Shown here: piece after piece, positions 1 through 64,000 of the stretch
Numbering within the stretch: the first letter of the stretch is position 1
How the letters are laid out: every line of letters starts with the position of its first letter
Position numbers and translations under genes: made by a program
The notes under the pieces: generated by a model
What the model was told of the DNA's origin: nothing
Databases searched by the model: none
What the model saw: only the letters and a program-made list of their open reading frames with translations
Source of the DNA: Methanorbis rubei
GTDB taxonomy: Archaea; Halobacteriota; Methanomicrobia; Methanomicrobiales; Methanocorpusculaceae
Assembly: GCF_032714495.1 (NCBI RefSeq)
Contig: NZ_JAWDKB010000004.1
Span: forward strand, 124,001 to 188,000
DNA length: 64,000 nucleotides
Direction of reading: 5' to 3'

Positions 1-120
1 TGCGTCCAGTTCGATGATACCGCAGGATTTCATGTAATCCTCTTTTTCTTTTCCTGCTTCCATGGAGACACCCTGCTGGATTGTCCGCCCGGTAATCAGG
101 TTTACGGTTATTTTTGTCAA
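1..120 (-). CDS. fwdD: formylmethanofuran dehydrogenase subunit D, partial (N-terminal 40 residues)
   Basis: Partial gene running off the left edge. From a TTG at 118-120 the minus strand reads (M)TKITVNLITGRTI, then QQGVSMEAGK, then a Y..SCGIIEL segment. This matches my memory of the start of FwdD/FmdD, the small molybdopterin-dinucleotide-binding subunit of the tungsten or molybdenum enzyme that reduces CO2 to formylmethanofuran, the first step of methanogenesis. An upstream ATG at 128-130 gives only two codons before a stop, and GGAGAGG lies ten bases upstream of the TTG, so I chose TTG. The neighbouring tungstate importer and FdhA fit a W/Mo-dependent enzyme. Only 40 residues are visible, so fwdD versus fmdD cannot be decided. 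Confidence 0.65.
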   Translation of the reverse strand, partial: MTKITVNLITGRTIQQGVSMEAGKEKEDYMKSCGIIELDA

Positions 121-844
121 GTTAACTCATCCTCTCCGGAGATCTTGTATGAGAGATATGTTCAAAATGTGATCAAGTGATACGAAAAACTGCAAAAGAT
201 AGGGTTCCTGACATCAGGCGGCGGCACGTAATCGTTGTCTTTTGAGTATCGGGAAGCGGCAAACGAACCACCAGGTAAATGGTACCAACTGCAGCGGTAT
301 CAACGTGACATTCTGACAGGAGCGAGATTTTTTTCCGGCTGAAGGCCGGAACCAATCTCTGCTGTCGGGCTTGATGTTGTGTCGATATATTTTTCAACGA
401 TTAGAAACAGATTACTCACTTCCCGTTCGAGGCTTCTGCATAACTGCTGACCATTCCGACGATTACCATCGACCCGCATATCAACATGTCCAAGAAACTT
501 CTGACTCCATTCGGGTTACCAAATGGACAACGTACCAAGTTGAGATGTTTCTGGATTGTGCTGATGCTGCTCCAACTCCTTTACGGAGACATAACTAACG
601 CGGTTGTGCGTATAGTCATATTCAAGGTTGCGCCAGTCTACGTAAATAGCTTCGGGCGGGGTTTTGTTCATATTTTTCTTTTGATGAATTTGAAAATTAA
701 TTACTAATGGTGTACCATTTCTCCTCCGAAGTTGTGCGTAAACTAATCTCTATTTACTTGTCAACCGTATGCGAAACCGGCGCATATTTAATAATATTTT
801 ATGGGCACGCGCAAAAATCTGCGAGATAAAAAAAGAGATGATGA
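121..844 (-). promoter_or_regulatory. long gene-poor leader between tupC and fwdD
   Basis: About 720 bases without a convincing gene. On the minus strand there is an AT-rich TATA-like stretch at about 783-802, then a strong GGAGGAG at 721-727 placed before a four-codon minigene (Met-Val-His-His-stop, 704-718), then a 51-codon ORF at 516-671. A seven-base-pair GC-rich hairpin (TTCCGGC/GCCGGAA) lies at 333-351. None of the short ORFs resembles a family I know. The stretch may be the 5' leader of the fwd operon or hold a decayed gene. Confidence 0.35.
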
Positions 845-1942
845 CTATTCGGTTTTGGGAATCAGGTGGGCTGCTGCCGTCAACCAGGAGAGACACACCG
901 GAGTGCCGGGCACAAACAGCTCGGCGAACCGGTGACGTGCCGGAACAACAACGGTGATCGGAATGTTGCAGTCAACGACAAGCTCCATTACCGGCCCGAT
1001 CTTCTGTGATGAAAGAATGGCGCCGCAGACACGGTTCTCTGCATTTTTTTCGCGGGGTGTGTCGGCGTTGTGCACGAGAATTTCCTCACCGCGAAGGGCA
1101 AGTGTTCCTGCGTCGCCGACGTGGACGTCATCAGCCTGAACAAGGAACACTCCTGCAGCAGTTGTCATCTCTGCAACTCCGTTCTGAATTTTTGTCACGG
1201 TTCCTGAGATCAGATTCTGGAACCCGACAAACGCGGCAACCTCCTCTGCTGCCGGATGATAGAACACCTCATCAGGCGTCCCCATCTGCATTATTTTTCC
1301 ATCCATCAACACAATGATCCGGTTCGCCAGTCTCATGCCCTGATTCTGATCATGCGTGTTGAGAATGATGGTCGTGTTGTGTTCCGCATTCTCGGTTCGG
1401 ATCATCTCCTCGATCATTCTGGTTGCCAGAGGATCAAGGTTTGCCGTCGGTTCATCCAGAAGAAGAAGTTCCGGGCCTGTTAACAGCACGCGGGCAAACG
1501 CAATTCTCTGTCCTTCGCCGCCGGACAGCGTACGTGCATTGCGGTCCGCATAGGTTTCCATCCCCAGTTTTTTGAGACACTCAGTTGTCAGCCGTTGAAT
1601 CTCCTCGCGTTTGTATCCGCGATACTGCAGGCCGAGCGCCACATTATCAGAAACACTGCGGTCGAACAGTACGGTCTTCTGAAACAAAATTCCCACACGC
1701 TCACGAAGAGATTTTTTGGTTTTCTTTTCAACTGAGATCTGAAAGAGCGTAAGATCTCCGCTGCTTGGCTCTTCAAGCATATCGCAGATACGCATCAGCG
1801 TACTTTTGCCGGCACCTGACGGCCCGATTACTGCGACAATCTCTCCTTTCTGCACCGAAAAACTCACATCATTCAGCGCATATTTTTCTCCGTAGATGCG
1901 GCTGATGTTTGTTAGTTCCACGGCAGGTTTTGCCTCAGACAT
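845..1942 (-). CDS. tupC: tungstate ABC transporter ATP-binding protein
   Basis: ATPase of a tungstate/molybdate importer, 365 residues, acting at the inner face of the membrane. Walker A GPSGAGKST is at residues 40-48, the ABC signature LSGGEGQR at 139-146 (the usual Q after GG is E here), Walker B LLLLDEP at 159-165, and the H-loop histidine at 197. The C-terminal third (about 240-360) looks like the TOBE ligand-sensing domain found in ModC and TupC proteins. The start overlaps the end of the permease gene by eight bases, so the two are translationally coupled. The tungstate assignment comes from the neighbouring TupA-type binding protein; molybdate is the alternative substrate. Confidence 0.85.
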   Translation of the reverse strand: MSEAKPAVELTNISRIYGEKYALNDVSFSVQKGEIVAVIGPSGAGKSTLMRICDMLEEPSSGDLTLFQISVEKKTKKSLRERVGILFQKTVLFDRSVSDNVALGLQYRGYKREEIQRLTTECLKKLGMETYADRNARTLSGGEGQRIAFARVLLTGPELLLLDEPTANLDPLATRMIEEMIRTENAEHNTTIILNTHDQNQGMRLANRIIVLMDGKIMQMGTPDEVFYHPAAEEVAAFVGFQNLISGTVTKIQNGVAEMTTAAGVFLVQADDVHVGDAGTLALRGEEILVHNADTPREKNAENRVCGAILSSQKIGPVMELVVDCNIPITVVVPARHRFAELFVPGTPVCLSWLTAAAHLIPKTE

Positions 1943-2645
1943 CCTTCTTTCCTCCCGAATGCCAGTTCTGAATTATGTTCATCGCAAAATTGACGATCAA
2001 GGCGATCGACAAAAGAATAATTCCAAGGGCAATCGATGTGGAAAACTCTCCCATCGAGGTGTTCAGTGAGATCGCTGTCGTTAACGTTCTGGTAAAGTGG
2101 CGGATGTTTCCACCAACCATCATCACGGCACCAACTTCTGCAATCGCCCTGCCGAACGCAAGCATGACACCTGAAAGAATCGCAAACTTTGCCTCGCGGC
2201 AGAGTGTGATGATCGCCTGAAATGTGTTTGCGTTCAGCGACTGAATGGTGTACTTCATCTCTTTGTCAAGACTGGAAAGTCCGGCAATGCTGAGACCGGC
2301 AATAATTGGAATGACCAGAAGCACTTGTGCAAAAACCATGGCGTTCGTTGTGTATAGAAACCTGAGTCCGCCTAACGGTCCCGAGTTTGAAACCAGCAGA
2401 TACACGAGAAGTCCCACAAGAACGGTCGGCAGTGCATACAGCGTCTGAATTGTTCCAATAACGGCACGTTTTCCCCGGAAGGTAAAGTAGTAGATCGCAG
2501 CACCGAGAGGAATTGCAATCAATGCAGCAATAAGCGTGGCTTGTGATGACACCGTCAGGCTTCGCTGTGCTATCTCCATGACTTCTGGGTCCATGGTGAC
2601 AATCAGATGAATTGCTTGCGTGACACCATCGATGATATCGTCCAT
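1935..2645 (-). CDS. tupB: tungstate ABC transporter permease
   Basis: Membrane permease of 236 residues with several hydrophobic helices and the conserved permease loop near residues 130-175 (EMKYTIQSLNANTF followed by an A..AFGRAIAEVGAVMMVGGN segment), the part that contacts the ATPase. The length is normal for TupB/WtpB-type permeases. It lies 45 bases after the binding-protein gene and overlaps tupC by eight bases. Role: moves tungstate across the membrane for the W-dependent formate and formylmethanofuran dehydrogenases. Confidence 0.85.
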   Translation of the reverse strand: MDDIIDGVTQAIHLIVTMDPEVMEIAQRSLTVSSQATLIAALIAIPLGAAIYYFTFRGKRAVIGTIQTLYALPTVLVGLLVYLLVSNSGPLGGLRFLYTTNAMVFAQVLLVIPIIAGLSIAGLSSLDKEMKYTIQSLNANTFQAIITLCREAKFAILSGVMLAFGRAIAEVGAVMMVGGNIRHFTRTLTTAISLNTSMGEFSTSIALGIILLSIALIVNFAMNIIQNWHSGGKKDV

Positions 2646-2690
2646 TGCTGCTCCGAAAAATTCGGGAAAAAAATAAATTTGATTTTGGTT

Positions 2691-3686
2691 TTATGCGGTT
2701 GCAACAGTCGGGACAGTTACCGGCGTGGTGCTGTCGATGTTGAACGGCGGAAGGGTGCTGTCAGCGAGTGTTACCATCGGGCTGAACAGGGATTTGCCGT
2801 AGACCTCTTTACCGTAGTCGCCGATAAACTTCTGACCATCTGCAGAGATGAGCCAGTTGGTGAAGTTGGTTGCAGCGTCAACGTTGGTGTCTGGGAACTT
2901 CTCCGGGCTGATGGTGATCACGGTGTAGCGGTTCAGAAGTGTCTCGCCTTCATCGATGATCGGAACAAGCGGGAGGTTGTTGTTCTTCTTGTAGGTCAGG
3001 AATGTTGCTTCGTCAGTCAGAGTGTATGCCTGTTTCTGGCCTGCAACGGTCAGGGTGTCACCCATTCCAGAGCCGGTCTCAACGTACCAGTTGCCTGGGT
3101 TGCCGCTGATGTCTGCGGTGTAGTTGAATCCTGCTGCTGCCCAGATGGCCTTCTCAGCGGAGTGGGTTCCGGAGTTGTCGCCGCGGGAGACAAAGATGAT
3201 GGACTCGTTGCCAGCCTCGCCAAGGTTCTTGAGGGTGGTAAGACCTTCTTCAGGAGTCATGTTTTTGATTCCTGCAGGATCAGACTCAGGGCCGACAATT
3301 ACGAAGTAGTTGTAGGCAACACCGCGGTGGTTGACACCGAAGCCTGAGTCCATGAACTCTGCTTCCTGCGCCGGAGCGTGGACTAAGAGTACATCAACAT
3401 CGCCGTTCTTTGCGGACTGGATTGCTTTACCAGTGCCCTGGGATGTGATCAGAAGATCAACATTGTAGGTCGTGAGGTAATAATCCTGAACAGAGTCAAG
3501 AAGTCCGGTGTCGTACAGGGACGTGGTCGTTGCGATCTTCAGCTGGTCCGGCGTTGCGGTCGGAACAGATGTAGTAGGGGTTGCGGTCTGGTTGCCGCTT
3601 TCGTCGCCGGTGCCCACACACCCGGCAGCGAAAATTACTGCGACAAGCAGAAGAACCATACCAAACACAGGTAATAATTTCTTCAT
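2691..3686 (-). CDS. tupA: tungstate-binding lipoprotein
   Basis: Extracellular substrate-binding protein of 331 residues. It starts with a lipoprotein signal (MKKLLPVFGM, a hydrophobic core, AAGC; Cys23 would be lipidated), then a Thr/Pro-rich linker. The mature part opens with TTTSLYDTG at 53-61; TTTS is the oxyanion-binding motif characteristic of TupA proteins. I chose the ATG at 3684-3686 because it begins the signal peptide; a longer ORF (to 3776) adds 30 non-signal residues. AAGGAG lies about 19 bases upstream, which is distant. A TATA-like AAAATTATAT is at 3791-3800 on this strand, giving an 80-base leader. First gene of tupABC. Confidence 0.88.
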   Translation of the reverse strand: MKKLLPVFGMVLLLVAVIFAAGCVGTGDESGNQTATPTTSVPTATPDQLKIATTTSLYDTGLLDSVQDYYLTTYNVDLLITSQGTGKAIQSAKNGDVDVLLVHAPAQEAEFMDSGFGVNHRGVAYNYFVIVGPESDPAGIKNMTPEEGLTTLKNLGEAGNESIIFVSRGDNSGTHSAEKAIWAAAGFNYTADISGNPGNWYVETGSGMGDTLTVAGQKQAYTLTDEATFLTYKKNNNLPLVPIIDEGETLLNRYTVITISPEKFPDTNVDAATNFTNWLISADGQKFIGDYGKEVYGKSLFSPMVTLADSTLPPFNIDSTTPVTVPTVATA

Positions 3687-3878
3687 CGAACTAAGTCGTT
3701 TGTTGCTCCTTGGATAAAATAGGTATAGTTGATTAAATGAACTGTATGAACACGAGACAATCATGTTTGATTTCATTTTCCTCTTTGTTCATATAATTTT
3801 ATTTTCAGTATGAAATTACGCCGGATATCTTCGCGGCGCGAAAACTGCGAATAATTATACCGGAAAACCTCTAACGAT

Positions 3879-4070
3879 ATGTGTATGTCGAACAGTTCTG
3901 ATGAAAGTATCCGCGCGGCTCTTGCAGCTGAGGGGATTGAAAATGAGATCACCTGCGCGAAGGCCCAAGGAATCTGTAAAAAATATGATATTGATCCTTC
4001 ATCGCTTGGTGTATACTGCAGCAGTATGCACATCAAAATCCGCCGCTGTATGTTTGGCTGCTTCAAATAA
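3879..4070 (+). CDS. small conserved cysteine-motif protein (KIRxCxxGCF ending)
   Basis: 63 residues, no signal peptide or membrane segment. The C-terminus IKIRRCMFGCFK matches my recollection of a small archaeal and bacterial family ending KIxxCQLGCF that is often found near molybdopterin enzymes; its function is not known to me. Cys26, Cys33, Cys47, Cys57 and Cys61 could bind metal. It is the only plus-strand gene between tupA and fdhA, overlaps the 3' end of fdhA by eight bases, and has a TATA-like ATAATTATACC at 3851-3861, about 25-30 bases before the ATGs at 3879 and 3885, which suggests a leaderless start. The second ATG is equally possible. Confidence 0.65.
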   Translation: MCMSNSSDESIRAALAAEGIENEITCAKAQGICKKYDIDPSSLGVYCSSMHIKIRRCMFGCFK

Positions 4071-6096
4071 TTTTTTCAATTTTTGCCGATCTTCCGCCGC
4101 ACCCAGTCCCAGGCATCGTATTTTGCACGAGCTCTTTTGTGGTGAACTCAACGTAGTGCGAGGGCATGAACAAGGTTCCGGGCAGAATTTCCTCGGTGAT
4201 GCGGGCGGTTGCTGAAATTTCTGCATCTCGTGTGATGAGGCGGACCGCGTCCCCTGTGACTATCTCCAACCTTTTCGCGTCAGCTGCGTTTATCTCAAGC
4301 CAGTTTCCGGTATTCGCACTGCTCTTTCGTGTCATCGAGCCGGTATCCCAGTGGAAGATGCATCTGCCGGTAGTGAACAGGAACGGGTACTCTTGATCGG
4401 TTTTTTCGTTTTCGGTCTGTCGCTCTGCCGGCAGAAATACTGCAAGCCCATCGTCTGTTGCGAAATTTTCGGTGTAGAGGGTTGGTGTTCCGGGATGATT
4501 CATGGATGGGCAGGGCCACTGGACACCGTCGGGTGAGGCAAGGCGGTCGTAGCTGATTCCTGCATACGACGGCGTGAGGCTCGCAATCTCATCAAATATT
4601 TCTGCATAGGATTTCCAGGCAAACTGATTCTGATATCCGATTGCTGATGCGATGGATGCAATGATCTCCCAGTCTGCTTTTGCCTCCCCCGGAGGTTCGC
4701 AGGCTTTATGCCAGCGCTGAACTCGTCGTTCGGTGTTGGTCTGGGTTCCGTCACGCTCGGCAAAGCAGACCGCAGGCAACACAACATCGGCAAAACCCGC
4801 GGTCTCGTTCAGAAAAATATCCTGCACTACCAGAAACTCCAGTTGTTCCAAGGCGGCCTTCGCATGATTGATGTCAAGATCAGAGAGAACCGGATTTTCC
4901 CCCATGATGTACATTGCCTTCAGCTCGCCTTCTCCCGAGATCAACGACTCCATCATCTCGGTGATTTCGTAACCGATCTTTGCCGGTGCAATGCCGTCGG
5001 AAAAGTTCCAGGCGGTTTCAAATTTTTTGTGGACCGCAGCGTCGTCAACACGTTGATAGCCGGTGAAGTAAAATGGCTGCGCTCCCATATCGCAGGCTCC
5101 CTGAATATTATTCTGGCCGCGAAGAGGATGCACTCCGGTGCCGGGCCTGCCGATGTTTCCGGTCAGAAGCTGCAGGTTTGCAAGACTGTGAATATTTTCC
5201 GCACTGCTTCCCTGCTTGGTGATGCCGGACGAGTAGATGATCGAACATCCGGGCGCTGCCATCAGTTCTGCTGCGGTTCTGATATCTTCTGCTGAAACTC
5301 CGGTAGCTTCTGCAACTGTATTCGCGGAATACTCAGGTTGCAAAATTTTTTCTCTGAACTCGTCAAAGCCTTTTGTTCGTGCGGCAATGAACTCGGTGTT
5401 CTCGCGTTTTTGGATCAGAATTTCATGCATGATGCCGTTCAGAAGCATGATGTCGGTTCCTGCATGGAACTGGAGATGCAGGTCTGCCTGCGAACCAGTG
5501 AATGTTTTTCTCGGGTCCGCACAGATGTAGGTCGCGCCCGATCTTTGTGCCTCAATAATTTTCCGACCGACCAGTGGATGCTGGGCAAATGCATTCGACC
5601 CGATAACAAAGATGCACTTTGCTTTCGCAAGATCCGGGATGCTGCCGGTCATTGCCGGATAACCGAACGAGTCAGCGAGCGGATCAACGATCGATGCATG
5701 ACACAATCTCTCGCAGTGATCGATGTGATTTGTTTTCAACACACCTCTCGCGAACTTCATCATCACATAGTTGTCCTCGTTGGACGTCCTTGGCGATGAG
5801 AGAACACAGCACTCTGACGGCTGGTACTGTCTGAACTTTTCTGCAATCAGCGTGATTGCTTCACTCCATGTTGCGGGAACAAGTTCACCGTTTTTTCGGA
5901 TGAGCGGTTGCGTCAGCCGCTCAGGACTTGCCACAAACTCCCATGCAGCCATTCCCCTTGGACAGAGTTTTCCCTCGTTGACCGGCGAGCGGGTCTTTGG
6001 CGCGACCCCGACGATCCGATCATCTCGCACAACCAGAAAGAAACTGCATCCTGTCCCGCAGTATGGGCAGGTGGTGGGAACGTACTTCAGGTTCAT
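4063..6096 (-). CDS. fdhA: formate dehydrogenase alpha subunit
   Basis: Catalytic subunit of F420- or heterodisulfide-reductase-linked formate dehydrogenase, 677 residues. The N-terminal [4Fe-4S] motif has Cys10, Cys13, Cys17 and Cys45 (CPYCGTGC ... LCPRG). The metal ligand that is selenocysteine in some family members is Cys132 here, followed by the conserved His133 (CERLCHAS). The C-terminal about 100 residues form the dinucleotide-binding domain that closes over the bis-pterin cofactor. The metal is W or Mo. The start is six bases after the tfx stop, so tfx and fdhA are an operon. No fdhB follows, which is unusual because fdhA and fdhB are usually adjacent. Confidence 0.93.
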   Translation of the reverse strand: MNLKYVPTTCPYCGTGCSFFLVVRDDRIVGVAPKTRSPVNEGKLCPRGMAAWEFVASPERLTQPLIRKNGELVPATWSEAITLIAEKFRQYQPSECCVLSSPRTSNEDNYVMMKFARGVLKTNHIDHCERLCHASIVDPLADSFGYPAMTGSIPDLAKAKCIFVIGSNAFAQHPLVGRKIIEAQRSGATYICADPRKTFTGSQADLHLQFHAGTDIMLLNGIMHEILIQKRENTEFIAARTKGFDEFREKILQPEYSANTVAEATGVSAEDIRTAAELMAAPGCSIIYSSGITKQGSSAENIHSLANLQLLTGNIGRPGTGVHPLRGQNNIQGACDMGAQPFYFTGYQRVDDAAVHKKFETAWNFSDGIAPAKIGYEITEMMESLISGEGELKAMYIMGENPVLSDLDINHAKAALEQLEFLVVQDIFLNETAGFADVVLPAVCFAERDGTQTNTERRVQRWHKACEPPGEAKADWEIIASIASAIGYQNQFAWKSYAEIFDEIASLTPSYAGISYDRLASPDGVQWPCPSMNHPGTPTLYTENFATDDGLAVFLPAERQTENEKTDQEYPFLFTTGRCIFHWDTGSMTRKSSANTGNWLEINAADAKRLEIVTGDAVRLITRDAEISATARITEEILPGTLFMPSHYVEFTTKELVQNTMPGTGCGGRSAKIEKII

Positions 6097-6101
6097 TGCT
6101 G

Positions 6102-6506
6102 CTATCCTATGTAGAGTATACCGGTGTCGTTGAGGTAGATGTGAATGTCAGTCCTTACCTCGTTCTCCCGCAGTTTTTCAGGAACTGCCGTTCTGATATG
6201 AGTAACCAGAGCACCGATATCATATTGTATTTTGATGCCGAGAGGCTGGACCGCCTCGTAGAGAATTTGCGGCGCACGGTTGATATTCGTTCCCCGTGCC
6301 AGCACACAGATGTGTGCAGCGTCCATAGAGTAGACAAACTCCAGAACATCCTTTGCCATGCGGACATTTTTCAGCGCAGATTTTTCGATGAGACTAATAT
6401 TGGATTTGTTTGTGTTGAGCATATCTGCTATCTGCTGTTGGGTCATGCCCATTTTCCTGCACTGCAGAACAGTCTTCTGCCGTTCAGTGAGAATTGCCTC
6501 TTTCAC
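6102..6506 (-). CDS. tfx: Tfx-family DNA-binding regulator
   Basis: 134 residues from a GTG at 6504-6506. Residues 22-41 form a helix-turn-helix (MTQQQIADML, NTNKSNISLI) followed by EKSALKN, and the C-terminal half is the Tfx-specific domain. Tfx was described in Methanothermobacter as binding near the molybdenum formylmethanofuran dehydrogenase operon. I chose the GTG because a TATA-like TTTTATAGG (6532-6540, minus strand) sits about 26 bases upstream and Tfx proteins begin a few residues before LTERQ; an ATG at 6620 would add 38 residues. Upstream of fdhA with a five-base gap, so it likely controls fdhA and perhaps the divergent fdhC. Confidence 0.8.
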   Translation of the reverse strand: MKEAILTERQKTVLQCRKMGMTQQQIADMLNTNKSNISLIEKSALKNVRMAKDVLEFVYSMDAAHICVLARGTNINRAPQILYEAVQPLGIKIQYDIGALVTHIRTAVPEKLRENEVRTDIHIYLNDTGILYIG

Positions 6507-6856
6507 TGTGAGATACTCTACGTTTTTTACCCTATAAAATCTGTTGTTGCCGGAGGTATTCGTGAATATTTTTCTCTTCATACCCCAACACTCATTTTTT
6601 CTTGATAACTGTCCCCTCATTCTGCATTTCGTGATTCAACGAACTACGCGCAGTATGTAAAAGCCAAAGCAAATTCGTTTTTACATTAATTTTTCGATTA
6701 TGTTAAATATATTAACTCTACTCGTGTTCAAATCTCCCCAATAAAGACTTCGAACCTGACAAATCAATAGACAGATTATAAATATGCCCTCTGACAATTT
6801 TCAAATAACACAACTCTGTACGCTTGTCTGGCGGAAGAGGTGTGAGGTGTGTATTT
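6507..6856. promoter_or_regulatory. divergent promoter region between tfx-fdhA and fdhC
   Basis: 350 bases between oppositely oriented formate genes. For tfx there is a minus-strand TATA at 6532-6540. For fdhC there is a clean TTATAAATA at 6776-6784, about 75 bases before its ATG. Between them an inverted repeat ATGTAAAA/TTTTACAT (6655-6662 and 6679-6686, 16-base spacer) could be a regulator site. No further gene is seen. Confidence 0.55.
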
Positions 6857-7717
6857 ATGGTAACATTCAGCCCGGCGCAGGTTTGCGTCAAAATTGGTAC
6901 AGCAGGAAAGTCCAAGTGCTGTCTTCCTGCAGGCAACATGTTTGTCCGTGCCTTCCTTGCGGGTGTTTACATCGCAATGGGTGCGGCTCTCGCAACAGTT
7001 GGTTCAACCGGCGTTGCAGATTTCCTTGGTCCAGGATTCGGCCAGCTCATTACGGGTGCTCTCTTCCCGGTGGGTTTAGTCCTCGTCGTTCTTACTGGTG
7101 CAGAACTTTTCACCGGTGACGCAATGTTTGCCCCGATGGCAATTCTTCAGGGTCAGAGCACACTGAAACATCTGGTTTATCTCTGGGTTGTTGTCTACAT
7201 CGGTAACCTGATTGGTTCTCTCTTCATGGCAGTTCTCGTCAGCTATGGTCCCTACACCGTCTGGGATGCAGCAGGTGTTGCAACCATTACTGCGTTTGGA
7301 ACAAGGGCAATAGCAATTGCAACAGCAAAAGTATCTTACTTCGGCCCGATGGGTATCTTGTCAGTCTTCTTCAAAGGTATCCTTTGTAACTGGCTCGTCT
7401 GTCTCGCAATCTTCCTTGCACTCGCAGCCGATGAAGTAATCAGCAAGATCGTTGCAATCTGGTTCCCGATCATGGCCTTCGTTGCCAGCGGATACGAACA
7501 CTGTGTCGCAAACATGTACTTCATTCCGGCAGGTATCATCACCAATGCAATTGGTAACGGTTCTGCAAACACAGAAATCCTGAATTGGGGTACAATGTGG
7601 ACAAGTAACATCATCTGGTCCACCATTGGAAACATTGTTGGTGCAGTCATCTTCATGGCAGTTATCTACTATTACTGCTACAAGACTGAGATCTGCGCAC
7701 TCTGTGAAGCCAAATAA
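6857..7717 (+). CDS. fdhC: formate transporter, FNT family
   Basis: 286-residue membrane channel of the formate/nitrite transporter family, importing formate for FdhA. Six hydrophobic helices are visible, with family landmarks such as LTGAELFTGD after helix 2, GILCNWLVCLA, and a GYEHCVANMYFIP segment. I chose the ATG at 6857 because GAGGTG at 6843-6848 is well spaced; an in-frame extension to 6824 has no such site. Divergent from tfx-fdhA, and followed by a good intrinsic terminator, so it is probably monocistronic. Confidence 0.93.
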   Translation: MVTFSPAQVCVKIGTAGKSKCCLPAGNMFVRAFLAGVYIAMGAALATVGSTGVADFLGPGFGQLITGALFPVGLVLVVLTGAELFTGDAMFAPMAILQGQSTLKHLVYLWVVVYIGNLIGSLFMAVLVSYGPYTVWDAAGVATITAFGTRAIAIATAKVSYFGPMGILSVFFKGILCNWLVCLAIFLALAADEVISKIVAIWFPIMAFVASGYEHCVANMYFIPAGIITNAIGNGSANTEILNWGTMWTSNIIWSTIGNIVGAVIFMAVIYYYCYKTEICALCEAK

Positions 7718-7736
7718 TCACATACGATGAGATTGG

Positions 7737-7760
7737 AAACCGACAGACTCGTCGGTTTTT
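7737..7760 (+). terminator. intrinsic terminator after fdhC
   Basis: Perfect eight-base-pair stem AAACCGAC/GTCGGTTT with a six-base loop, running into a T-rich tract, 20 bases after the fdhC stop. Confidence 0.7.
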
Positions 7761-7871
7761 CAATCCACCTCTTTTTGATTTTCTCAAACTTACAGACTAT
7801 ACATATATTTATGGGATCGGAATATATCTAGAGTAAGAATTCCGGTATCCCGGGGCTTTGTGTGAATTATT

Positions 7872-8432
7872 ATGAAAATTCGTGGTATAACAATCGGCAT
7901 CTCCCCGCTGCATATCGCTGTGGTGATATTTTTCCTGGCACTCTTCATTGTGTCCTACTTTGTGACAACTGATCCTGCCTATCTGTACTGGGGTATTCCT
8001 CTGTCCCTCGCACTGTTTATCATCCCGATTTACAACAGCTACAGTGTCGGCACCCAGTATGTGCGTCTTCTTCCGCAGTATGAAGAAGAGTCCAAATTCG
8101 TCAGGATCAAAAACATCAATCTCCGGACTCTTGGAAAACCGGTACGTGTTGAAGGAGTTGTTCAGGCAAAGAAAGGCGAGTGGCTCTGCCGCCCTGCGGT
8201 CACGATCTTTGACGGCTCAGCTGCTATCACCGCAAAAAAATCCGTGCCTCTTGAGATCGAGATCGCGGTTGGTGACAATGTCGAGGTTGTCGGCATGGTT
8301 GTTCGCAGGTTTACGATCTTCGGCGATGTGATGATTCATGCGATCGGAATCAAAAAGGTGGAGAACCTTACTCCTTTCGAGGATGAAACCGAAACTGAAC
8401 CAACAGAACCGGTTCGCATAAAAAAATACTAA
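7872..8432 (+). CDS. membrane protein with soluble OB-like domain, unknown function
   Basis: 186 residues. Two hydrophobic helices fill residues 12-52, followed by a soluble domain of alternating strands (GKPVRVEGVV, CRPAVTIFDG, GDNVEVVGMVV) that resembles an OB fold like those of NfeD-type proteins; I do not recognise a named family. The tail is Glu/Thr-rich and ends RIKKY. A TATA-like ATATATTTATGG lies near 7802-7813, about 60 bases upstream. It stands alone between fdhC and the reductase gene, with no clear operon partner. Confidence 0.6.
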   Translation: MKIRGITIGISPLHIAVVIFFLALFIVSYFVTTDPAYLYWGIPLSLALFIIPIYNSYSVGTQYVRLLPQYEEESKFVRIKNINLRTLGKPVRVEGVVQAKKGEWLCRPAVTIFDGSAAITAKKSVPLEIEIAVGDNVEVVGMVVRRFTIFGDVMIHAIGIKKVENLTPFEDETETEPTEPVRIKKY

Positions 8433-8488
8433 CTCTTTTTATTCCTCTATCATAGGGTATTAATGGTATTCGCGAGAAATCATTCCTC

Positions 8489-9709
8489 ATGACTCATGAG
8501 ATAACTGTGTACTCGCTTGAGGGCTGTCCCCACTGCCGCAACCTCAAGGCGTTTCTCGCAAAACAGAATGTTTCCTATACGAACTTTGATGTCGGCAAAG
8601 ATGAGGCCGCGGCAAACAGAATGATCGAACTTACCGGTCAGCGTGGTGTTCCGGTTACCATCATCGATGGTCAGATTGTGATTGGTGATGATCTGATGAA
8701 GGTCGCCGTACTTCTTGACGCGCCATCCCCAGCTGCTGAAACAAAAGAGATTCCAAAAGATCATGAACTGATCATTATCGGTTCAGGCGCCGCCGGCCTT
8801 TCGGCTGCGATGTATGCAGGCCGTAAAGGCCTTGAGACACTCGTGATTGGCGGAGCTGTCGGCGGCATGGCAACAAAAAGCAGCTCGGTTGAAAATTATC
8901 CGGGATTTCCTGACATCCCGGGTGATGATCTGATGCAGAAGTTTGCCGAGCATGCCCGCGCCTCAGGCGTGACCCTTGCCGAGGATGTCGGACTTTTCAT
9001 CAGATTTGAAAACAGCAGGTTCATTATCGGAACACTTTCAGAAAAAGAGTACACCGCAAAGTCCGTCATCGCCGCTACCGGTAGATCTCCGCGTCTCAGC
9101 GGGGCTGACGGCGAGGCTGAGTATCTTGGCAGAGGTATTGCCGTCTGCACGACCTGTGATGGTCCCTTGTACCGGGGAAAAACCGTTGCGATTCTTGGCG
9201 GCGGCAACACGGCAATGGACATGGCAATTGAGATGGCAGGCATTGCGTCTCAGGTCCATGTCATCTCCGCAACTCCGCTGGATGCCGATGCGATTCTTAT
9301 CGGTCGGCTGACTGAGATGAAGAACGTCACCTTCCACACAGGATTCACCATCACCGAGTTCGGCGGCGGAAAACTTCTTGAGTATGTGAAAATGGTGCCA
9401 ATCAATGCCGGGCCAGAGCAGAAGAAAGGATTCCTCGCAAACATTATTCCTTCATCTCCTGAAAAGAAACTCAAAGTTGACGGTGCATTCCTCGGCGTCG
9501 GTCTTGATCCCAACACCGCAATGTTCGAAGGATTTGTTTCCATGAATACGGAGAAAGAGATCCTCGTTGACATCAACTGCAAGACAAATGTCAAAGGATT
9601 TTTTGCGGCAGGCGACTCGACTTCAATCTCGGCAAAACAGATCGCATCATCTGTCGGCGAAGGCGTGAAGGCACTGTTGTCAGCGTACGATTATCTGAGA
9701 AAAATCTGA
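8489..9709 (+). CDS. trxB: glutaredoxin-thioredoxin reductase fusion
   Basis: 406 residues in two parts. Residues 1-80 are a glutaredoxin/NrdH-like thiol domain with active-site CPHC (Cys13, Cys16) and the cis-proline segment GVPVTI. Residues 93-406 are a thioredoxin reductase: FAD loop GSGAAG at 98-103, redox pair CTTC (Cys220, Cys223), NAD(P)H loop GGGNTAMD at 237-244, and the C-terminal GFFAAGDST FAD motif. Usual TrxB proteins are about 310 residues and lack the front domain, so the thiol substrate is tethered to its reductase. Electron donor (NADPH or F420H2) cannot be told from the sequence. The start is the first ATG of the thiol domain. Confidence 0.88.
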   Translation: MTHEITVYSLEGCPHCRNLKAFLAKQNVSYTNFDVGKDEAAANRMIELTGQRGVPVTIIDGQIVIGDDLMKVAVLLDAPSPAAETKEIPKDHELIIIGSGAAGLSAAMYAGRKGLETLVIGGAVGGMATKSSSVENYPGFPDIPGDDLMQKFAEHARASGVTLAEDVGLFIRFENSRFIIGTLSEKEYTAKSVIAATGRSPRLSGADGEAEYLGRGIAVCTTCDGPLYRGKTVAILGGGNTAMDMAIEMAGIASQVHVISATPLDADAILIGRLTEMKNVTFHTGFTITEFGGGKLLEYVKMVPINAGPEQKKGFLANIIPSSPEKKLKVDGAFLGVGLDPNTAMFEGFVSMNTEKEILVDINCKTNVKGFFAAGDSTSISAKQIASSVGEGVKALLSAYDYLRKI

Positions 9710-9750
9710 GAAAATAATTTTTCAAAATTTTTTTTTAAATTTTTTTCATG

Positions 9751-9856
9751 GGAGTTACACGATGTGATTTTTCGACATGTGATTTTGTTTAGAATAATCA
9801 CAGTGAGGTCAGGGACAAAAAATCTCAAACGATGAAATTCATCATCGCGTAACTCC
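9751..9856. mobile_element. palindromic element A1 (short copy)
   Basis: 106-base element with terminal inverted repeats GGAGTTACACGATG and CATCGCGTAACTCC. Its right half (GTGAGGTCAGG, then AAATCTCAAACGATGAA and CATCATCG) matches the reversed left end of copy A2. It lacks the CACGGA core. Flanks read TTCA|T...A|TTCA, consistent with a small target duplication. It sits between trxB and ndk. Confidence 0.7.
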
Positions 9857-9910
9857 TATTCAAAAAAAACTTTTCAAAAAAAATTGATCGGAAAAATATT
9901 TCCGGGAACT

Positions 9911-10360
9911 TTACTCGTAGAGCTGGGTCTCGTCGATCTTTACGTATGCGACGAGCTCAGTTGCGGTAAAGTGAATGCCAATCTCGCGGGCTGCGCTCTC
10001 GGGAGCATCGGATGCGTGAATCACATTCTTGCCAATCGAGAGGGCAAAGTCACCGCGGACAGTGCCGGGTGCGGCCTCTGTCGGATTGGTTGCGCCGTTC
10101 ATCTTGCGGACAGTTGCAATAACATTGTCGCCCTCAAGCACGAATCTGAACACTGGGCCTGAAGTAATGTATGCCTTCATCCCTGGGTAGAACGGCTTTG
10201 CGAGGTGCTCCTCGTAATGCTTGTCCACAATTGCTTCCGGCAGAACACCGAACTTTGCGGCAACGATCTTGAACCCCTTCTTCTCGAAGCGGGAAAGAAT
10301 CTCACCGACCAGACCACGCTGGACGCCGTCCGGCTTAATCATGACAAAGGTGCGTTCCAT
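9911..10360 (-). CDS. ndk: nucleoside diphosphate kinase
   Basis: 149 residues, full length. Transfers the terminal phosphate from NTPs to NDPs through a phosphohistidine; the catalytic His115 is in NVIHASD, and the nucleotide-binding [13 protein letters not shown] is at the N-terminus. It is the last gene of the L7Ae-S28e-L24e-ndk operon, three bases after L24e, a linkage common in euryarchaea. Confidence 0.96.
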
Positions 10361-10363
10361 GGT

Positions 10364-10555
10364 TTACTCCTTACCGCGTGCCTTGCGTCCTGCTGCAGTC
10401 CATGCAACACGGCGCGGAATACGGCCAAGTTTGTAGTTGCTCTGACATTTGGAGGAACAGAAGTAGAAGACTGCGCCATCCTTTCTGACGAACAGTTTAC
10501 CGGTTCCCGGTTCAAGCTGTTTGCCGCAGTAACTGCAGGTGTACGTATCAACCAT
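10364..10555 (-). CDS. rpl24e: ribosomal protein L24e
   Basis: 63-residue large-subunit protein with a four-cysteine zinc ribbon: Cys7, Cys10 (CSYC), Cys33 and Cys37 (CSSKC). Length and motif are standard for archaeal L24e. Lies between S28e and ndk in the same operon. Confidence 0.95.
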
Positions 10556-10561
10556 TTCTCT

Positions 10562-10771
10562 TCACCGTCTTGAGAGCTTCTTTGCTTCACGTTCTGTCTC
10601 AAGGAGCATCAGGATATCACCCTCGCGGATCGGACCGAAGGTGTTGCGGGTGATAATCCGCCCCTTGTTCGGGCCATCAAGTACGCGGCACTTAATCTGG
10701 GATGCCTCTCCGTGCATACCCGTAAGGCCGATAACCTCGATGACTTCTGCTGGCGTTGCATCATCAGGCAT
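10562..10771 (-). CDS. rps28e: ribosomal protein S28e
   Basis: 69-residue small-subunit protein with the characteristic core [13 protein letters not shown], then [15 protein letters not shown] and the C-terminal [10 protein letters not shown]. Six bases separate it from L24e and five from L7Ae. Confidence 0.96.
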
Positions 10772-10776
10772 GGTAT

Positions 10777-11145
10777 TTATCCTCTGAGTGCCTTAATCTG
10801 GTTTGCAAGGTCCTCGACGATTTCCTTGCCTTTGCCGACCTTTACAATTGCAACTGCAGTGCAGCCGACATCCAGACCGCATGCAGCACCAATGTCTGCC
10901 TGCTTGTTGATAAAAACGAACGGGATCTCTTTCTCGTCTGCAATTCCGGGGATGTGCATAACGATCTCTTCTGGTGCGACATCTGCACCAATAAGGACGA
11001 GTGCTGCGGTTCCGCGCTCGACGGCCTTGGTTGCCTCGTTTGCGCCTTTCTTGATCTTTCCGGTATCGCGTGCAAGCTCGAGAGCCTCGAGAGCTTTGTT
11101 CTGAAGTTCTTCTGGGACTTCAAACATCTGGTAAATCTTTGCCAT
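10777..11145 (-). CDS. rpl7ae: ribosomal protein L7Ae
   Basis: 122 residues. Kink-turn RNA-binding protein of the ribosome, C/D and H/ACA RNPs and archaeal RNase P. Family core: [15 protein letters not shown], then [14 protein letters not shown] and [14 protein letters not shown] chose the ATG at 11143-11145 ([11 protein letters not shown]), preceded by GTGAG; the upstream in-frame ATG adds 14 atypical residues. First gene of the operon. Confidence 0.95.
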
Positions 11146-11239
11146 AATACTCACTTCACTCGGGACGGTTCTAAGACCATCCGTCATCGCTCATCAGCGG
11201 GCTTTACTGGTTATGTAACAGACCGTTGCTGGCGTAACT

Positions 11240-11249
11240 CTATATATGG
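11240..11249 (-). promoter_or_regulatory. TATA box of the L7Ae operon
   Basis: CCATATATAG on the minus strand, about 95 bases upstream of the L7Ae start; good match to the archaeal TATA box. Confidence 0.55.
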
Positions 11250-11293
11250 GCAAGAGTTCGGCATAAAGGTTTGGACGAACATGCCTCTCGCAC

Positions 11294-12046
11294 TCAGATA
11301 TTTTTTGGATAATCTCTGGCGATGCGGATACGCCAGGCAAGGCGCACCACCGACCATCCCATGGAAAATATATCTCCGGTCCGCACATTGGTCTTATCAC
11401 CCTGTTTCCAGACGATAGGGATCTCTTCTACGGTGTAGCCGCAGGCCTGCGCGAGCGCGAGGACCTCGGTGTCCCAGGTCCATCCACGCGAGCGGACGTA
11501 CGGCATCAGCTGCATCAATCGGTCGCGGCGGAATGCTTTGAACCCGCACTGATGATCGCGGATGCTGCTTGCAAGCAGCACCCGTACCATCCGATTGAAG
11601 CCGACACTTGTTGCCTCACGCTCGCCTGTTCTGGTGACTGCACTTTCGTCGAGAAACCGCGACCCTACCACAATGTCAGTTCCCTCCTGAACTTTTTGAA
11701 TCAGTGTTCCAAGAGCCGCGAGATCAGTTGAGAGGTCGACGTCGTAAAAACAAAAAATATCGCCGCGCGATATTACCAGTGCCTCAGATAGCGCTCCGCC
11801 CTTTCCTCGTCTCACATCGCTGTGATTGACAATGATTCGTTTGTCTGCTGCTGCGAATGCATTCGCCGCCTCAAGACTTCCGTCAGAACTCGCATCCTCA
11901 CAGAGGATCAGTTCAAATTGCAGGCCCAGACCTTCCAGTACTTCTATTGACGCGGGAACCGCAAGGTTGAGCGAAGCTGCATCATTGTAGACCGGGATGA
12001 CGACACTCAGTACTGGACTCTCCATTCTGTCTAACACGTTAGTCAC
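11294..12046 (-). CDS. family 2 glycosyltransferase (dolichyl-phosphate sugar type)
   Basis: 250 residues, GT2 fold. SVVIPVYND opens the nucleotide-sugar domain, with CEDASSDGS and the metal-binding DVDLSTD; GVGS-like GSRFLDES and DHQCGFKAFRR are as in dolichyl-phosphate mannose/glucose synthases. No long C-terminal membrane domain. The start is a GTG overlapping the DUF2298 stop by eight bases; an internal ATG at 12023-12025 is possible. It is the last gene of a five-gene overlapping operon and a clear paralogue of the GT2 at 14997-15713. Confidence 0.85.
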   Translation of the reverse strand: MTNVLDRMESPVLSVVIPVYNDAASLNLAVPASIEVLEGLGLQFELILCEDASSDGSLEAANAFAAADKRIIVNHSDVRRGKGGALSEALVISRGDIFCFYDVDLSTDLAALGTLIQKVQEGTDIVVGSRFLDESAVTRTGEREATSVGFNRMVRVLLASSIRDHQCGFKAFRRDRLMQLMPYVRSRGWTWDTEVLALAQACGYTVEEIPIVWKQGDKTNVRTGDIFSMGWSVVRLAWRIRIARDYPKNI

Positions 12047-14039
12047 CGCGCTGATAAATACTCACACCGTCCGCGGTAAAGATCTCGACGAGGCCTTCCC
12101 CTGGCAGGTTCAGGTTGTACTTCTGTTGTTCAACTTCTCCCACAAACAGATACTTCGCGCCGTACTTGTCCATGAGAGATAGCGTCTGAGACGAGTCTTC
12201 ATAAATCGCCCGCACCTCACTCATGCGTGTTCCGGCATCTCCGACACCGCTCCTCCATCCCATCTCATGACCGACCCAGCCGACAATAGTCGGAAGTCCT
12301 GTCATTGCAGACACGCGGCCGTTGTACTCGTACGAACCGTCAGCCGCTTCCACAATCACATCACCGGGCATGGCGACACCAGTCAGGAAGGAAATTCCTG
12401 CAGCGTCTGCGGGGTGAGAGGTCTCAAGCCATGCAGCACCGTCCAGTGTTCCTCCCGGGTACCCGAGATGAATGCCGAAGAATCCGATCATGCTCGCAAG
12501 AACGATGAAGACCACGACTGCAACTGCAAGGGCACGTTTTTTGGATATTTCTTCGACGCGGTCCGCCCAACTCCCGATCATCAGAAGTGCTGAGACTCCA
12601 AGCATGAACCATGCACAAAATCCGAACTTGAACACCGTATTCATCCGGTAGTAGACATCGCCCATGTAATCCTTCAGATACACAAACTCCATCAGGAACA
12701 CAATTGCCATGCCAAGAATACCGAACACAATCTCAGGTCTGCTGCTTTTCTTCCCAAGCAGTAGCAGAATGCAGAACAGCGCAACTCCCGCCGCAGCATA
12801 CCCGACGACTGCGAAAACAATCGGCACGGCAATCAGCCATGGATACTTTTTCAGCACAGAAAATCCGTAGATGATGAAAACTGCGACAAAGAACAGATAG
12901 ACGCCGAGAAACTCATTGATCGCGGTCGGTGTTGTTACGAGGAAAAATCCCTGCACGCTGGACCCTCCTTCGGAGATCATTGTGTAGAGGAATGGGGCGT
13001 ACGAGGCAAGAGCAAGGACGGGAGTCAGGGCCAAAGGAACTGCGTCTCTGAGCGTGTGTCCCTCTTTGATCCATACAACTGCGGCTACCGCAATGTAGAC
13101 TGCCGCGTACACCATCACATCCCACGAGTTCATCGCAGGCATCGTTCCAAGCGACAGGGCAAGCATGACCGCAAGCAGATACTTTCCCGCTTTCGGCAGC
13201 ATCTTCCACCGCACCAGCATCACTGCCAGAAGACAGAGGAAGAACAGCTGATTGAAACTGCCGAGCACATGTGCGTGCGGGTCGCCCCACAAATAGGAGA
13301 ACAGTGGATACTCGTTGATCGTATTTTCAATCACTCTGGTTGACGCCCACCAGATGCCAACCGCTCCACCACCTACAAAGATGTGCCAGATGAGGGCTGC
13401 GTTCGGGATGACCAGAACGAGCATCGGAATCCACTGATGCCGCTTCAACAGCAGAACACCAACTGCGTACGCAGAGATTGCGGCGAGCGCAAAGACTGTC
13501 GGCAGCATCAGATTGAAGATAACGGTTGATGCCCCGCCAGTAAGAACTCCCAGAACTCCGCACATCCAGTGGCCGAGATAGTAGTAGATGGAGAGTTCTC
13601 CTCCCGCATACCAGGGATCGAGCGGTGTTACGGAAGGGTCGAGCATGATGCTTCCAAGAAACGCCGCGTCCATAAACTTCTCACCGCTTGGAATAATTCC
13701 GGGAGTCAGGAAGCGCGAGATGAGCATCAGCGCAAACGCTCCAAGGAATACTAAGTCCCAGCGGAAATTTTGTTTGATCTCCTGGATGTCGTACATCCTG
13801 CGACGAAGTGCATACCCTCCTGCGACCGCAAACGGCAGCAGGGCAAGCTGAATTGGAAGACCGATAACACCGAGATACCAGGAGATAAATGTGAGTATAA
13901 GAATTGAAAATGGATAGGAAAGACCGTACGAAAGATCAGCAACTGCCAATTTCAGATACGGGTAGACGGTCATCTGACAGAACTTGATTACTATCAGCCA
14001 GAGGACGACCGTTACTATCTGCATCTCAGGGGAGATCAT
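12039..14039 (-). CDS. DUF2298 polytopic membrane protein (GT-C like)
   Basis: 666 residues with a dozen or more hydrophobic helices. Family landmarks: EKFMD followed by a short segment to DPW(Y)AGGELSIYYYLGHW, and EYPLFSYLWGDPHAHVLG in the third hundred residues. The acidic and histidine residues in outer loops resemble GT-C glycosyltransferases that use lipid-linked sugars, but the activity is not established to my knowledge. Start overlaps the flippase-like gene by four bases (ATGA). Placed between two soluble GT2 enzymes, it probably acts in envelope glycan or glycoprotein assembly. Confidence 0.8.
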   Translation of the reverse strand: MISPEMQIVTVVLWLIVIKFCQMTVYPYLKLAVADLSYGLSYPFSILILTFISWYLGVIGLPIQLALLPFAVAGGYALRRRMYDIQEIKQNFRWDLVFLGAFALMLISRFLTPGIIPSGEKFMDAAFLGSIMLDPSVTPLDPWYAGGELSIYYYLGHWMCGVLGVLTGGASTVIFNLMLPTVFALAAISAYAVGVLLLKRHQWIPMLVLVIPNAALIWHIFVGGGAVGIWWASTRVIENTINEYPLFSYLWGDPHAHVLGSFNQLFFLCLLAVMLVRWKMLPKAGKYLLAVMLALSLGTMPAMNSWDVMVYAAVYIAVAAVVWIKEGHTLRDAVPLALTPVLALASYAPFLYTMISEGGSSVQGFFLVTTPTAINEFLGVYLFFVAVFIIYGFSVLKKYPWLIAVPIVFAVVGYAAAGVALFCILLLLGKKSSRPEIVFGILGMAIVFLMEFVYLKDYMGDVYYRMNTVFKFGFCAWFMLGVSALLMIGSWADRVEEISKKRALAVAVVVFIVLASMIGFFGIHLGYPGGTLDGAAWLETSHPADAAGISFLTGVAMPGDVIVEAADGSYEYNGRVSAMTGLPTIVGWVGHEMGWRSGVGDAGTRMSEVRAIYEDSSQTLSLMDKYGAKYLFVGEVEQQKYNLNLPGEGLVEIFTADGVSIYQRGD

Positions 14040-15013
14040 ACGCCTCCTTCCTCTTTGATCTTCTTCGCATCCTCGCGGAACAATCTCTTCAGCAGCGAGA
14101 CCGCCCAGTCACCAAAGTAGTATAGGGAGACAACACCGCCCGTAAGCGTGATCAGATTTTTCACGAGATGATCAACGACTGCGATCAGCGTCGCTGTCGC
14201 CGCGGGGACGCCGCCGAGCTCAAACGTTACCACGAGTGCCAGCTCATAGGTTCCGATACCGCCCGGTGTGATGGGAACTGCTTTGACGAGGTTGCCGATA
14301 ACAATTGCCAGCAACACAAGCATGAACGAGAGTGTCACGCCAAACATCAGCGAGACGAGATAGCAAATGACAATATCCATCATCCAGATTACTGCTGATG
14401 AAAACGAAAGTGCCGCAAGAGATTTTGGTGTTGAGGAGACCTGTCTGAGCTGATCAAATATTTCCAGAATTTTTTTGAGAATTTTATTTTCCGCATGCAG
14501 TCGTTTGGAAAAGATCAAAAATGCACAGAACGCTGCTCCTGCAGCGAGCACGATAAAAATTGTCCAGACAAACCATTCCGGAACGATGCTGATAAGAAGC
14601 GGCAGTGCGAGAAGACCAAGCACGGCGATGATTACCACATCATACACACGCTCTGCGACAATGGAGGTAAAGCCGTTTGTGTAAGGCGTTCCTTTTTCAT
14701 GCTTGAGAATGAACAGTCTGACAAAGTCTCCGAGACGTGCCGGAAGTATCAGATTCGCCGTTTGGGAGAGATAAATACAGGCTGTGGAAAATGACAGACT
14801 GATTGTTGTTCCAAGTCTCTCTATAATATACTGGTACCGCCAGCCCCGAAGATACCATGCGCCAAAACAGATGAGAATCGCAGCTACTAAGTAAACCGGA
14901 ACAATGTGCTGGATTGCTTCCAGCAGATCGTCCCATACCCGATAAAGCATAAACACAATCAAAGCGGCTGCGATCAGAGTCGGGATGAGAATGGCACTAA
15001 TTTTTTTCCACAT
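14036..15013 (-). CDS. flippase-like membrane protein (LPG synthase TM / YbhN family)
   Basis: 325 residues, about eight hydrophobic helices, with the family segments QTANLILPARLGDFVR and VKAVPITPGGIGTYE. Such proteins form the integral membrane part of lysyl-phosphatidylglycerol synthases and of AglD-like proteins, and are proposed to move lipid-linked intermediates. It overlaps both neighbours (17 bases with the upstream GT2, four with DUF2298), so it belongs to the same glycan operon. Confidence 0.8.
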   Translation of the reverse strand: MWKKISAILIPTLIAAALIVFMLYRVWDDLLEAIQHIVPVYLVAAILICFGAWYLRGWRYQYIIERLGTTISLSFSTACIYLSQTANLILPARLGDFVRLFILKHEKGTPYTNGFTSIVAERVYDVVIIAVLGLLALPLLISIVPEWFVWTIFIVLAAGAAFCAFLIFSKRLHAENKILKKILEIFDQLRQVSSTPKSLAALSFSSAVIWMMDIVICYLVSLMFGVTLSFMLVLLAIVIGNLVKAVPITPGGIGTYELALVVTFELGGVPAATATLIAVVDHLVKNLITLTGGVVSLYYFGDWAVSLLKRLFREDAKKIKEEGGV

Positions 15014-15713
15014 GCAGCCGCCACCACATCTTCAGAATATCACTGCCCATTCCGTACACATCTTTGAACCGAACGGTCGTTCCGGGACCCTGAGTCCAGA
15101 CGACCGGAAACTCATCCACCCGAAGTCCTGCATGCTGGGCGAGCACCAGCGACTCGGTGTCCCAGAACCAGTGAGAAGCACGAATCTTTGGAACAAGTTC
15201 CTTCAAAACATCCGACCGGTAAGCTTTGAATCCGCACTGATGATCATGCAGTTTGCTTCCAAGAAACAGTCTGACCAGCATGTTGTAACTTCTGCTTGCA
15301 ACCTCGCGGTCCCCGCTGCGGATGATGTTACTCTCCGGCATCAGCCGTGAACCTGTCGCCACATCAGCGCCGTTCTCGATTCGTGTTATGAGTTCAGGCA
15401 GATGGTTGATGTCGGTTGCAAGATCCACATCATAGTAGCAGAATATCTCGCCGCGCGACTCTGCGAGCGCACGGTTCAGTGCTTTTCCCCGCCCCTGCCG
15501 CTCATCGCTGTGAAGAAGACGAACCCGGGAATCTTTTTTCTCCCACTCTTCCACGCACTCGCGGCTGCCGTCAGTACTTCCGTCTTCTGCAACAATCAGC
15601 TCGAATGTTCTTCCAAACTCGGTGAGAACCTCAAGAGATCTCGGGATCGCGACTTTGAGTGCCTCCACATCATTGTAGACCGGCAGTACTACGGTGACTT
15701 GTATGGTATTCAC
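14997..15713 (-). CDS. family 2 glycosyltransferase, paralogue
   Basis: 238 residues. Same motif order as the GT2 at 11294-12046: TVVLPVYNDVEAL, AEDGSTDGS, YYDVDLATD, GSRLMPES, DHQCGFKAYRSD. It is probably a polyprenyl- or archaeal-lipid-phosphate sugar transferase. Overlaps the flavoprotein gene by four bases and the flippase-like gene by 17. The pair may load two different sugars or act in sequence. Confidence 0.85.
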   Translation of the reverse strand: MNTIQVTVVLPVYNDVEALKVAIPRSLEVLTEFGRTFELIVAEDGSTDGSRECVEEWEKKDSRVRLLHSDERQGRGKALNRALAESRGEIFCYYDVDLATDINHLPELITRIENGADVATGSRLMPESNIIRSGDREVASRSYNMLVRLFLGSKLHDHQCGFKAYRSDVLKELVPKIRASHWFWDTESLVLAQHAGLRVDEFPVVWTQGPGTTVRFKDVYGMGSDILKMWWRLHVEKN

Positions 15714-16954
15714 AAATTTTTCTCCTCAAGCAGGGCAGCAACGCGGTGTCCTGCACGAACTGATCCTTCCATGCTCCGTTCCGGATAGTTTTCTTCAGAA
15801 AACATTCCGGCAAGGAACAGGTTACATCCGGCGTCTGCATTCGGAATTTTGTTCCGGTATCCGGTCGTGTAAACAGGGCCTGCGAATGTATCGATGTACA
15901 GGTCGGCGTGATGGATTATCTCTTTGCCGATTCCAAACCTCTCGCAGAAGTCATCGATCATTTTTTCTTTCAGATTTTCGCCGGGCTCGCCCCTGAAGTA
16001 TGAGGCGAGATAGACCACATGTTCCCCGTACCAGTCGTAGGGAACAAAGTTTGTGTGAACGACGACCGCTCCGTAAGGTGCCGGGTCTCCCATGTTTGTC
16101 CAGTAGATTCCTTTCGCCGGATCAGCATCAAGGCCGAGCGTCATGCATGCCGCTCCCTGGTAGGGCAGCTCTGCAAGACTGCATTTTTCTCTCGTTTCTT
16201 CGTCCATCAGGGACGCCGTAACCTGCGGCGGCAGAGTCGTGATGACCGCATCAAACTCCTCGCCATCGATGATCCATTTTTCTTTGAACCGAAGATCTTT
16301 TGCGGCGGTGTTCAGCCGAAGTTCAACACCGCTCTCGACGAGTTTCTTCTCCATCGCATCAATAAGCGGATGCCATCCGCCTTTCAGATATCCGAGCCGC
16401 TCTCCCTGTGCCCCGCGGTCAGACCGAATTGCAATCCTGCTCATCAGCCAGGCTGCCGAGACCTCGTCCTTCATCGACCCGAACTTTCCGACAAGAAGCG
16501 GCGCAAAAAATGCATCATAGATGTCCTCCCCAACTTTCTCGTACAGATACTCCTTTGCGGTGATATTGTCAAGAGCCGCCATATCGATCTTTCTTGAGCT
16601 GAGGACAAACTTTCCGAGCCGCACCTTCTGGAAGAAACTCAGACACGGATAGCGTAAAATCTCCATCGGTGTTGTAAGTGGATAGAGCGTGCCGTCCATG
16701 TAGTAACCGGTCGAGCCTTTCAACCAGATGAGATCCTCTTTGAGTCCCAGTTCTTCCAGCAGAGCAAACAGTTCCGTATCTCCTGAAAAACAGTGATGAT
16801 ATAATGTTTCCAGCGTATATGTACCGTAATTCTTCGATGCAAGGCAGCCACCGGCCATTGCATTTTTCTCAAAGACAATGACCTCTCCGACCTTTGCCAG
16901 ACGAAGGGCTGCAGCAAGTCCGGTCAGGCCTGCACCGAGAATACCAATCTTCAT
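15710..16954 (-). CDS. FAD-dependent amine oxidase/UDP-galactopyranose mutase-like flavoprotein
   Basis: 414 residues from the ATG at 16952-16954 (MKIGILGAGLTGLAAA), the dinucleotide-binding loop typical of the protoporphyrinogen oxidase and phytoene desaturase superfamily; the ribose-binding acid is in VIVFEKN. The C-terminal FLAGMFSEENYPERSMEGSV contains the second FAD motif. Members of this group in glycan clusters are often annotated as UDP-galactopyranose mutase-like. First gene of the glycan operon; its minus-strand TATA is at 17023-17033. An upstream in-frame ATG at 17053 lies on the far side of that TATA and is unlikely. Confidence 0.82.
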   Translation of the reverse strand: MKIGILGAGLTGLAAALRLAKVGEVIVFEKNAMAGGCLASKNYGTYTLETLYHHCFSGDTELFALLEELGLKEDLIWLKGSTGYYMDGTLYPLTTPMEILRYPCLSFFQKVRLGKFVLSSRKIDMAALDNITAKEYLYEKVGEDIYDAFFAPLLVGKFGSMKDEVSAAWLMSRIAIRSDRGAQGERLGYLKGGWHPLIDAMEKKLVESGVELRLNTAAKDLRFKEKWIIDGEEFDAVITTLPPQVTASLMDEETREKCSLAELPYQGAACMTLGLDADPAKGIYWTNMGDPAPYGAVVVHTNFVPYDWYGEHVVYLASYFRGEPGENLKEKMIDDFCERFGIGKEIIHHADLYIDTFAGPVYTTGYRNKIPNADAGCNLFLAGMFSEENYPERSMEGSVRAGHRVAALLEEKNL

Positions 16955-17022
16955 TACTCTATTAGATATTACCTGCTTCATAAGAAAGTTTTTGACTAAA
17001 GTGGCCGTATAACTAATGCAGT

Positions 17023-17033
17023 CATATATATCC
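17023..17033. promoter_or_regulatory. shared TATA region, glycan operon and cetZ
   Basis: CATATATATCC is nearly symmetrical and lies about 70 bases before the flavoprotein ATG on one strand and about 50 bases before the cetZ ATG on the other. The two start codons are only 122 bases apart, so both promoters must overlap here. Confidence 0.5.
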
Positions 17034-17076
17034 AAGAAATGACATACATACACTCAACAAAAAGGTGTCAGTGTAA

Positions 17077-18282
17077 ATGCGGGTATTTTTTATAGGATTC
17101 GGACAGGCAGGAGGCAAACTTGTGGATATGTTCCTTGCACAGGACAGAAAACTCGGTTCCGCAAGTTTCCGCGGTATTGTTATCAATACTGCCCGAACCG
17201 ATCTGATGGGAATTAAACACATTCCCATGGAAGATCGTCTCCTGATCGGTCAGACAATGGTAAAAGGTCATGGTGTCGGTACCGACAACGTGACCGGTGC
17301 AAAAGTAGCAGCAGATGAGATTGACACTATTATTAGCGCAATCGACCGCCGCGGAACACATGACGTCGATGCATTCGTTGTTTGCGCAGGTCTTGGCGGA
17401 GGAACAGGTTCCGGAGGATCTCCGGTGCTTTGTCGCCATCTGAAACGTATTTACCGTGAACCGGTCTACGCAGTCGGTGTTATTCCGGCCCCTGAAGAGG
17501 GTCGCCTCTACTCCTTGAACGCTGCACGCAGTCTTTCGACTCTGGTCAACGAGGCTGACAACGTCATTGTGTTTGACAACAGCGCATGGAAAAATGACGG
17601 CGAAAGCGTCAAGAGTGCGTACGAGCGCCTCAATGAGGAAATTGTCCGCCGCTTTGGCGTCCTGTTCCGTGCAGGAGAGGTCAGCAAGTACGGTGTTGGT
17701 GAAATGGTTGTTGACTCCAGTGAAATCATCAACACACTCCGCGGCGGAGGTATCTCCTCTGTGGGTTACGCCATCAGCGAAGCAATCCCAACGATGAAGG
17801 GAGGAAAACCGGTCTCAAAGAAGGACAGCGGAGGTCTCCTTTCCGGCATCCTTGGAAAGAAGGAAAAGAGGGTGGAGCCGCATGTGGATATCGCATCAGG
17901 GGAAGACAAGTCTGCAAAGATCATTGGTCTCGTCCGCCGTGCAATGCTTGGCCGACTTACACTTCCGTGCGACTACTCGACTGCAGAGCGTGCTCTTGTT
18001 CTTGTTGCAGGACCGCCGAGCGAGCTTGACCGTAAGGGTGTTGAAAAATCCAAGAGCTGGGTTGAGGAAAACATCGCGGGTGTTGAGGTCCGCGGTGGTG
18101 ACTACCCGGTTGACAGCGGTTATGTTGCAGCAGTTGTTCTGCTCGCAACGATCGGTGACGCCCCACGTATCCGTGAACTGATGGAGCTTGCGAAAGAAGC
18201 AAAGGAAGAAGTTGTCAAGTCACGTGAGAGATCTCACACGGCAATGTTTGATGACGGAGGCGTTGACCCGCTCTTTGAATGA
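17077..18282 (+). CDS. cetZ: CetZ/FtsZ-family tubulin-like GTPase
   Basis: 401 residues. The tubulin/FtsZ signature GLGGGTGSG is at 105-113, preceded by FFIGFGQAGG at 5-13. The length, the lack of an FtsZ-type C-terminal tail, and the insert rich in Lys/Gly near 250-275 fit the archaeal CetZ group, which controls cell shape rather than division in haloarchaea. GGTG lies about 10 bases before the ATG. A membrane-anchored coiled-coil protein starts five bases after the stop, suggesting a functional pair. Confidence 0.88.
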   Translation: MRVFFIGFGQAGGKLVDMFLAQDRKLGSASFRGIVINTARTDLMGIKHIPMEDRLLIGQTMVKGHGVGTDNVTGAKVAADEIDTIISAIDRRGTHDVDAFVVCAGLGGGTGSGGSPVLCRHLKRIYREPVYAVGVIPAPEEGRLYSLNAARSLSTLVNEADNVIVFDNSAWKNDGESVKSAYERLNEEIVRRFGVLFRAGEVSKYGVGEMVVDSSEIINTLRGGGISSVGYAISEAIPTMKGGKPVSKKDSGGLLSGILGKKEKRVEPHVDIASGEDKSAKIIGLVRRAMLGRLTLPCDYSTAERALVLVAGPPSELDRKGVEKSKSWVEENIAGVEVRGGDYPVDSGYVAAVVLLATIGDAPRIRELMELAKEAKEEVVKSRERSHTAMFDDGGVDPLFE

Positions 18283-18287
18283 GGTAG

Positions 18288-19382
18288 ATGATGAAAAAAG
18301 TCACATATTTTTTGATTGCTCTTCTGCTTTGTGCTGCGCTCGCAGGCACAGCAAGTGCGTGGAACAGTAATACGGATGCAAACATCAATCCGTCCGGCAG
18401 TCTGATGCCGGGAGATTCTGTTTCTGCAACGATGACCATCAAAATTCTGAAAGACAGCAGTGTCTACCGGATCAATATGTACACGGATCTGACTTCCGCT
18501 GTATGGACGGGATCTCTTGCCTCTGCTGACGGATCTCCGATTACCGAGTTCCCCGCAGGAAAAAGATACATCGATGGTTATCCGCTGACAAAACTTCCGC
18601 AGGATACTGTTCTGACCATCTATCTTGATGGAAAAGTTCCGGACAGCAAAGCAGGCAGTGAAATTACGGTCATGACCGTTGAAGAGGTCAGCAGTTCTGA
18701 GAGTGTTATATCAACCTACTCCTCCCCGAAACAGACTGTTTACAATCCTGATGACATCCCAAAACAGATCACTGAGATCAACGATGCTATCACCAAACTT
18801 GACGCCGAGATAACTGAGATGTCCAAACAGGGTGCTGATGTATCTGCAGCTCTTGCGAAACTGGATACAGCAAGAACTGCTGTGAAAGCTGCCGATAGCT
18901 ACAAGAGTGATATCCCTACCGCAACAAAGGAGATCGTTTCGGCAAGTGCTGCTCTTGTAGATGCAGAAAAACTGATGGTAAACTCGGCTCTGACGAAGAC
19001 CAAGAATAATCTGGATCTCATTGAGCAGAACATTGCAAACCTGAATGCAAAAGGCTGGAACACTGACAGCAGGGTAATTCTTCTGTCAACCTCCAAACAG
19101 ACCGCACAAAATCAGTACAACACTGCCAAGAATGCATATGATTCATCGACAACTTCCGTGTCTGCTTCAACCAAAACCCAGGCCCTAGATGCCCTGAAGA
19201 ACTCTGCCAACACTCTGACTGAGTCAAATACACTCTGGGAAGAGGCACAGAAGTCTCCGGTTGCTGCAATTGGTCCGTACTTAGTCTACATTGTAATCGC
19301 TGTTGTTGCAATTATTGTGGTTGTTGGTGCGGTTATTGTTCTTCGCCGCAGAGGCGATGACGACTGGGACGAACTTGGATAA
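18288..19382 (+). CDS. membrane-anchored extracellular coiled-coil protein, unknown function
   Basis: 364 residues. Signal peptide (MMKKVTYFLIALLLCAALAG, cleavage near TASA-W), a beta-rich domain at about 25-150, a long helical region with coiled-coil character at about 155-325 (repeated Lys, Glu, Leu and Ala heptads), a C-terminal membrane helix (YLVYIVIAVVAIIVVVGAVI) and a short basic-acidic tail. The bulk should lie outside the cell with RRRGDDDWDELG inside. GAGGT precedes two adjacent ATGs (18288 and 18291); either could start. Five bases after cetZ, so co-transcribed; it may link the CetZ filament or cell shape to the envelope, which is inference from position only. Confidence 0.75.
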   Translation: MMKKVTYFLIALLLCAALAGTASAWNSNTDANINPSGSLMPGDSVSATMTIKILKDSSVYRINMYTDLTSAVWTGSLASADGSPITEFPAGKRYIDGYPLTKLPQDTVLTIYLDGKVPDSKAGSEITVMTVEEVSSSESVISTYSSPKQTVYNPDDIPKQITEINDAITKLDAEITEMSKQGADVSAALAKLDTARTAVKAADSYKSDIPTATKEIVSASAALVDAEKLMVNSALTKTKNNLDLIEQNIANLNAKGWNTDSRVILLSTSKQTAQNQYNTAKNAYDSSTTSVSASTKTQALDALKNSANTLTESNTLWEEAQKSPVAAIGPYLVYIVIAVVAIIVVVGAVIVLRRRGDDDWDELG

Positions 19383-19399
19383 TCCTTTCGAGGATTTTT
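19381..19399 (+). terminator. intrinsic terminator after the cetZ pair
   Basis: Six-base-pair stem AATCCT/AGGATT with a TTCG loop followed by TTT, overlapping the stop codon, with another T7 tract 20 bases on. Confidence 0.55.
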
Positions 19400-19437
19400 C
19401 CTGACACCTGTTTTTTTACAATTTTTCAAAAAAAAAG

Positions 19438-20094
19438 TTAATGGAACAAACTGTCCATATACTCAACTGATCTGCCTTCAGATTCCTTTTTGGTGAACAC
19501 TGTTATAACATCGTTTGGCTGAAATGTTACATTTCCTGAAGGAATAATCAGTTTGCCTCCGCGTCTGATTGCAATATAGAGCATATCCTTGACGTCTGAT
19601 GTTTCCCGAACGGTTTTGTTGACGCCTTCAGCTCCGTCTCTGACGGTTATCTCAAAGATGCTTCCTCCCTCAATGGATGCAAGTAATTGCGTCTCCGGAT
19701 TTTCTGCCCAGACATACAGACTTCGTGCGACAATTTCGTCAGGATTTTCGCTGATGCGGACGCCCACTTCTTTGAACAGCTCGGCATGTTCCTTCTGGTT
19801 TACGATTGAGACGAGAGTCCTGACATTGTAGCGTTTTGCAAGCCAGCAGGCCATAAGATTGAGAGCGTCATCGCTTGTTGTTGCAACAAGTGCATGAGCG
19901 CGATCAATTCCTGCGTCCTCGAGCACTGCTTTGTCCGTGGCATTTCCGGCAATTGCCAGAAGATCGTACTGGGCAAGAATGTCTGCACACCGCTCCTCAT
20001 CGCGATCGATCACCACCACACTGTGTCCGTTTTCGGATGCGATGCCTGCAAGACTTCTGCCGATACCTCCGAGCCCGACGACGATGAGATACAT
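19438..20094 (-). CDS. trkA: TrkA-type potassium uptake regulator (RCK N + C)
   Basis: 218 residues. N-terminal Rossmann domain with GLGGIG at 7-12 and the NAD-ribose acid Asp30 in VVVIDRDEER, followed by a TrkA-C domain ending VTFQPNDVITVFTKK. Such peripheral subunits gate Trk/Ktr potassium channels in response to NAD(H), ATP or c-di-AMP. No channel subunit is adjacent, and the gene stands alone, convergent with the cetZ pair. Confidence 0.88.
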   Translation of the reverse strand: MYLIVVGLGGIGRSLAGIASENGHSVVVIDRDEERCADILAQYDLLAIAGNATDKAVLEDAGIDRAHALVATTSDDALNLMACWLAKRYNVRTLVSIVNQKEHAELFKEVGVRISENPDEIVARSLYVWAENPETQLLASIEGGSIFEITVRDGAEGVNKTVRETSDVKDMLYIAIRRGGKLIIPSGNVTFQPNDVITVFTKKESEGRSVEYMDSLFH

Positions 20095-20152
20095 GCTGAA
20101 TCGTATGCCATCATGGGGTATTATACCTATTCCCTGTGATAATACTGATCAG

Positions 20153-20794
20153 ATGAGTGTCTGCGGGGTTGATGAGGCAGGAAAAGGTTCGGTTCTGGGA
20201 CCCATGGTGACCGCAGGTGTTCTTGTTGTGGATCCGTCAGAGCTTGACGGTCTCGGCATGAAGGATTCCAAACAGCTTTCTCCGGGACGGCGTGAAGAGT
20301 TGTATGAGATTATTGTCAAACGATGGAAAACCGCGGCAGTGGTGAAGAGCCCTGCTGACATTGATTCGCGACCCGGAACAATGAACACATTCACTGCGTC
20401 CTGTCATGCAGAGGTGATTCAGCGACTTACGCCGGCCAAGGCGTATCTGGATGCATGTGATGTGAATGCGGCGAGATTTGGCACAATCGTGAAGAGTTTC
20501 TCAGGGTTATCAAATCTTGAGATCGTTTCCGAGCACAAGGCAGATGATAAATTTCTGATTGTGGGGGCGGCAAGTATTGTTGCAAAGGTCACTCGTGACC
20601 GGTTGATAGAAGAGCTTTCGAATGAGTTTGGTAGTGTCGGCAGCGGATATCCGTCAGACCCGGCAACGATTGCTTTTCTTGAAGAGTATGTCCGCAGGAC
20701 CGGCACGCCGCCCTCGTGTGCCCGCCGGACATGGAAGACTGTTGATGAAGTCATTGCCAGATGTTCTCAGCAGAGTCTTTCGGATTTTTTCTGA
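20153..20794 (+). CDS. rnhB: ribonuclease HII
   Basis: 213 residues. Removes RNA from RNA-DNA hybrids and single ribonucleotides from DNA. The metal-binding acids are visible in GVDEAGKG (Asp7, Glu8) and YLDACDV (Asp100/Asp103), with the family segment MKDSKQLSPGRREEL. I chose the ATG at 20153; the open frame continues 74 codons upstream but that part overlaps the divergent trkA gene and has no RNase features. A TATA-like TATTATACC at 20119-20127 sits about 30 bases upstream, so the mRNA is probably leaderless. Confidence 0.93.
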   Translation: MSVCGVDEAGKGSVLGPMVTAGVLVVDPSELDGLGMKDSKQLSPGRREELYEIIVKRWKTAAVVKSPADIDSRPGTMNTFTASCHAEVIQRLTPAKAYLDACDVNAARFGTIVKSFSGLSNLEIVSEHKADDKFLIVGAASIVAKVTRDRLIEELSNEFGSVGSGYPSDPATIAFLEEYVRRTGTPPSCARRTWKTVDEVIARCSQQSLSDFF

Positions 20795-20889
20795 ACAGCC
20801 CACGGAAATATTTCTGATACATCATATCAAACTCCAGAATGAAAATGGAATTGGTATTTGATGTTCATTCCAAACGAATTATTTTCAAA

Positions 20890-20956
20890 TTCCGTGTTGT
20901 TCACGTCTGCTCCGTGATGTTTTTTATTTCAGTGTGTTCGGTTTTTCCGTGGGCGG
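20890..20956 (+). repeat. palindromic element B1, right half only
   Basis: TTCCGTG, GTTCACGTCTGCTCCGTGATG, a T-rich stretch, GTGTGTTCGG and TTTTTCCGTGGGCGG, nearly identical to the right arm of copies B2 and B4. No left arm is visible, so this is a partial copy between rnhB and the protease gene. Confidence 0.65.
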
Positions 20957-21060
20957 AGCTATAATGAGTGATGAGCGATGTTTGTCAGCAAATGAATTTG
21001 GATTCAACGCCATCCCGAACATCAACATCTTATCCTTTCACATCAGACCATTACAGAGAA

Positions 21061-22392
21061 ATGGAGTTTGGTTGGGTAGTCCCGGTACTTATTTGTGTGA
21101 TCGTCTATGCTCTTGTCTGCTGGACGATCAAAAAACACAACTACCGGCCTGAAATTTTTGCATTCATGGGCCCCTGCCTGATGATTCGCACATCCCGCAC
21201 AGGCATCTTTGACATCTTCGCGCGGTTTCGCAGAACGTTTCTCGTGTATGGAACGCTCGGCGTTGTGGTGACTGCGATCTGCGGAGTGGTGATGACAGCT
21301 CTCATCATTGTCACCGCGTACCTGACGATGCTTCTCCAGCCTGATCCGTCGCCGGTTATTCAACCGCAGAATCTTCTTCTGATTCCCGGCATCAATGATT
21401 TTGTTCCGTCCACGTTTGCGGTATGGTTTGCGTTAGTCTTTGCGGTTGTAATCCATGAGTTCGGGCACGGTCTTCTGGCACGTGTGGAAAAAATTCGGGT
21501 GAAGTATACTGGCATCCTTGCTCTTGTGATACCCATTGGAGCGTTCGTTGAGCCTGACGAGGAAGAGATCGAAAAGTCTCCGCTTCCAACAAAACTACGG
21601 ATGTTTGCCGCAGGAGTCACCAACAATATGGTGGTGGGAGCCTTGTGCATTCTCGTTCTTGTCGTACTGGTTGGCATGATCGTTCCAGGAACCCTGCCGT
21701 TCGTGCAGGGAATTTACGAAGGATACCCTGCTGACCTTGCAGGAATGCAGCCGGGCACCGTGATTCTTTCGATTGACGGAATGCCGGTTTCCAATACCAC
21801 CGATGTTGCAAAAATTCTTTCCACAACCGTTCCCGGCCAGACCATTGAGGTGCTGGGCGAGTACAAAGGGGAACAACAGATATATGACATCACTCTCACC
21901 TCCATTCCTTCCGAGGCCGCAGGCTCTGTTGCCGGCAATCTCAGCTCAGGATTTATGGGTGTGTTCTATGGTGATCCAAAAGCCGTCACAGACACGCTGC
22001 AGGCATGGACGCATCCGACATCTCCGGCTGGGGCAGTTGTTTCGTTCCTGAACTTCCTGGTCCTGCCGTTCTCATCCATTACCGGTAACAATGCCTTCAG
22101 CATGCTGGTTACCGACACTCCGGACCCTGCATATCTTTCCGCACCATTCGAAGGATTCTGGGAAGTTGTCCACATCTTCTACTGGTGTGCCTGGGTAAAC
22201 ATTCTGCTTGGCACGTTCAATGCCCTGCCGCTTGGTCCGCTCGATGGAGGTCAGATGCTTCGCGAGGGAGTGAAGAGTTTCCTTACGAAACGCGGCAAAG
22301 GAGACTACACGCAAGCCTTCTGCAGCATGATCACGAATCTTCTGATTGTGGTCATTATTATTCCAATCATCATGCCGTACTTTTTCCGTTGA
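21061..22392 (+). CDS. site-2 protease family intramembrane metalloprotease with PDZ domain
   Basis: 443 residues. Zinc-binding HEFGH is at 132-136 within a membrane helix, and the third zinc ligand is in NALPLGPLDGGQ near the C-terminus. A PDZ domain (GYPADLAGMQPGTVIL region, about 225-290) lies between catalytic segments. Family M50 proteases cut membrane-bound regulators. I start at 21061 (MEFGWVVPVLICV) because it leads straight into the first membrane helix; the frame is open to a GTG at 20968. Monocistronic as far as visible. Confidence 0.85.
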   Translation: MEFGWVVPVLICVIVYALVCWTIKKHNYRPEIFAFMGPCLMIRTSRTGIFDIFARFRRTFLVYGTLGVVVTAICGVVMTALIIVTAYLTMLLQPDPSPVIQPQNLLLIPGINDFVPSTFAVWFALVFAVVIHEFGHGLLARVEKIRVKYTGILALVIPIGAFVEPDEEEIEKSPLPTKLRMFAAGVTNNMVVGALCILVLVVLVGMIVPGTLPFVQGIYEGYPADLAGMQPGTVILSIDGMPVSNTTDVAKILSTTVPGQTIEVLGEYKGEQQIYDITLTSIPSEAAGSVAGNLSSGFMGVFYGDPKAVTDTLQAWTHPTSPAGAVVSFLNFLVLPFSSITGNNAFSMLVTDTPDPAYLSAPFEGFWEVVHIFYWCAWVNILLGTFNALPLGPLDGGQMLREGVKSFLTKRGKGDYTQAFCSMITNLLIVVIIIPIIMPYFFR

Positions 22393-22441
22393 AAAAAAGA
22401 CAGCGCTTATGAGGATACAAACCTCATAAAAATATATTTCT

Positions 22442-23353
22442 ATGAACGGCCGCTGGCTTCTGTTTCCCTTTCTGGTTTTTCTTGGCGGATGCTGCTACGG
22501 TCCGTCATCACCAACGGTGAAACTTGCCTATGCCGCGGGTTTTTCGGTCAACGACGTGGTAATGACCCAGTATTTTTACGGCTGGATGATTCTTCTGGTT
22601 CTGGTCGCCGCAGGATTTGCCTTTGGATTTCTTCGTCGTCCGAAGAATGCCGCACCCTGGACTGCGAAACGCGTTCTTCGGCTGATTGCGACGGGGGCAT
22701 CCATTGCTCTCGTGAGCATGTGTTACTGCTTTTCTTTGCAGACCGTTCCAGCATATGTCTCGGTAATTTTGTTGTTCCAGTTTACCTGGATGGGGGTAAT
22801 CATCCAGGCTCTGGTTGAACGCCGCCTGCCGTCTCGGCGGACGCTTACTGCCGTTGCCATTCTGATTGTGGGGACAATCCTTGCTACAGGATTTATCGGA
22901 ACCGATGCCCAGCTGACGGTCTCGGGAGTTGTCTTTGGAATGCTCTCAGCTCTGTTCTATGCAGTCTACATGTTCCTGCTTGGCCGCACCGAGACCGAGA
23001 TGCATCCTCTGACACGAAGTTTTGTCATCATGTCATGCTCTCTTGCACTTTTGATCTGCATCTTCTCTCCAGCCTATGTACTGAACGGGACGGCGTTTTC
23101 CGGCATCTGGATATATGGAATAGTTCTCGGATTCATCGGCTGTGCTCTGCCGATGTTTCTCTTCTCGATTGGAGCACCGAAAATATCTACGGGAGCTGCA
23201 ACCATCCTGAGTTCGTCTGAGCTTCCGGCCTCAATCATTTGTGCGGTGATTATTCTTGCCGAGGCGGTCTCATGGATGCAGTGGATCGGAGTTGCGCTGA
23301 TATTTTTCGGAATTGCGTATCCGTACCTCGGCCGCAGAAGCTGGACTCTGTGA
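22442..23353 (+). CDS. EamA/DMT-superfamily transporter
   Basis: 303 residues with ten hydrophobic helices arranged as two five-helix EamA repeats (the second begins near LTVSGVVFGMLSALFYAVYM). Drug/metabolite transporters export amino acids, nucleotides or other small molecules; the substrate cannot be read from the sequence. The N-terminus GGCCYGPSSPTVKLAYAAG is typical of the family. Same direction as the protease and purN but with separate gaps of about 50 bases. Confidence 0.82.
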   Translation: MNGRWLLFPFLVFLGGCCYGPSSPTVKLAYAAGFSVNDVVMTQYFYGWMILLVLVAAGFAFGFLRRPKNAAPWTAKRVLRLIATGASIALVSMCYCFSLQTVPAYVSVILLFQFTWMGVIIQALVERRLPSRRTLTAVAILIVGTILATGFIGTDAQLTVSGVVFGMLSALFYAVYMFLLGRTETEMHPLTRSFVIMSCSLALLICIFSPAYVLNGTAFSGIWIYGIVLGFIGCALPMFLFSIGAPKISTGAATILSSSELPASIICAVIILAEAVSWMQWIGVALIFFGIAYPYLGRRSWTL

Positions 23354-23400
23354 CTCCTGCCGAAATGTAATAATCCATTTATGTCCAATATATCTGTATC

Positions 23401-24012
23401 ATGAAGCGAATTGCAGTGCTTGCATCCGGACGCGGCTCAAATTTTCAGGCGATACTGGACGCACTCTCCCATGGGGAGATTAACGGAGAGTGCATTGCCC
23501 TCTTTACCGATAACAAAGATGCCTACGCAATTGAGCGGGCGAAAGCCGCAGGCGTTCCGGCGCATGTGATTAACTTCAAAGACTACTCCTCTAAAGCGGC
23601 GTATGAAACTGATCTTCTCTCGGCGATGAAGTCGGCAAATGCGGATCTGTTTGTGTGTGCAGGATATATGCGAATAATCGGTGCGGAAATTATCCGTGAG
23701 TTTGCCGGAAAAATGATCAATATTCATCCGGCCCTTCTTCCTGCATTCTCCGGTCTTCATGGACAGAGGCAGGCTCTTGAGTACGGCGTGAAGATTGCCG
23801 GATGCACAGTACACTTCGTGGACGAAGGCCTTGACTCGGGTCCGATCATTTTACAAAAAGCGGTCCCTGTTCTGGATGATGATGATGAAGAGGCTCTTGA
23901 TGATCGAATTTTAACGCAGGAACATATTGCATTTCCCGAAGCGATCGCACTTTTTTGTGATGACCGGCTTGTGGTGTCGGGTCGTCATGTAAAAATTCTG
24001 GAGAAAAAATAA
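23401..24012 (+). CDS. purN: phosphoribosylglycinamide formyltransferase
   Basis: 203 residues. Transfers formyl from 10-formyl-tetrahydrofolate (or a pterin equivalent) to GAR in purine synthesis. N-terminal LASGRGSNFQAI binds phosphate; the catalytic Asn and His are in INIHPALLPAF and the Asp in VHFVDEGLDSGPII. Full length. A TATA-like ATTTATG lies about 25 bases before the ATG, suggesting a leaderless message. The RNase P subunit follows after four bases. Confidence 0.92.
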   Translation: MKRIAVLASGRGSNFQAILDALSHGEINGECIALFTDNKDAYAIERAKAAGVPAHVINFKDYSSKAAYETDLLSAMKSANADLFVCAGYMRIIGAEIIREFAGKMINIHPALLPAFSGLHGQRQALEYGVKIAGCTVHFVDEGLDSGPIILQKAVPVLDDDDEEALDDRILTQEHIAFPEAIALFCDDRLVVSGRHVKILEKK

Positions 24013-24016
24013 TTTT

Positions 24017-24319
24017 ATGGCCCAGCACAACAAAGGGCAGTCGCCCAAAAAAATTGCATCCGAACGGATCGAAATTTTATTTGATCAGGCGTATTTGAAT
24101 CGCTCAAACCCTGCTCTTGCGAATCGGTATGTTTCGCTTGCCCGCGAGATTGCCATGCGTCAGCGACTGCGGATGCCAAAACAGTTTCGCAGATCTTTTT
24201 GTCCGGTCTGCCACGCATACTTTGTGCCCGGAGAAAATTTCCGTGTACGCGTTCAGCATGGAAAAGTTATCTGCACCTGCCTTGTCTGCGGGACGGTTAC
24301 CAGATATCCTCTCTCCTGA
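24017..24319 (+). CDS. rnp4: ribonuclease P protein component 4 (Rpp21/Rpr2)
   Basis: 100 residues. Protein subunit of archaeal RNase P, which matures tRNA 5' ends. Two N-terminal helices (SERIEILFDQAY, ANRYVSLAREIAMRQRLRMP) are followed by a zinc ribbon with CPVC at 62-65 and CLVC at 88-91. Length and layout match the family. Starts four bases after purN and is probably co-transcribed. Confidence 0.88.
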   Translation: MAQHNKGQSPKKIASERIEILFDQAYLNRSNPALANRYVSLAREIAMRQRLRMPKQFRRSFCPVCHAYFVPGENFRVRVQHGKVICTCLVCGTVTRYPLS

Positions 24320-24774
24320 GATAGGTGAGGGATGTTACCTTGTATGCGGTAACAAAAAATTCTCTGAATTATTCTTCAAACGAAAAATAAAGTTGAAAAA
24401 ATGATTTTTACAAAATTTGTTACCTCTGTTACCGGCAAAACCAATGTTATTCTTACCAAACCATGCAGCTGAATACAACAGTACACAACATCGGTAACAA
24501 AAAATGTAACTCGTTAGATACGAACTATTTTTTCAAATTTGTGCGTGAAAACTATCTGAATTTGTTACCGCATACTGCGGTAACATTTCGGCAGTCATCA
24601 GGACAACCTCACTCTGCCGGGCTTTGCAGTGACATTTTTGTGCTTTCCCGCGAGACAACAATCAGGTCGCAGGTATATGTTCTGTGTTTTGTGGAAGACT
24701 CAAAAATAACACAAATATATATGGTGCACAATCTTAATAACCTCAAAACTGTAATTAATAAGACGATATATTCG
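24320..24774. promoter_or_regulatory. 455-base leader with repeated TGTTACC/GGTAACA sites
   Basis: Upstream of the first Cache gene. TGTTACC or its complement occurs six times: 24333-24339, 24348-24354, 24419-24425, 24427-24433, 24493-24499 and the pair in a perfect palindrome at 24563-24585 (ten-base arms TGTTACCGCA and TGCGGTAACA around TAC). A TATA-like AAATATATATGG is at 24713-24724, about 50 bases before the ATG. An open frame from 24463 runs into the Cache gene but this part shows no protein-like composition. Confidence 0.5.
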
Positions 24775-26460
24775 ATGAATCGCCAACTCCTTCTCTCTCT
24801 TGTCATTATTGTTGTCGTGGTGTGTGCGGGTGCCATAGTACTTATTTCGATAGCTTCGGCCCCTTCGCCTGAACCGACACATGTTTCTGTTTCTGATGAT
24901 ATGGTGCAGATGTCTGAGGAGTTCTATCAAAGCATCGACGTGATAACCGACGAAATTGCTGACGCGATGCATGATGTTGCAGAGGAACTGTCCACATGTA
25001 CGCCTGACGACCCGGAAGCCAAAGAGATTCTGCGCGATCTGTTTGACAAGTATCCGAACTCTGCCGGAATTGCCTGGGTATCTGCTGACAATACCATAAT
25101 CAGTGTTCCTGTATACAGCATGGATCATGTTCTGACCTCCCGTGGATTTACAGACATTACGGAAAAGTCATTTACCGGACGTGATGTGATCTTAACCGAT
25201 CCTGTTATGTCAAATGTCTACGGTATGGTCGTATGTTTTATCGTTCCAGTCTATGCAGCTGACGGCAGCTACAACGGATATCTCTGCTTTGCTCATCTGC
25301 CGATTACGTTGCTGAACGAGACGCCGGATACGCCGTACTACAAAGACACCAAATATGAGTTATGGATTGCCAATTCTGACGGTACGGTGTTCTGCCATCC
25401 TGATCTTTCAACGATTGGATATAATTACTATACGAACGCGTTTTACCGTGGGCCAGGAAAGTCTTTCTCCGGCATACGTGCTATTATTGAAAACAATGAG
25501 GGAACCACCAGTTATGAGTTCTATGATCTAAGCAACACTGATGTTGTTGAGAAGGTATCTATCTGGAAAACCCTGTCGTTCGGTGGTCAGGACCTGCGTC
25601 TGGTACTACTGAACTATCCCTACAAGGTACCGGAGGTGTCGCTCCCGGACACCGTCAATCTGGCAGAGATAACTGACGTCACTCAGGCTCTCTATCTGTA
25701 TGCGAAAAAATACGGCAAAGGGGCTACTCTTGCAGCGATGAATGATCCTTCCGGTCCGTTTTCAAACACTGGGACCAAAATTTTTGCGATCTCAACTGAT
25801 GGTGTTGTTCTTTCCATGCCGTCGAAAGACAAGATTGTGGGATTGAACCGGATCAACTATCAGGATGCGTACGGCATACGTCAGGTAGCTACGATGATCA
25901 ACCGCGTTAGTCAGGGCGGAGGATACGTGCATTACTATTCTGATCCGCTTTCCTCGAAAAATCAGACAATCTTAGGTCTTGCATATGTGCTTCCGGTTGA
26001 TGAAACCTGGTTTGTCGGATCCGAGAAATCAGTACTGAACCACACTGTCTCCTTTAATCCCGATATGCGATCGAAACTGGTTCGGGCAGTGCAGCCTCTG
26101 CAGGAGTATGTCAATGTTCATGGCAAAGAACAGACACTGGCAGCGCTGAATGATCCTTCCGGGGAACTGATAAATCCTGATATTTCATTCGTTGCGATAA
26201 GTTATGATGGGAAACTTCTTGCCGATGCCTCCAAACCTGATATGATCGGGGACGATGTGTTTTCCCTTGTTGGTCCTCACGGGACATCCATTACCCGCGA
26301 TCTTGTTCTGATCGCAAAACAGGGAGGAGGATTTGAGTATGTGGAGACAAGGGATGCCGATAACTTCATGCTATCTCTCACGTATGTCGAGTCGGTAGAT
26401 GACGAATGGTTTATTGCAGGTTCGATCGAGTTGAGTTCACATCCGATCGTACTCTCCTAA
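24775..26460 (+). CDS. membrane-anchored extracellular Cache-domain protein, copy 1
   Basis: 561 residues. An N-terminal uncleaved signal anchor (MNRQLLLSLVIIVVVVCAGA and onward) is followed by an all-extracellular sensor part: a first Cache-like unit at about 40-270 (with GIAWVSADNTI and VPVYAADGSYNGYLCFAH) and two similar units that each begin KYGKGATLAAMNDPSG or VHGKEQTLAALNDPSG and end VDETWFVGS or VDDEWFIAGS. No cytoplasmic output domain, so it is not a complete chemoreceptor or kinase; it may bind a ligand and present it to another protein. The ATG at 24775 matches the start of its tandem paralogue. Confidence 0.8.
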   Translation: MNRQLLLSLVIIVVVVCAGAIVLISIASAPSPEPTHVSVSDDMVQMSEEFYQSIDVITDEIADAMHDVAEELSTCTPDDPEAKEILRDLFDKYPNSAGIAWVSADNTIISVPVYSMDHVLTSRGFTDITEKSFTGRDVILTDPVMSNVYGMVVCFIVPVYAADGSYNGYLCFAHLPITLLNETPDTPYYKDTKYELWIANSDGTVFCHPDLSTIGYNYYTNAFYRGPGKSFSGIRAIIENNEGTTSYEFYDLSNTDVVEKVSIWKTLSFGGQDLRLVLLNYPYKVPEVSLPDTVNLAEITDVTQALYLYAKKYGKGATLAAMNDPSGPFSNTGTKIFAISTDGVVLSMPSKDKIVGLNRINYQDAYGIRQVATMINRVSQGGGYVHYYSDPLSSKNQTILGLAYVLPVDETWFVGSEKSVLNHTVSFNPDMRSKLVRAVQPLQEYVNVHGKEQTLAALNDPSGELINPDISFVAISYDGKLLADASKPDMIGDDVFSLVGPHGTSITRDLVLIAKQGGGFEYVETRDADNFMLSLTYVESVDDEWFIAGSIELSSHPIVLS

Positions 26461-26577
26461 TTTTCATTTATTTTTTTTATCGAGGCAGAGTTGCCGATAT
26501 TCTCTATTTCCTCCATTCTGATGCATGTTCACAATCTTAATAATCTCAAAACTGCAATTAATAAGACGATATATTCG

Positions 26578-28285
26578 ATGAATCGCCAGCTTCTTCTCTC
26601 TCTCTCTCGTCGCTCTTATTGCTGTGGTGTGTGTGGGTGCTATAGTGATGGTTTCGATAGCCTCGACTTCTTCGCCTGAACCGACAAATGTTTCTGTTTC
26701 TGATGACATGATACAGATGTCTGAGGAGTTCTATCAAAGCATCGATGCGATAACCGATGATATTGCCACCGCGATGCATGACACTGCAAAGGAGCTGTCC
26801 ACGCTTACTCCAGGCGACAAGGAAACCGAGATAATTCTGCGCGATCTATTTAACGATTATCTGGACCCTGCCGGAATTGCATGGGTATCTGCTGATAATA
26901 CCGTAGTCAGTGTTCCCATATACAGCATGGCGAGCGTTCTGAACTCTCCTGAACTTCGAAATATTACGGAAGAGTCGTTTGCTGGACGCGATGTTATCTT
27001 AATCGATCCTGTCATGTCAAATGCCTACGGCATGGTCGTGTGCTTTGTCGTTCCGGTCTATGCAGCTGACGGCAGTTACAATGGATATCTCTGTTTTGCC
27101 CATTTGCCGATTACGTTACTAAACGAGACACCGGACACGCCATACTACAAAAACACCAAATATGAACTATGGATTTCCAACTCTGAAGGCACGATATTCT
27201 GTCATCCTGACATATCAACTATCGGATATAATTACTACACGAACGCGTTTTATCGTGGACCTGGAAAGGCCTTCACCGGCATTCGCCCAATCATTGAAAC
27301 CGGCGAAGGAACTACCGGATATCAGTATTATGATATAAGCAACTCTGATATTGTTGAAAAGGTGTGTATCTGGAAAACCCTGTCGTTCGGCGGTCAGGAC
27401 CTGCGTCTGGTACTGGTGGACTCTCCCTATGAAGCAACAGAAGTGTCGTTTCCTGACGCCATCGATCCGACAGTAGTGACTGACATTACTCAGACTCTCT
27501 TCCTGTATGCGAAAAAGTACGGTAAAGGGGCTACTCTTGCAGCGATGAATGATCCTTCCGGTCCGTTTTCAAATACAGATATCGAGATTTTTGCCATCTC
27601 AACTGATGGTATTATTCTCGCCATGCCGTCGAAAGACAAGATTGTGGGATTGGATCGGATCAATTTCCAGGATGCTTACGGTATACGTCAAATAGCTACA
27701 ATGATCAACCGTGCCAGTCAAGGCGGAGGATATTTGCATTACTATTTAAATTTGCCTTACTCGGAAAATCAGACGATCTTTGGTCTCGCATATGTGCTTC
27801 CGGTGGATGAAACTTGGTTTGTCGGATCTCGGGAATCAGTGCTTGACCCTCCCCATTCCTTTAATCGGGTGGAGGTCCGGTCGAAGTTGATCCGGGCAAT
27901 TCAGCCTGTACAGGAGTATGTTGCCGTCCATGGAAAAGAAGAAACACTGGCAGCACTGACCGATCCTTCCTCGGGACTACACACTCCTGATGTTCGGCTC
28001 GTTGCGATCAGTTATGATGGAAAATATCTTTCCTCCGACTTCTCATACCCGTATTCAATTGGAGATGATCTGTTTTCACTCACTGATCCTCATGGTACAT
28101 CTGTTATCCGCGATCTTGTTCTGATCGCAAAACAGGGAGGAGGATTTGGGTATGTGGAGGCGCGAGACGCTAATTCGGATGTCAATGATTTTTTGATATC
28201 TCTCGCTTACGTTGAACCGGTCGATGACGAATGGTTGATCGCGGGAACGATCGCTTTGGATATGCATTCGATCGTGCCATCCTAA
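26578..28285 (+). pseudogene. Cache-domain protein copy 2, frameshifted at a (TC)7 run
   Basis: Close tandem paralogue of the preceding gene; even about 50 bases of its upstream region are duplicated. From the ATG at 26578 the frame reads MNRQLLLSLSRRSYCC and stops after 33 codons, because a TC dinucleotide run (26595-26608, seven units) shifts the frame. Losing two units restores exactly the length seen in copy 1, and adding one unit also restores the frame. Downstream the open frame (from 26624 to 28285) encodes 553 intact residues of the membrane anchor remainder and the three Cache-like units. Either a phase-variable gene in its off state, a recent mutation, or a sequence error. Translation from internal GTG or ATG codons would lose much of the anchor. 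Confidence 0.75.
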
Positions 28286-28487
28286 TTTTTTTATTCGAAA
28301 ATATTTTTTTTATCGCGATGTGGTCCTGTATTTTTTATGTGTTTGAAATAGTTTTTTTCCGATCAATCCTCTGTTCTGTTATCTGAAATGATCTGCCTTC
28401 ATAGTCTTGAAAAAGCAGCAAATGATCTGTCGGAACCGAATGCAGAAAATTATCTTTCGAGGGTAACTCTTATCCCCACATCTCACT

Positions 28488-28496
28488 AATATATAC
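28488..28496 (+). promoter_or_regulatory. TATA box of the CRM-domain gene
   Basis: AATATATAC, about 25 bases before the GTG start at 28517, implying a leaderless transcript. The remaining 200 bases back to the Cache gene show nothing recognisable. Confidence 0.55.
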
Positions 28497-28516
28497 GGCA
28501 CGAGGGAATACTACAC

Positions 28517-28867
28517 GTGCCCAATCCATCAGATACCGAATCCTATATTCAAACATTAAAACCCACCATCTGGGTCGGCAAAAACGGCTGTACTGACGAT
28601 CTCGTCGAAGAGACCCGCCGCCAGCTTGATGCGCGCAAAGTTATCAAGATCAAATGGCTTCAGAGCTGCGATCTGGATGAAGCGGAAATTCTTGAACTTG
28701 CTGCGAGAACTTCTGCGGAAGTCTTAGACTCTCGCGGCCGCATGGTGGTGCTCGGAGCAAAAAATCGCGGTAGACTTCCGATCGTAACTCCTGCAAGAGG
28801 AAAGAAACCTGCGAAAAAGCAGTCAGCCCGCGACAGAATCAAATCCTTCTATCTTGAGAAAAAATAA
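28517..28867 (+). CDS. YhbY/CRM-domain RNA-binding protein
   Basis: 116 residues from a GTG. CRM fold: LKPTIWVGKNGCTDDLVEE carries the GxxG-like loop, then VIKIKWLQ, and GRMVVLGAKNRGRLP, as in bacterial YhbY, a ribosome-assembly RNA-binding protein. The Lys/Arg-rich tail (PARGKKPAKKQSARDRIK) should add RNA affinity. It sits just before the S19e translation cluster, fitting a ribosomal role. Confidence 0.85.
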   Translation: MPNPSDTESYIQTLKPTIWVGKNGCTDDLVEETRRQLDARKVIKIKWLQSCDLDEAEILELAARTSAEVLDSRGRMVVLGAKNRGRLPIVTPARGKKPAKKQSARDRIKSFYLEKK

Positions 28868-28888
28868 TTTTTTTCTTTTTTCACGAAC

Positions 28889-28896
28889 ATATTTAT
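28889..28896 (+). promoter_or_regulatory. TATA box of the S19e operon
   Basis: ATATTTAT about 107-114 bases before the S19e ATG, placing the transcript start near 28918 and giving a leader of about 85 bases that contains two hairpins. Confidence 0.45.
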
Positions 28897-28935
28897 TGTT
28901 CCAACTCTAATTGATACAGACTGTTAATGTCATGT

Positions 28936-28980
28936 GTTGCAGAGAGGAACTCTCGCAACCAAATCATGCCGAAAGGCATG
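28936..28980 (+). promoter_or_regulatory. two tandem RNA hairpins in the S19e leader
   Basis: Hairpin 1 (28936-28959): GTTGC, bulged A, GAGAG, loop GAA, CTCTC, GCAAC. Hairpin 2 (28965-28980): CATGCC with a GAAA tetraloop and GGCATG. Both are perfect apart from the single bulge and lie 20 to 65 bases before the S19e start. They may be an autoregulatory binding site for a ribosomal protein; which one is unknown. Confidence 0.5.
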
Positions 28981-29002
28981 GGCTTACAGTGAGGAAAAGT
29001 CT

Positions 29003-29452
29003 ATGACTACAGTATTTGATATCCCGGCCAACGATCTCATTGCAAAGGTCGCCGACGAACTCAAGAACGAGTCCGCAATCAAGGCACCCGAGTGGTCCGA
29101 GTACGTAAAGACGGGAGTACACAAACAGATGCCGCCGGAAAACCCGGACTGGTGGTATATCCGTTCCGCAGCTGTGCTGCGTCGTATCTATGTTGACGGC
29201 CCGATTGGTGTTGAACGCATGCGCTCCGTCTACGGTGGTATGCAGGACAATGGTTCCAAACCGTCCCACTTCAGAAAGGGAAGCGGCAGCATTGCACGCA
29301 AAGTAATGCAGCAGCTTGAGACTGCAGGTTTCATTGAGAAAGTTACCGGCGGCCGCAACGTTTCCGCAAAAGGTCGCAAGTTCCTTGACAACATCGCCCA
29401 CTCCTTAAAGGAAGACGCAGTCAAGGTAGCACCCGGCCTTGAGAAGTACTAA
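29003..29452 (+). CDS. rps19e: ribosomal protein S19e
   Basis: 149 residues. Small-subunit protein with the family core [18 protein letters not shown], then [14 protein letters not shown] and [16 protein letters not shown] chose the ATG at 29003 ([11 protein letters not shown]), preceded by GTGAGG; an open extension to 28934 runs through the leader hairpins. First gene of a cluster running to prefoldin alpha. Confidence 0.95.
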
Positions 29453-29484
29453 CGAACATCTGACAAACATAATGGTGACCAGAA

Positions 29485-29817
29485 ATGGGAGACGATGAAC
29501 TCGCAGATATCCGCCGGCAGCGCATGATGCAGCTCCAGCAGCAGCAGATGGCAGAACAGGAACAAGTACAGCGTCAGCAGGCAATGCAGGCGCAGATTCA
29601 GAATGTTCTCATGCAGGCAATGGAACCTGAAGCCCGCGAACGGCTCAACACAATCAGACTCGCCAAACCCGAGTTTGCCGCTTCAATCGAGCAGCAGATC
29701 GTCGCTCTCGCCCAGTCAGGCCGCCTGCGTCAGAAAATAACCGATGCACAACTCAAGCAGCTGCTCACGCAGATCGTTCCGCAGAAAAAGGAATTCAATA
29801 TCCGCAGGGTCGGATGA
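29485..29817 (+). CDS. PDCD5-like DNA-binding protein
   Basis: 110 residues. Gln-rich helical N-terminus (RRQRMMQLQQQQMAEQEQVQ), then the compact three-helix core with PEARERLNTIRLAKPEFA and the C-terminal basic tail. Matches archaeal PDCD5 homologues, usually annotated as DNA-binding protein and always next to S19e. 32 bases after S19e; overlaps the next gene by four bases. Confidence 0.93.
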   Translation: MGDDELADIRRQRMMQLQQQQMAEQEQVQRQQAMQAQIQNVLMQAMEPEARERLNTIRLAKPEFAASIEQQIVALAQSGRLRQKITDAQLKQLLTQIVPQKKEFNIRRVG

Positions 29818-30407
29818 AAACGGGTGTGCTCTACAGCGGCGGCAAAGACAGCACTCTTGCCGCGGTTCTGCTTGCGCGGGACTATGATGTAGAGCTGATA
29901 ACATTCGTGTTTGATTCCTCCCATGCTGTTCCATCCATAGAGGCGGCGGCAAAGGCAACAGGATTTCCCTGGAAAAAATGTGTCTTTGCGCCAGGTTTCC
30001 TTGACGAAGTTATCAACATGATTGTTGATGACGGGCATCCTGCAAATGCCATCAACGAAATCCACCGACGGTCCCTCTGTGCAATTGCGCAGGAATATGA
30101 GGTGGTCGCCGACGGAACCCGTCGTGATGACCGTGTCCCGATGCGGACACAGTCCGAAGTGCAGAGTCTTGAGATGAAGTACGGGGTCAGCTACATGCGG
30201 CCTCTGCTTGGCATAGGAAAAAAAGAGATCATCCGATTGTGTGAGAAATCCTTTGACGTCGTCTATGGCGAAACAGGATCAATTCAAAACGGAGATTTCG
30301 AAAGTGAGATCAGAGCAGAAATGGCTCGGAGAGAGATTGACTTTGTGCCGCTCTTCCCGAAAAACCATGAACAGTCTCTGATAATTCGAAAAAAGACTGG
30401 TGATTAA
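29814..30407 (+). CDS. PP-loop ATP-pyrophosphatase (adenine nucleotide alpha hydrolase superfamily)
   Basis: 197 residues. The PP-loop [13 protein letters not shown] is at the N-terminus (residues 8-20). [10 protein letters not shown] and the ATP-site [14 protein letters not shown] follow. PP-loop enzymes adenylate a substrate, often in tRNA thiolation or amidation. The exact substrate is unknown; its fixed place in the archaeal S19e-L39e cluster suggests tRNA or ribosome modification. Overlaps PDCD5 by four bases. Confidence 0.82.
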
Positions 30408-30409
30408 CC

Positions 30410-30562
30410 ATGAGCAAACTTACCAAAAGCCGTAAGATTCGTCTTGCAAAGGCAACCCAGCAGAACCGCCGTGTTCCTGCATGGGTCATGATCAAAACCA
30501 AGCGCAACGTTGTGTCGCACCCGTGCAGACGCAACTGGAGACGCAGCACTCTGAAGGTGTAA
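30410..30562 (+). CDS. rpl39e: ribosomal protein L39e
   Basis: 50 residues: [20 protein letters not shown], then [12 protein letters not shown] and the C-terminal [14 protein letters not shown]. Small basic protein of the peptide exit tunnel, standard length. Starts two bases after the PP-loop gene stop and four bases before L31e. Confidence 0.96.
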
Positions 30563-30566
30563 AAAA

Positions 30567-30830
30567 ATGGTAGAAGCACAAAAGGAACAGGTATATGTAA
30601 TTCCGCTCCGTGATGTCAAGCGCGTGCCATGCTACAAGCGTGCAAACGCAGCAATCAAAGACATCCGCGGCTACCTTGAGCATCACATGAAAAGTGATGA
30701 CGTTAAGCTCGACAAGAGCATTAACGAAGCAGTCTGGGCACGCGGATCCCAGAAACCGCCAAGACGCATTCGTGTTCGTGCTATGAAGTTCGAAGACGGA
30801 CAGGTCCAGGCAGAACTTGCTGAGGAATAA
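30567..30830 (+). CDS. rpl31e: ribosomal protein L31e
   Basis: 87 residues with [27 protein letters not shown] and [12 protein letters not shown], as expected for L31e at the tunnel exit. Its stop codon directly precedes the aIF6 ATG. Confidence 0.96.
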
Positions 30831-31499
30831 ATGGACCGCACCCTGTCACTGAATGGCGACCCGAACATCGGCGTCTTTGCCCGTGTCTTTGAAGACATTG
30901 CGTTTGTTCCCGTTGACTCCCCTGAGGAGTTCGGATCAAAAATAGCGGAAGCTCTTGATGTTGAGGTTATTCCAACCTTTATTCAAGGGTCTTCTGTTAT
31001 CGGTCTTCTTCTCACCGGCAATTCCCGCGGATTTGTTGTTTCCGGTCTCATTCACGATTCAGAACTTGAACTTCTGCAGGAGTACGGCGATGTCTTACTC
31101 CTCGGCGAAGAGATGAATGCGGCAGGGAACGTAATTCTTACCAATGATTCATTCGCAGTTGTGCATCCTGACATGTCGTCAGCGATGCGCAAGATGGTCG
31201 GTGAGTTCCTGAAAGTTGAGACTGTTCCCATGTCTTTTGGCGGTGTCGGAACGGTTGGTATGGTAGGCGCCTGCACGAATGCAGGTGTGCTGCTGCCGGC
31301 CCGAAGCGCACCATCAGAGCTGGAACATCTTGAGAGCAGTCTTCCGACAGCGGACATTTCGGTTGGAACGGGTTCCGTAAATATGGGATCCAATCTGATC
31401 GGAACTGGTTTGCTCGTGAACAGCAAGGGTTATCTGGCAGGAAACGCTACCACGGGTTTTGAACTCGGTAGAATTGAAGATGTATTTGGATTTCTGTGA
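30831..31499 (+). CDS. eif6: translation initiation factor aIF6
   Basis: 222 residues. Anti-association factor that binds the 50S subunit. The protein is built from five repeats around a pseudo-symmetry axis; repeats such as NPNIGVFAR-like DPNIGVFARVF, NSRGFVVSG, NDSFAVVHPDMS, CTNAGVLLP and NSKGYLAGNATTGFELGRIE are visible. Directly adjacent to L31e and followed by LX after 11 bases. Confidence 0.95.
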   Translation: MDRTLSLNGDPNIGVFARVFEDIAFVPVDSPEEFGSKIAEALDVEVIPTFIQGSSVIGLLLTGNSRGFVVSGLIHDSELELLQEYGDVLLLGEEMNAAGNVILTNDSFAVVHPDMSSAMRKMVGEFLKVETVPMSFGGVGTVGMVGACTNAGVLLPARSAPSELEHLESSLPTADISVGTGSVNMGSNLIGTGLLVNSKGYLAGNATTGFELGRIEDVFGFL

Positions 31500-31510
31500 G
31501 GTGAAAAAAT

Positions 31511-31696
31511 ATGCCGAAATTTGAGGTTAAGGGTACGTTCAGAAACGATGGACAGATGAAGCCCTACACTAAGACAGTCGATGCACCAAGCGAGCGTCTT
31601 GCAGGAGAGTTCACTCTTGCAACGATTGGCAGCAAGCACCGACTCGAGCGAAAATATATTACTGTTGATTCTGTAAAGGCTATCAATGGCGAGTAA
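31511..31696 (+). CDS. rplX: ribosomal protein L18a/LX
   Basis: 61 residues: FEVKGTFRNDGQMKPYTKTV, APSERLAGEFTLATIGSKH, VDSVKAI. The archaeal form of eukaryotic L18a (L20a), of normal length. Overlaps prefoldin alpha by 11 bases. Confidence 0.92.
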   Translation: MPKFEVKGTFRNDGQMKPYTKTVDAPSERLAGEFTLATIGSKHRLERKYITVDSVKAINGE

Positions 31697-32135
31697 TGTA
31701 AATCAGGCAAATCTGGAACAGGAGGTACAAGCCCTCCGTTCCTATGCCGCAGAGTATTCCCAGCAGTTTGATCTTCTTTCCCAGCAGCTGCGTTTCATCG
31801 AGACGGCACGTGCTGAGGCTCTTGCGTCAGTTGAGGCACTTGAGGCTCTTGCCGCAGCAGATGGTGAAGTTTCTACACTTCTCAGTCTTGGCGGCGGCGT
31901 GTCGGTTCGTGCAACTGTTACGGACACGAAGAAGATGCTTGTTGGGATTGGCGCAGGAGTTACGGTTGAGAAGTCAACCGAGGAAGCACTTTCCTTCCTG
32001 CGTGACCGGATTACCGAGATGGATGCATCCGGCAAACGGCTTTCCGAATCTCTGGGAAAACTGGAGAGTCAGATGTCAGCGGTTGAGCAGCGCATGCAGG
32101 AGATTTATGCTTCTGCACAGCAGCAGATCCGCTGA
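31686..32135 (+). CDS. pfdA: prefoldin subunit alpha
   Basis: 149 residues. N- and C-terminal coiled coils flank the hairpin segment TLLSLGGGVSVRATVTDTKK and VLVGIGAGV-like LVGIGAGVTVEKS. Prefoldin alpha2beta4 holds unfolded proteins for the chaperonin. The start overlaps LX. Usually followed by ftsY in archaea; here a reversed peptidase gene intervenes. Confidence 0.93.
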   Translation: MASNVNQANLEQEVQALRSYAAEYSQQFDLLSQQLRFIETARAEALASVEALEALAAADGEVSTLLSLGGGVSVRATVTDTKKMLVGIGAGVTVEKSTEEALSFLRDRITEMDASGKRLSESLGKLESQMSAVEQRMQEIYASAQQQIR

Positions 32136-32175
32136 TTTTTCCTTTCTCTTTTCTTCTGAATTTAAAAAAAAGAAT

Positions 32176-34215
32176 TTATGTTCTTCTGCAAATAATTCCG
32201 GCAAGTAGAAGTCCTGTGAAAACTCCTGCAATGCATAACGGAGTTTGTGTCTGAGTCGGAGATGATGAAGCCATCCCCGGTCCTTCGAGATAGAATGCGT
32301 CATCATCGATGAAGTCATCTAGCTCAACCATCCAGTAACAGTTGTCAGGATTCAGTTCAGTATAGATCAGATTCTTCTGAGGATTGTCGCCGAAGATGAT
32401 CTTCTGCGATGAAGCAATCACGGATATTTCATCGCTCTCAGGATCGTAAATTTCCAGATTCGGTACGAACACATCACCGGAAAGAATGGTGGTGTTTCCC
32501 CATGCATTTGATCTGCTGCCCCAGATGTCATCAGATTTTTCGGTGACATAGATATCTGATACACTGTTCGCATCATCATCGATGACTACGGTAATGATTG
32601 ACGGACGCGTGACCGAAGTTGTGTTCACCACCCGGGTAAGGTTTCCTTCAATTGTATAGATGACATGAGGGCGGTTATCAATCACCGCAGGGTTCTTGAA
32701 GGTGAGTGTGGCAGGCACAAGAGTTCCGTCAGCATTCTGGAAAACATACCAGCTTCCATCCCAGTCAGGTTCCTCGTAGAGTCCGGTCGGAACAGTTGTC
32801 CAGACACTGTTGTTTACCGGTCTCGTTTTTTCCTTGAGTGGAACTTCGCCGATAATGACATACTGTCCCGCTTCATTGACGTAGAGGTAGTTGGCAAGAA
32901 CTTTTGCCGTTCCTGTTGTGTCGTTGACAACAATTGTGGAACGAGTACCTATGTTGTCTTCGTATGCTGCGTGCGGCTGTGCAGAGGCACCTGCCTGATT
33001 CAGATAGGTGGACAGATAATTGTACCAGCCGCTCCTTCCAAATGCCGCTGCATTAGGAATGCCTTCAGTCAGATCACTTGTAGGTGCAGCGACAGATACA
33101 CCGTTCGCCGCAGTGAAATGTCCGTCATCACTGCAAACGACAACAAAATCATTCAGCACATTGAGAAGATTTTCCGCTGAAGCATGAAGCTCTGAGTCCT
33201 CACTGGTTTGTTCGTAAATTTTGTACGTGAAGTCGTAGAGGTCCATGGACATAGTATTGGTGGAGCCGGAGTCTGCTCCGTAGCCCTGAGTATTGATGTA
33301 AATGGATCCAAGTACATTGAGTGACTCCTCGTCACTCAAAATCTCCTGAAGATCTTCTCCGAAGGCGTTCAGCGCTGCGACTACTTTTGGTGCTTCAGAC
33401 ATTCGCACAAGAGACAACGTCTTCGACTGATCAGGTTGGGCCATATAGTACTCGATGATGGTGGTACCAAGTTTTTCAGGACTCATATTGGGCGTTGAGG
33501 AAAGTGCCGAGAACGCTCGATAATCATATCCGCATCCGGGAACATTTTCTTCGGAGGCAAGAAGGTAGAAGCCGTACGGGCTGAGAGCGTCCGCCACCTC
33601 AAGAGATCCCATCAAACAGGCATCAAAAGCGATGAGATCATAGCGTGTTCCTGCCCCGGACAACCCGGTCTGCAGTTCACCAAGAGACAAGATTTCTTTG
33701 GATATCTCGTTTTGCCCAAATCCTGTATATCCGCCGCCGTGGTTCCAGAACAGCAGATAGTTTCTGGCACCGGACAGTCCCGAGTTTTTCCGGTACTCTT
33801 CTGCATAAGAAAGAGAATTCGCCAGTGTACTGGCATCCGAGATGTCAACGTCTGGGAATCGATCGAGTACATGTACTGTCGGATTTCCATCGTTGTCTGT
33901 ATCCACACCAATAACGCCGTCTTCGAGATCTTTTGTAAGGAGATCCAGATTGGTTATTGTGACACCGTCATCCCATCCGGCTTTTTTTGCTCCGCCATAG
34001 ATGATGAGTACATCTCCCATTGAAGGATCCCAGCTGTTTACCAGATCTATGAGATTATCTGTTGCCTGATCCCCTTCTGACTCCAGATCAGATCCAACCA
34101 CATACATCACCAGATAATTTTCATCTGCTGCTGCGGCTGCCGGCACTGCTGCTGAACAAAGTATTAGCAAAAGACCGCACAGCAGATGAAGTTTGGAGAA
34201 ATTTTGGGAGCTCAT
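32176..34215 (-). CDS. secreted, C-terminally anchored clostripain-family (C11) cysteine peptidase
   Basis: 679 residues. Signal peptide (MSSQNFSKLHLLCGLLLILC, cleavage near AAA-ADEN), C11 catalytic domain with His159 (FWNHGGGY) and Cys200 (FDACLMG), a long C-terminal beta-rich part, then a Thr/Pro-rich linker (SSSPTQTQTP), a hydrophobic helix (CIAGVFTGLLLAGIIC) and RRT, the tripartite ending of surface-anchored methanogen proteins. I chose the ATG at 34213-34215, which starts the signal peptide; a TATA-like AAATATATAG lies about 27 bases upstream. It is oriented against its neighbours and splits the conserved pfdA-ftsY gene order, suggesting insertion. Confidence 0.85.
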   Translation of the reverse strand: MSSQNFSKLHLLCGLLLILCSAAVPAAAAADENYLVMYVVGSDLESEGDQATDNLIDLVNSWDPSMGDVLIIYGGAKKAGWDDGVTITNLDLLTKDLEDGVIGVDTDNDGNPTVHVLDRFPDVDISDASTLANSLSYAEEYRKNSGLSGARNYLLFWNHGGGYTGFGQNEISKEILSLGELQTGLSGAGTRYDLIAFDACLMGSLEVADALSPYGFYLLASEENVPGCGYDYRAFSALSSTPNMSPEKLGTTIIEYYMAQPDQSKTLSLVRMSEAPKVVAALNAFGEDLQEILSDEESLNVLGSIYINTQGYGADSGSTNTMSMDLYDFTYKIYEQTSEDSELHASAENLLNVLNDFVVVCSDDGHFTAANGVSVAAPTSDLTEGIPNAAAFGRSGWYNYLSTYLNQAGASAQPHAAYEDNIGTRSTIVVNDTTGTAKVLANYLYVNEAGQYVIIGEVPLKEKTRPVNNSVWTTVPTGLYEEPDWDGSWYVFQNADGTLVPATLTFKNPAVIDNRPHVIYTIEGNLTRVVNTTSVTRPSIITVVIDDDANSVSDIYVTEKSDDIWGSRSNAWGNTTILSGDVFVPNLEIYDPESDEISVIASSQKIIFGDNPQKNLIYTELNPDNCYWMVELDDFIDDDAFYLEGPGMASSSPTQTQTPLCIAGVFTGLLLAGIICRRT

Positions 34216-34388
34216 TATATTGGTATTTTTTTTTTGTTTTTCTATATATTTGTATCCGGATTTTTTCCGGTGAAATTTTTCTGATTTGTTTTCTCGCATT
34301 TTTACAATTCAGCACAAAATACGAAAGTTATCCTGCGATGAATCTGATAACAGAGGCAATTTATACTCTTAAGGGGAATGAATAGATA

Positions 34389-35525
34389 ATGTTTGAAGGG
34401 CTGAAGAAAAAACTCGGCGGGATTACCCAGAAACTGGGCAGCAGCGTTGAGGCCGCCTCGGTGACCACCGAGGTTGAGGCTGAACTGCCTGCACTTGAAG
34501 CTCCTGCTCTACCCAGTACTCCTGTGGCTCCGGAGAAGAAAGTCAGCACTCCTGATGCTGCGGCAGCTCAGCCGTCATCACCCACGCCTGCCGTCACAAA
34601 ATCCGTGCCGGTTCATGAGGATGAATCCAAAAAGCCCGGATTTTTCGGCAAGCTGAAGACACTTGTCGTTGAACGCGAGTTCGTTCTCTCGGAAAAGGAT
34701 ATTGACGAGACGCTGTTTGAACTGCAGATGGTTCTTCTTGAGTCTGACGTTGCCTTTCCGGTCGCTGAAGCAATCACCGACCACATGAAAAAGGAACTGG
34801 TTGGAACGCATCGAAAAATTCGTGAGTCCCCTGAAGAAGTGGTGACGAACGCTCTCAGGCATGCGATCGAGGATGTTCTTGGCGAAGGATTTGATCTGGT
34901 TGCCTACATTAAGGCCCACGATAAACCGGTGAAGATTCTTTTCACCGGAGTAAACGGTACCGGCAAGACCACGTCAGTCGCAAAAATTGCCTACTATCTC
35001 AGAAGCCAGGGACTCTCTGTGGTTGTCGGGGCAGGCGACACATTCCGTGCAGGCGCAATAGAACAAATCCGCGTACACTGCGACCGGCTTGGCATCAAAC
35101 TTATTTCTCATCAGGAAGGAGCTGACCCTTCAGCAGTTCTCTATGATACAGTGGAATATGCAAAAGCCCACAATATTGATGTGGTTCTTGCCGACTCTGC
35201 GGGTCGTTTCCACAATCGCGTGAATCTGATGAATCAGCTCGAGAAGATCAAACGCGTGATGAAGCCTGACCTTGTCTTCTATGTTGACGAGGCTGTTGCA
35301 GGAAATGATGCTGTGGTTCGCGCTGAAGAGTTTGAAAAAACCGTTTCCACGAACGGTGTGATCCTGACCAAAGTGGATATGGATCCAAAAGGCGGTGCCG
35401 CAATATCAATCGCATACACTATCGGCAAGCCACTCGTGTTTCTTGGTGTCGGTCAGGAGTACTCTGACATGAAACCGTTCACCCCCTCGTTGATTATCGA
35501 TGAAATTTTTGGAGATGAGAAGTAA
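34389..35525 (+). CDS. ftsY: signal recognition particle receptor FtsY
   Basis: 378 residues. Acidic, Pro/Ala-rich N-terminal region (to about 80), four-helix N domain, then the GTPase G domain with GVNGTGKTT at 187-195, [16 protein letters not shown] and [10 protein letters not shown]. Targets ribosome-SRP complexes to the membrane. The last base of its stop codon region is shared with the SRP54 start (TAATG), so the two are coupled. Confidence 0.96.
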
Positions 35526-36871
35526 TGGGACTTGACAATCTTTCCAACTCCTTAAAGGATGCAATGAAAAAACTTGCCGGAAAAACGGTCATCGACCGTG
35601 CGGCAGTGGATGAACTTGTCCGCGACTTGCAGCGTGCCCTGCTTTCCGCGGATGTGAACGTGAAGCTGGTCATGCAGCTGTCCCAGTCGATTAAGGCCCG
35701 GGCACTGGACGAGGATCTTCCGAAAGGCATCAACGTCCGCGAGCATGTTCTGCGGATTGTGTATCAGGAACTGGTCAACCTTGTCGGCAAAGAGGCCGAG
35801 CTGTCTCTTCGCCCGCAGAAAATTCTGATGGCAGGTCTCCAAGGTTCCGGTAAGACGACAACGACCGGTAAACTCTGCCGATACTTCCAACGCAAAGGTC
35901 TGAAGGTTGGAGCAATTGGTGCTGACAACTTCCGGCCCGGAGCGTATGCCCAGCTTGAGACGCTGTGTAAAAAGATCAATGTGCCCTGTTACGGAGATCC
36001 GAAAGAAAAGGATGCCGTAAAGATCACCCGTGACGGCCTTGCGGCGCTGAAGGATGTTGAAGTCATCATCGTCGACACGGCTGGCCGCCACGCTCTTGAG
36101 GATGATCTGATCGAAGAGATTTCGCAGATCAATGAACTCCTGCAACCAGATCATCGCTGGCTGGTTATCGACGCGGCTCTTGGTCAGGCTGCACGCGATC
36201 AGGCAAAACGATTCCATGAAGCGATTGGGATCGACGGCGTGATCGTCACCAAGATGGATGGTACGGCAAAAGGCGGAGGCGCAATGTCTGCGGTCGCTGA
36301 GACGGGTTCGGGCATTGTTTTTATCGGTAACGGTGAAACGATTGAGGATCTGGAAAGATTTGATGCGAATGGTTTCATCTCCCGCCTGCTTGGCATGGGA
36401 GATCTGAAGGCACTTGTCGAGAAAGCCGAAGAAGCGATCAAGCCTGAGGATGTGGATGTCAACGCGATGCTTCGCGGCAAGTTCACGCTGAATGATATGT
36501 ATAAGCAGCTTGAAGCAGTGCAGAAGATGGGTCCGTTAAAGCAGGTCCTGTCCATGCTGCCGCTCGGCGGAATGAATGTTCCTTCCGAGGCGCTTGACGG
36601 GACTGCTGACCGGATGAAAAAGTTCCGGATCATCATGGACTCAATGACGCCCGAGGAGCTGGACGATCCTTCTCTCATCAACACTTCCCGCATGACCCGT
36701 GTTGCAAAAGGAGCGGGCGCAACCATCGACGAAGTCCGCGAGTTGATCAAATACTACAAGATGATGCAAAAAACTCTGAAAGGATTCCGCGGCAACCGGA
36801 TGGCAATGAACAAGATGATGAAGCAGATGAGTAAGGGCGGCGGGGACTTCGGCGGTATGGGGCCGATGTGA
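35525..36871 (+). CDS. srp54: signal recognition particle protein SRP54
   Basis: 448 residues. N domain, GTPase G domain with GLQGSGKTT at 104-112, [23 protein letters not shown], and the Met-rich M domain that binds signal peptides and 7S RNA, ending [20 protein letters not shown]. Full length. Starts at the end of ftsY. Confidence 0.97.
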
Positions 36872-36886
36872 TTAAAAAAATCAGAA

Positions 36887-37312
36887 TTATTTTTTCCCTT
36901 TCTCTTTTTGATATTTTGGTTTTGACTCGCCGACACTGATCACTGACTCCCGAACCGAACGAATATAGTGTGGGTCCTGCGATTGATTGAGTTGAGATGT
37001 AAGAAGAGAAATTCGTTTATCTTTTTCTGCAAGAAGTTTTTCATAAACTTCAACCTGCTTATCCCGCGAACTCTGCAGATCACTGACCCTTTCCTCCAGC
37101 ATACTGATAGTTTGCTGCGCCTGATCTAATTTGTTCAGGATGTTTTCGGCGTCTCCGTCAACCTGCATCCAGTAGTCTAAGGCGTCCCGAATAAAATCTA
37201 TTTTCTTTCCGTCGCGGTTTTTCATATATTCATTGAACTTGGCGATATAGTTGGAGCCAAGACGGATATTCATTTGATCAGGCAGATCTTTTTTCCGGGT
37301 TGTGCTCTCCAT
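36887..37312 (-). CDS. ribbon-helix-helix protein with C-terminal coiled coil
   Basis: 141 residues from the ATG at 37310-37312. Residues about 10-55 (QMNIRLGSNYIAKFNEYMKN, FIRDALDYWMQ) resemble a CopG/MetJ-type DNA-binding domain; residues about 58-115 are heptad-rich (ILNKLDQAQQTISMLEERVS). It is probably a small DNA-binding dimer, but the strand residues do not match a family I can name. Upstream, ATGGATAG is repeated at 37331-37338 and 37349-37356 around a TATA-like ATACTTATACC, which could be its own operator. An upstream in-frame start at 37360 lies beyond the TATA. Confidence 0.65.
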   Translation of the reverse strand: MESTTRKKDLPDQMNIRLGSNYIAKFNEYMKNRDGKKIDFIRDALDYWMQVDGDAENILNKLDQAQQTISMLEERVSDLQSSRDKQVEVYEKLLAEKDKRISLLTSQLNQSQDPHYIRSVRESVISVGESKPKYQKEKGKK

Positions 37313-37664
37313 TGGAGTACAAATATCCTGATGGATAGGTATAAGTATATGGATAGTCAATAGATTATGATTTGCATAGTCAAAGAACTGTCGTTTGACA
37401 TTTTCTCTATTGCAAATTTACGCTGAATAATTGCCTGCCAGAGAGAAATCTGAAAATACGCAGTTTGTACTGTGACAGAACTAAGTCTGCCCAAACGAAG
37501 ATGGCAATACTTCCTTTGATGAGTCGTGACGGGGAGTCACGCTGGCTTGTCTGCTGATTGAGATCAATTGATCCGTTATCACATTATACTTGGGCAGGCC
37601 TGCTGAAATCGCAGCCGACTTTTTTCGTTTTGGTTCAGGCAGTTCTTCACATGAAAAATATTCA
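37313..37664. other. gene-free stretch upstream of element A2
   Basis: About 350 bases. The first 45 bases hold the promoter and paired ATGGATAG sites of the ribbon-helix-helix gene. For the rest I see only a 90-codon open frame on the minus strand (37481-37753) whose first third is repeat sequence; I do not accept it as a gene. Confidence 0.4.
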
Positions 37665-37993
37665 ATAGGAGTTACGCGGTGATGAGCTTCATCGTTTGAG
37701 ATTTTTTCGTCCTTGACCTCACTTAGAGTAACCACGGAATGCACAGACCACACAGAGCTTCACGGAAAAATGAGTCACATACCTTTGGCCTGCTCATTGC
37801 TTCGCACGCAGTTCCGTCTTGCTCACTGTTTCGCAGCTTCGCAAAAATGCACGGAGAACGCCTGCGGCGCCGGAATGCACGGAATATATTTTTCATATTT
37901 TAAGAGAATAAATTATCTCGGAAATCTTTCCGTACATTCCGTGGTTATTTCAGGCAAAACCATACGTCACAGAACCACACCGCGTAACTCCTA
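37665..37993. mobile_element. palindromic element A2
   Basis: Ends are TAGGAGTTACGCGGTG and CACCGCGTAACTCCTA (perfect inverted termini). Flanks read TTCAA on both sides, a likely five-base target duplication. The interior contains CACGGA-type units (CCACGGAATGCACAG, TGCACGGAGAACGCCTGCGG) and GCTTCGC-rich modules; the right inner arm is short. The element ends directly at the stop codon of the small membrane protein at 37995. Confidence 0.75.
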
Positions 37994-37994
37994 T

Positions 37995-38216
37995 TCAAAA
38001 AAGATGCCAAAGCAGTGCTGTTCCCCAACAGATGCCAAGGACGATGAGGGTCAGAATCAGGAACTCTTTCCATGTAGTTTTTTTCGGAACATGTTCCTGA
38101 TGGATGAAGTCTGAAACTTTCTGACCTGTTGATTTTGTTTCCAAATTCTCTTCCTGACTCGTCTGATTGCCTGAAACAAATGATTCACGCGGGACCGGCA
38201 TCCATGCCATACTCAT
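37995..38216 (-). CDS. small C-terminally anchored membrane protein
   Basis: 73 residues from the ATG at 38214-38216. A hydrophilic first half (SGNQTSQEENLETKSTGQKV) and a single C-terminal helix (FLILTLIVLGICWGTALLW) suggest a tail-anchored protein facing the cytoplasm. I know no family. It starts 31 bases after the Ogg stop on the same strand and so may be co-transcribed. The reading frame is open further upstream inside ogg, but that part is antisense-frame shadow. Confidence 0.45.
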   Translation of the reverse strand: MSMAWMPVPRESFVSGNQTSQEENLETKSTGQKVSDFIHQEHVPKKTTWKEFLILTLIVLGICWGTALLWHLF

Positions 38217-38247
38217 CTGTTTTGTTTTAATGGTTACATCTCTCTTT

Positions 38248-39099
38248 TCATTCGCCTTTTCTGCTGATGATTTCCCGGGACGCAAAAAGATACTCCTGGG
38301 CGTATCCGGCATAAGGGCCGAAGTGATCTCTTGCATAGTCACCTGCTTTGATGTAGTCCAGCTTTTTTTCTCCGCCCACATATTTTGTGCGGAGAATTCT
38401 CTCAATCCATACATCAATTGGAACCGCCTCAAACTTTTCAAAGGCAAACAACAGCACGCAGTCCGCAACTTTTGGCCCGACACCGTTCAGCTCGCGAAGT
38501 TTTTTCTGTGCGTCCATGTAGGGAAGTGACTGAATTTTTTCTGACCAGTCAGGGTTAGCGATCACCATTTCAGCAGCCCCGCAGATGTATGCATCACGAT
38601 AGCCAACTTTGCAGGAACGAATATCACAGACCTCTGCTTCTGCAATTTTTTCAGGAGACGGGAACGAATAATATTTTTCTCCATCACAAAAAATTTCATC
38701 ACCATATTTTTCTGCAAGATTTTCTATCCGCATCTGAATGCCGGGAATGTTTGCACAACTCGAACAAATGTACGAGATCAAACACTCCCAAGGGTCCTGC
38801 CGTAGAATCCGAAGGCCCTGACATCTTTCGATCGCATCATGAATTACGGGGTCGCAGTCGATGTTTTCGAGAATCGTATCGAGATCATGATCCAGAGAAA
38901 AATAGTGAATCAGATCTTTTTCCTCCATCCCGTCAAAAAAGATCACATCCCCTTTCTGCTGAACTTTCCAGACCTCGTCCTCTCCGTATGGAGACGGGGC
39001 ACACCAGGTACCATTCTGATCTCTCCAGCGAAACGCCTGACCGCAGGAGACCGTTAAATCAAGATTGAATTTGATGTCGTCGAGAGAAAATGTCTGCAT
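38248..39099 (-). CDS. ogg: 8-oxoguanine DNA glycosylase/AP lyase
   Basis: 283 residues. Removes oxidised guanine from DNA. The helix-hairpin-helix LNGVGPKVADC carries the catalytic Lys210, and the conserved acid is Asp229 in AVPIDVWI. The N-terminal domain (FNLDLTVSCGQAFRW) is as in eukaryotic-type OGG1, so this is an Ogg1-like rather than AGOG enzyme. Preceded by a 59-residue membrane protein gene 11 bases upstream. Confidence 0.9.
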   Translation of the reverse strand: MQTFSLDDIKFNLDLTVSCGQAFRWRDQNGTWCAPSPYGEDEVWKVQQKGDVIFFDGMEEKDLIHYFSLDHDLDTILENIDCDPVIHDAIERCQGLRILRQDPWECLISYICSSCANIPGIQMRIENLAEKYGDEIFCDGEKYYSFPSPEKIAEAEVCDIRSCKVGYRDAYICGAAEMVIANPDWSEKIQSLPYMDAQKKLRELNGVGPKVADCVLLFAFEKFEAVPIDVWIERILRTKYVGGEKKLDYIKAGDYARDHFGPYAGYAQEYLFASREIISRKGE

Positions 39100-39110
39100 A
39101 AAAAAGAAAA

Positions 39111-39290
39111 TTATTCCTTTATCATCAGGTAGCCGAGCACAATTCCGGCAACTCCGGCGAGTGCAAGAATGATACCAATAGCACCGAGAACTACTGCAAT
39201 AACCTCAGGCAGCCAGTACCACATCAGAATAATTCCCACAATTAAAAGCACGATACCAACAAGTAACGTTGCAAGGCCTGTTTTATCCAT
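39111..39290 (-). CDS. 59-residue two-helix membrane protein
   Basis: Reads MDKTGLATLLVGIVLLIVGI, then ILMWYWLPEVIAVVLGAIGI and ILALAGVAGIVLGYLMIKE. Two hydrophobic helices separated by a short YWLPE turn. No known function; similar small proteins are common in methanogens. It precedes ogg by 11 bases on the same strand. Confidence 0.6.
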   Translation of the reverse strand: MDKTGLATLLVGIVLLIVGIILMWYWLPEVIAVVLGAIGIILALAGVAGIVLGYLMIKE

Positions 39291-39350
39291 ACATGCATAT
39301 TATCCGCAAACCCTAATAATTTTACTTTTCAGGGACGAAACGGAACTCTG

Positions 39351-39420
39351 ATGATAACCCTTATCATTGCAGAAAACATACCAAGTAGGATGCTAAGTCC
39401 TAGCATGATACACTGTATCA
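39351..39420 (+). promoter_or_regulatory. three inverted repeats upstream of the ligase operon
   Basis: 39351-39367 ATGATAA-ccc-TTATCAT; 39390-39406 ATGCTA-agtcc-TAGCAT; 39406-39420 TGATACA-c-TGTATCA. All are perfect and lie 38 to 107 bases before the ligase ATG. Likely operators or a structured leader; the regulator is unknown. Confidence 0.5.
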
Positions 39421-39457
39421 GAGTATCATGCCGGGCACCGAACGAGGATTGCCGTTT

Positions 39458-40744
39458 ATGTTTTGGAATGAGAAAATGGAAACCCTGCGGGGAAAAGAGC
39501 TGCAGGAACTTCAGCTGAAACGGCTGAAAGAAACTGTAGCCAGGACGCAAAATATCGGTTTCTATAAGAAAATGTTTGCTGAGGCAGGTCTTCGTCCTGA
39601 GGATATTACGTCTCTTGACGATCTGTCAAAGATTCCGTTCACCAGAAAAGCTGATCTCAGGTCCGGGTACCCGTTCGGATTTCTTGCTGTTCCAATGAAT
39701 AAAGTCAACCGGATTCACACCACATCCGGAACAACCGGCAAACCAACTGTTGTCGCCTACACGAAAAACGATCTCAACTACTGGTCTGAGTTAATCGCAC
39801 GAAACCTCACCATGGTCGGCCTTCGCGAAGGAGACATGTTCCAGAACGCTTCCAACTACTCGCTCTTTACCGGAGGACTCGGCTTCCATTACGGCGCAGA
39901 AAAAATCGGATGCGCTGTGGTTCCGGCAGGTGTCGGCAACACCAAACGCCAGATCGAAATGATTTCTGACTTCGGCGTCAACGCAATTCACTGCACACCA
40001 AGTTACGCCATGCATCTGACCGAAGTTGCCGAGGAGATGCAGGCAAACCATGACTCGCTGAAGATTGGTGTGTTCGGTGCTGAGTCATGGTCAGAAAATA
40101 TGCGCCGGGACCTCGAAACACGACTCAACATCAAAGCATACGACAGTTACGGCATGAGCGAACTGTTCGGCCCGGGAGTTGCGTTCGAGTGTCAGGAACA
40201 AAACGGTCTGCATATCTGGCATGACTGTTATATTGTCGAGATCATCGACCCGGTCACCGAGGAAACTCTTGGCCCAGGCGAAAAAGGCGAGATGGTTGTA
40301 ACCCCGCTCGTCAAAGAAGCAATGCCGCTTCTCAGATACCGGACCGGAGACATCACCATGCTGATGGAGGATGACTGTCCCTGCGGACGCGGTCAGAAGA
40401 TTGCCCGCCTGCTCGGAAGGAGCGATGACATGCTGACCGTTCGCGGCATCAATGTGTTTCCCTCCCAGATTGAGCATGTTCTCAAGAATATTCCTGAGGT
40501 CGGCGACCAGTTTATGGTCTACATCGACCGCGTCAACCATCTCGACGAGATGACGATCGATGTTGAGATCAACAAGAACATCTTCTCTGGCGAACTCAGC
40601 GATCTCACAAGACTTCAGAGCAAGATTGGCAAGGCCCTGCACGAGACGCTGACGCTTCGCGCAACCATTCGTCTGGTCGAGCCGGGATCACTTCCCAGAT
40701 TTGAAGGGAAGGCAAAACGTGTGGTTGACCGGAGGGTTATCTGA
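39458..40744 (+). CDS. paaK: phenylacetate-CoA ligase (AMP-forming), paralogue 1
   Basis: 428 residues. Adenylate-forming enzyme joining an aryl acetate to CoA. ATP-loop TTSGTTGKP at 88-96, SYGMSELFGPG, YRTGD, and the C-terminal hinge GRSDDMLTVRGINVFP; the terminal Lys segment is FEGKAKRVVD. In methanogens such enzymes are thought to activate phenylacetate, indoleacetate or hydroxyphenylacetate for aromatic amino acid synthesis through IOR. I chose the ATG at 39458, preceded by GAGG; an in-frame ATG at 39428 lacks a site. Three bases before paralogue 2. Confidence 0.88.
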   Translation: MFWNEKMETLRGKELQELQLKRLKETVARTQNIGFYKKMFAEAGLRPEDITSLDDLSKIPFTRKADLRSGYPFGFLAVPMNKVNRIHTTSGTTGKPTVVAYTKNDLNYWSELIARNLTMVGLREGDMFQNASNYSLFTGGLGFHYGAEKIGCAVVPAGVGNTKRQIEMISDFGVNAIHCTPSYAMHLTEVAEEMQANHDSLKIGVFGAESWSENMRRDLETRLNIKAYDSYGMSELFGPGVAFECQEQNGLHIWHDCYIVEIIDPVTEETLGPGEKGEMVVTPLVKEAMPLLRYRTGDITMLMEDDCPCGRGQKIARLLGRSDDMLTVRGINVFPSQIEHVLKNIPEVGDQFMVYIDRVNHLDEMTIDVEINKNIFSGELSDLTRLQSKIGKALHETLTLRATIRLVEPGSLPRFEGKAKRVVDRRVI

Positions 40745-40746
40745 TT

Positions 40747-42048
40747 ATGGCATACTATAATGAAAAAATTGAAACGCTTCCGAAACTTGAGTTGGAAAAA
40801 CTTCAGTATCAGGAATTGAAAGTTCTCGTCGACCGGCTTTACGCAAACTCTGCGTTCTATCATGACAGGATGAAGGCCGCAGGCGTTCTTCCTTCAGACA
40901 TCAAGTCGATCTCTGACATCACGAAGCTGCCGTTCATGCGAAAGACTGATCTTCGTGACAACTATCCTGACAAACTTGTCTGCTGCTCCAAAGAGGATCT
41001 GGTCAGATACCATGTTTCGTCAGGAACAACCGGCAAGCCAACAGTTGTCGCCTACACGAAAAATGATCTGGATACATGGTCTGAAGCCGTCGCACGATCT
41101 TTAGTTTCCTGTGGTCTTGGCCGCGGTGATGTTTTACAGGTTGCTTACGGTTACGGTCTCTTCACGGGAGGACTCGGTCTGCATTATGGCGGAGAAAAAC
41201 TTGGCGCAACGGTGATTCCTGCATCGACCGGAAACTCCGAGCGGCAGATTGAACTGATTCAGGATCTTCAGACGACAGCAATTGCATGCACTCCTTCCTA
41301 CTTTGTTCACTTAATTGATGTCGCAAAAAAAATCGGTGTGGATATTGCAAAAGACACGAAGCTTCGGACAGCAATTCTTGGTGCTGAGCCATGGTCTGAG
41401 TCGATGCGCCGCTACATTCATGAACAGTCAGGCGTAACCGCCCACAACATCTTTGGAACTTCTGAAATTTCCGGACCGATGTTTACTGACTGTCAGGAAC
41501 TGAACGGCATGCACATCTCAGGCGACATCGCCTACACCGAGATCATTGATCCGGAAACCGGCGAGTCTCTTCCGGCAGGCGAGAAGGGCGAACTCACGAT
41601 GACCATCCTCACCAAGGAAGCAATCCCTATGATTCGCTACCGCATCGGTGACATCACTTCCATCTTCCCGGGCGACTGCCCGTGCGGCAGAACATCTCCG
41701 CGTATCGACCGTCTTCAGGGAAGAGTGGACGACATGCTGGTTATCCGGGGCATCAATGTGTTCCCGTCCGCTGTTGAGCATGCTCTCCTCCGTGTTCCGG
41801 AACTCACAAGCCACTTTATGCTTGAAGTTTTCCGCAACGGCCCGCTTGATGACATGCTGGTCAAAGTGGAGCTGAAGCCTGACGCAATGACGGACAGTAT
41901 CAACGGTCTGATCGGACTGCAGTCCCGTGTTGAGCGGACTCTTCGCGATACGCTGAATGTTTCTGCGAAAGTTGAACTTTGCCCGCCGAACTCCCTCCCG
42001 CGTTTTGAGGGGAAAGCAAAACGCGTCATTGACACCCGGGTGTTCTAA
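40747..42048 (+). CDS. paaK: phenylacetate-CoA ligase (AMP-forming), paralogue 2
   Basis: 433 residues, same motif order as paralogue 1: SSGTTGKP at 91-98, NIFGTSEISGP, YRIGD, GRVDDMLVIRGINVFPSAVE and FEGKAKRVID. Differences around the substrate pocket (GYGLFTGGLGLHYGGEK versus NYSLFTGGLGFHYGAEK) suggest a different aryl acid. Starts two bases after paralogue 1 ends and is followed after one base by an ACT protein. Confidence 0.88.
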   Translation: MAYYNEKIETLPKLELEKLQYQELKVLVDRLYANSAFYHDRMKAAGVLPSDIKSISDITKLPFMRKTDLRDNYPDKLVCCSKEDLVRYHVSSGTTGKPTVVAYTKNDLDTWSEAVARSLVSCGLGRGDVLQVAYGYGLFTGGLGLHYGGEKLGATVIPASTGNSERQIELIQDLQTTAIACTPSYFVHLIDVAKKIGVDIAKDTKLRTAILGAEPWSESMRRYIHEQSGVTAHNIFGTSEISGPMFTDCQELNGMHISGDIAYTEIIDPETGESLPAGEKGELTMTILTKEAIPMIRYRIGDITSIFPGDCPCGRTSPRIDRLQGRVDDMLVIRGINVFPSAVEHALLRVPELTSHFMLEVFRNGPLDDMLVKVELKPDAMTDSINGLIGLQSRVERTLRDTLNVSAKVELCPPNSLPRFEGKAKRVIDTRVF

Positions 42049-42049
42049 C

Positions 42050-42487
42050 ATGACGAACAGTAAGTACTTCATCAAACAGCTCTCCATTTTCTCGGAGAAC
42101 AAGTCAGGAAAACTTGCGGCAATCGCGAAGATTTTCCACGAGAGTCAGGTGAATATCCATGCGTTCAGCATCGCAGAGGCCAACAGTTTTGGTGTGGTGC
42201 GGGCGATTGTGGACAAGCCGGATGTTGCGTTCGCGGCATTTTCAAAAGAAAACTATGCTCTTCAGTACACGGATGTTTTAGGCGTGAAGATGGCGGATGT
42301 TCCAGGCGGTCTCTTTGAGGTTGCAAGCACGCTTGGCAATATCGGCATCAACATTGAGTATGCATATGCATTCCGGACCGGAGAGTTTGGAACTTTGATT
42401 GTGAAGGTCTCCAACTCTGAAGAGGCTGTGGACAAAATTCTTGCCGCAGGACTGGAACTTGTTCCGGCAACGGATTACAATTTTTAA
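42050..42487 (+). CDS. tandem ACT-domain protein 1
   Basis: 145 residues in two ACT-type halves (IKQLSIFSENKSGKLAAIAK; ADVPGGLFEVASTLGNIGIN). ACT domains bind amino acids. It follows the two ligases in the same operon and may sense an aromatic amino acid and regulate them; this is inference. The start is the ATG at 42050, one base after the ligase stop. Palindromic repeats follow. Confidence 0.85.
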   Translation: MTNSKYFIKQLSIFSENKSGKLAAIAKIFHESQVNIHAFSIAEANSFGVVRAIVDKPDVAFAAFSKENYALQYTDVLGVKMADVPGGLFEVASTLGNIGINIEYAYAFRTGEFGTLIVKVSNSEEAVDKILAAGLELVPATDYNF

Positions 42488-42660
42488 TTTTTTTTCTTGC
42501 AGTGGCTTTGTCCGCGAGGTTCTGTCTCCCACGGAAAAACAAGACGCACGCCGTTCCGTCGTACTCACTGCTTCGCAGGAACACACGGAAATTTTACAGA
42601 AAAAAACATCACGGAGCAGACGTGAACATCACGGAAATTTTTCGTCAATTTTTTTCTGAT

Positions 42661-43003
42661 AGGAGTTCCGCGGTGATGAGTTTCATCGTTTGAGATTTTT
42701 CTGTAAGTGGTCTCGCTTGGAGTAACCACGGAACACACTGAACACACGGAATTCCACGGAAAAAACACAGAATACCGCTTCGCTTACGAAAAACACGGAA
42801 AGCCTAAGGAAGTCGGCATCTCAAAATGGAGACCTATACGCATACCAGTACTCTTAGTCTTTCCGTGTTTTCCGTAAGCGAAGCGGTATTCTGTGTTTTT
42901 TTCCGTGGAATTCCGTGTGTTCAGTGTGTTCCGTGGTTGCCCCAAATAAAACCAAGGACAGAGAATCCCTTTTCCTTATGTTATTTCATACCGCGTAAGT
43001 CCT
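42661..43003. mobile_element. palindromic element A3 with about 87-base foldback stem
   Basis: Ends AGGAGTTCCGCGGTGATG and CCGCGTAAGTCCT. Flanking TTCTGA occurs on both sides (before TAGGAG and after CCTA), a six-base target duplication. Core arms 42722-42808 and 42853-42940 are almost perfect reverse complements (two mismatches, one T bulge) around a 44-base loop; they carry ACCACGGAACACACTG, AACACACGGAATTCCACGGA and ACAGAATACCGCTTCGCTTA. Confidence 0.8.
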
Positions 43004-43016
43004 ATTCTGAAAATAT

Positions 43017-43152
43017 TTTCAAAAGAAAATTAATTTTTTATTGGCGTCACATTTTTTTAAATTTCGTGACGATAATTTTTCTTCACGATTTTTTTTCAAA
43101 AGAAAATGAATTAATTTTTTCAGCGTCACATTTTTTTAAAATTCCGTGATGT
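43017..43152 (+). repeat. direct repeat of about 57 bases
   Basis: TTTTCAAAAGAAAATTAATT, a short gap, GGCGTCACATTTTTTTAAA and TTCGTGACG at 43017-43072 recur with small changes at about 43093-43152. Each copy ends CGTGA, the second merging with the B2 right arm. Origin unknown. Confidence 0.5.
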
Positions 43153-43289
43153 TCACGTCTGCTCCGTGATGTTTTTTTTTCTGTAAAATTTCTGTGTGTT
43201 CCGCTTTTCCGTGGGCGGCAGAAGATCATAAAGAAACCATCCAAAGTTTAATACGTTCTCTCGTGGGAGATACGTAGTAGTGATCTCCG

Positions 43290-43736
43290 ATGAAAAACCA
43301 GTATATTATCAAGCAGCTTTCCATCTTTGCTCCGAATACTCCGGGAACACTTGCCGAAATTGCCAGAATTTTTCAGGACAATTCCGTGAACATTTCCGCA
43401 TTCTGCATTGCTGAGGCGAACAACTTCGGTGTGGTGCGGGCGGTTGTGGACAAGCCGGACGCCGCATACGAAGCGTTTGAAAAGAAAAATTATCTGCTCA
43501 AGTTCACCGACGTCGTTGCAGTGAAAATGGTTGACGTCCCGGGCGGGCTGTATGAAGTTGCGTCCAAATTCGGTGCCGCAGGCCTCAACATTCAGTACGC
43601 CTATGCATCACGGAGTGCGGAGACGCCGACGCTTGTCGTCTACATCTCCAACACTGACATCTCTCTTGACGCGGCTGTTGAAAAAATTCTTGCGTCAGGC
43701 CTTGTGCTCGTGCCTTCCACACAACTCAAGGTCTGA
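43290..43736 (+). CDS. tandem ACT-domain protein 2
   Basis: 148 residues, paralogue of ACT protein 1 (IIKQLSIFAPNTPGTLAEIA; VDVPGGLYEVASKFGAAGLN). It probably once followed ACT 1 directly; 800 bases of repeats now separate them, so it may have its own promoter. Same inferred role: amino-acid sensing partner of the aryl-CoA ligases. Confidence 0.83.
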   Translation: MKNQYIIKQLSIFAPNTPGTLAEIARIFQDNSVNISAFCIAEANNFGVVRAVVDKPDAAYEAFEKKNYLLKFTDVVAVKMVDVPGGLYEVASKFGAAGLNIQYAYASRSAETPTLVVYISNTDISLDAAVEKILASGLVLVPSTQLKV

Positions 43737-43744
43737 TAATTTTT

Positions 43745-44536
43745 TCAGGAATTTTTGATCGCATCGCGATTACTGCGATAGGATTTTTCTTTCGGATTGA
43801 TCTTCATCGCCCGCTCAAATGCAGAAACCGCGTCATCCTTTCGTCCGAGGTACGCACATGCCGCCCCTCGTATGCTCCAGACCGCATCATCGTTTGGCAA
43901 AACTTCCAGCACAGCATCCGTGAGGGCGAGTGCTTCCTCGAACTTTTCTGATCTCACCAAAAGATTTGCAAGCAGTTTTGCAATCCGCTCATCCGTCGGT
44001 TGTGCTGTTCTTCCTTCGCGAAGAACAACCTCTGCCTCGGAAATTTTTCCGAGAACGATCAGCGCATTTGCCTTGTTGGCAAATGCCGCAGCATTGATCG
44101 GATCAATTACAAGGGCCGCGTCTGCTGCGATGATTGCTCCTGCGGCGTCTCCCGCAGGAATGAGATATCCGGCTTTGTTTGCATGCAGCTGTGAAGAGTG
44201 CGGATTGATCGCCAGAGCATCACTCACGGCAATCACTGCGTCCAGATATTTTCCGCCCGCAGCAAAAAGTCTTGCACGCTCGGCCGGGAACCGGTAGTCC
44301 TGCGGAAACATCTCGGCAGACTTTGTGTAGCAACCGAACGCCGCCGTCTGCTCTCCGGTCTGTTCGAGCAGAACTCCGAGATTATACCAGACATCAGGAA
44401 CGGTCGGCCTGATCTTCAGCGACTCCTGATAGCAGTAGATTGCTCCCTTCGGATCTTTTTGTTCAATTCTTGCGACCGCTTCTTTACACCAGAGTACCGG
44501 GTCGGTCGGGTTTGTGACGGTTGGTTTCCTCGCCAT
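43745..44536 (-). CDS. TPR-repeat protein
   Basis: 263 residues made of about seven 34-residue tetratricopeptide units (for example PDVWYNLGVLLEQTGEQTAA, NAAAFANKANALIVLGKISE, DDAVWSIRGAACAYLGRKDD). No signal peptide; a cytoplasmic protein-binding scaffold of unknown partner. Its start overlaps the HPS-RraA stop by one base, so they are co-translated. Confidence 0.85.
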   Translation of the reverse strand: MARKPTVTNPTDPVLWCKEAVARIEQKDPKGAIYCYQESLKIRPTVPDVWYNLGVLLEQTGEQTAAFGCYTKSAEMFPQDYRFPAERARLFAAGGKYLDAVIAVSDALAINPHSSQLHANKAGYLIPAGDAAGAIIAADAALVIDPINAAAFANKANALIVLGKISEAEVVLREGRTAQPTDERIAKLLANLLVRSEKFEEALALTDAVLEVLPNDDAVWSIRGAACAYLGRKDDAVSAFERAMKINPKEKSYRSNRDAIKNS

Positions 44537-45819
44537 TATTTTTTCTCCCAGCGCAGCAGTTGTGCGAGACTGCCGAGTGTTCCGCCGCGGCGAATCTCTT
44601 CGCGGACGCGGACCTCGTTTTTGAACACCTCAACCGCACGTCTGGCAACTTCATAAGCCCGCTCTCTTGGGATTACTACGACGCCTGACTGATCACCGAT
44701 CAGCCAGTCGCCTGCCCGAACGGTCTGGCCGCAGCAGGTGATCTCTGCATTGATCTCGCCGAACCCTTTTGGCTCGCCTGCATTGGGCTGGACCGCAGTT
44801 GCGAAAACCGGGATGTCGAGTGTTAGGATATCATCCCAGTCGCGAACCGCGCCGTCAATGACGATGCCTCCGACACCGCGGTTGATTGCCGACCGCGTGG
44901 CAAGTTCTCCCCAGGGGGCGATGTCGGTTTTTCCGTCATTGTTGATGACAAGAATATCTCCTCTCTCGCAGAAGTCAATTGCCTGCACCGGCTTTGACCA
45001 GTCGCCGCCAAATGTCTGCACGGTTACGGCCTTGCCGATCATTTTGTGCGGAACATGCCGCTCGGAAAGTCCGATCATTGCACCTTTCCGGTAAAGAGCG
45101 TCGGTGACGTTTGGGGCAGAGACCGTCTTCAGCAGTTCACGAATCTGATCATCAAGGGATTTTTTCTCCGCAACTTCGATGTTCGGGTTGTCGAGCGCTG
45201 CTCGGACTTCTGCAGCTGCGGCTTGTACTTCGGCAGCTTTGATGATCGTTCCTCCAACAATCACAATGTCTGCTCCGCGAGCTGCTGCGGCTGCCGCAGT
45301 CTTTGCATTCAGTCCGCCCGCGACTGCAATTTTTACCGGAAGTTTTCCGAGGGCATCAAGAAGGTCAAGCGGATCTTTTCCTTCCATCTGCTGATCAATT
45401 CCTACGTGAGCGTTGATGATCTGAACGCCAAGGCCTGCGAGCTCTTCGGCCCGGGCGCCCGGGTCCTTCACGTTCATCATGTCTGCCATTATTTCTACGC
45501 CGTAGAGTGCTGCGCCGCGAAGTGCGTCTGAGATTACGGCGTTGTCTGCTGCGGCAAGCACGCAGACAACATTTGCTCCGGCTTTTGCCGCCATCTCCAC
45601 TTCAAGAGATCCGGTATCTGAAGTTTTCAGATCCGCGACAAGGGTTTTATGGGGAAATATGCTCCGAAGTTTTCTGACACTTTCCATTCCCTCGCTTTTG
45701 ATGAGCGGAGTTCCTATCTCTATCCAGTCGGCTCCTCCGGCAACCGCTTCCTCGGCAATTTTTTCTGCGCGGGAAAGCTCCGTGAGATCCAGTGCGACCT
45801 GCAAAACCGGTCTGACCAT
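44536..45819 (-). CDS. fused 3-hexulose-6-phosphate synthase and RraA-like protein
   Basis: 427 residues. Residues 1-210: hexulose-phosphate synthase of the OMP-decarboxylase fold, with DWIEIGTPL and the catalytic ADLKTSD (Asp63, Lys65). Residues about 225-427: RraA/HMG-aldolase-like domain with GGIVIDGAVRDWDDI and GDWLIGDQSGVVVIP. In archaea lacking the oxidative pentose pathway HPS runs in reverse, making ribulose-5-phosphate and formaldehyde from hexulose-6-phosphate; the RraA part has no settled role (RNase E, its bacterial target, is absent). This fusion is known in methanogens. Confidence 0.88.
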   Translation of the reverse strand: MVRPVLQVALDLTELSRAEKIAEEAVAGGADWIEIGTPLIKSEGMESVRKLRSIFPHKTLVADLKTSDTGSLEVEMAAKAGANVVCVLAAADNAVISDALRGAALYGVEIMADMMNVKDPGARAEELAGLGVQIINAHVGIDQQMEGKDPLDLLDALGKLPVKIAVAGGLNAKTAAAAAARGADIVIVGGTIIKAAEVQAAAAEVRAALDNPNIEVAEKKSLDDQIRELLKTVSAPNVTDALYRKGAMIGLSERHVPHKMIGKAVTVQTFGGDWSKPVQAIDFCERGDILVINNDGKTDIAPWGELATRSAINRGVGGIVIDGAVRDWDDILTLDIPVFATAVQPNAGEPKGFGEINAEITCCGQTVRAGDWLIGDQSGVVVIPRERAYEVARRAVEVFKNEVRVREEIRRGGTLGSLAQLLRWEKK

Positions 45820-45864
45820 GTGAGATAATTTGGTGAAGAAAGGGGATAAGGTTGATGCTGGAGT

Positions 45865-46389
45865 TTACGGTTCGGCAGTGATTCGTTCGTAGACTAAACA
45901 GGCTTCACTTGTCAGGGCATACCGTTTGGATTTTTCTTCGAAGGTTTCTGCAAGAATCCTATCATCAGAAAACCAGGAGAGATACCACTGGACCGTCATT
46001 GTTGTCACCTGCATCAACACTGCAAGCTCGTTTCTCGTAGCGTTTGGATGATCATACAGTGTCTGGAAAAAGAAAAATAACCGCTCTCTTGTAATCAGAG
46101 AAAATATGCAGTACTCAACCGAGCCTGGTTCCTGTCTGCTGGTGTAGTAGCACATATTTCCATGATAGGGAAATGAGTAGATGATGTACCGCCGTGCAAG
46201 CCGCTGCAGATGATAGCTGACCGAGCCGCGGGAGATCTTTACAGAATCCACAATCTGTTGTTTGGAACATCCCGGATTTCTGTCGACAAAGAGATAGATT
46301 CTGCCGGGGCGCGAGTCAGGATCAAGAGATCCGGTTTTCCACGCATCCGGTCCATCCCCGAGTGTCATATACAAGGTGTTCTTTTCCAA
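45865..46389 (-). CDS. double winged-helix transcriptional regulator
   Basis: 174 residues. Two winged helix-turn-helix domains: about 25-85 (GCSKQQIVDSVKISRGSVSYH, LQRLARRYIIYSF) and about 110-165 (NATRNELAVLMQVTTMTVQW). This layout is common among methanogen MarR/ArsR-like regulators. No ligand domain is seen. It is 45 bases upstream of HPS-RraA on the same strand and divergent from the membrane protein, so it could control either. Confidence 0.75.
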   Translation of the reverse strand: MEKNTLYMTLGDGPDAWKTGSLDPDSRPGRIYLFVDRNPGCSKQQIVDSVKISRGSVSYHLQRLARRYIIYSFPYHGNMCYYTSRQEPGSVEYCIFSLITRERLFFFFQTLYDHPNATRNELAVLMQVTTMTVQWYLSWFSDDRILAETFEEKSKRYALTSEACLVYERITAEP

Positions 46390-46483
46390 TAGTATATGAA
46401 AAAATTGGTCAAACTCTCATACCCTCCTCTTGATGACGCTTCGCTCAATATCTTCTTAAGATGACGAGTCCTGATAGAGAAGT

Positions 46484-47641
46484 ATGTCTGCGGGTGCGAA
46501 AATTGGTGCGGCCCTTGTCTCACTGATCTGTTTTCTTCCGGCAGTGATCTACTTCTGCAACTGGTACTTCACCGCTCCTGATCAGCTTGCGACAGTTCGA
46601 ATTTTTTTCACGATTACGATTTTTCTCACGGCAATCGGCGGACTGTTGTATCTGGCTTTCTCCTCGTCAAGACAGTGGCAGTTTTTGGTGCTGTTTGTGC
46701 TTGCCACGCTTGGTGTAGCGGTCTATGCAGGATGGTATCTGACAGATTACAATGCCGCATTTATCTGGACGACACCGTTTGCGATTCTTGCTGTGCCGTT
46801 CATTCTTGCGATGCCGAAAAATCCGTTTCTTCGATCAGCCCCGGAAAAACTTGCCGCGATCGGCAGTCTTGCAGGGCTCTGCATTCTCTTCTTCCGTATT
46901 CTGCAGATGACTGTTCCAGGCGTTGAAGAGTTTGTCTCAACATTATCAGGAATCATTCTTCTTGACATCTGCGTTGCAGTTTATCTGATCTCTTTCCTCC
47001 TTCTTGGTGCTTCCATACTTTTTGTCTGCGTGTTCGGCCCGGTCATACCACGCGTCCCTCACAAAAATTTTTCATGGAACCATCCGGCATTTGTTCTGAT
47101 GTCTCTGCCGTTCTTCCTGATGATTCCTGTACTGTTTGGAAAACTTGGCGGAATGAATGGTCTCTTTGATCAGATTCTAATCGTAGGATTCTATTTCCTC
47201 GGACTCTTTGGCGTCCTCTGGTATCTGGCATCCAAAAAATCTGCGAGATGGTGGTATGCTCTGCCGTACGTGTTGTGCTCAGCCGTGATCATTGTTGCCG
47301 CAGTACTGTTTGGTGCGGATAACCTGCTGATGTTTTTCCCGTTCGGATGGGCAGTGCTGCCGATACTCTGTCTGTGTATGGATGCAGAGAGATTTGACGG
47401 AGTTTCTTTTGCAACTGTGGTGTTTGCAGCCGCTGTTACCACACTGCCGTTTCTCTACTTTGTCTTTGTCTCCTTTGGAACGTGGGATGTTGAAGATATT
47501 CACCGGAATTATCTGGGAACCCTGATGTTTCTGGTGATGGTCATGCAGGCGTTGATTGGAATTCTTACCGCGACTGTTGCGGGTGAAAAAAAGATTAAAT
47601 TTCCTGATGCAGAAGCGGGAGTCCCGCACGCATCCAGGTAA
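46484..47641 (+). CDS. polytopic membrane protein, unknown function
   Basis: 385 residues with about eleven hydrophobic helices and short loops, no signal motif and no family I recognise. Starts at the ATG 46484 just ahead of the first helix (IGAALVSLICFLPAVIYF). The C-terminal tail is short and basic. The last 47 bases overlap the end of the convergent rhodanese gene. Possibly a transporter or an envelope protein. Confidence 0.65.
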   Translation: MSAGAKIGAALVSLICFLPAVIYFCNWYFTAPDQLATVRIFFTITIFLTAIGGLLYLAFSSSRQWQFLVLFVLATLGVAVYAGWYLTDYNAAFIWTTPFAILAVPFILAMPKNPFLRSAPEKLAAIGSLAGLCILFFRILQMTVPGVEEFVSTLSGIILLDICVAVYLISFLLLGASILFVCVFGPVIPRVPHKNFSWNHPAFVLMSLPFFLMIPVLFGKLGGMNGLFDQILIVGFYFLGLFGVLWYLASKKSARWWYALPYVLCSAVIIVAAVLFGADNLLMFFPFGWAVLPILCLCMDAERFDGVSFATVVFAAAVTTLPFLYFVFVSFGTWDVEDIHRNYLGTLMFLVMVMQALIGILTATVAGEKKIKFPDAEAGVPHASR

Positions 47642-47948
47642 GGATGCCGCCCTGCAGAACATAGATGCTGGAAAAGTCAAGCTTTTCCATCATCTGACCG
47701 GCTTTCAGTCCGCGAACTCCTGACTGACAGTAGATCAGATACACCGTGTTTTTGGGCAGGGCATTCATTTTTTCGACAAAGTCAGGGTCGCGGAAATCGA
47801 TCCATGCAGCGTCCCCGATGACGCCGCTTTCTTCAATCTCCGGCTTTGTCCTGACATCTATTACTGTTATCTCCCCTTCATCGATCAGATGCTTTGCGTT
47901 CAAAGCATCGATCATATGCAGGGGATCTGATGACGGGGTCTCGATCAT
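47595..47948 (-). CDS. rhodanese-like sulfurtransferase
   Basis: 117 residues. Single rhodanese domain with VIDVRTKPE and the active-site loop YCQSGVRG, whose Cys would carry persulfide. I chose the ATG at 47946-47948, one base after the nitroreductase stop; an ORF extending to 47984 lies within that gene. Likely co-translated with the nitroreductase. Confidence 0.85.
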   Translation of the reverse strand: MIETPSSDPLHMIDALNAKHLIDEGEITVIDVRTKPEIEESGVIGDAAWIDFRDPDFVEKMNALPKNTVYLIYCQSGVRGLKAGQMMEKLDFSSIYVLQGGILTWMRAGLPLLHQEI

Positions 47949-47949
47949 A

Positions 47950-48480
47950 TCAGTGATATTTCTCGGAAAAGACCAGCTTGTCAAGCGGGGCCTTTTCTTC
48001 GAGGGTGATGCCGCCTACGTCAGGAACTCCTGCAGCGACAATGGATACCAGTTTGTAGGTCTCCGGAACGGTGACAAGTTTCTGTACTGCGTCAGCGTAG
48101 GGCATCTGGTTTCCTGCAATCCAGCATCCTCCATACCCATAGGCATGCAGAGCGAGAAGCAGATTTTCAGTGGCTGCACAACAATCCTCCACAGCGAACT
48201 TCCAGTCAGCCTCGCCAAAGACGAGGATGCCGACAGCTGCTCCTGCAATGAACTTTCCATTGGGTGCAAGCTCGGCAATTTTTGCAAGCGTGTCCTTGTT
48301 TTTGACGACTACAAAAATCCACGGCTGTTTGTTTCTGCCGGTCGGTGCTTTGGACGCACACTCCAGGGATTTCCGAATAAACTCCTGCGGAATTTCCTCA
48401 TCCTTGAACTTGCGGACACTGTGCCGTGACTGGATAATGGTAACTCCAAAGTTTGCGATTCCCGGATTTCTCACATTCAT
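47950..48480 (-). CDS. nitroreductase-family flavoprotein
   Basis: 176 residues. FMN-binding RHSVRKFKDEEI near residues 19-30, APTGRNKQPW (phosphate site), and GCWIAGNQMPY. NAD(P)H- or F420H2-dependent reduction of small molecules is typical; the substrate is unknown. Followed after one base by the rhodanese gene. Confidence 0.87.
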   Translation of the reverse strand: MNVRNPGIANFGVTIIQSRHSVRKFKDEEIPQEFIRKSLECASKAPTGRNKQPWIFVVVKNKDTLAKIAELAPNGKFIAGAAVGILVFGEADWKFAVEDCCAATENLLLALHAYGYGGCWIAGNQMPYADAVQKLVTVPETYKLVSIVAAGVPDVGGITLEEKAPLDKLVFSEKYH

Positions 48481-48554
48481 AATTACTCCTTATGCAGGAG
48501 AAGTAAAGAGTCTTTCTGAATAGGTAGAAAATATCTGCGGGAATTTTTTTGAGC

Positions 48555-49254
48555 AGGAGTTATGCGGTGTGATTCTGATCTATAGGGCTTTGCTTTGAGT
48601 AACCACGGAATGCACAGAGCACACAGAGCTTCACGGAAAATTTCATAAAATGCACGGAGAACGCCTGCGGCGCCGGAATGCACGGAAAGATTTTCGAGGA
48701 AATTTATTTCTCATAGGAGTTACGCGGTGATGAGTTTCGTTGCGGATTTTTCTGTAGGTGGTCTCGCTTGGAGTAACCACGTATCGCATGCCTTTGGCCT
48801 GCTCACCGCTTCGCGGGAACACACTGAACACACGAAATTCCACGGAAAAAACACAGAATACCGCTTCGCTTACGGAAAACACAGAAAGCCTAAGGAAATT
48901 GGCATTTCAAAGTGGTGACATCTACACATATCCGTACACTTAGGCTTTCCGTGTTTTCCGTAAACGAAGCGGTATTCTGTGTTTTTTCCGTGGAATTCCG
49001 TGTGTTCAGTGTGTTCCGTGGTTACCCCAAACAAAACCAAGGACAGAGAATCCCTTTTCCTTATGCTATTTCATACCGCGTAAGCCCTATTCTCAATTAT
49101 TTTTCCAATAAAGTTACGCTGTGTGATTCCGCGAAGTGGTGTAGATCTCAAAAAATCAAAAATATATTCCGTGCATTCTGGCGCCGCAGGCGTTCTCCGT
49201 GCATTTTTGTTTTCCGTGAAACTCCGTGTGCTCTGTGCATTCTGTGGTTACTCC
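48555..49254. mobile_element. composite palindromic region, outer arms
   Basis: Outer left end AGGAGTTATGCGGTGTG at 48555. Outer foldback arms: 48597-48687 (GAGTAACCACGGAATGCACA, GAGCACACAGAGCTTCACGG, TGCACGGAGAACGCCTGCGG, CGCCGGAATGCACGGAA) and about 49166-49254 (reverse complement with few mismatches and a small bulge). A second degenerate left end AAGTTACGCTGTGTG lies at 49111. The loop between the arms contains the complete element A4. Confidence 0.7.
48715..49089. mobile_element. palindromic element A4, nested in another copy
   Basis: Ends TAGGAGTTACGCGGTGATG and ATACCGCGTAAGCCCTA, flanked on both sides by TTCTCA, a six-base target duplication. Core arms about 48822-48895 and 48939-49015 share with A3 the segments ACACACTGAACACACG, AATTCCACGGAAAAAACAC and AATACCGCTTCGCTTACGGA. 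An extra module CATGCCTTTGGCCTGCTCAC plus CGCTTCGCGGGAA is inserted in the left arm. Confidence 0.8.
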
Positions 49255-49297
49255 AAGAAAAATTATTTTGAAAAAAAAATTTTCAAATAAAAAAAGA

Positions 49298-50575
49298 TTA
49301 GATCCAGCCGGTCAGAAACTGCCAGAGGTTTGCAAGACCGGTCATGAGAATCTGCGTCATCATCTCAAGGTCAACGCCGAGAAGCGGCGTTAAGAAGATG
49401 AAGAAACAAAACGTTGCCGCCATACTTCCGATGTTGGCGCATGCCGCAACAAGCAGAATGCGAAACAGGGGGACGGAAAGCATCTCGCTAACGGTGTCGG
49501 CTTTTGCAATTGCTTTCAGATCTCCTGCGGTTGGCGGCCGCATCTTTGCCTCAACAATTGCCGCGAACCATCCTGCGGCAAGGAACGGATTCAGCGATGT
49601 CATCCATGCGAGAGCCGCAGCGGTTGCTGCCGAGAGCGGATGGCCGCGGGCGAGAAGTGTTGCAGCACCGGCAAACAATGCATGCAGCAGCACCCAGTAG
49701 ATGATTGCCCAGATGAGCAGCTCGGTTGCACCGGAGAATGCGATCGCAAGAATGATCACGGCAAACATTACGACGAAAAGTCCGCCGATTATTTTTCCCC
49801 ATGGATAGCGTTTGGGGCGGGCGAGGAGTTCAGCGACCGGTGGAAGAGTGGAAGGGTCCTCGCGGTATCTCGTGATGCCGGGCACATGTCCTGCGCCGAC
49901 AACCACGACCGCACGTTCGTAGTGACTTCTTTCCAGATCAATTACGCCGTGCGCGAGATAGGCATCACGTTCATCGATGAGTGCCCGGGCCCCGTTCGGC
50001 GAGAACTTGTGAAACTCTTCGAGCGCCATCTCGATGATGTCAGGATTCGTCAGCTCATCAATTGAGATCTTGTCAATTCCGCCGACCGAATCGTCTTCAT
50101 CTTCATCGGCAAACATCGACTGCAGCAAAGCCCAGATCAGTTTGATCTTTTCGAGGAGCTTCATGCCTCCCCAGAAGCGTGCGAGCGTGATTTTGATGTC
50201 GCGGTCAATGAGAACAACTCTGATATTGCGTTCTTCGGCAAGCCGGATCGCTTCCTTCATCTCAGCTCCCGGTTCAATGCCGACGTTCATGCCGATTTTT
50301 CTCTGGACATAAGCCAAAATCCACTGAACCAGCATTAAGGTGAAGTTGCCTTTCAGGAGATCCTTGATCTCAGGTGACTCGGGTTTTTCTGCTGTCGGTT
50401 CAATTCCGTTTGCAGCATCCTCTGCCTCTTTCATCTGCTGCTTGAGAGCGGCAAACCTTCCCGGATCCAGTTCGATGGCAATGACGTCAGGGTTATGCGT
50501 GTCAACTGCTTCGCGGACTTCGTCGATACTTTTCTGCGAAACATGGGCGGTTCCGACTATATGTATTTCTGTCAT
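49298..50575 (-). CDS. TraB/PrgY-family membrane protein
   Basis: 425 residues. N-terminal TIKI-like domain with VGTAHVSQKS, VIAIELDPGRF, and the conserved GAGHVPGI; then four or more membrane helices in the last 170 residues (KIIGGLFVVMFAVIILAIAF onward). The related bacterial PrgY limits pheromone activity and metazoan TIKI is a metalloprotease; archaeal function is unknown. Last gene of the minus-strand run, overlapping the YkgJ-type gene by four bases. Confidence 0.85.
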   Translation of the reverse strand: MTEIHIVGTAHVSQKSIDEVREAVDTHNPDVIAIELDPGRFAALKQQMKEAEDAANGIEPTAEKPESPEIKDLLKGNFTLMLVQWILAYVQRKIGMNVGIEPGAEMKEAIRLAEERNIRVVLIDRDIKITLARFWGGMKLLEKIKLIWALLQSMFADEDEDDSVGGIDKISIDELTNPDIIEMALEEFHKFSPNGARALIDERDAYLAHGVIDLERSHYERAVVVVGAGHVPGITRYREDPSTLPPVAELLARPKRYPWGKIIGGLFVVMFAVIILAIAFSGATELLIWAIIYWVLLHALFAGAATLLARGHPLSAATAAALAWMTSLNPFLAAGWFAAIVEAKMRPPTAGDLKAIAKADTVSEMLSVPLFRILLVAACANIGSMAATFCFFIFLTPLLGVDLEMMTQILMTGLANLWQFLTGWI

Positions 50576-51120
50576 AATTTTTCCGGCGGTATGGTAATTA
50601 GATGCGCTCCTCTGCTGTCGAACACAATCGTTGACCCTGAGATTATACTATGTTTTTGATACTGTTTCTGGGTCAGAGAAAATTCTTCATCTTCTGCATC
50701 CCTTCGTCTCAGAAGATCTTTTGTTATCTCTTCGGCATCTTTTGTTTTTTCTTTGGCTTTGCAGCCAGGGCATTCTGAGATGATGAATTCGGTGTCGTCC
50801 AGCATGAATGGATAGGTGCGGCAAATGTGTGGACGGTTCTGATAGATGGTGCAGCGGTTGTTTTTGAGAAATATGCAGTTGCTGTCTGCACTTCTGCGAA
50901 TCACCCATCCAAAGGTGATTCGAGCGTCCGTCTCGGTGATCCATTCCGGGTACGGTTCAACGATCTCATTCCAGGCGAGATCTACCGCGTCCATGATGGT
51001 TTGAATTTCCGGTGGCGAGACCATCACTTCGTTGTTATCTCCGCTGCAGCATGCGCTGCAGCAGAGACAGTGAAATCCTGCTTCTTCAACACATGTTCTG
51101 ATGAGTGCAATCTCGTCCAT
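50572..51120 (-). CDS. YkgJ-type CxxCC protein, probable metal-cluster binding
   Basis: 182 residues. Cysteines at 18, 20, 21, 24 and 25 (CLCCSACC), then CIFLKNNRCTIYQNRPHICRTYPF, then CPGC: the layout of the YkgJ family (zinc- or iron-chelating, sometimes linked to Fe-S handling). The role is undetermined. Start overlaps cobT by one base, stop overlaps traB by four. Confidence 0.82.
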   Translation of the reverse strand: MDEIALIRTCVEEAGFHCLCCSACCSGDNNEVMVSPPEIQTIMDAVDLAWNEIVEPYPEWITETDARITFGWVIRRSADSNCIFLKNNRCTIYQNRPHICRTYPFMLDDTEFIISECPGCKAKEKTKDAEEITKDLLRRRDAEDEEFSLTQKQYQKHSIISGSTIVFDSRGAHLITIPPEKL

Positions 51121-52130
51121 TACTGATAGATCTCAACATGGTTTTTGACGGCAGCCTTGATCTCTTCAGGAGTGCAGCCGAGAAGGCTTGCAAGAAACAT
51201 TGCCCCGCCAGCGCCTGATCCTTCCTTGATCTCGCCTTTTGCGTAGCGGGCAAGGCCTGCATGACCGAGCTCGTCAAATCCGGGATCAACATAGTAGGCA
51301 TCAGCGCCAATTGCCGCAGCGGTTTCGCGGAATGTTGCTGAAGTATCATTATAGACATAGGAGGTGGTTACGATATCTGGGACAGTGTTTCCAAGAGCCC
51401 TGATGACGGCTGCTGCTGCGAGCATCTGGGTTCCTCCGGCGAGGAAAAGTTTTCCTGTGTAGCCTTCCGCAACTCCTGCGGCTACCGGAATCATGGGGTC
51501 GCCTATCATCGAGACGATTTTGAGCGGGTCAGAGACTCCTGCCTCTGCAACTTTTGCCACTGCTTCTGTTGCGATCTCTTCTTTTCTGCTGACCGGATTT
51601 TCCACCAGACAGCTGCTGACTTTTGCGTTGTAGCCAAGCGCGCGCAGTACGCAGAGTGCGGTTGTTGTTCCGCCCGGGAGGCACTCGCCAAGCACCAGCA
51701 TATCACTGGTCTGCGAAAGGTACTCGCCGATCCATCTTCCTCTCTCATAGAGTATCTCTGCTTCGGGAACTGCGTTGCCGAGCCGCGGGTCTCCGCCGAT
51801 TTTGCCACCAAGGTTCATGTGCGGCACGGTAATGTCTGACTCAATGCCGGCAGAGATCATGAGCGGCCGCATGCCGATCAGATCCATCATGGCAAGCGTG
51901 AGGACCGCAGGGGTCGGGCATCCGGTCGGTGTGTTCGGCGTGATGTTTGCGGATGTGATCTCTCCGTTGATGATGAGCTCTGCATCAAGCGGGGGAACAA
52001 GCAGACTTTTTTCCGGACTTTCTCCGGCACCCGAAACTCCTGGGATAGTGGACACAAGACTGTTCGCAAGGATGAGCGCGAACATGGGAGATTCCGGTTC
52101 GAAGTCTGCCCGAGCTGACACAAAAGACAT
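51120..52130 (-). CDS. cobT: nicotinate-nucleotide-dimethylbenzimidazole phosphoribosyltransferase (CobT, archaeal type)
   Basis: 336 residues. Activates the lower cobamide base by transferring ribose phosphate from NaMN. Recognised from GECLPGGTTTALCVLRALG, LAGGTQMLAAAA and the C-terminal EGSGAGGAMFLASLLG. In methanogens the base is often 5-hydroxybenzimidazole. Lies 30 bases after aksF; its partner cobS is the first gene on the other side of the coenzyme B operon. Confidence 0.88.
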   Translation of the reverse strand: MSFVSARADFEPESPMFALILANSLVSTIPGVSGAGESPEKSLLVPPLDAELIINGEITSANITPNTPTGCPTPAVLTLAMMDLIGMRPLMISAGIESDITVPHMNLGGKIGGDPRLGNAVPEAEILYERGRWIGEYLSQTSDMLVLGECLPGGTTTALCVLRALGYNAKVSSCLVENPVSRKEEIATEAVAKVAEAGVSDPLKIVSMIGDPMIPVAAGVAEGYTGKLFLAGGTQMLAAAAVIRALGNTVPDIVTTSYVYNDTSATFRETAAAIGADAYYVDPGFDELGHAGLARYAKGEIKEGSGAGGAMFLASLLGCTPEEIKAAVKNHVEIYQ

Positions 52131-52160
52131 AGTAGAATTTTATTGTGTCTGCAAAGATTA

Positions 52161-53141
52161 TCAAGACCTCTGATTCCCGGATATTTTTGCAAAAATATTT
52201 TCTCCGACATCACGCGTGGACGCATTTCCTCCAAGATCAGGTGTGACAATTCCCAAGGCAAGGGTCTGCTGCACTGCCGCTTCGATTTTTTCTGCTGCAT
52301 CCTGCACTCCCAGATGCTCAAGAAGCATTGCCGCACTCCGAATGGCAGCTATGGGATTTGCAATACCGCGGCCTGCGATATCAGGCGCGCTTCCGTGAAC
52401 CGGTTCAAAGAGTGCATGATTTTTTCCGATGTTTGCACTTGGCAGCATCCCGAGTCCTCCGGTGAGATATCCGCACGTATCACTGAGAATATCTCCAAAC
52501 ATGTTTGTCGTTACAATCACGTCGTAACGATCTGGATGAAGCAGCACGTCAAGACACAGGGCGTCAATAAACATGGAACGGATCGAAAGATTCTGTGTTT
52601 CTGCAACAGCGATGCAGATGTCACGGAAGAGAATGTCTGACTTTAACACGTTTGCTTTGTGTCCGATCACCAGCGGTTTATTTTGATTTCTCTGAATGCT
52701 GATCGAACAAGCTTTCTCTGCGATTCGTCTGCTGCAGTCTCTGGTAACCACGCGAAGCGTGGTTGATCTCTCTTCTCCGATTTCTTCAATACCAGAGTAG
52801 AGGCCCTCGGTATTTTCCCGGACAATCACGAGATCAACCGATTCAGATTTGACGGGACGAATGTTTGCATAAAGGTCGAGCTCGTGACGTATCTGAAGAA
52901 GGATGCTTTTGTACTCCGGGTCAGGAGGGGTGGTGACTGCCCCGAACAAAATTGCATCCATCTCTTTGAGTGTTTTCATGCTCTCTTTGGAACATGCCGA
53001 GCCGGTTTTCTTCCACTGATCAAAACCGAGCTCTACTCGGACGAACTCTGCGTCCGGCAAAAAAAATCTGAGAATTTTTTCTGCTTCAGGAATTACTTCT
53101 CGTCCGATGCCGTCTCCTTCAACTACTGCAATCTTCGTCAT
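52161..53141 (-). CDS. aksF: homoisocitrate/isopropylmalate dehydrogenase, probable AksF
   Basis: 326 residues. Beta-decarboxylating dehydrogenase: VEGDGIGREV, the substrate segment ENTEGLYSG, the catalytic Lys in GHKANVLK, and DVIVTTNMFGDILSD with the metal-binding acids. Sequence motifs alone do not separate LeuB from AksF; the homoaconitase-type small subunit next door favours AksF, which acts in 2-oxoglutarate chain elongation to 2-oxosuberate. Two adjacent ATGs (53144 and 53141) follow AGGTG; I use the second. Overlaps aksE by 23 bases. Confidence 0.82.
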   Translation of the reverse strand: MTKIAVVEGDGIGREVIPEAEKILRFFLPDAEFVRVELGFDQWKKTGSACSKESMKTLKEMDAILFGAVTTPPDPEYKSILLQIRHELDLYANIRPVKSESVDLVIVRENTEGLYSGIEEIGEERSTTLRVVTRDCSRRIAEKACSISIQRNQNKPLVIGHKANVLKSDILFRDICIAVAETQNLSIRSMFIDALCLDVLLHPDRYDVIVTTNMFGDILSDTCGYLTGGLGMLPSANIGKNHALFEPVHGSAPDIAGRGIANPIAAIRSAAMLLEHLGVQDAAEKIEAAVQQTLALGIVTPDLGGNASTRDVGENIFAKISGNQRS

Positions 53142-53616
53142 CATCCTGCACCTTTGTTGAGAGATATTTAGCGAGCCCGCCGGCAAGAAGAATCTCCTGC
53201 ATGCGCATCGAGAGAGGCGTTGCTTTGCAGGAAATATTTTCTGTTGTAATTTCTGCGGTCTCCGAGTTGTATGTGATCGTCATTCCCTCTTCGCAAAAAA
53301 AATCTGCTTCAATGATGTAGAGTCCGTAGTTGATGCTGTTCCGGAAAAATATTCTCGCAAATGATTGTGCAATGACTGCACGCACACCTGCTTCCTTGAG
53401 AGCCACAACTGCCTGCTCACGTGAAGAGCCGCAGCCGAAATTTTTTCCTGCGACAAGTACTGCGCCGTTCATTTTTTTGGCGAGACAGGGATCATAATCC
53501 TCGAAGACATGATCGACCCAGATCGATTTGTCGATGGTTCGCAGATAGCGTCCGGCAATTATCATATCAGTGTCAACATCTTCACCGATCACTACCGCAT
53601 GGCCTGAGATGATCAT
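53119..53616 (-). CDS. aksE: homoaconitase small subunit
   Basis: 165 residues, swivelling domain of an aconitase-type hydratase. Residues 24-27 are YLRT. In Methanocaldococcus the homoaconitase small subunit has YLRT in this loop and isopropylmalate isomerase has YLVY; Arg26 binds the distal carboxylate. That places this protein in coenzyme B rather than leucine synthesis. GCGSSREQAV is the conserved substrate-phosphate loop. It begins one base after the aksD stop. Confidence 0.87.
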   Translation of the reverse strand: MIISGHAVVIGEDVDTDMIIAGRYLRTIDKSIWVDHVFEDYDPCLAKKMNGAVLVAGKNFGCGSSREQAVVALKEAGVRAVIAQSFARIFFRNSINYGLYIIEADFFCEEGMTITYNSETAEITTENISCKATPLSMRMQEILLAGGLAKYLSTKVQDDDEDCSS

Positions 53617-53617
53617 T

Positions 53618-54859
53618 TCAGTCTCCTCCCAAAAGAGAGTCGGGTGATGTTATCTCTCCGGTCAGGGCGCTTGCCGCAGCAGTTGACGGGGAGCAGAGAT
53701 AGTACTCTGCTCCAACGCCCATACGATTCTTGAAGTTGCGGTTCGCTGTTGAGAGACCAAGCTCCCCTTCTCCAAGAACTCCCATGTGAACTCCAAGGCA
53801 TGGCCCGCATCCCGGAGGACAGATGACGCATCCGGCATCAATCAGATCAGTGATGATGCCTGACGAGGCCGCTTTGCGGTAGACATCCTTTGATGCCGGA
53901 ACGATTAATGTTCTGACCGCAACCTGTTTTCCTCTGACGATGTTTGCAAACCTCTGAAGATCTTCATAGCGTCCGTTCGTACATGTCCCGACAAGAATCT
54001 GATCAACCGGCGTTTCTGCGTATCTGCTTACCGGAACTGCCGTGTCCACTCTGTTATCCACTGCAAGAAGCGGCTCGACTCTCTCAAGATCCAGATAAAT
54101 TTCCTTTTCATAATCACAGTTCTCAGGTTTTTGCAGTGAGATCATTTTTTCCTCGACGCCGTGATTTTGCAAATACTTTTTCGTGGTCTGATCTGCATAA
54201 AAGAGTCCGGTTTTTGCTCCGGTCTCAATAGCCATGTTGCAGAGCGTAAGCCTTCCTTCCATTGGCATTGCCTTTGCTCCTTCACCGATGAACTCCAGAG
54301 CTTTGTAAGTGCCTCCGTCCATTCCAAGATTTTTGACATAAGTCAGTGCGACATCTTTCGCTTCCGCATGACCGCAGAGTTTTCCGTCCAAATGAATGCC
54401 GATGGATTTTGGTACGCGAAACCATGTCTGACCGGTCGCCCAGATTCCTGCCATGTCGGTAGCGCCAACTCCGGTAGCAAATGCCCCGAGAGCTCCAAGA
54501 GTACAGGAGTGAGAGTCTGCCCCGACAACGATTTCATTCGGGAGACAGATGCCCTCACTCATTATCTGGTGACAGATTCCAGAGCCCACATCATAGAATG
54601 AGAGATGTTCTTCTTTGGCGAAACTGCGGAGATGTCTCTGAAGATTTGCGGTCGTTGAGTTGTTTGCTGGAGCGATGTGATCATATATTATGGAGATCTT
54701 TTCCGGATTTTTCACTCCTTCACTTTTCATTCTGAAGTTACGAAAGGCTTCGAGTGCCTGAACTCCTGTTCCGTCATGCGCATACGCCCGGTCGACTTTT
54801 TTATCCACATAGGATCCTTCTTCTCCGCCAAGTATTCTCACCGAAAGCGTTTCCTTCAT
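53618..54859 (-). CDS. aksD: homoaconitase large subunit
   Basis: 413 residues. [4Fe-4S] ligands are Cys293 (GTCTNGR), Cys351 and Cys354 (CPPGCGPCLG). GADSHSCTLGALGAFATGVG is the substrate-binding segment. Catalyses the dehydration-rehydration isomerisation of (homo)n-citrate. Assigned AksD/HacA from the YLRT small subunit and the gene order; LeuC is the alternative. Overlaps aksA by four bases. Confidence 0.85.
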   Translation of the reverse strand: MKETLSVRILGGEEGSYVDKKVDRAYAHDGTGVQALEAFRNFRMKSEGVKNPEKISIIYDHIAPANNSTTANLQRHLRSFAKEEHLSFYDVGSGICHQIMSEGICLPNEIVVGADSHSCTLGALGAFATGVGATDMAGIWATGQTWFRVPKSIGIHLDGKLCGHAEAKDVALTYVKNLGMDGGTYKALEFIGEGAKAMPMEGRLTLCNMAIETGAKTGLFYADQTTKKYLQNHGVEEKMISLQKPENCDYEKEIYLDLERVEPLLAVDNRVDTAVPVSRYAETPVDQILVGTCTNGRYEDLQRFANIVRGKQVAVRTLIVPASKDVYRKAASSGIITDLIDAGCVICPPGCGPCLGVHMGVLGEGELGLSTANRNFKNRMGVGAEYYLCSPSTAAASALTGEITSPDSLLGGD

Positions 54860-55983
54860 GATGCGCTGCTCCTCGTTTCCGCAATAATTTCAGAGAGATA
54901 CTCTGCGGTTATACTCTGTTTTGCCTCTGCGGCCGCTTTGATTTTCTCAAGAATTTCATCAGTCTGTTCGTTTGAACAGGTGTATCCTAATGTTGTGAGG
55001 ATGTGTTCGAGTCCTTTTCGTCCGGTATGTTTTCCGAGCATGAGTTTCTGTTTTGCTCCAACCATCTCGGGCGGGTAGTACTCATAGGTTTGCGGGTCTT
55101 TGATCAAAGCGGCGATGTGAATTCCGCTTTCATGCACGAATGCATGTTCGCCAACCACGGGTTTTGTTTTGGCAACCAAAACTCCTGAGTACTGTTCCAC
55201 AAGTTTTGACAGTTTGGTGAGCTCTGTCAAATCGTATCGGTCTGTTTTGTTATGCATCCGCAATGCTACCAGAACTTCCTCCAGCGAAGCGTTGCCGCAC
55301 CGCTCTCCGATTCCGTTTACGGTTGTGTGAAGCTGAAACGCTCCTGCCTGTGAGGCGGTGAAGGTATTGGCGCTCGCAAACCCGAGATCGTTGTGGCAGT
55401 GAACACACAAAGGATTTTTCAGATCCTTTTTGATTTCTCTGACAACGTCATACATCATTATCGGTGTCATGCATCCGATAGTGTCCGCAAAACTGCTGTA
55501 TGCAGCTCCGCGTTCCGCTCCCTCGCGGTACATCTGTTTCAAAAATCCAATGTCTGTTCTGGATGCATCTTCAGCGGAAAATCTGACGCTCAGACCATGA
55601 TCAACTGCATAGTCCAGCATGGAAAGTGCCGTGTCCAGCATTTGTTCGCGCGTTTTATGATATTTTACTCTGATATGCAGGTCTGATGTTGCAAAAAATA
55701 TGCTTACCAGATCAACTCCGCAGTCGAGTGCCGCATCGATATCTGATTGCACACATCTGGCAAGACAGCATATCCTTGAGGGAAGTTCCATCTCTACAAT
55801 TGCCTTTATGGTCTTTTTTTCTTCGGTCGAAACACTTGGAAATCCTGCTTCGATTATTTCGATTCCGATGTCTGAGAGACTCTGCGCGATATCCTGTTTT
55901 TCTTTGCAGGTGAAGGATACGCCCGGAGTTTGTTCTCCGTCCCGCAGCGTTACGTCACAGATTTCAATAGGGAATGATTTCAT
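54856..55983 (-). CDS. aksA: homocitrate synthase, probable AksA
   Basis: 375 residues. DRE-TIM enzyme: CDVTLRDGEQTPG (Arg14, Asp15) at the start of the barrel, metal-binding His195 and His197 in HCHND, and NGIGERCGNASLEE. Condenses acetyl-CoA with 2-oxoglutarate, -adipate and -pimelate. Short for a LeuA (no C-terminal allosteric domain), which fits AksA. CimA is another short relative, but the cluster supports AksA. Its start overlaps the TPP enzyme gene by 20 bases. Confidence 0.84.
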   Translation of the reverse strand: MKSFPIEICDVTLRDGEQTPGVSFTCKEKQDIAQSLSDIGIEIIEAGFPSVSTEEKKTIKAIVEMELPSRICCLARCVQSDIDAALDCGVDLVSIFFATSDLHIRVKYHKTREQMLDTALSMLDYAVDHGLSVRFSAEDASRTDIGFLKQMYREGAERGAAYSSFADTIGCMTPIMMYDVVREIKKDLKNPLCVHCHNDLGFASANTFTASQAGAFQLHTTVNGIGERCGNASLEEVLVALRMHNKTDRYDLTELTKLSKLVEQYSGVLVAKTKPVVGEHAFVHESGIHIAALIKDPQTYEYYPPEMVGAKQKLMLGKHTGRKGLEHILTTLGYTCSNEQTDEILEKIKAAAEAKQSITAEYLSEIIAETRSSAS

Positions 55984-57076
55984 GATGTTCCTCTTTTGGG
56001 CATGTTCCTGATACGATGAGTATTTTCAGTCCGTTTTGTTCTGATTTCAGTTCTTTTTCAAGTTCTTCGATCTCGTCTGCGGAAATTGTTCTCGGATGAA
56101 AGCAGGAGAGATACCTGGTAATGTCCGGACATTTCTGTCCGCCGGTCATGGCGAGTGTTCTGTTTTGTAAGATAATGCAGAGAAGCGGATGTCCTTTTTC
56201 TGCAATGTCAATGAGAGCGTTGAGTCCTGAGTGCAGTACCGCATAATCTCCACAGAGAGCTACTCCGGTACTTTTTGCGGCTACTGCCGGAGACGAGCCA
56301 AGACCATAGTTTGCAAGAGAAAGTGTATAGGGTGGTTTTCTTGCAAGCAGTGAACATCCGGTATCGACAATTATTTTTTGATTGTTTTCTTTCAGGAGAG
56401 ACAAAAGCGGTTTGTAAGGGCAGTGTCTGCAGAATGTTGTTATGCTCCCCGCATGTTCGTAGCTCTTCGGAATTTTTTGCTGATAATTTTTTTCTCCTCT
56501 CATTTTTGCGGTGACGTTTTCCGCATGTTCGCACATTCCTTTCGTTGTCAGATCTTTCGGAAATTCATTTGCCGGAGATGGTCTGCGTGTCGGCAATGTT
56601 TGCCACTCGGTTTCTCTTTGAAGAATCGGCGATGCGATTCGTATTACCGCAACACGGGAGTAGGTCTCTGACTTCTCCATGGCAGACTCAACGATGCTGT
56701 GAAGTTCATCAGCATTCGGTTCAAAGATCGGCACGTCTGCGAGGTCTCCAAAGATGCAGGAGTTTTGTCTGGTCTGTGAGGCGGAGAGTTCAATGTCATC
56801 TCCCGCAACGATTACCACTCCTGCGCGTACTCCCTGCACGGTCGCGGTTACTAATGGATCCGAGAGTGTGTTCATGCCAGCATTTTTCACAATCACTACA
56901 CTTCGCCTCCCGGAAAGCGAGTCACCGAGGGCATACTCAAGTGCGACTTTTTCATTGATCGTGTACTCTGCGCCACACAGCTCGGCAAGTTCTGTTACCG
57001 GATAACCTGGGACTGCGTATCTGGTGTCTGATGCCTGATGGATCGCTGCTGACAGTATGTCTAAACTTCTGGCCAT
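55964..57076 (-). CDS. IorA-like thiamine-diphosphate enzyme without ferredoxin domain; candidate 2-oxosuberate decarboxylase
   Basis: 370 residues. Pyrimidine-binding half 1-150: the cofactor-activating Glu42 in TINEKVALEYALGD and AGDDIELSASQTRQNS as in IorA. Diphosphate-binding half 230-370: GDYAVLHSGLNAL (276-288) and NRTLAMTGGQ, the metal/TPP motif. A linker FCRHCP (215-220) echoes IorA CPGCPHR. The C-terminal 2[4Fe-4S] ferredoxin domain of IorA is missing and no iorB is near, so a non-oxidative decarboxylase is plausible, as in sulfopyruvate decarboxylase ComDE. It heads the aks operon, which supports the step 2-oxosuberate to 7-oxoheptanoate. The function is inference; the family assignment is firm. 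Confidence 0.72.
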   Translation of the reverse strand: MARSLDILSAAIHQASDTRYAVPGYPVTELAELCGAEYTINEKVALEYALGDSLSGRRSVVIVKNAGMNTLSDPLVTATVQGVRAGVVIVAGDDIELSASQTRQNSCIFGDLADVPIFEPNADELHSIVESAMEKSETYSRVAVIRIASPILQRETEWQTLPTRRPSPANEFPKDLTTKGMCEHAENVTAKMRGEKNYQQKIPKSYEHAGSITTFCRHCPYKPLLSLLKENNQKIIVDTGCSLLARKPPYTLSLANYGLGSSPAVAAKSTGVALCGDYAVLHSGLNALIDIAEKGHPLLCIILQNRTLAMTGGQKCPDITRYLSCFHPRTISADEIEELEKELKSEQNGLKILIVSGTCPKEEHHEIIPY

Positions 57077-57289
57077 GTTCTCCTCGTACTTTTCTCAGGT
57101 CTGGTAGTGCTATTCACGTTAACGGATTTTTCGTTAACGAATTTTCCGTGATCGTACTATGAACGTAACCATATATCTTTTTTTTGTCAGCTCGCTCTGA
57201 CCCACATTACAAAAAAATCTGATTTTTCTTTCCATTCAGGACCCATCGGGAAATTATTATAATCGTTCCAGACTCCAAGAATAATAGAT
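57077..57289. promoter_or_regulatory. divergent promoter region of the aks operon and cobS
   Basis: Minus-strand TATA AAGATATATGG at 57169-57178 puts the aks start near 57145. Downstream of it, two palindromes CGTTAACG at 57117-57124 and 57132-57139 (15 bases apart) lie where a repressor would block transcription. On the plus strand ATTATTATAATCG (57251-57263) precedes the cobS ATG by about 30 bases. Confidence 0.5.
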
Positions 57290-58021
57290 ATGAAGTCAGT
57301 TCGTGCCCTGCTGCAGTTTACCACGATCCTTCCTCTGGGAACTCCCTCAGACTTTGATCAGTTTGCGCGCCGGAGCTGGCTCTACCCGGTTGCAGGCTAC
57401 GTGACCGGAGCGGTCGCAGCCCTTCCCGGTATTCTTGCCTGGTACTTCGGGTACTCAAACTCTCTTGTGATTGCCGCACTCACGCTCGCACTGGCAATTT
57501 TCATTACCGGTGCGAATCATCTTGACGGACTGCTCGATCTCGGTGATGGACTCATGGCGCATGGAAGCCGCGAGAAACGAATCACCGCGATGACTGATCG
57601 CAATATCGGTGCCGGCGCGCTCTCGCTTGGGATGATCATCCTCTTGATCACCTTCACGGGGCTTGCTTCCCTTTCCCCTCTCGTAATTGCGATGGCAGTT
57701 TTTTGTGGGGAAGTGTTTGGCAAAATGGTGATGGGTCTCTTCTCCGCACTTGGCAAACCATTCCATGAAGGAATCCAGAGTTACATTTACGGACTTTCCA
57801 AACGAAGGTTTGCCGTCTATACCTGCATTCTTGCGCTTCCGCTTTTTTTACTGCCGGAAAAAATAGTTGTTGCCGCAGGGTTTGCCGCGGCTTTGTTCGT
57901 ATTTTTCGTTCTCTGGTATGTTGCACGCAGATGTTTTGGCGGCGTGAACGGGGATGTCACGGGTGCAGGCAATGAGATTGCCCGTGCCGCAGTAATCCTC
58001 ATGTTTGCTTTTTGTATCTGA
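57290..58021 (+). CDS. cobS: adenosylcobinamide-GDP ribazoletransferase (cobalamin synthase)
   Basis: 243 residues, polytopic membrane enzyme joining the activated base to adenosylcobinamide-GDP. The catalytic metal segment NHLDGLLDLGDGLMAHGSREKRITAMTD is conserved (Asp residues of DGLLDLGDG), followed by NIGAGAL. Its partner cobT is 5 kb away across the aks operon. Convergent with the CxxC protein, whose stop is two bases away. Confidence 0.92.
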   Translation: MKSVRALLQFTTILPLGTPSDFDQFARRSWLYPVAGYVTGAVAALPGILAWYFGYSNSLVIAALTLALAIFITGANHLDGLLDLGDGLMAHGSREKRITAMTDRNIGAGALSLGMIILLITFTGLASLSPLVIAMAVFCGEVFGKMVMGLFSALGKPFHEGIQSYIYGLSKRRFAVYTCILALPLFLLPEKIVVAAGFAAALFVFFVLWYVARRCFGGVNGDVTGAGNEIARAAVILMFAFCI

Positions 58022-58022
58022 A

Positions 58023-58331
58023 TCAGCGTCTGCGCGAGAGCGTGGCAAAGCCGGTTCCGGCATCGTCCGCGCACTCGATATCAGTTGAGTTCTTGTCTTC
58101 GATAACCGTATTGAACATCATCATCCCTTCCATCAGATGCTGATCCATGGGGAGCCCGCCTTTTGATCCGCGAAGAGACTGCGCGTACGGGTTTGGCGTC
58201 ACGCGTCTGTTTACTCTGATGCCCGCACAGTGCGCGCAGAATACGCAGGTGCTGTGGACAGATACTTCCTTTCCCTGGCACATAACGGTCGCTCTTCCGT
58301 TTTCTTTTTTATTCAGGGGTAATGTCTTCAT
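58023..58331 (-). CDS. 102-residue CxxC protein, unknown function
   Basis: Reads MKTLPLNKKENGRATVMCQG, with Cys18 and a likely zinc or Fe-S pair CVFCAHCAG (Cys29, Cys32, Cys35), then RVNRRVTPNPYAQSLRGSKG and a Met-rich segment LMEGMMMFNTVIED. No membrane helix. I do not recognise a family. Reading frame and composition look coding, and it has its own upstream region facing the EF-1 alpha promoter. Monocistronic. Confidence 0.6.
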   Translation of the reverse strand: MKTLPLNKKENGRATVMCQGKEVSVHSTCVFCAHCAGIRVNRRVTPNPYAQSLRGSKGGLPMDQHLMEGMMMFNTVIEDKNSTDIECADDAGTGFATLSRRR

Positions 58332-58417
58332 AACTCAAAATACTGCCTCAAATCCCTATTAGTCTATCGATTTCATTATTTTTCGACACACGACGAAAAA
58401 TCCTATTTCATAGATTA

Positions 58418-58426
58418 TTTTATATG
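58418..58426 (+). promoter_or_regulatory. TATA box of EF-1 alpha
   Basis: TTTATATGG, about 90-98 bases before the EF-1 alpha ATG; a second weaker GGTATATG lies at 58463-58470. Confidence 0.45.
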
Positions 58427-58515
58427 GTTCCACATCGAATCTGTTATACTCGTATTGAGACAGGTATATGCGCTCTGCATTATCTATCAATGAGTCAAAG
58501 TGGAGATAAATTACT

Positions 58516-59793
58516 ATGGCAGCAGAAAAGCCCCACATGAACCTTGCCGTTATCGGTCACATTGACCACGGTAAGTCCACCACTGTCGGTCGCATTCTCT
58601 TCGAGAGCGGCGTCGTACAGCAGCACGTCCTTGATGGATACAAGAAGGAAGCAGAAACCAAAGGTAAGGGAACTTTCGAGTTCGCCTGGGTAATGGACTC
58701 CCTCAAAGAAGAGCGTGAGAGAGGTATCACCATTGATATCGCCCACAAGAAATTCGAGACTCCGAAGTACTCTTTTACCGTTGTAGACTGTCCAGGTCAC
58801 CGTGACTTCGTCAAGAACATGATCACCGGTGCATCCCAGGCTGACGCAGCAATCATCGTTGTGTCCGGAACTGAAGGCCCGATGGACCAGACGAAGGAAC
58901 ACGTTTTCCTGTCCAAGACCCTTGGTATCAACCAGATCATCGTTGCAATCAACAAGATGGACGCTGTCAACTACTCTGAAGAGAAGTACAACGATGCAAA
59001 GGACAAGATGTCCAAGCTCATCGCCTCTGTTGGTTTCAAGCCGGCCGAGACTCCGTTCATCCCAATCAGCGCATTCGTTGGTGACAACATCAAGACCGCC
59101 TCTGCAAACACCCCGTGGTACAAGGGTAAGACCCTTCTTGCAGCACTTGATGACTTCAAGCAGCCTGACATGCCAACCGACAAGCCGCTCAGACTTCCGA
59201 TTCAGGATGTGTACACCATCTCCGGTATCGGAACTGTTCCAGTCGGCCGTATCGAGACCGGTGTCTTAAAGAAAGGAATGAAAGTTTCCTTCATGCCGGC
59301 CAACGTCGAGGGAGAAGTTAAGTCCATCGAGATGCACCACGAAGAAATCCCGCAGGCAATGCCCGGAGACAACGTTGGTTTCAACGTCCGCGGTATCGCA
59401 AAGAACGATGTCCGCCGCGGTGACGTCTGTGGTCCGACCGAGAACCCGCCGACTGTTGCAGAAGAATTCCAGGCACAGGTCGTCGTGCTCCAGCACCCGT
59501 CCGTCCTGTCTGTCGGATACACTCCGGTCTTCCACTGCCACACCTCCCAGACTGCATGTATGTTCATCTCCCTTGACAAGAAACTCGACCCACGCACTGG
59601 TCAGGTCAAAGAAGAGAACCCGGCATTCCTGAAGGCTGGCGACGCAGCAATCTGTACCATCCAGCCGACCCGCCCGCTCGTTATCGAGAAAGCAAAGGAA
59701 CTCCCGCAGCTCGGACGCTTTGCAGTCCGTGATATGGGTATGACCGTTGCTGCAGGTCTCGTTCTGAACGTTAAGCCGAAGCAGATGAGATAA
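58516..59793 (+). CDS. tuf: translation elongation factor EF-1 alpha
   Basis: 425 residues. Delivers aminoacyl-tRNA to the ribosome. GTPase loop GHIDHGKST at 14-22 (most archaea have GHVDHGKST), [18 protein letters not shown]; two beta-barrel domains follow. GGAG lies 12 bases before the ATG. Followed by S10 after 36 bases, an order common in archaea, although EF-2, S7 and S12 are not in the window. Confidence 0.97.
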
Positions 59794-59829
59794 TTTCATC
59801 TATCACGATATTTTTTGTGGTGATTGATT

Positions 59830-60138
59830 ATGCAGAAAGCCAGAATACGCCTTACTGGAACGGATTATGAAAAAGTGGAAACGGTTTGTACCCGTATCCG
59901 AGAGATTGCAGAACGTACCGGTGTAAATCTGGCAGGACCCATTCCGTTACCAACCAAGCGGCTTATCGTGCCGATCCGGAAGAGTCCGGATGGAGAAGGT
60001 ACCGCAACATGGGATCGCTGGCAGATGCGCGTTCACAAACGCCTCATCGACCTTGACGCTGATGAGCGTGCGCTCAGACAGCTGATGCGTATCCAGGTTC
60101 CAAAGGATATCAGCATCGAGATTGTTCTGGAGAACTAA
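59830..60138 (+). CDS. rps10: ribosomal protein S10
   Basis: 102 residues: [53 protein letters not shown] and the C-terminal [13 protein letters not shown]. Full archaeal length. The start is the ATG at 59830; a TTG six bases earlier is in frame but has no support. The stop codon directly precedes the membrane enzyme gene. Confidence 0.96.
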
Positions 60139-61812
60139 ATGGAGGAAGGGCTTATGCCCGCCCCAACCTTTTTGTCACAAATTCAAAGTCGTGTTCGTAT
60201 TGAGCACGTGTTTTTTGCTATTCTGATTGTTGCTATAATTTTGAGATTTGCGTTTTTGGATCTCAAGCTGTTTCATCATGACGAGGCTATTCATGCATGG
60301 TTTTCGTACAAACTTCTGACCGAAGGAACTTACATTTATGATCCTGTGTATCACGGCCCGTTTCTGTACTATGTGACGGCCGGGATGTTCGCGCTGTTTG
60401 GCGATTCAGATCTGGTTGCAAGAATTCTTCCATGCATCTTCGGGGTTGCACTGATTCCATTAGTGTATTGTCTCTACCGGATGGAGTACCTCTCCGGAAA
60501 AGTGGCCATTATTGCTGCAGCTTTCATGGCGATTGCTCCTGAACTGATCTACTTCTCACGGTTTGTACGAAACGATATCTTCGTGGTGTTCTTTTCACTG
60601 CTGATTGTTGTTGCATTTCTGGCCTGGATTCAGAAAGGAAAGTGGTACTATCTGCTTATCGCAGGAGTCTCCGCAGCTCTTGGAATGTGTTCCAAGGAAA
60701 ATATGCCGCTTGTTCTTGTGACATTCGGACTGTTTTTCCTCTACCTTGTCTGGAGCAGAAAGTTTGTGTTCCCCAAGATGTGGCTTCGCGATATAGTAAT
60801 CGCAGTGATCGCATTTGCCGGAGTCATCTGTCTGTTCTATTCATCGTTCGGCGCACATCCGGAAGTGATTTTTACCGCAGGCCAGTCCGCCATATCACAC
60901 TGGCTGGACATGCATGGTCAGCAGAGAATTGGAGGGCCGCCCTATTACTACATGCTGCTCTTCGTGCTCTACGAACTGCCGATTCTGATTCTCGCAGTTG
61001 TTGGAGTGATTCTTTGCCTGCGTCGTCCGAACGATGCCCAGAAACCAAAAGAAGCTGTTCTTGAAACTGCGGACACCGAACTCTTTGAGAGTTCTGAAGA
61101 AACAGTCTCCGCCGAACCTTTGGCTCCCGCGAAAAAGAAGTTCTCGCTTGTTGATCTTTTCCGTCGTCCGGAACGCCCTGTCTTGATCAACCGTCAGGAA
61201 GAGTTCATCAGATTTGCCATCTACTGGACGATCATCGCCTGCCTCACCTATGCCTACATCGGCGAGAAAGTTCCTTGGCTCTCGCTGCACCAACTGGTCC
61301 CCATGATCTTTGTTGCAGCATATGCGCTTTCGTTTGCCGGAAAGTACACCAAGCCTCTGATGATCATCGCGTGTGCTTTCCTCTTGGTCATGACATTCCA
61401 TGTGGCGTTCACGCCTGCTGACATTGCAGAGCCAATTGTGCAGGTCCAGAACTCCGAAGATCTCGTGGTAATGATGGCAGAAATGGATGCTGCCGACAAA
61501 ATTGCGATAGCATCCGATCAGGCCTGGCCGTACAGCTGGTACTATCGGGGTGATGCCTGGAATAACATCAGCTATTACGGGAAAAAGATCTCTGAAGACA
61601 GTATCCTCTCAGGAAACTTTGACATTGTCATGATGCATGACGGTGACAGTTATGAAAGTCTCCCGGGATACGAAAAGAAAACAATCCGTTTAAGCTACTG
61701 GCTTGACGGTGGTGCTACCGGCACTAATCCCGGATGGTTGACGTACTATCTCACACGTCAGGGAAAGATTGGCAGCATCAACACGGATGTGTTTACGAAG
61801 ATCTCTTCGTAA
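60139..61812 (+). CDS. Agl23-like GT-C membrane enzyme (TIGR03663 family)
   Basis: 557 residues, about ten hydrophobic helices, then a soluble loop (about 300-355, Glu/Ala/Lys-rich) and a C-terminal soluble domain. LKLFHHDEAIHAWFSYKLL with Asp48 and Glu49 is the acidic motif of ArnT/PMT-type glycosyltransferases, and YDPVYHGPFLYYVT follows. Family members are called flippase activity-associated Agl23 in databases and take part in protein glycosylation. It begins directly after S10, with no promoter visible. The first ATG has no upstream ribosome site; translational coupling is likely. Confidence 0.82.
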   Translation: MEEGLMPAPTFLSQIQSRVRIEHVFFAILIVAIILRFAFLDLKLFHHDEAIHAWFSYKLLTEGTYIYDPVYHGPFLYYVTAGMFALFGDSDLVARILPCIFGVALIPLVYCLYRMEYLSGKVAIIAAAFMAIAPELIYFSRFVRNDIFVVFFSLLIVVAFLAWIQKGKWYYLLIAGVSAALGMCSKENMPLVLVTFGLFFLYLVWSRKFVFPKMWLRDIVIAVIAFAGVICLFYSSFGAHPEVIFTAGQSAISHWLDMHGQQRIGGPPYYYMLLFVLYELPILILAVVGVILCLRRPNDAQKPKEAVLETADTELFESSEETVSAEPLAPAKKKFSLVDLFRRPERPVLINRQEEFIRFAIYWTIIACLTYAYIGEKVPWLSLHQLVPMIFVAAYALSFAGKYTKPLMIIACAFLLVMTFHVAFTPADIAEPIVQVQNSEDLVVMMAEMDAADKIAIASDQAWPYSWYYRGDAWNNISYYGKKISEDSILSGNFDIVMMHDGDSYESLPGYEKKTIRLSYWLDGGATGTNPGWLTYYLTRQGKIGSINTDVFTKISS

Positions 61813-61889
61813 CTTTTTTTTTTGAAAATTTCGGCTTTGATCATAGATTCGTTTATTGGCAAACACTATTTGGTATTGTTTGTTGCTTC

Positions 61890-62112
61890 GCCCACGACTC
61901 GCATGCCTTCGACCTGCTCACTGCTTCGCAGGAAAAAAACGGACCACACGGATATTTTGCAGAAAAAAACATCACGGAGCAGACGTGAACATCACGGAAA
62001 TGAATTGTTTTTGGGTTCTGTGTTGTTCACGCCTCTCAGTGATTTTTTAATATCTGTGTCTTCCTGCGAAGCAGTAAGCAGGCTAAAGGCATGCGTTCCG
62101 TTTTTCCGTGGG
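61890..62112. mobile_element. palindromic element B3
   Basis: Left arm: GCCCACGACTCGCATGCC, CTGCTCACTGCTTCGCAGG, ACGGACCACACGGATATT, AACATCACGGAGCAGACGTG, AACATCACGGAA. Right arm: GTTGTTCACGCC, TTCCTGCGAAGCAGTAAGCAGG, AAAGGCATGCG, TTTTTCCGTGGGAGGC. Most of the left arm can pair with the right; it lies 80 bases after the Agl23-like gene. Confidence 0.65.
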
Positions 62113-62173
62113 AGGCGGGAGTTAATGGGCAACGCCGAAAATTTTATGCGAAAATATTTCTGCACACTCACGT

Positions 62174-62441
62174 GGAGTAACCACAGAATGCACGGAAATA
62201 TCACGGAGTTTCACAGAAAAAATCGCATGCCTTAGGCCTGCTCACCGCTTCGCAGAAATGCACGGAGAACGCCTGCGGCGCCGGAATGCACGAAAAATTT
62301 CCGAGATAATTTATTCTCTTTTATTCTCTCAAAATATGAAAAATATATTTCGTGCATTCCCGCAAAGCGGTGAACAGGCCGCAGGTGTTCTCCGTGCATT
62401 CAGTGATGTTCTGTCTGCTCTGTGCATTTCGTGGTTACTTC
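62174..62441. repeat. palindromic CACGGA element A5 (core only)
   Basis: Arms begin GAGTAACCACAGAATGCACG (62174) and end GTGCATTTCGTGGTTACTTC (62441). The left arm contains TGCACGGAGAACGCCTGCGG and CGCCGGAATGCACG, the right arm CGTGCATTCCCGCAAAGCGG and GTTCTCCGTGCATTC. The terminal TAGGAGTTACG repeats are not visible, so it is a core without ends. Confidence 0.65.
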
Positions 62442-62504
62442 ACATGAGACCAGAGACAGCTAAATCCTCACATTCAAATTTTTGCAGGTCGATGTAGTAC
62501 CACA

Positions 62505-63446
62505 ATGACCACGCCCAGGATCGAAAAAGTTCTTCACGCCTCTATTGATAATCTGTATGCAGGCAGTGAGGATTTTCTGCGGGAAATTGAGACCGGTTTA
62601 AACAGTACCCGCATCTCGTCACCGCGGGTAGGATATCAGGGTGTTGCCGGATCATTTGGCGAGCAGGCGACATTGGAATGTTTCGGCTCGTCTGCTGATA
62701 CCATCCGAAACTACAATGAGTTCGATGATGTGCTTGCGGCGCTGGAGGCAGAGGAGATCGACTATGGTGTTTTACCGATCGAGAATTCAACCGCGGGAGA
62801 TGTTCTGGAGGTCGCAGACATCATCACCACACATAACCTCTACATTGTCGGCGAACACATCATTCGGGTCCGTCACAACCTTCTCGGGGTCCCGGGGTCA
62901 TCCGTCGAAAACATTCAGGAAGTTTACTCGCACACGCAGGCGATCAGCCAGTGCCGGGAGTTTCTCCGCACACATTCAGGGATGACGGCATACCCGTATG
63001 CAAACACTGCGTTCGCCGCAAAACATGTCGCGGAAACCAATGACCCGACGAAGGCATCCATCAGCAGTCTGCGTGCCGCAGAGTTGTACGGTCTTGCGGT
63101 TCTTGAGAAAAATATCCAGACAGCGAAAAATAATTACACGAGGTTTGTGATCCTCTCGCGTCACATGGAAATCTCTGAGAAGTGTGATAAGATCAGTCTT
63201 GCATTCTCCACAACCCACACGAGCGGTGCACTCTACGGCGTGCTCTCCCACTTTGCCTACAATGGCCTGAACCTTCTGAAAATTCAGTCGCGGCCAAAGC
63301 CGATGACGCCCTGGGAGTATGTCTTCTTCTTGGATCTCGCGGGAAATCTCGAGCAGGCAAATGTGCTGATTGCGCTCGGAAAAGTTCGGGAGCAGAGCAG
63401 CTGGTTCAAGCTGCTCGGAAATTATCCTCAGTTCCCGATGGAATAA
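62505..63446 (+). CDS. pheA: prephenate dehydratase with ACT domain
   Basis: 313 residues. Converts prephenate to phenylpyruvate in phenylalanine synthesis. Catalytic part: GYQGVAGSFGEQAT near 43-56, DYGVLPIENSTAGDV, and the diagnostic NYTRF. ACT domain at about 225-300 (TSGALYGVLSHFAYNGLNLLKIQSRP). An N-terminal helix of about 35 residues could be a chorismate mutase remnant but is too short to be active. It stands alone between two palindromic elements. Confidence 0.9.
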   Translation: MTTPRIEKVLHASIDNLYAGSEDFLREIETGLNSTRISSPRVGYQGVAGSFGEQATLECFGSSADTIRNYNEFDDVLAALEAEEIDYGVLPIENSTAGDVLEVADIITTHNLYIVGEHIIRVRHNLLGVPGSSVENIQEVYSHTQAISQCREFLRTHSGMTAYPYANTAFAAKHVAETNDPTKASISSLRAAELYGLAVLEKNIQTAKNNYTRFVILSRHMEISEKCDKISLAFSTTHTSGALYGVLSHFAYNGLNLLKIQSRPKPMTPWEYVFFLDLAGNLEQANVLIALGKVREQSSWFKLLGNYPQFPME

Positions 63447-63462
63447 GAGGAGGCCGCACTTC

Positions 63463-63624
63463 AGCCCACGGACCACACGGACCACACGGATATTTCACAG
63501 AAAAACATCACGGAGCAGACAAGAACGTCACAGAAATATTGTTTCGAGTGTGAGTTCCGTGATTTTCTCGTCTGCTCCGTGATATTTTTCTGTGAAATTC
63601 CGTGTGTTCCGTTTTTCCGTGGGC
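63463..63624. mobile_element. palindromic element B4 (complete)
   Basis: 162 bases bounded by GCCCACGGA and TCCGTGGGC. Left arm: CCACACGGACCACACGG, ATATTTCACAGAAAAACATC, ACGGAGCAGAC, AACGTCACAGAA. Right arm: TTCCGTGATTTTCTCGTC, TGCTCCGTGATATTTTTC, TGTGAAATTCCGTG, TTTTTCCGTGGGC. The best preserved B copy, starting 17 bases after the pheA stop. Confidence 0.75.
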
Positions 63625-63690
63625 GACTCAGAGAGAAGCAACCAAGCAAGTAAGATTATGATTTCATCCTTCCAACATATCCACAATATT

Positions 63691-64000
63691 ATGGCAGATA
63701 CCGATACTCATTATGCCACGCTGGGTATTCCGCGGAATGCGACCGCCGAGATGATAAAGAAGGCCTACATCGCCCTGGTCAAACAGTATCACCCTGACCG
63801 TGCGGGCTCAGACGAGGATAAACAGGATGAATACAACGAGCGTCTGCTCAAAATCATGGCAAGTTATGAGGTTCTCGGAGATCCACAAAAGCGTGCCGAG
63901 TACGATGCCTGCCTCTCGGAAAATACTGATGAACAGGTCTGTGCCCCGCGGGGAAAAAAGATGGGCGGCATGCCGATCAAAGGCGGAGACATTGAGACTG
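63691..64000 (+). CDS. dnaJ: DnaJ chaperone, N-terminal part
   Basis: Partial, runs off the right edge after 103 codons. J domain with YATLGIPRNATAEMIKKAYIA, the HPD motif at residues 34-36 (YHPDRAGS), and YEVLGDPQKRAEYDA. Stimulates DnaK ATPase. Start: the ATG at 63691; an in-frame ATG at 63658 would add eleven residues not typical of J proteins. Confidence 0.85.
   Translation, partial: MADTDTHYATLGIPRNATAEMIKKAYIALVKQYHPDRAGSDEDKQDEYNERLLKIMASYEVLGDPQKRAEYDACLSENTDEQVCAPRGKKMGGMPIKGGDIET

What the first reader, a model, noticed from the sequence alone, without database searches (positions are those of the whole stretch)
26595..26608. (TC)7 run that switches a surface Cache protein off: a possible phase-variable locus
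The run lies in the membrane-anchor codons of copy 2 and shifts the frame; minus two or plus one unit restores it. Copy 1 has a shorter run and is intact. Downstream 553 codons are undamaged, so the lesion is recent or reversible. Dinucleotide contingency loci are well known in bacterial pathogens but rarely reported in methanogens.
Basis: partly seen in the sequence, partly recalled or inferred. Interest (0 to 1): 0.65.

Follow-up and report, generated by a model that had tools for sequence, protein, structure and literature searches.

The report
TC-repeat frameshift in archaeal sensor gene
In a methane-producing archaeon, one of two neighbouring genes for a surface sensor-like protein has been knocked out of frame by two extra TC units in a short repeat; the damage is recent and could be undone by the same slip, but nothing yet shows that the cell uses it as an on/off switch.

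Summary
A (TC)7 run at 26595-26608 lies in the membrane-anchor codons of the second of two tandem Cache-domain genes (genus Methanocorpusculum by contig-size matches). The frame from ATG 26578 ends at codon 34, while the rest of the gene (553 codons from GTG 26624) is open. Minus two or plus one unit restores the frame; copy 1 carries (TC)4 and is intact. Runs this long are expected 0.03 times per genome.

A codon-model test shows purifying selection on copy 2 up to near the present: omega 0.27 (about 0.19-0.37) over about 278 substitutions, 11 stops expected if it had been silent all along, none found. The lesion is therefore recent or intermittent. The three syntenic copies in the nearest sister species are all in frame.

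Phase variation itself is not shown. Only one genome per species is held, the tract is short, MutS is present, the only other such tract in the genome is intergenic, and a Cache paralogue elsewhere in the genus carries an ordinary frameshift. A parallel +2-unit GA slip breaks a transporter gene in another species of the genus, so TC/GA slippage hits genes there.

Best reading: a recent, in principle reversible slippage lesion. Contingency locus: possible, about 25%.

The parts
24775..26460 (+). copy 1: intact 561-aa Cache-domain protein with an N-terminal membrane anchor; in-frame (TC)4 at 24792-24799
24727..24774 (+). 48-nt leader of copy 1, 46 of 48 identical to the leader of copy 2
26530..26577 (+). 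48-nt leader of copy 2; the AAATATATAT box found further upstream in copy 1 is absent here
   Evidence: promoter reading is inference
26578..26679 (+). copy 2, frame from the conserved ATG: 33 codons then TGA (off product)
26595..26608 (+). (TC)7 run inside the leucine/serine codons of the membrane anchor
26624..28285 (+). copy 2 body, open 553-codon frame from GTG 26624; two Cache modules

Best explanation
Copy 2 is a formerly functional, membrane-anchored extracytoplasmic Cache-domain protein whose TC tract recently gained two units by slipped-strand mispairing, probably from an in-frame (TC)5. This put the anchor out of frame, so this genome makes at most a 33-residue peptide. The same slippage (loss of two units or gain of one), or gene conversion from neighbouring copy 1, could restore it. 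Shown: the run, the frame break, in-frame relatives, and purifying selection until recently. Inferred: the (TC)5 ancestor and slippage as the cause. Not shown: that cells switch at a useful rate or that selection maintains switching.
For: Run and frame arithmetic. The sister species G018 has three syntenic copies, all in frame, with (TC)4 or no run at this place. The copy-2 branch has omega 0.27 (about 0.19-0.37) against 0.39 elsewhere; omega = 1 costs 30 log-likelihood units; 11.3 stop gains expected if silent throughout, none present. Parallel case: in G007 an MFS transporter gene has (AG)6 where its 93%-identical intact homologue in G019 has (AG)4, also +2 units. TC/GA tract lengths differ among orthologous-looking intergenic copies in the genus.
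Against: A base-calling or assembly error in the run cannot be excluded without reads. MutS is encoded in this genome, which should limit dinucleotide slippage. The ancestral (TC)5 state is not itself observed.
Confidence: 0.6

Rival explanations
1. True contingency locus: the TC tract is kept as a mutable switch, populations contain in-frame and out-of-frame cells, and selection favours switching of this surface sensor, as with CT tracts in the signal-peptide codons of H. pylori oipA.
For: Tract far above random expectation and at the 5' end, where an off switch is most effective; (TC)8 as well as (TC)5 would give a usable anchor, since the added Leu-Ser stays hydrophobic (inference); strong past constraint with an off allele; tandem paralogues; anatomical match to oipA (PMC10564699).
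Against: No population data; only 7 units; MutS present; no other in-gene TC/GA tract of 6 or more units in this genome; the tract is not conserved in the sister species; (TC)7 also occurs inside an intact gene of G020.
Confidence: 0.25
2. The run length is an assembly or sequencing error and copy 2 is intact.
For: Draft genome of 15 contigs; (TC)5 would give an anchor matching copy 1 and the sister copies; copy 2 shows no decay.
Against: A 14-base dinucleotide run is normally read reliably (general knowledge); a second, independent +2 case exists in G007.
Confidence: 0.08
3. Copy 2 is still made: by starting at GTG 26624 or ATG 26648, or by a -2 slip of ribosome or polymerase on the TC run.
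For: The body is under constraint; a GTG start lies in frame; in a TC repeat a -2 shift re-pairs perfectly (inference).
Against: The GTG start would leave a short, uncharged and probably non-functional anchor, and ATG 26648 none; of the 26 homologues checked, the others, apart from the frameshifted L016, have an in-frame start before the anchor.
Confidence: 0.07

Closest known systems
Helicobacter pylori oipA (hopH) CT-repeat phase variation (PMC10564699)
   Same: CT/TC dinucleotide tract in the signal or anchor codons of a surface protein; unit changes shift the frame and end translation early.
   Different: No protein homology is suggested; length polymorphism and on/off states are documented in hundreds of H. 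pylori sequences, none here; this genome encodes MutS.
Homopolymeric-tract frameshifts at 5' ends of prokaryotic genes, archaea included (PMC2831843)
   Same: Repeat-mediated inactivation near the gene start.
   Different: Poly(A)/poly(T) tracts rather than a TC dinucleotide; genome statistics rather than a single locus.
Extracytoplasmic Cache proteins (Pfam dCache_2, sCache_2)
   Same: Both copies match over the Pfam cut-off; the family has at least 11 members in this genome.
   Different: The open frames end after the Cache modules; no kinase or chemotaxis output domain was detected.

Membership tests
Repeat-mediated phase-variable (contingency) locus | Simple-sequence tract longer than chance | tested here: met
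   0.027 expected per genome at 7 or more units
Repeat-mediated phase-variable (contingency) locus | Unit changes toggle the reading frame or promoter of the gene | tested here: met
   -2 or +1 units join the frames, -1 and +2 do not
Repeat-mediated phase-variable (contingency) locus | Tract length varies among sibling strains or within a population | not testable with these tools
   One genome per species is held; the pattern search of viral contigs found none
Repeat-mediated phase-variable (contingency) locus | Reversible on/off expression | not testable with these tools
   Needs culture, reads or proteomics
Repeat-mediated phase-variable (contingency) locus | Usual but not strictly required: several genes of the genome carry such tracts | tested here: not met
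   Only one other TC/GA run of 6 or more units, and it is intergenic; other repeat types were not surveyed genome-wide
Extracytoplasmic Cache protein | Cache domain over the curated cut-off | tested here: met
   dCache_2 53.1 and 53.0 bits, sCache_2 51.1 and 48.1 bits
Extracytoplasmic Cache protein | N-terminal membrane anchor or signal | tested here: inconclusive
   Present in copy 1; in copy 2 encoded but out of frame with its ATG
Decayed pseudogene | Relaxed constraint or further lesions | tested here: not met
   omega 0.27 on the copy-2 branch, no internal stops

The most novel reading that the evidence does not exclude
A dinucleotide contingency locus in a methanogen: the TC tract switches a surface ligand-binding Cache protein on and off in the population, with the intact neighbour as a constant copy and possible repair template.
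Probability: 0.25. Interest if true: 0.65.

Novelty: new member of a known kind. Interest (0 to 1): 0.36.

Why it matters
Repeat-driven on/off switching is documented mainly in bacteria; a recent review names archaea as an open area (PMC11868660). If strains of this species differ in tract length, this would be a concrete archaeal case in a surface sensor-like protein, and it can be tested by amplicon sequencing of one short region. As a plain lesion it is an ordinary snapshot of gene turnover in an expanded sensor family.

Tried and rejected
Idea that the genus uses many in-gene TC tracts: a scan of 25 genomes did find many long TC/GA runs, but nearly all the long ones lie in an intergenic repeat family absent from this genome. 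L084 (G014) looked like a second 5' tract, but that gene's likely start is downstream of the run. AC runs served as a control and are nearly absent. Old pseudogene: rejected by the codon model. L023's reported TGA proved to be its normal stop. A pattern scan of viral contigs for other alleles found nothing. The bacterial promoter/terminator scan found nothing and is not suited to archaea.

Full report
What is there. The window lies in G000, a 1.83-Mb draft genome of 15 contigs. Its relatives include contigs of exactly the sizes published for Methanocorpusculum labreanum Z (1,804,962), M. parvum XII (N50 74,097) and strain MG (N50 87,295), so the genus is Methanocorpusculum (inference from sizes). 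Two tandem genes lie downstream of a purN-like gene: copy 1 at 24775-26460 and copy 2 from ATG 26578 to 28285. Both match Pfam Cache families. Their proteins are about 75% identical, and at least nine more paralogues sit elsewhere in the genome.

The lesion. Copy 2 has (TC)7 at 26595-26608. The ATG frame ends after 33 codons. The rest of the gene is open, but its first possible start is GTG 26624, inside the anchor. Removing two units or adding one joins the frames; other changes of one or two units do not. Copy 1 has (TC)4. In sister G018 the same site between the same neighbours carries three copies, all in frame, with (TC)4 or no run. Runs of seven or more units are expected 0.027 times per genome.

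Age of the lesion. I fitted a codon model to five sequences (two here, three in G018; 545 codons). The copy-2 branch carries about 278 substitutions with omega 0.27 (profile interval about 0.19-0.37), lower than the 0.39 elsewhere; omega = 1 is worse by 30 log-likelihood units. If the body had been untranslated for the whole branch, 11.3 stops would be expected; none is present. The gene was functional for most of this branch. The test cannot separate a recent fixed lesion from intermittent switching.

Is it a switch? For: tract length, position in anchor codons, and resemblance to the CT tract of H. pylori oipA (PMC10564699). Against or neutral: only two TC/GA tracts of six or more units in the genome, one of them intergenic; MutS present; (TC)7 occurs harmlessly inside an intact signal-peptide-peptidase-like gene in G020; and a Cache paralogue in G008 is frameshifted at a site without a long repeat, so ordinary loss happens in this family. 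Supportive of slippage as the mutational cause: in G007 an MFS gene carries (AG)6 where a 93%-identical intact homologue in G019 has (AG)4, the same +2 step.

Other routes. The 48-nt leaders of the two copies are 96% identical (46 of 48), while third codon positions are 70% identical, which suggests recent gene conversion or a shared regulatory leader. Conversion from copy 1 could also repair copy 2 (inference).

Verdict. Confirmed observation; interpretation partly supported. Most likely a recent slippage frameshift that is reversible in principle. A selected contingency locus remains possible at about 25% and could be tested with the reads behind this assembly.

Noticed in passing
L056-L060, L063-L067, L070, L077, L078, L080, L087, L089, L090, L094 (around base 2500): Dispersed intergenic element of about 290 bp in M. 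labreanum, M. parvum and close relatives, with a variable (GA)6-20 run in its loop and a long terminal stem; 17 of 43 consensus pairs show compensatory changes in 18 copies, one copy folds with z -6.0, and six sampled element loci gave no Rfam match. Absent from the window genome by pattern search.
   Followed up: partly
L072 around 2500-2512 (G007:C13:7713-7725): An MFS transporter gene is broken mid-gene by (AG)6; the intact 93%-identical homologue in G019 (L100) has (AG)4.
   Followed up: partly
L036:5065-5087 (G000:C3:125065-125086): (GA)11 in the intergenic region 62 bases before a pentapeptide-repeat protein gene and beside a divergent gene; possible promoter-spacing tract.
   Followed up: partly
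L016 (G008:C1:49759-51120 and upstream): A Cache paralogue with a small frameshift near residue 105 outside any long repeat: an ordinary new pseudogene in the same family.
   Followed up: yes
window 24727-24774 and 26530-26577: Leaders of the two copies are 46 of 48 identical although third codon positions are only 70% identical.
   Followed up: partly

Follow-up and report, generated by a model that had tools for sequence, protein, structure and literature searches.

A CACGGA hairpin of Methanorbis rubei as a probable gene-less cassette of GxxExxY mobile elements inside an IS701-type MITE

Introduction

A long and nearly perfect hairpin made of CACGGA units in the 1.83-Mb, 15-contig genome of Methanorbis rubei (G000) raises the question of whether such a palindrome is kept by selection, for instance as an RNA, or has been recently made. 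The window analysed here is the whole stretch of 64,000 nucleotides that contains it. CACGGA was present 80 times in the window compared with 33 expected (2.4-fold; the largest count among 100 shuffles was 47), and the units were clustered.

Results

Re-alignment placed the left arm of the hairpin at 42724-42808 (85 nt, forward strand), the loop at 42809-42852 (44 nt) and the right arm at 42853-42938 (86 nt, reverse strand). The alignment and the unit positions define the left arm as an array of CACGGA, CACTGA and CACAGA units, from which the right arm differs by two mismatches and one 1-nt bulge, as first described. A second copy has arms of 79 nt at 48816-48894 and 48939-49017 which are 96% complementary. 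In the copies of this kind (type II; L001-L046 and the window loop), the 44-nt loop was present in either orientation about equally (11:12), as if it was frequently inverted. Additional modules, among them CGCATGCCTTCGGCCTGCTCACCGCTTCGCGGG and AACGCCTGCGGCGCCGG, lie between CACGGA units at 48775-48815, 61899-61934 and 62224-62280 in the window, and in L019.

The hairpin forms the core of an IS701-type MITE of 345 bp on the forward strand (42660-43004). The 16-bp inverted ends of this element, TAGGAGTTCCGCGGTG at 42660-42675 on the forward strand, paired with TACCGCGTAAGTCCTA at 42989-43004 on the reverse strand, have the pattern TAGGA(G/C)TTACGCGGTG, of which approximately 133 instances were counted in the genome at up to 3 mismatches, compared with 1 for the reversed pattern. 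A TTCTGA target-site duplication flanks the element on the forward strand (42654-42659 and 43005-43010). In the nearest relative (G018), the orthologous intergenic region, identified next to a neighbouring protein with 95% identity, has a single TTCTGA and lacks the MITE. The suggestion of a recent origin is thereby supported, as the hairpin lies in an element which is bounded by a 6-bp target duplication and which the closest relative lacks at the orthologous site. Many other copies of the MITE are flanked by direct repeats of 5-7 bp (TTCTGA, TTCGAA, TTGGAA, TCGTGA and others).

An element of 1103 bp in G018 (L307:1201-2303) has ends identical to those of the MITE, a TTTTA duplication and broken frames of an IS701-family transposase. 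The transposase fragment scored 212 bits against NF049921, lower than the 250-bit cut-off for full-length proteins because the gene is broken, and this decayed insertion sequence is likely the parent of the MITE family. Paired multi-copy ends, a target duplication with an empty site, and ends common to an IS701-coding element were all found, as expected for an IS701-family MITE. One perfect end, TAGGACTTACGCGGTG, at position 3051 of L306 (G014:C10), lies about 640 bp from a DDE_Tnp_1 transposase gene; a left end to match it was not found.

Three further MITEs of the family were located in the window, all on the forward strand. The element at 48714-49089 (duplication TTCTCA) carries the second copy of the hairpin and is itself inside a further CACGGA palindrome, with arms at 48589-48640 and 49210-49261. 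The element at 37666-37993 (duplication TTCAA) has a core with AACCACGGAATGCAC ends. The third, 110 bp in length (9749-9858), has no CACGGA hairpin core; it may have arisen by deletion and so need not represent the state before insertion. Elsewhere the same ends enclose other cores, CACGGATTC in L213 and CACGAACC in L218-L221. As the same ends enclose different cores or none, the hairpin is a separable cassette. In the MITEs of L218-L221, a CACGAACCACACGAA palindrome lies near one end, acquired separately from the CACGGA core.

The MITE interrupts an outer, older CACGGA palindrome of a second type (type I; approximately 42527-43216), with arms at 42578-42640 and 43138-43202 and with ends of the form [T/G]CC-CACGG...CCGTG-GGC. 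This outer palindrome is common to M. rubei and G018, and is absent in G001, G004, G005 and G008. Type I is typified by the sequence GCTCCGCCCACGGAAAAACGGAACACACGGAG..., and dozens of gene-less copies are present in the M. rubei genome. Within the window, type I palindromes also lie between two genes at 20798-20954 (left half degraded), at 61889-62113 (partly degraded; G018 lacks this region after the orthologous gene) and at 63464-63624 (arms 63492-63535 and 63555-63598; G018 has no such palindrome before the orthologous downstream gene). No clean empty site was found for type I palindromes between M. rubei and G018, the compared sites being in rearranged or diverged regions at synteny breaks, so the clean empty site is evidence for the MITE and not for the type I palindrome. 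The palindrome-bearing intergenic regions 61831-62458 and 63447-63628 are both located at gene-order breaks relative to G018 and G004. A block resembling TTTGCCCATAAATTCGTTTATTGGCAA was present on one side of many type I elements (L194, L195, L197, L199, L203, L208, L211, and 61830-61885 in the window), and may be a favoured target or another repeat.

Genes of the GxxExxY family (PF13366, PDDEXK_3) were present in 16 of the 25 genomes of the genus. The sole GxxExxY gene of M. rubei (L062) has AACCACGGAATGCACGGAAATTTCACGG on one side and its mirror image on the other, and a GxxExxY gene of G018 (L056) is enclosed by type I arms. Gene-bearing elements with shared arms were thus found for both palindromes, in the same genome for the AACCACGG ends and in G018 for the GCCCACGG ends. 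This arrangement of gene and arrays recurs elsewhere in the genus with CGCGAA or CGCTAA units. The search for proteins that go with the CACGGA unit, suggested in the original prediction, led in this way to the GxxExxY family, which may bind it.

A genome-wide scan returned 543 GxxExxY relatives, and the flanks were analysed for the best-scoring 80, from about 18 phyla, a sample which is biased to relatives of the query because it was chosen by score. An array was defined as at least 2 units in the correct orientation within 250 bp of the gene. For these best 80 of 543 loci, such arrays were present upstream of 59 of 76 genes and downstream of 69 of 80, compared with wrong-strand arrays at 12/76 and 16/80 and with arrays in 15 of 286 strand-windows (approximately 5%) in a distal control. 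Genes of the four-helix-bundle family PF05635 from 30 of the same genomes, considered as alternative cargo, were rejected, with arrays at only 0/30 and 1/30.

The recurrence of the unit in unrelated genomes was evident, since exact triple CACGRA arrays were present in 28 of 30 searched bacterial genomes holding GxxExxY genes, with controls near zero. The bacterial maximum was in Desulforhopalus vacuolatus (G059, locus L105), whose 261 exact triple CACGRA arrays comprise at least two unit types and frequently form inverted pairs a short distance apart. Among 119 archaeal genomes, a strong GxxExxY gene was present in 11, of which 4 had exact triples of the CACGRA flavour, the only one searched for, compared with 3 of the 108 without such a gene. 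The link is weaker here, in part owing to the use of different units, for example CGCGAA, in other lineages. No GxxExxY match was found in phage records, and only 8 plasmid records matched. In the literature covered, which excludes most subscription journals, GxxExxY is mentioned in passing, and no flanking repeats or gene-less copies were described.

The M. rubei protein and its relatives scored far above the TIGR04256 and PF13366 cut-offs (139.9 bits for PF13366). The AlphaFold2 model of the protein (pLDDT 95) has a PD-(D/E)XK nuclease fold, with Cas4 SSO0001 as the best match (Foldseek E 8e-4, Z 9.5), followed by R.SwaI (Z 8.1); the Z of 6-7 against Hjc resolvase chains is in a range where common folds also match. 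The D...ExK motif is conserved, with no variation at D71, E81 or K83 across the genus set (alignment A1). GxxExxY is accordingly a predicted PD-(D/E)XK nuclease. A search of PDB sequences with the GxxExxY profile gave no credible relative (best E 0.025), and the NCBIfam entry for the family gives no function.

Fifty compact gene-bearing elements were delimited, with lengths of 424-607 bp (median 456). In gene-bearing elements the units were spaced by 9 bp in 228 intervals and by 10 bp in 32, which is tighter than the 8-12 bases first noted. The base preceding the terminal CCACG varied among elements but matched between the two ends of 49 of the 50, compared with 23 by chance. Similarity between elements stops beyond position -3, and no target duplication above that in shuffles was detected at the gene-bearing elements.

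Both features of the ends followed the protein tree. The terminal base required 5 changes compared with 16.2 when shuffled, and the unit type 18 compared with 37.9 (17 compared with 26.6 with the genus left out); these shuffles ignore relatedness, but the tree does not sort by host phylum, as 11 changes are needed for its 11 planctomycete rows. The proteins of all six T-type elements form a single related group, and their bacterial hosts differ. The simplest reading of this co-variation is that the GxxExxY protein would recognise the ends of its own element. The agreement of the terminal base with the protein tree led us to discard a 4-bp palindromic target as the source of the matching terminal bases. 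Near-identical gene-bearing copies are present at unrelated sites: Methanocella paludicola (G086) has two copies with 98.6% identity over 644 bp and three with 90-95% identity over approximately 770 bp, in each case with unrelated flanks.

GxxExxY might alternatively be a passenger, with the arrays recognised by some other transposase and the nuclease carried as cargo, for example as a defence gene. The excess of gene-less palindromes over genes in M. rubei (dozens to one), the lack of a known mechanism by which this nuclease alone would transpose DNA, and a weak PADLOC match are in its favour. However, GxxExxY is the gene between the ends in the 50 compact elements, its phylogeny is tracked by unit type and terminal base, and the other small mobile-looking gene family of the same genomes is unflanked. 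This alternative is on balance improbable.

Selective maintenance of the hairpin as a structure in RNA or DNA, whether as a terminator of transcription, a stabiliser of mRNA or a processed hairpin RNA, was assessed on the differences between arms. The predicted fold is very stable (RNA minimum free energy of -155.9 kcal/mol compared with -52.3 +/- 4.7 in shuffles, z = -22), the copies in the window are intergenic, and in some copies (L004, L006, L011, L014) changes or deletions in one arm are matched in the other. Arm differences within a copy were 4.2% compared with 5.1% for random pairing in type II (p = 0.0002), and 9.9% compared with 11.1% in type I (p = 0.007). This excess of within-copy similarity is small, some clearly matched changes standing beside many unmatched ones. 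The implied selection for pairing is not supported, as many mispairs are uncompensated, G-T mispairs (17) are not in excess of A-C mispairs (24), and the loop orientation is random (11:12). An Rfam scan of the window gave no match, and the nearest relative lacks the hairpin at the orthologous site. The similarity of the arms would be explained better by template switching or recombination between arms than by selection for pairing, and a selected structure is very unlikely. The initial interpretation is thus supported in part, for the recent origin of the hairpin but not for the implied selection of an RNA hairpin. That the hairpin is the mere interior of an ordinary IS701 MITE, unrelated to GxxExxY, is more improbable still. 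The element has all the hallmarks of a MITE and a parent insertion sequence, but its ends are also found around other cores or none, type I CACGGA palindromes occur without MITE ends, and the enclosure of a GxxExxY gene by the same arms in the same genome refutes the restriction to a MITE.

Discussion

The hairpin is a nest of mobile DNA, a gene-less cassette within a second small mobile element. We consider it probable (roughly 0.7) that the cassette, which is carried in the IS701-type MITE, belongs to the GxxExxY family of mobile elements, moved by a nuclease that would recognise the end arrays. The gene-bearing form of such an element consists of a variable base pair plus C, about three CACGRA-like units every 9-10 bp, the GxxExxY gene and the mirrored units. 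The nuclease would recognise the unit arrays at both ends and cut there, and cutting would move its own element as well as gene-less copies with matching ends. A cassette with AACCACGG ends, as found around the single GxxExxY gene of M. rubei, is carried inside the MITE. On its later insertion the MITE duplicated TTCTGA and split an older palindrome with GCCCACGG ends, which belongs to a second family of GxxExxY type with a gene-bearing copy in G018.

The palindromes of the window are gene-less derivatives of GxxExxY elements, and a recent MITE insertion brought one palindromic cassette of GxxExxY type into another. The MITE with its target duplication, empty site and parent insertion sequence, the linkage of arrays to the gene and the co-variation of arrays with protein lineages were each observed directly. 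From the sequence comparisons, the GxxExxY protein would bind and cut the arrays and so drive mobility, and the hairpin itself probably has no host function.

A broader proposal, for which we see about even chances, is that a PD-(D/E)XK nuclease of 120-150 residues is alone the mobility enzyme of self-spreading elements across bacteria and archaea, with ends of about three CACGRA-like units of 9-10 bp, and that these elements are the source of widespread orphan intergenic repeats. The CACGGA and CACGAA arrays, intergenic in many phyla, gain a testable origin as the ends of an element with one nuclease gene, and GxxExxY, a little-studied family, gains a testable function. If the nuclease is sufficient, it would represent a new enzymatic solution for moving DNA.

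Compared with known systems, the MITE resembles IS701 insertion sequences and their MITEs in its TAGGA(G/C)TTACGCGGTG ends, direct target duplication and multi-copy gene-less derivatives, and differs in having as its core a palindromic CACGGA cassette that stems from a different family of elements. The M. rubei protein fits the GxxExxY family (TIGR04256 / PF13366 PDDEXK_3), which is annotated without a function. The Rpn/YhgA-like nucleases, once labelled transposases and linked to horizontal transfer (PMC5350276), offer a further comparison. The closest parallel in layout is the REP/RAYT system (BIME/REPIN), in which a single small nuclease gene lies between inverted palindromic repeats, many gene-less intergenic copies are present in the genomes carrying the gene, repeats and protein co-evolve, and no target duplication is seen (PMC2817692). 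RAYTs are tyrosine transposases (Y1, IS200/IS605-like; PMC2817692), whereas GxxExxY is a predicted PD-(D/E)XK nuclease, and so the GxxExxY system is not a member of REP/RAYT. The repeats also differ, with about three units of 9-10 bp in the arrays compared with a hairpin of 20-40 bp in REP. Taken together, the link of arrays and nuclease points to a mode of spread like that of REP/RAYT, but with an enzyme of unrelated origin.
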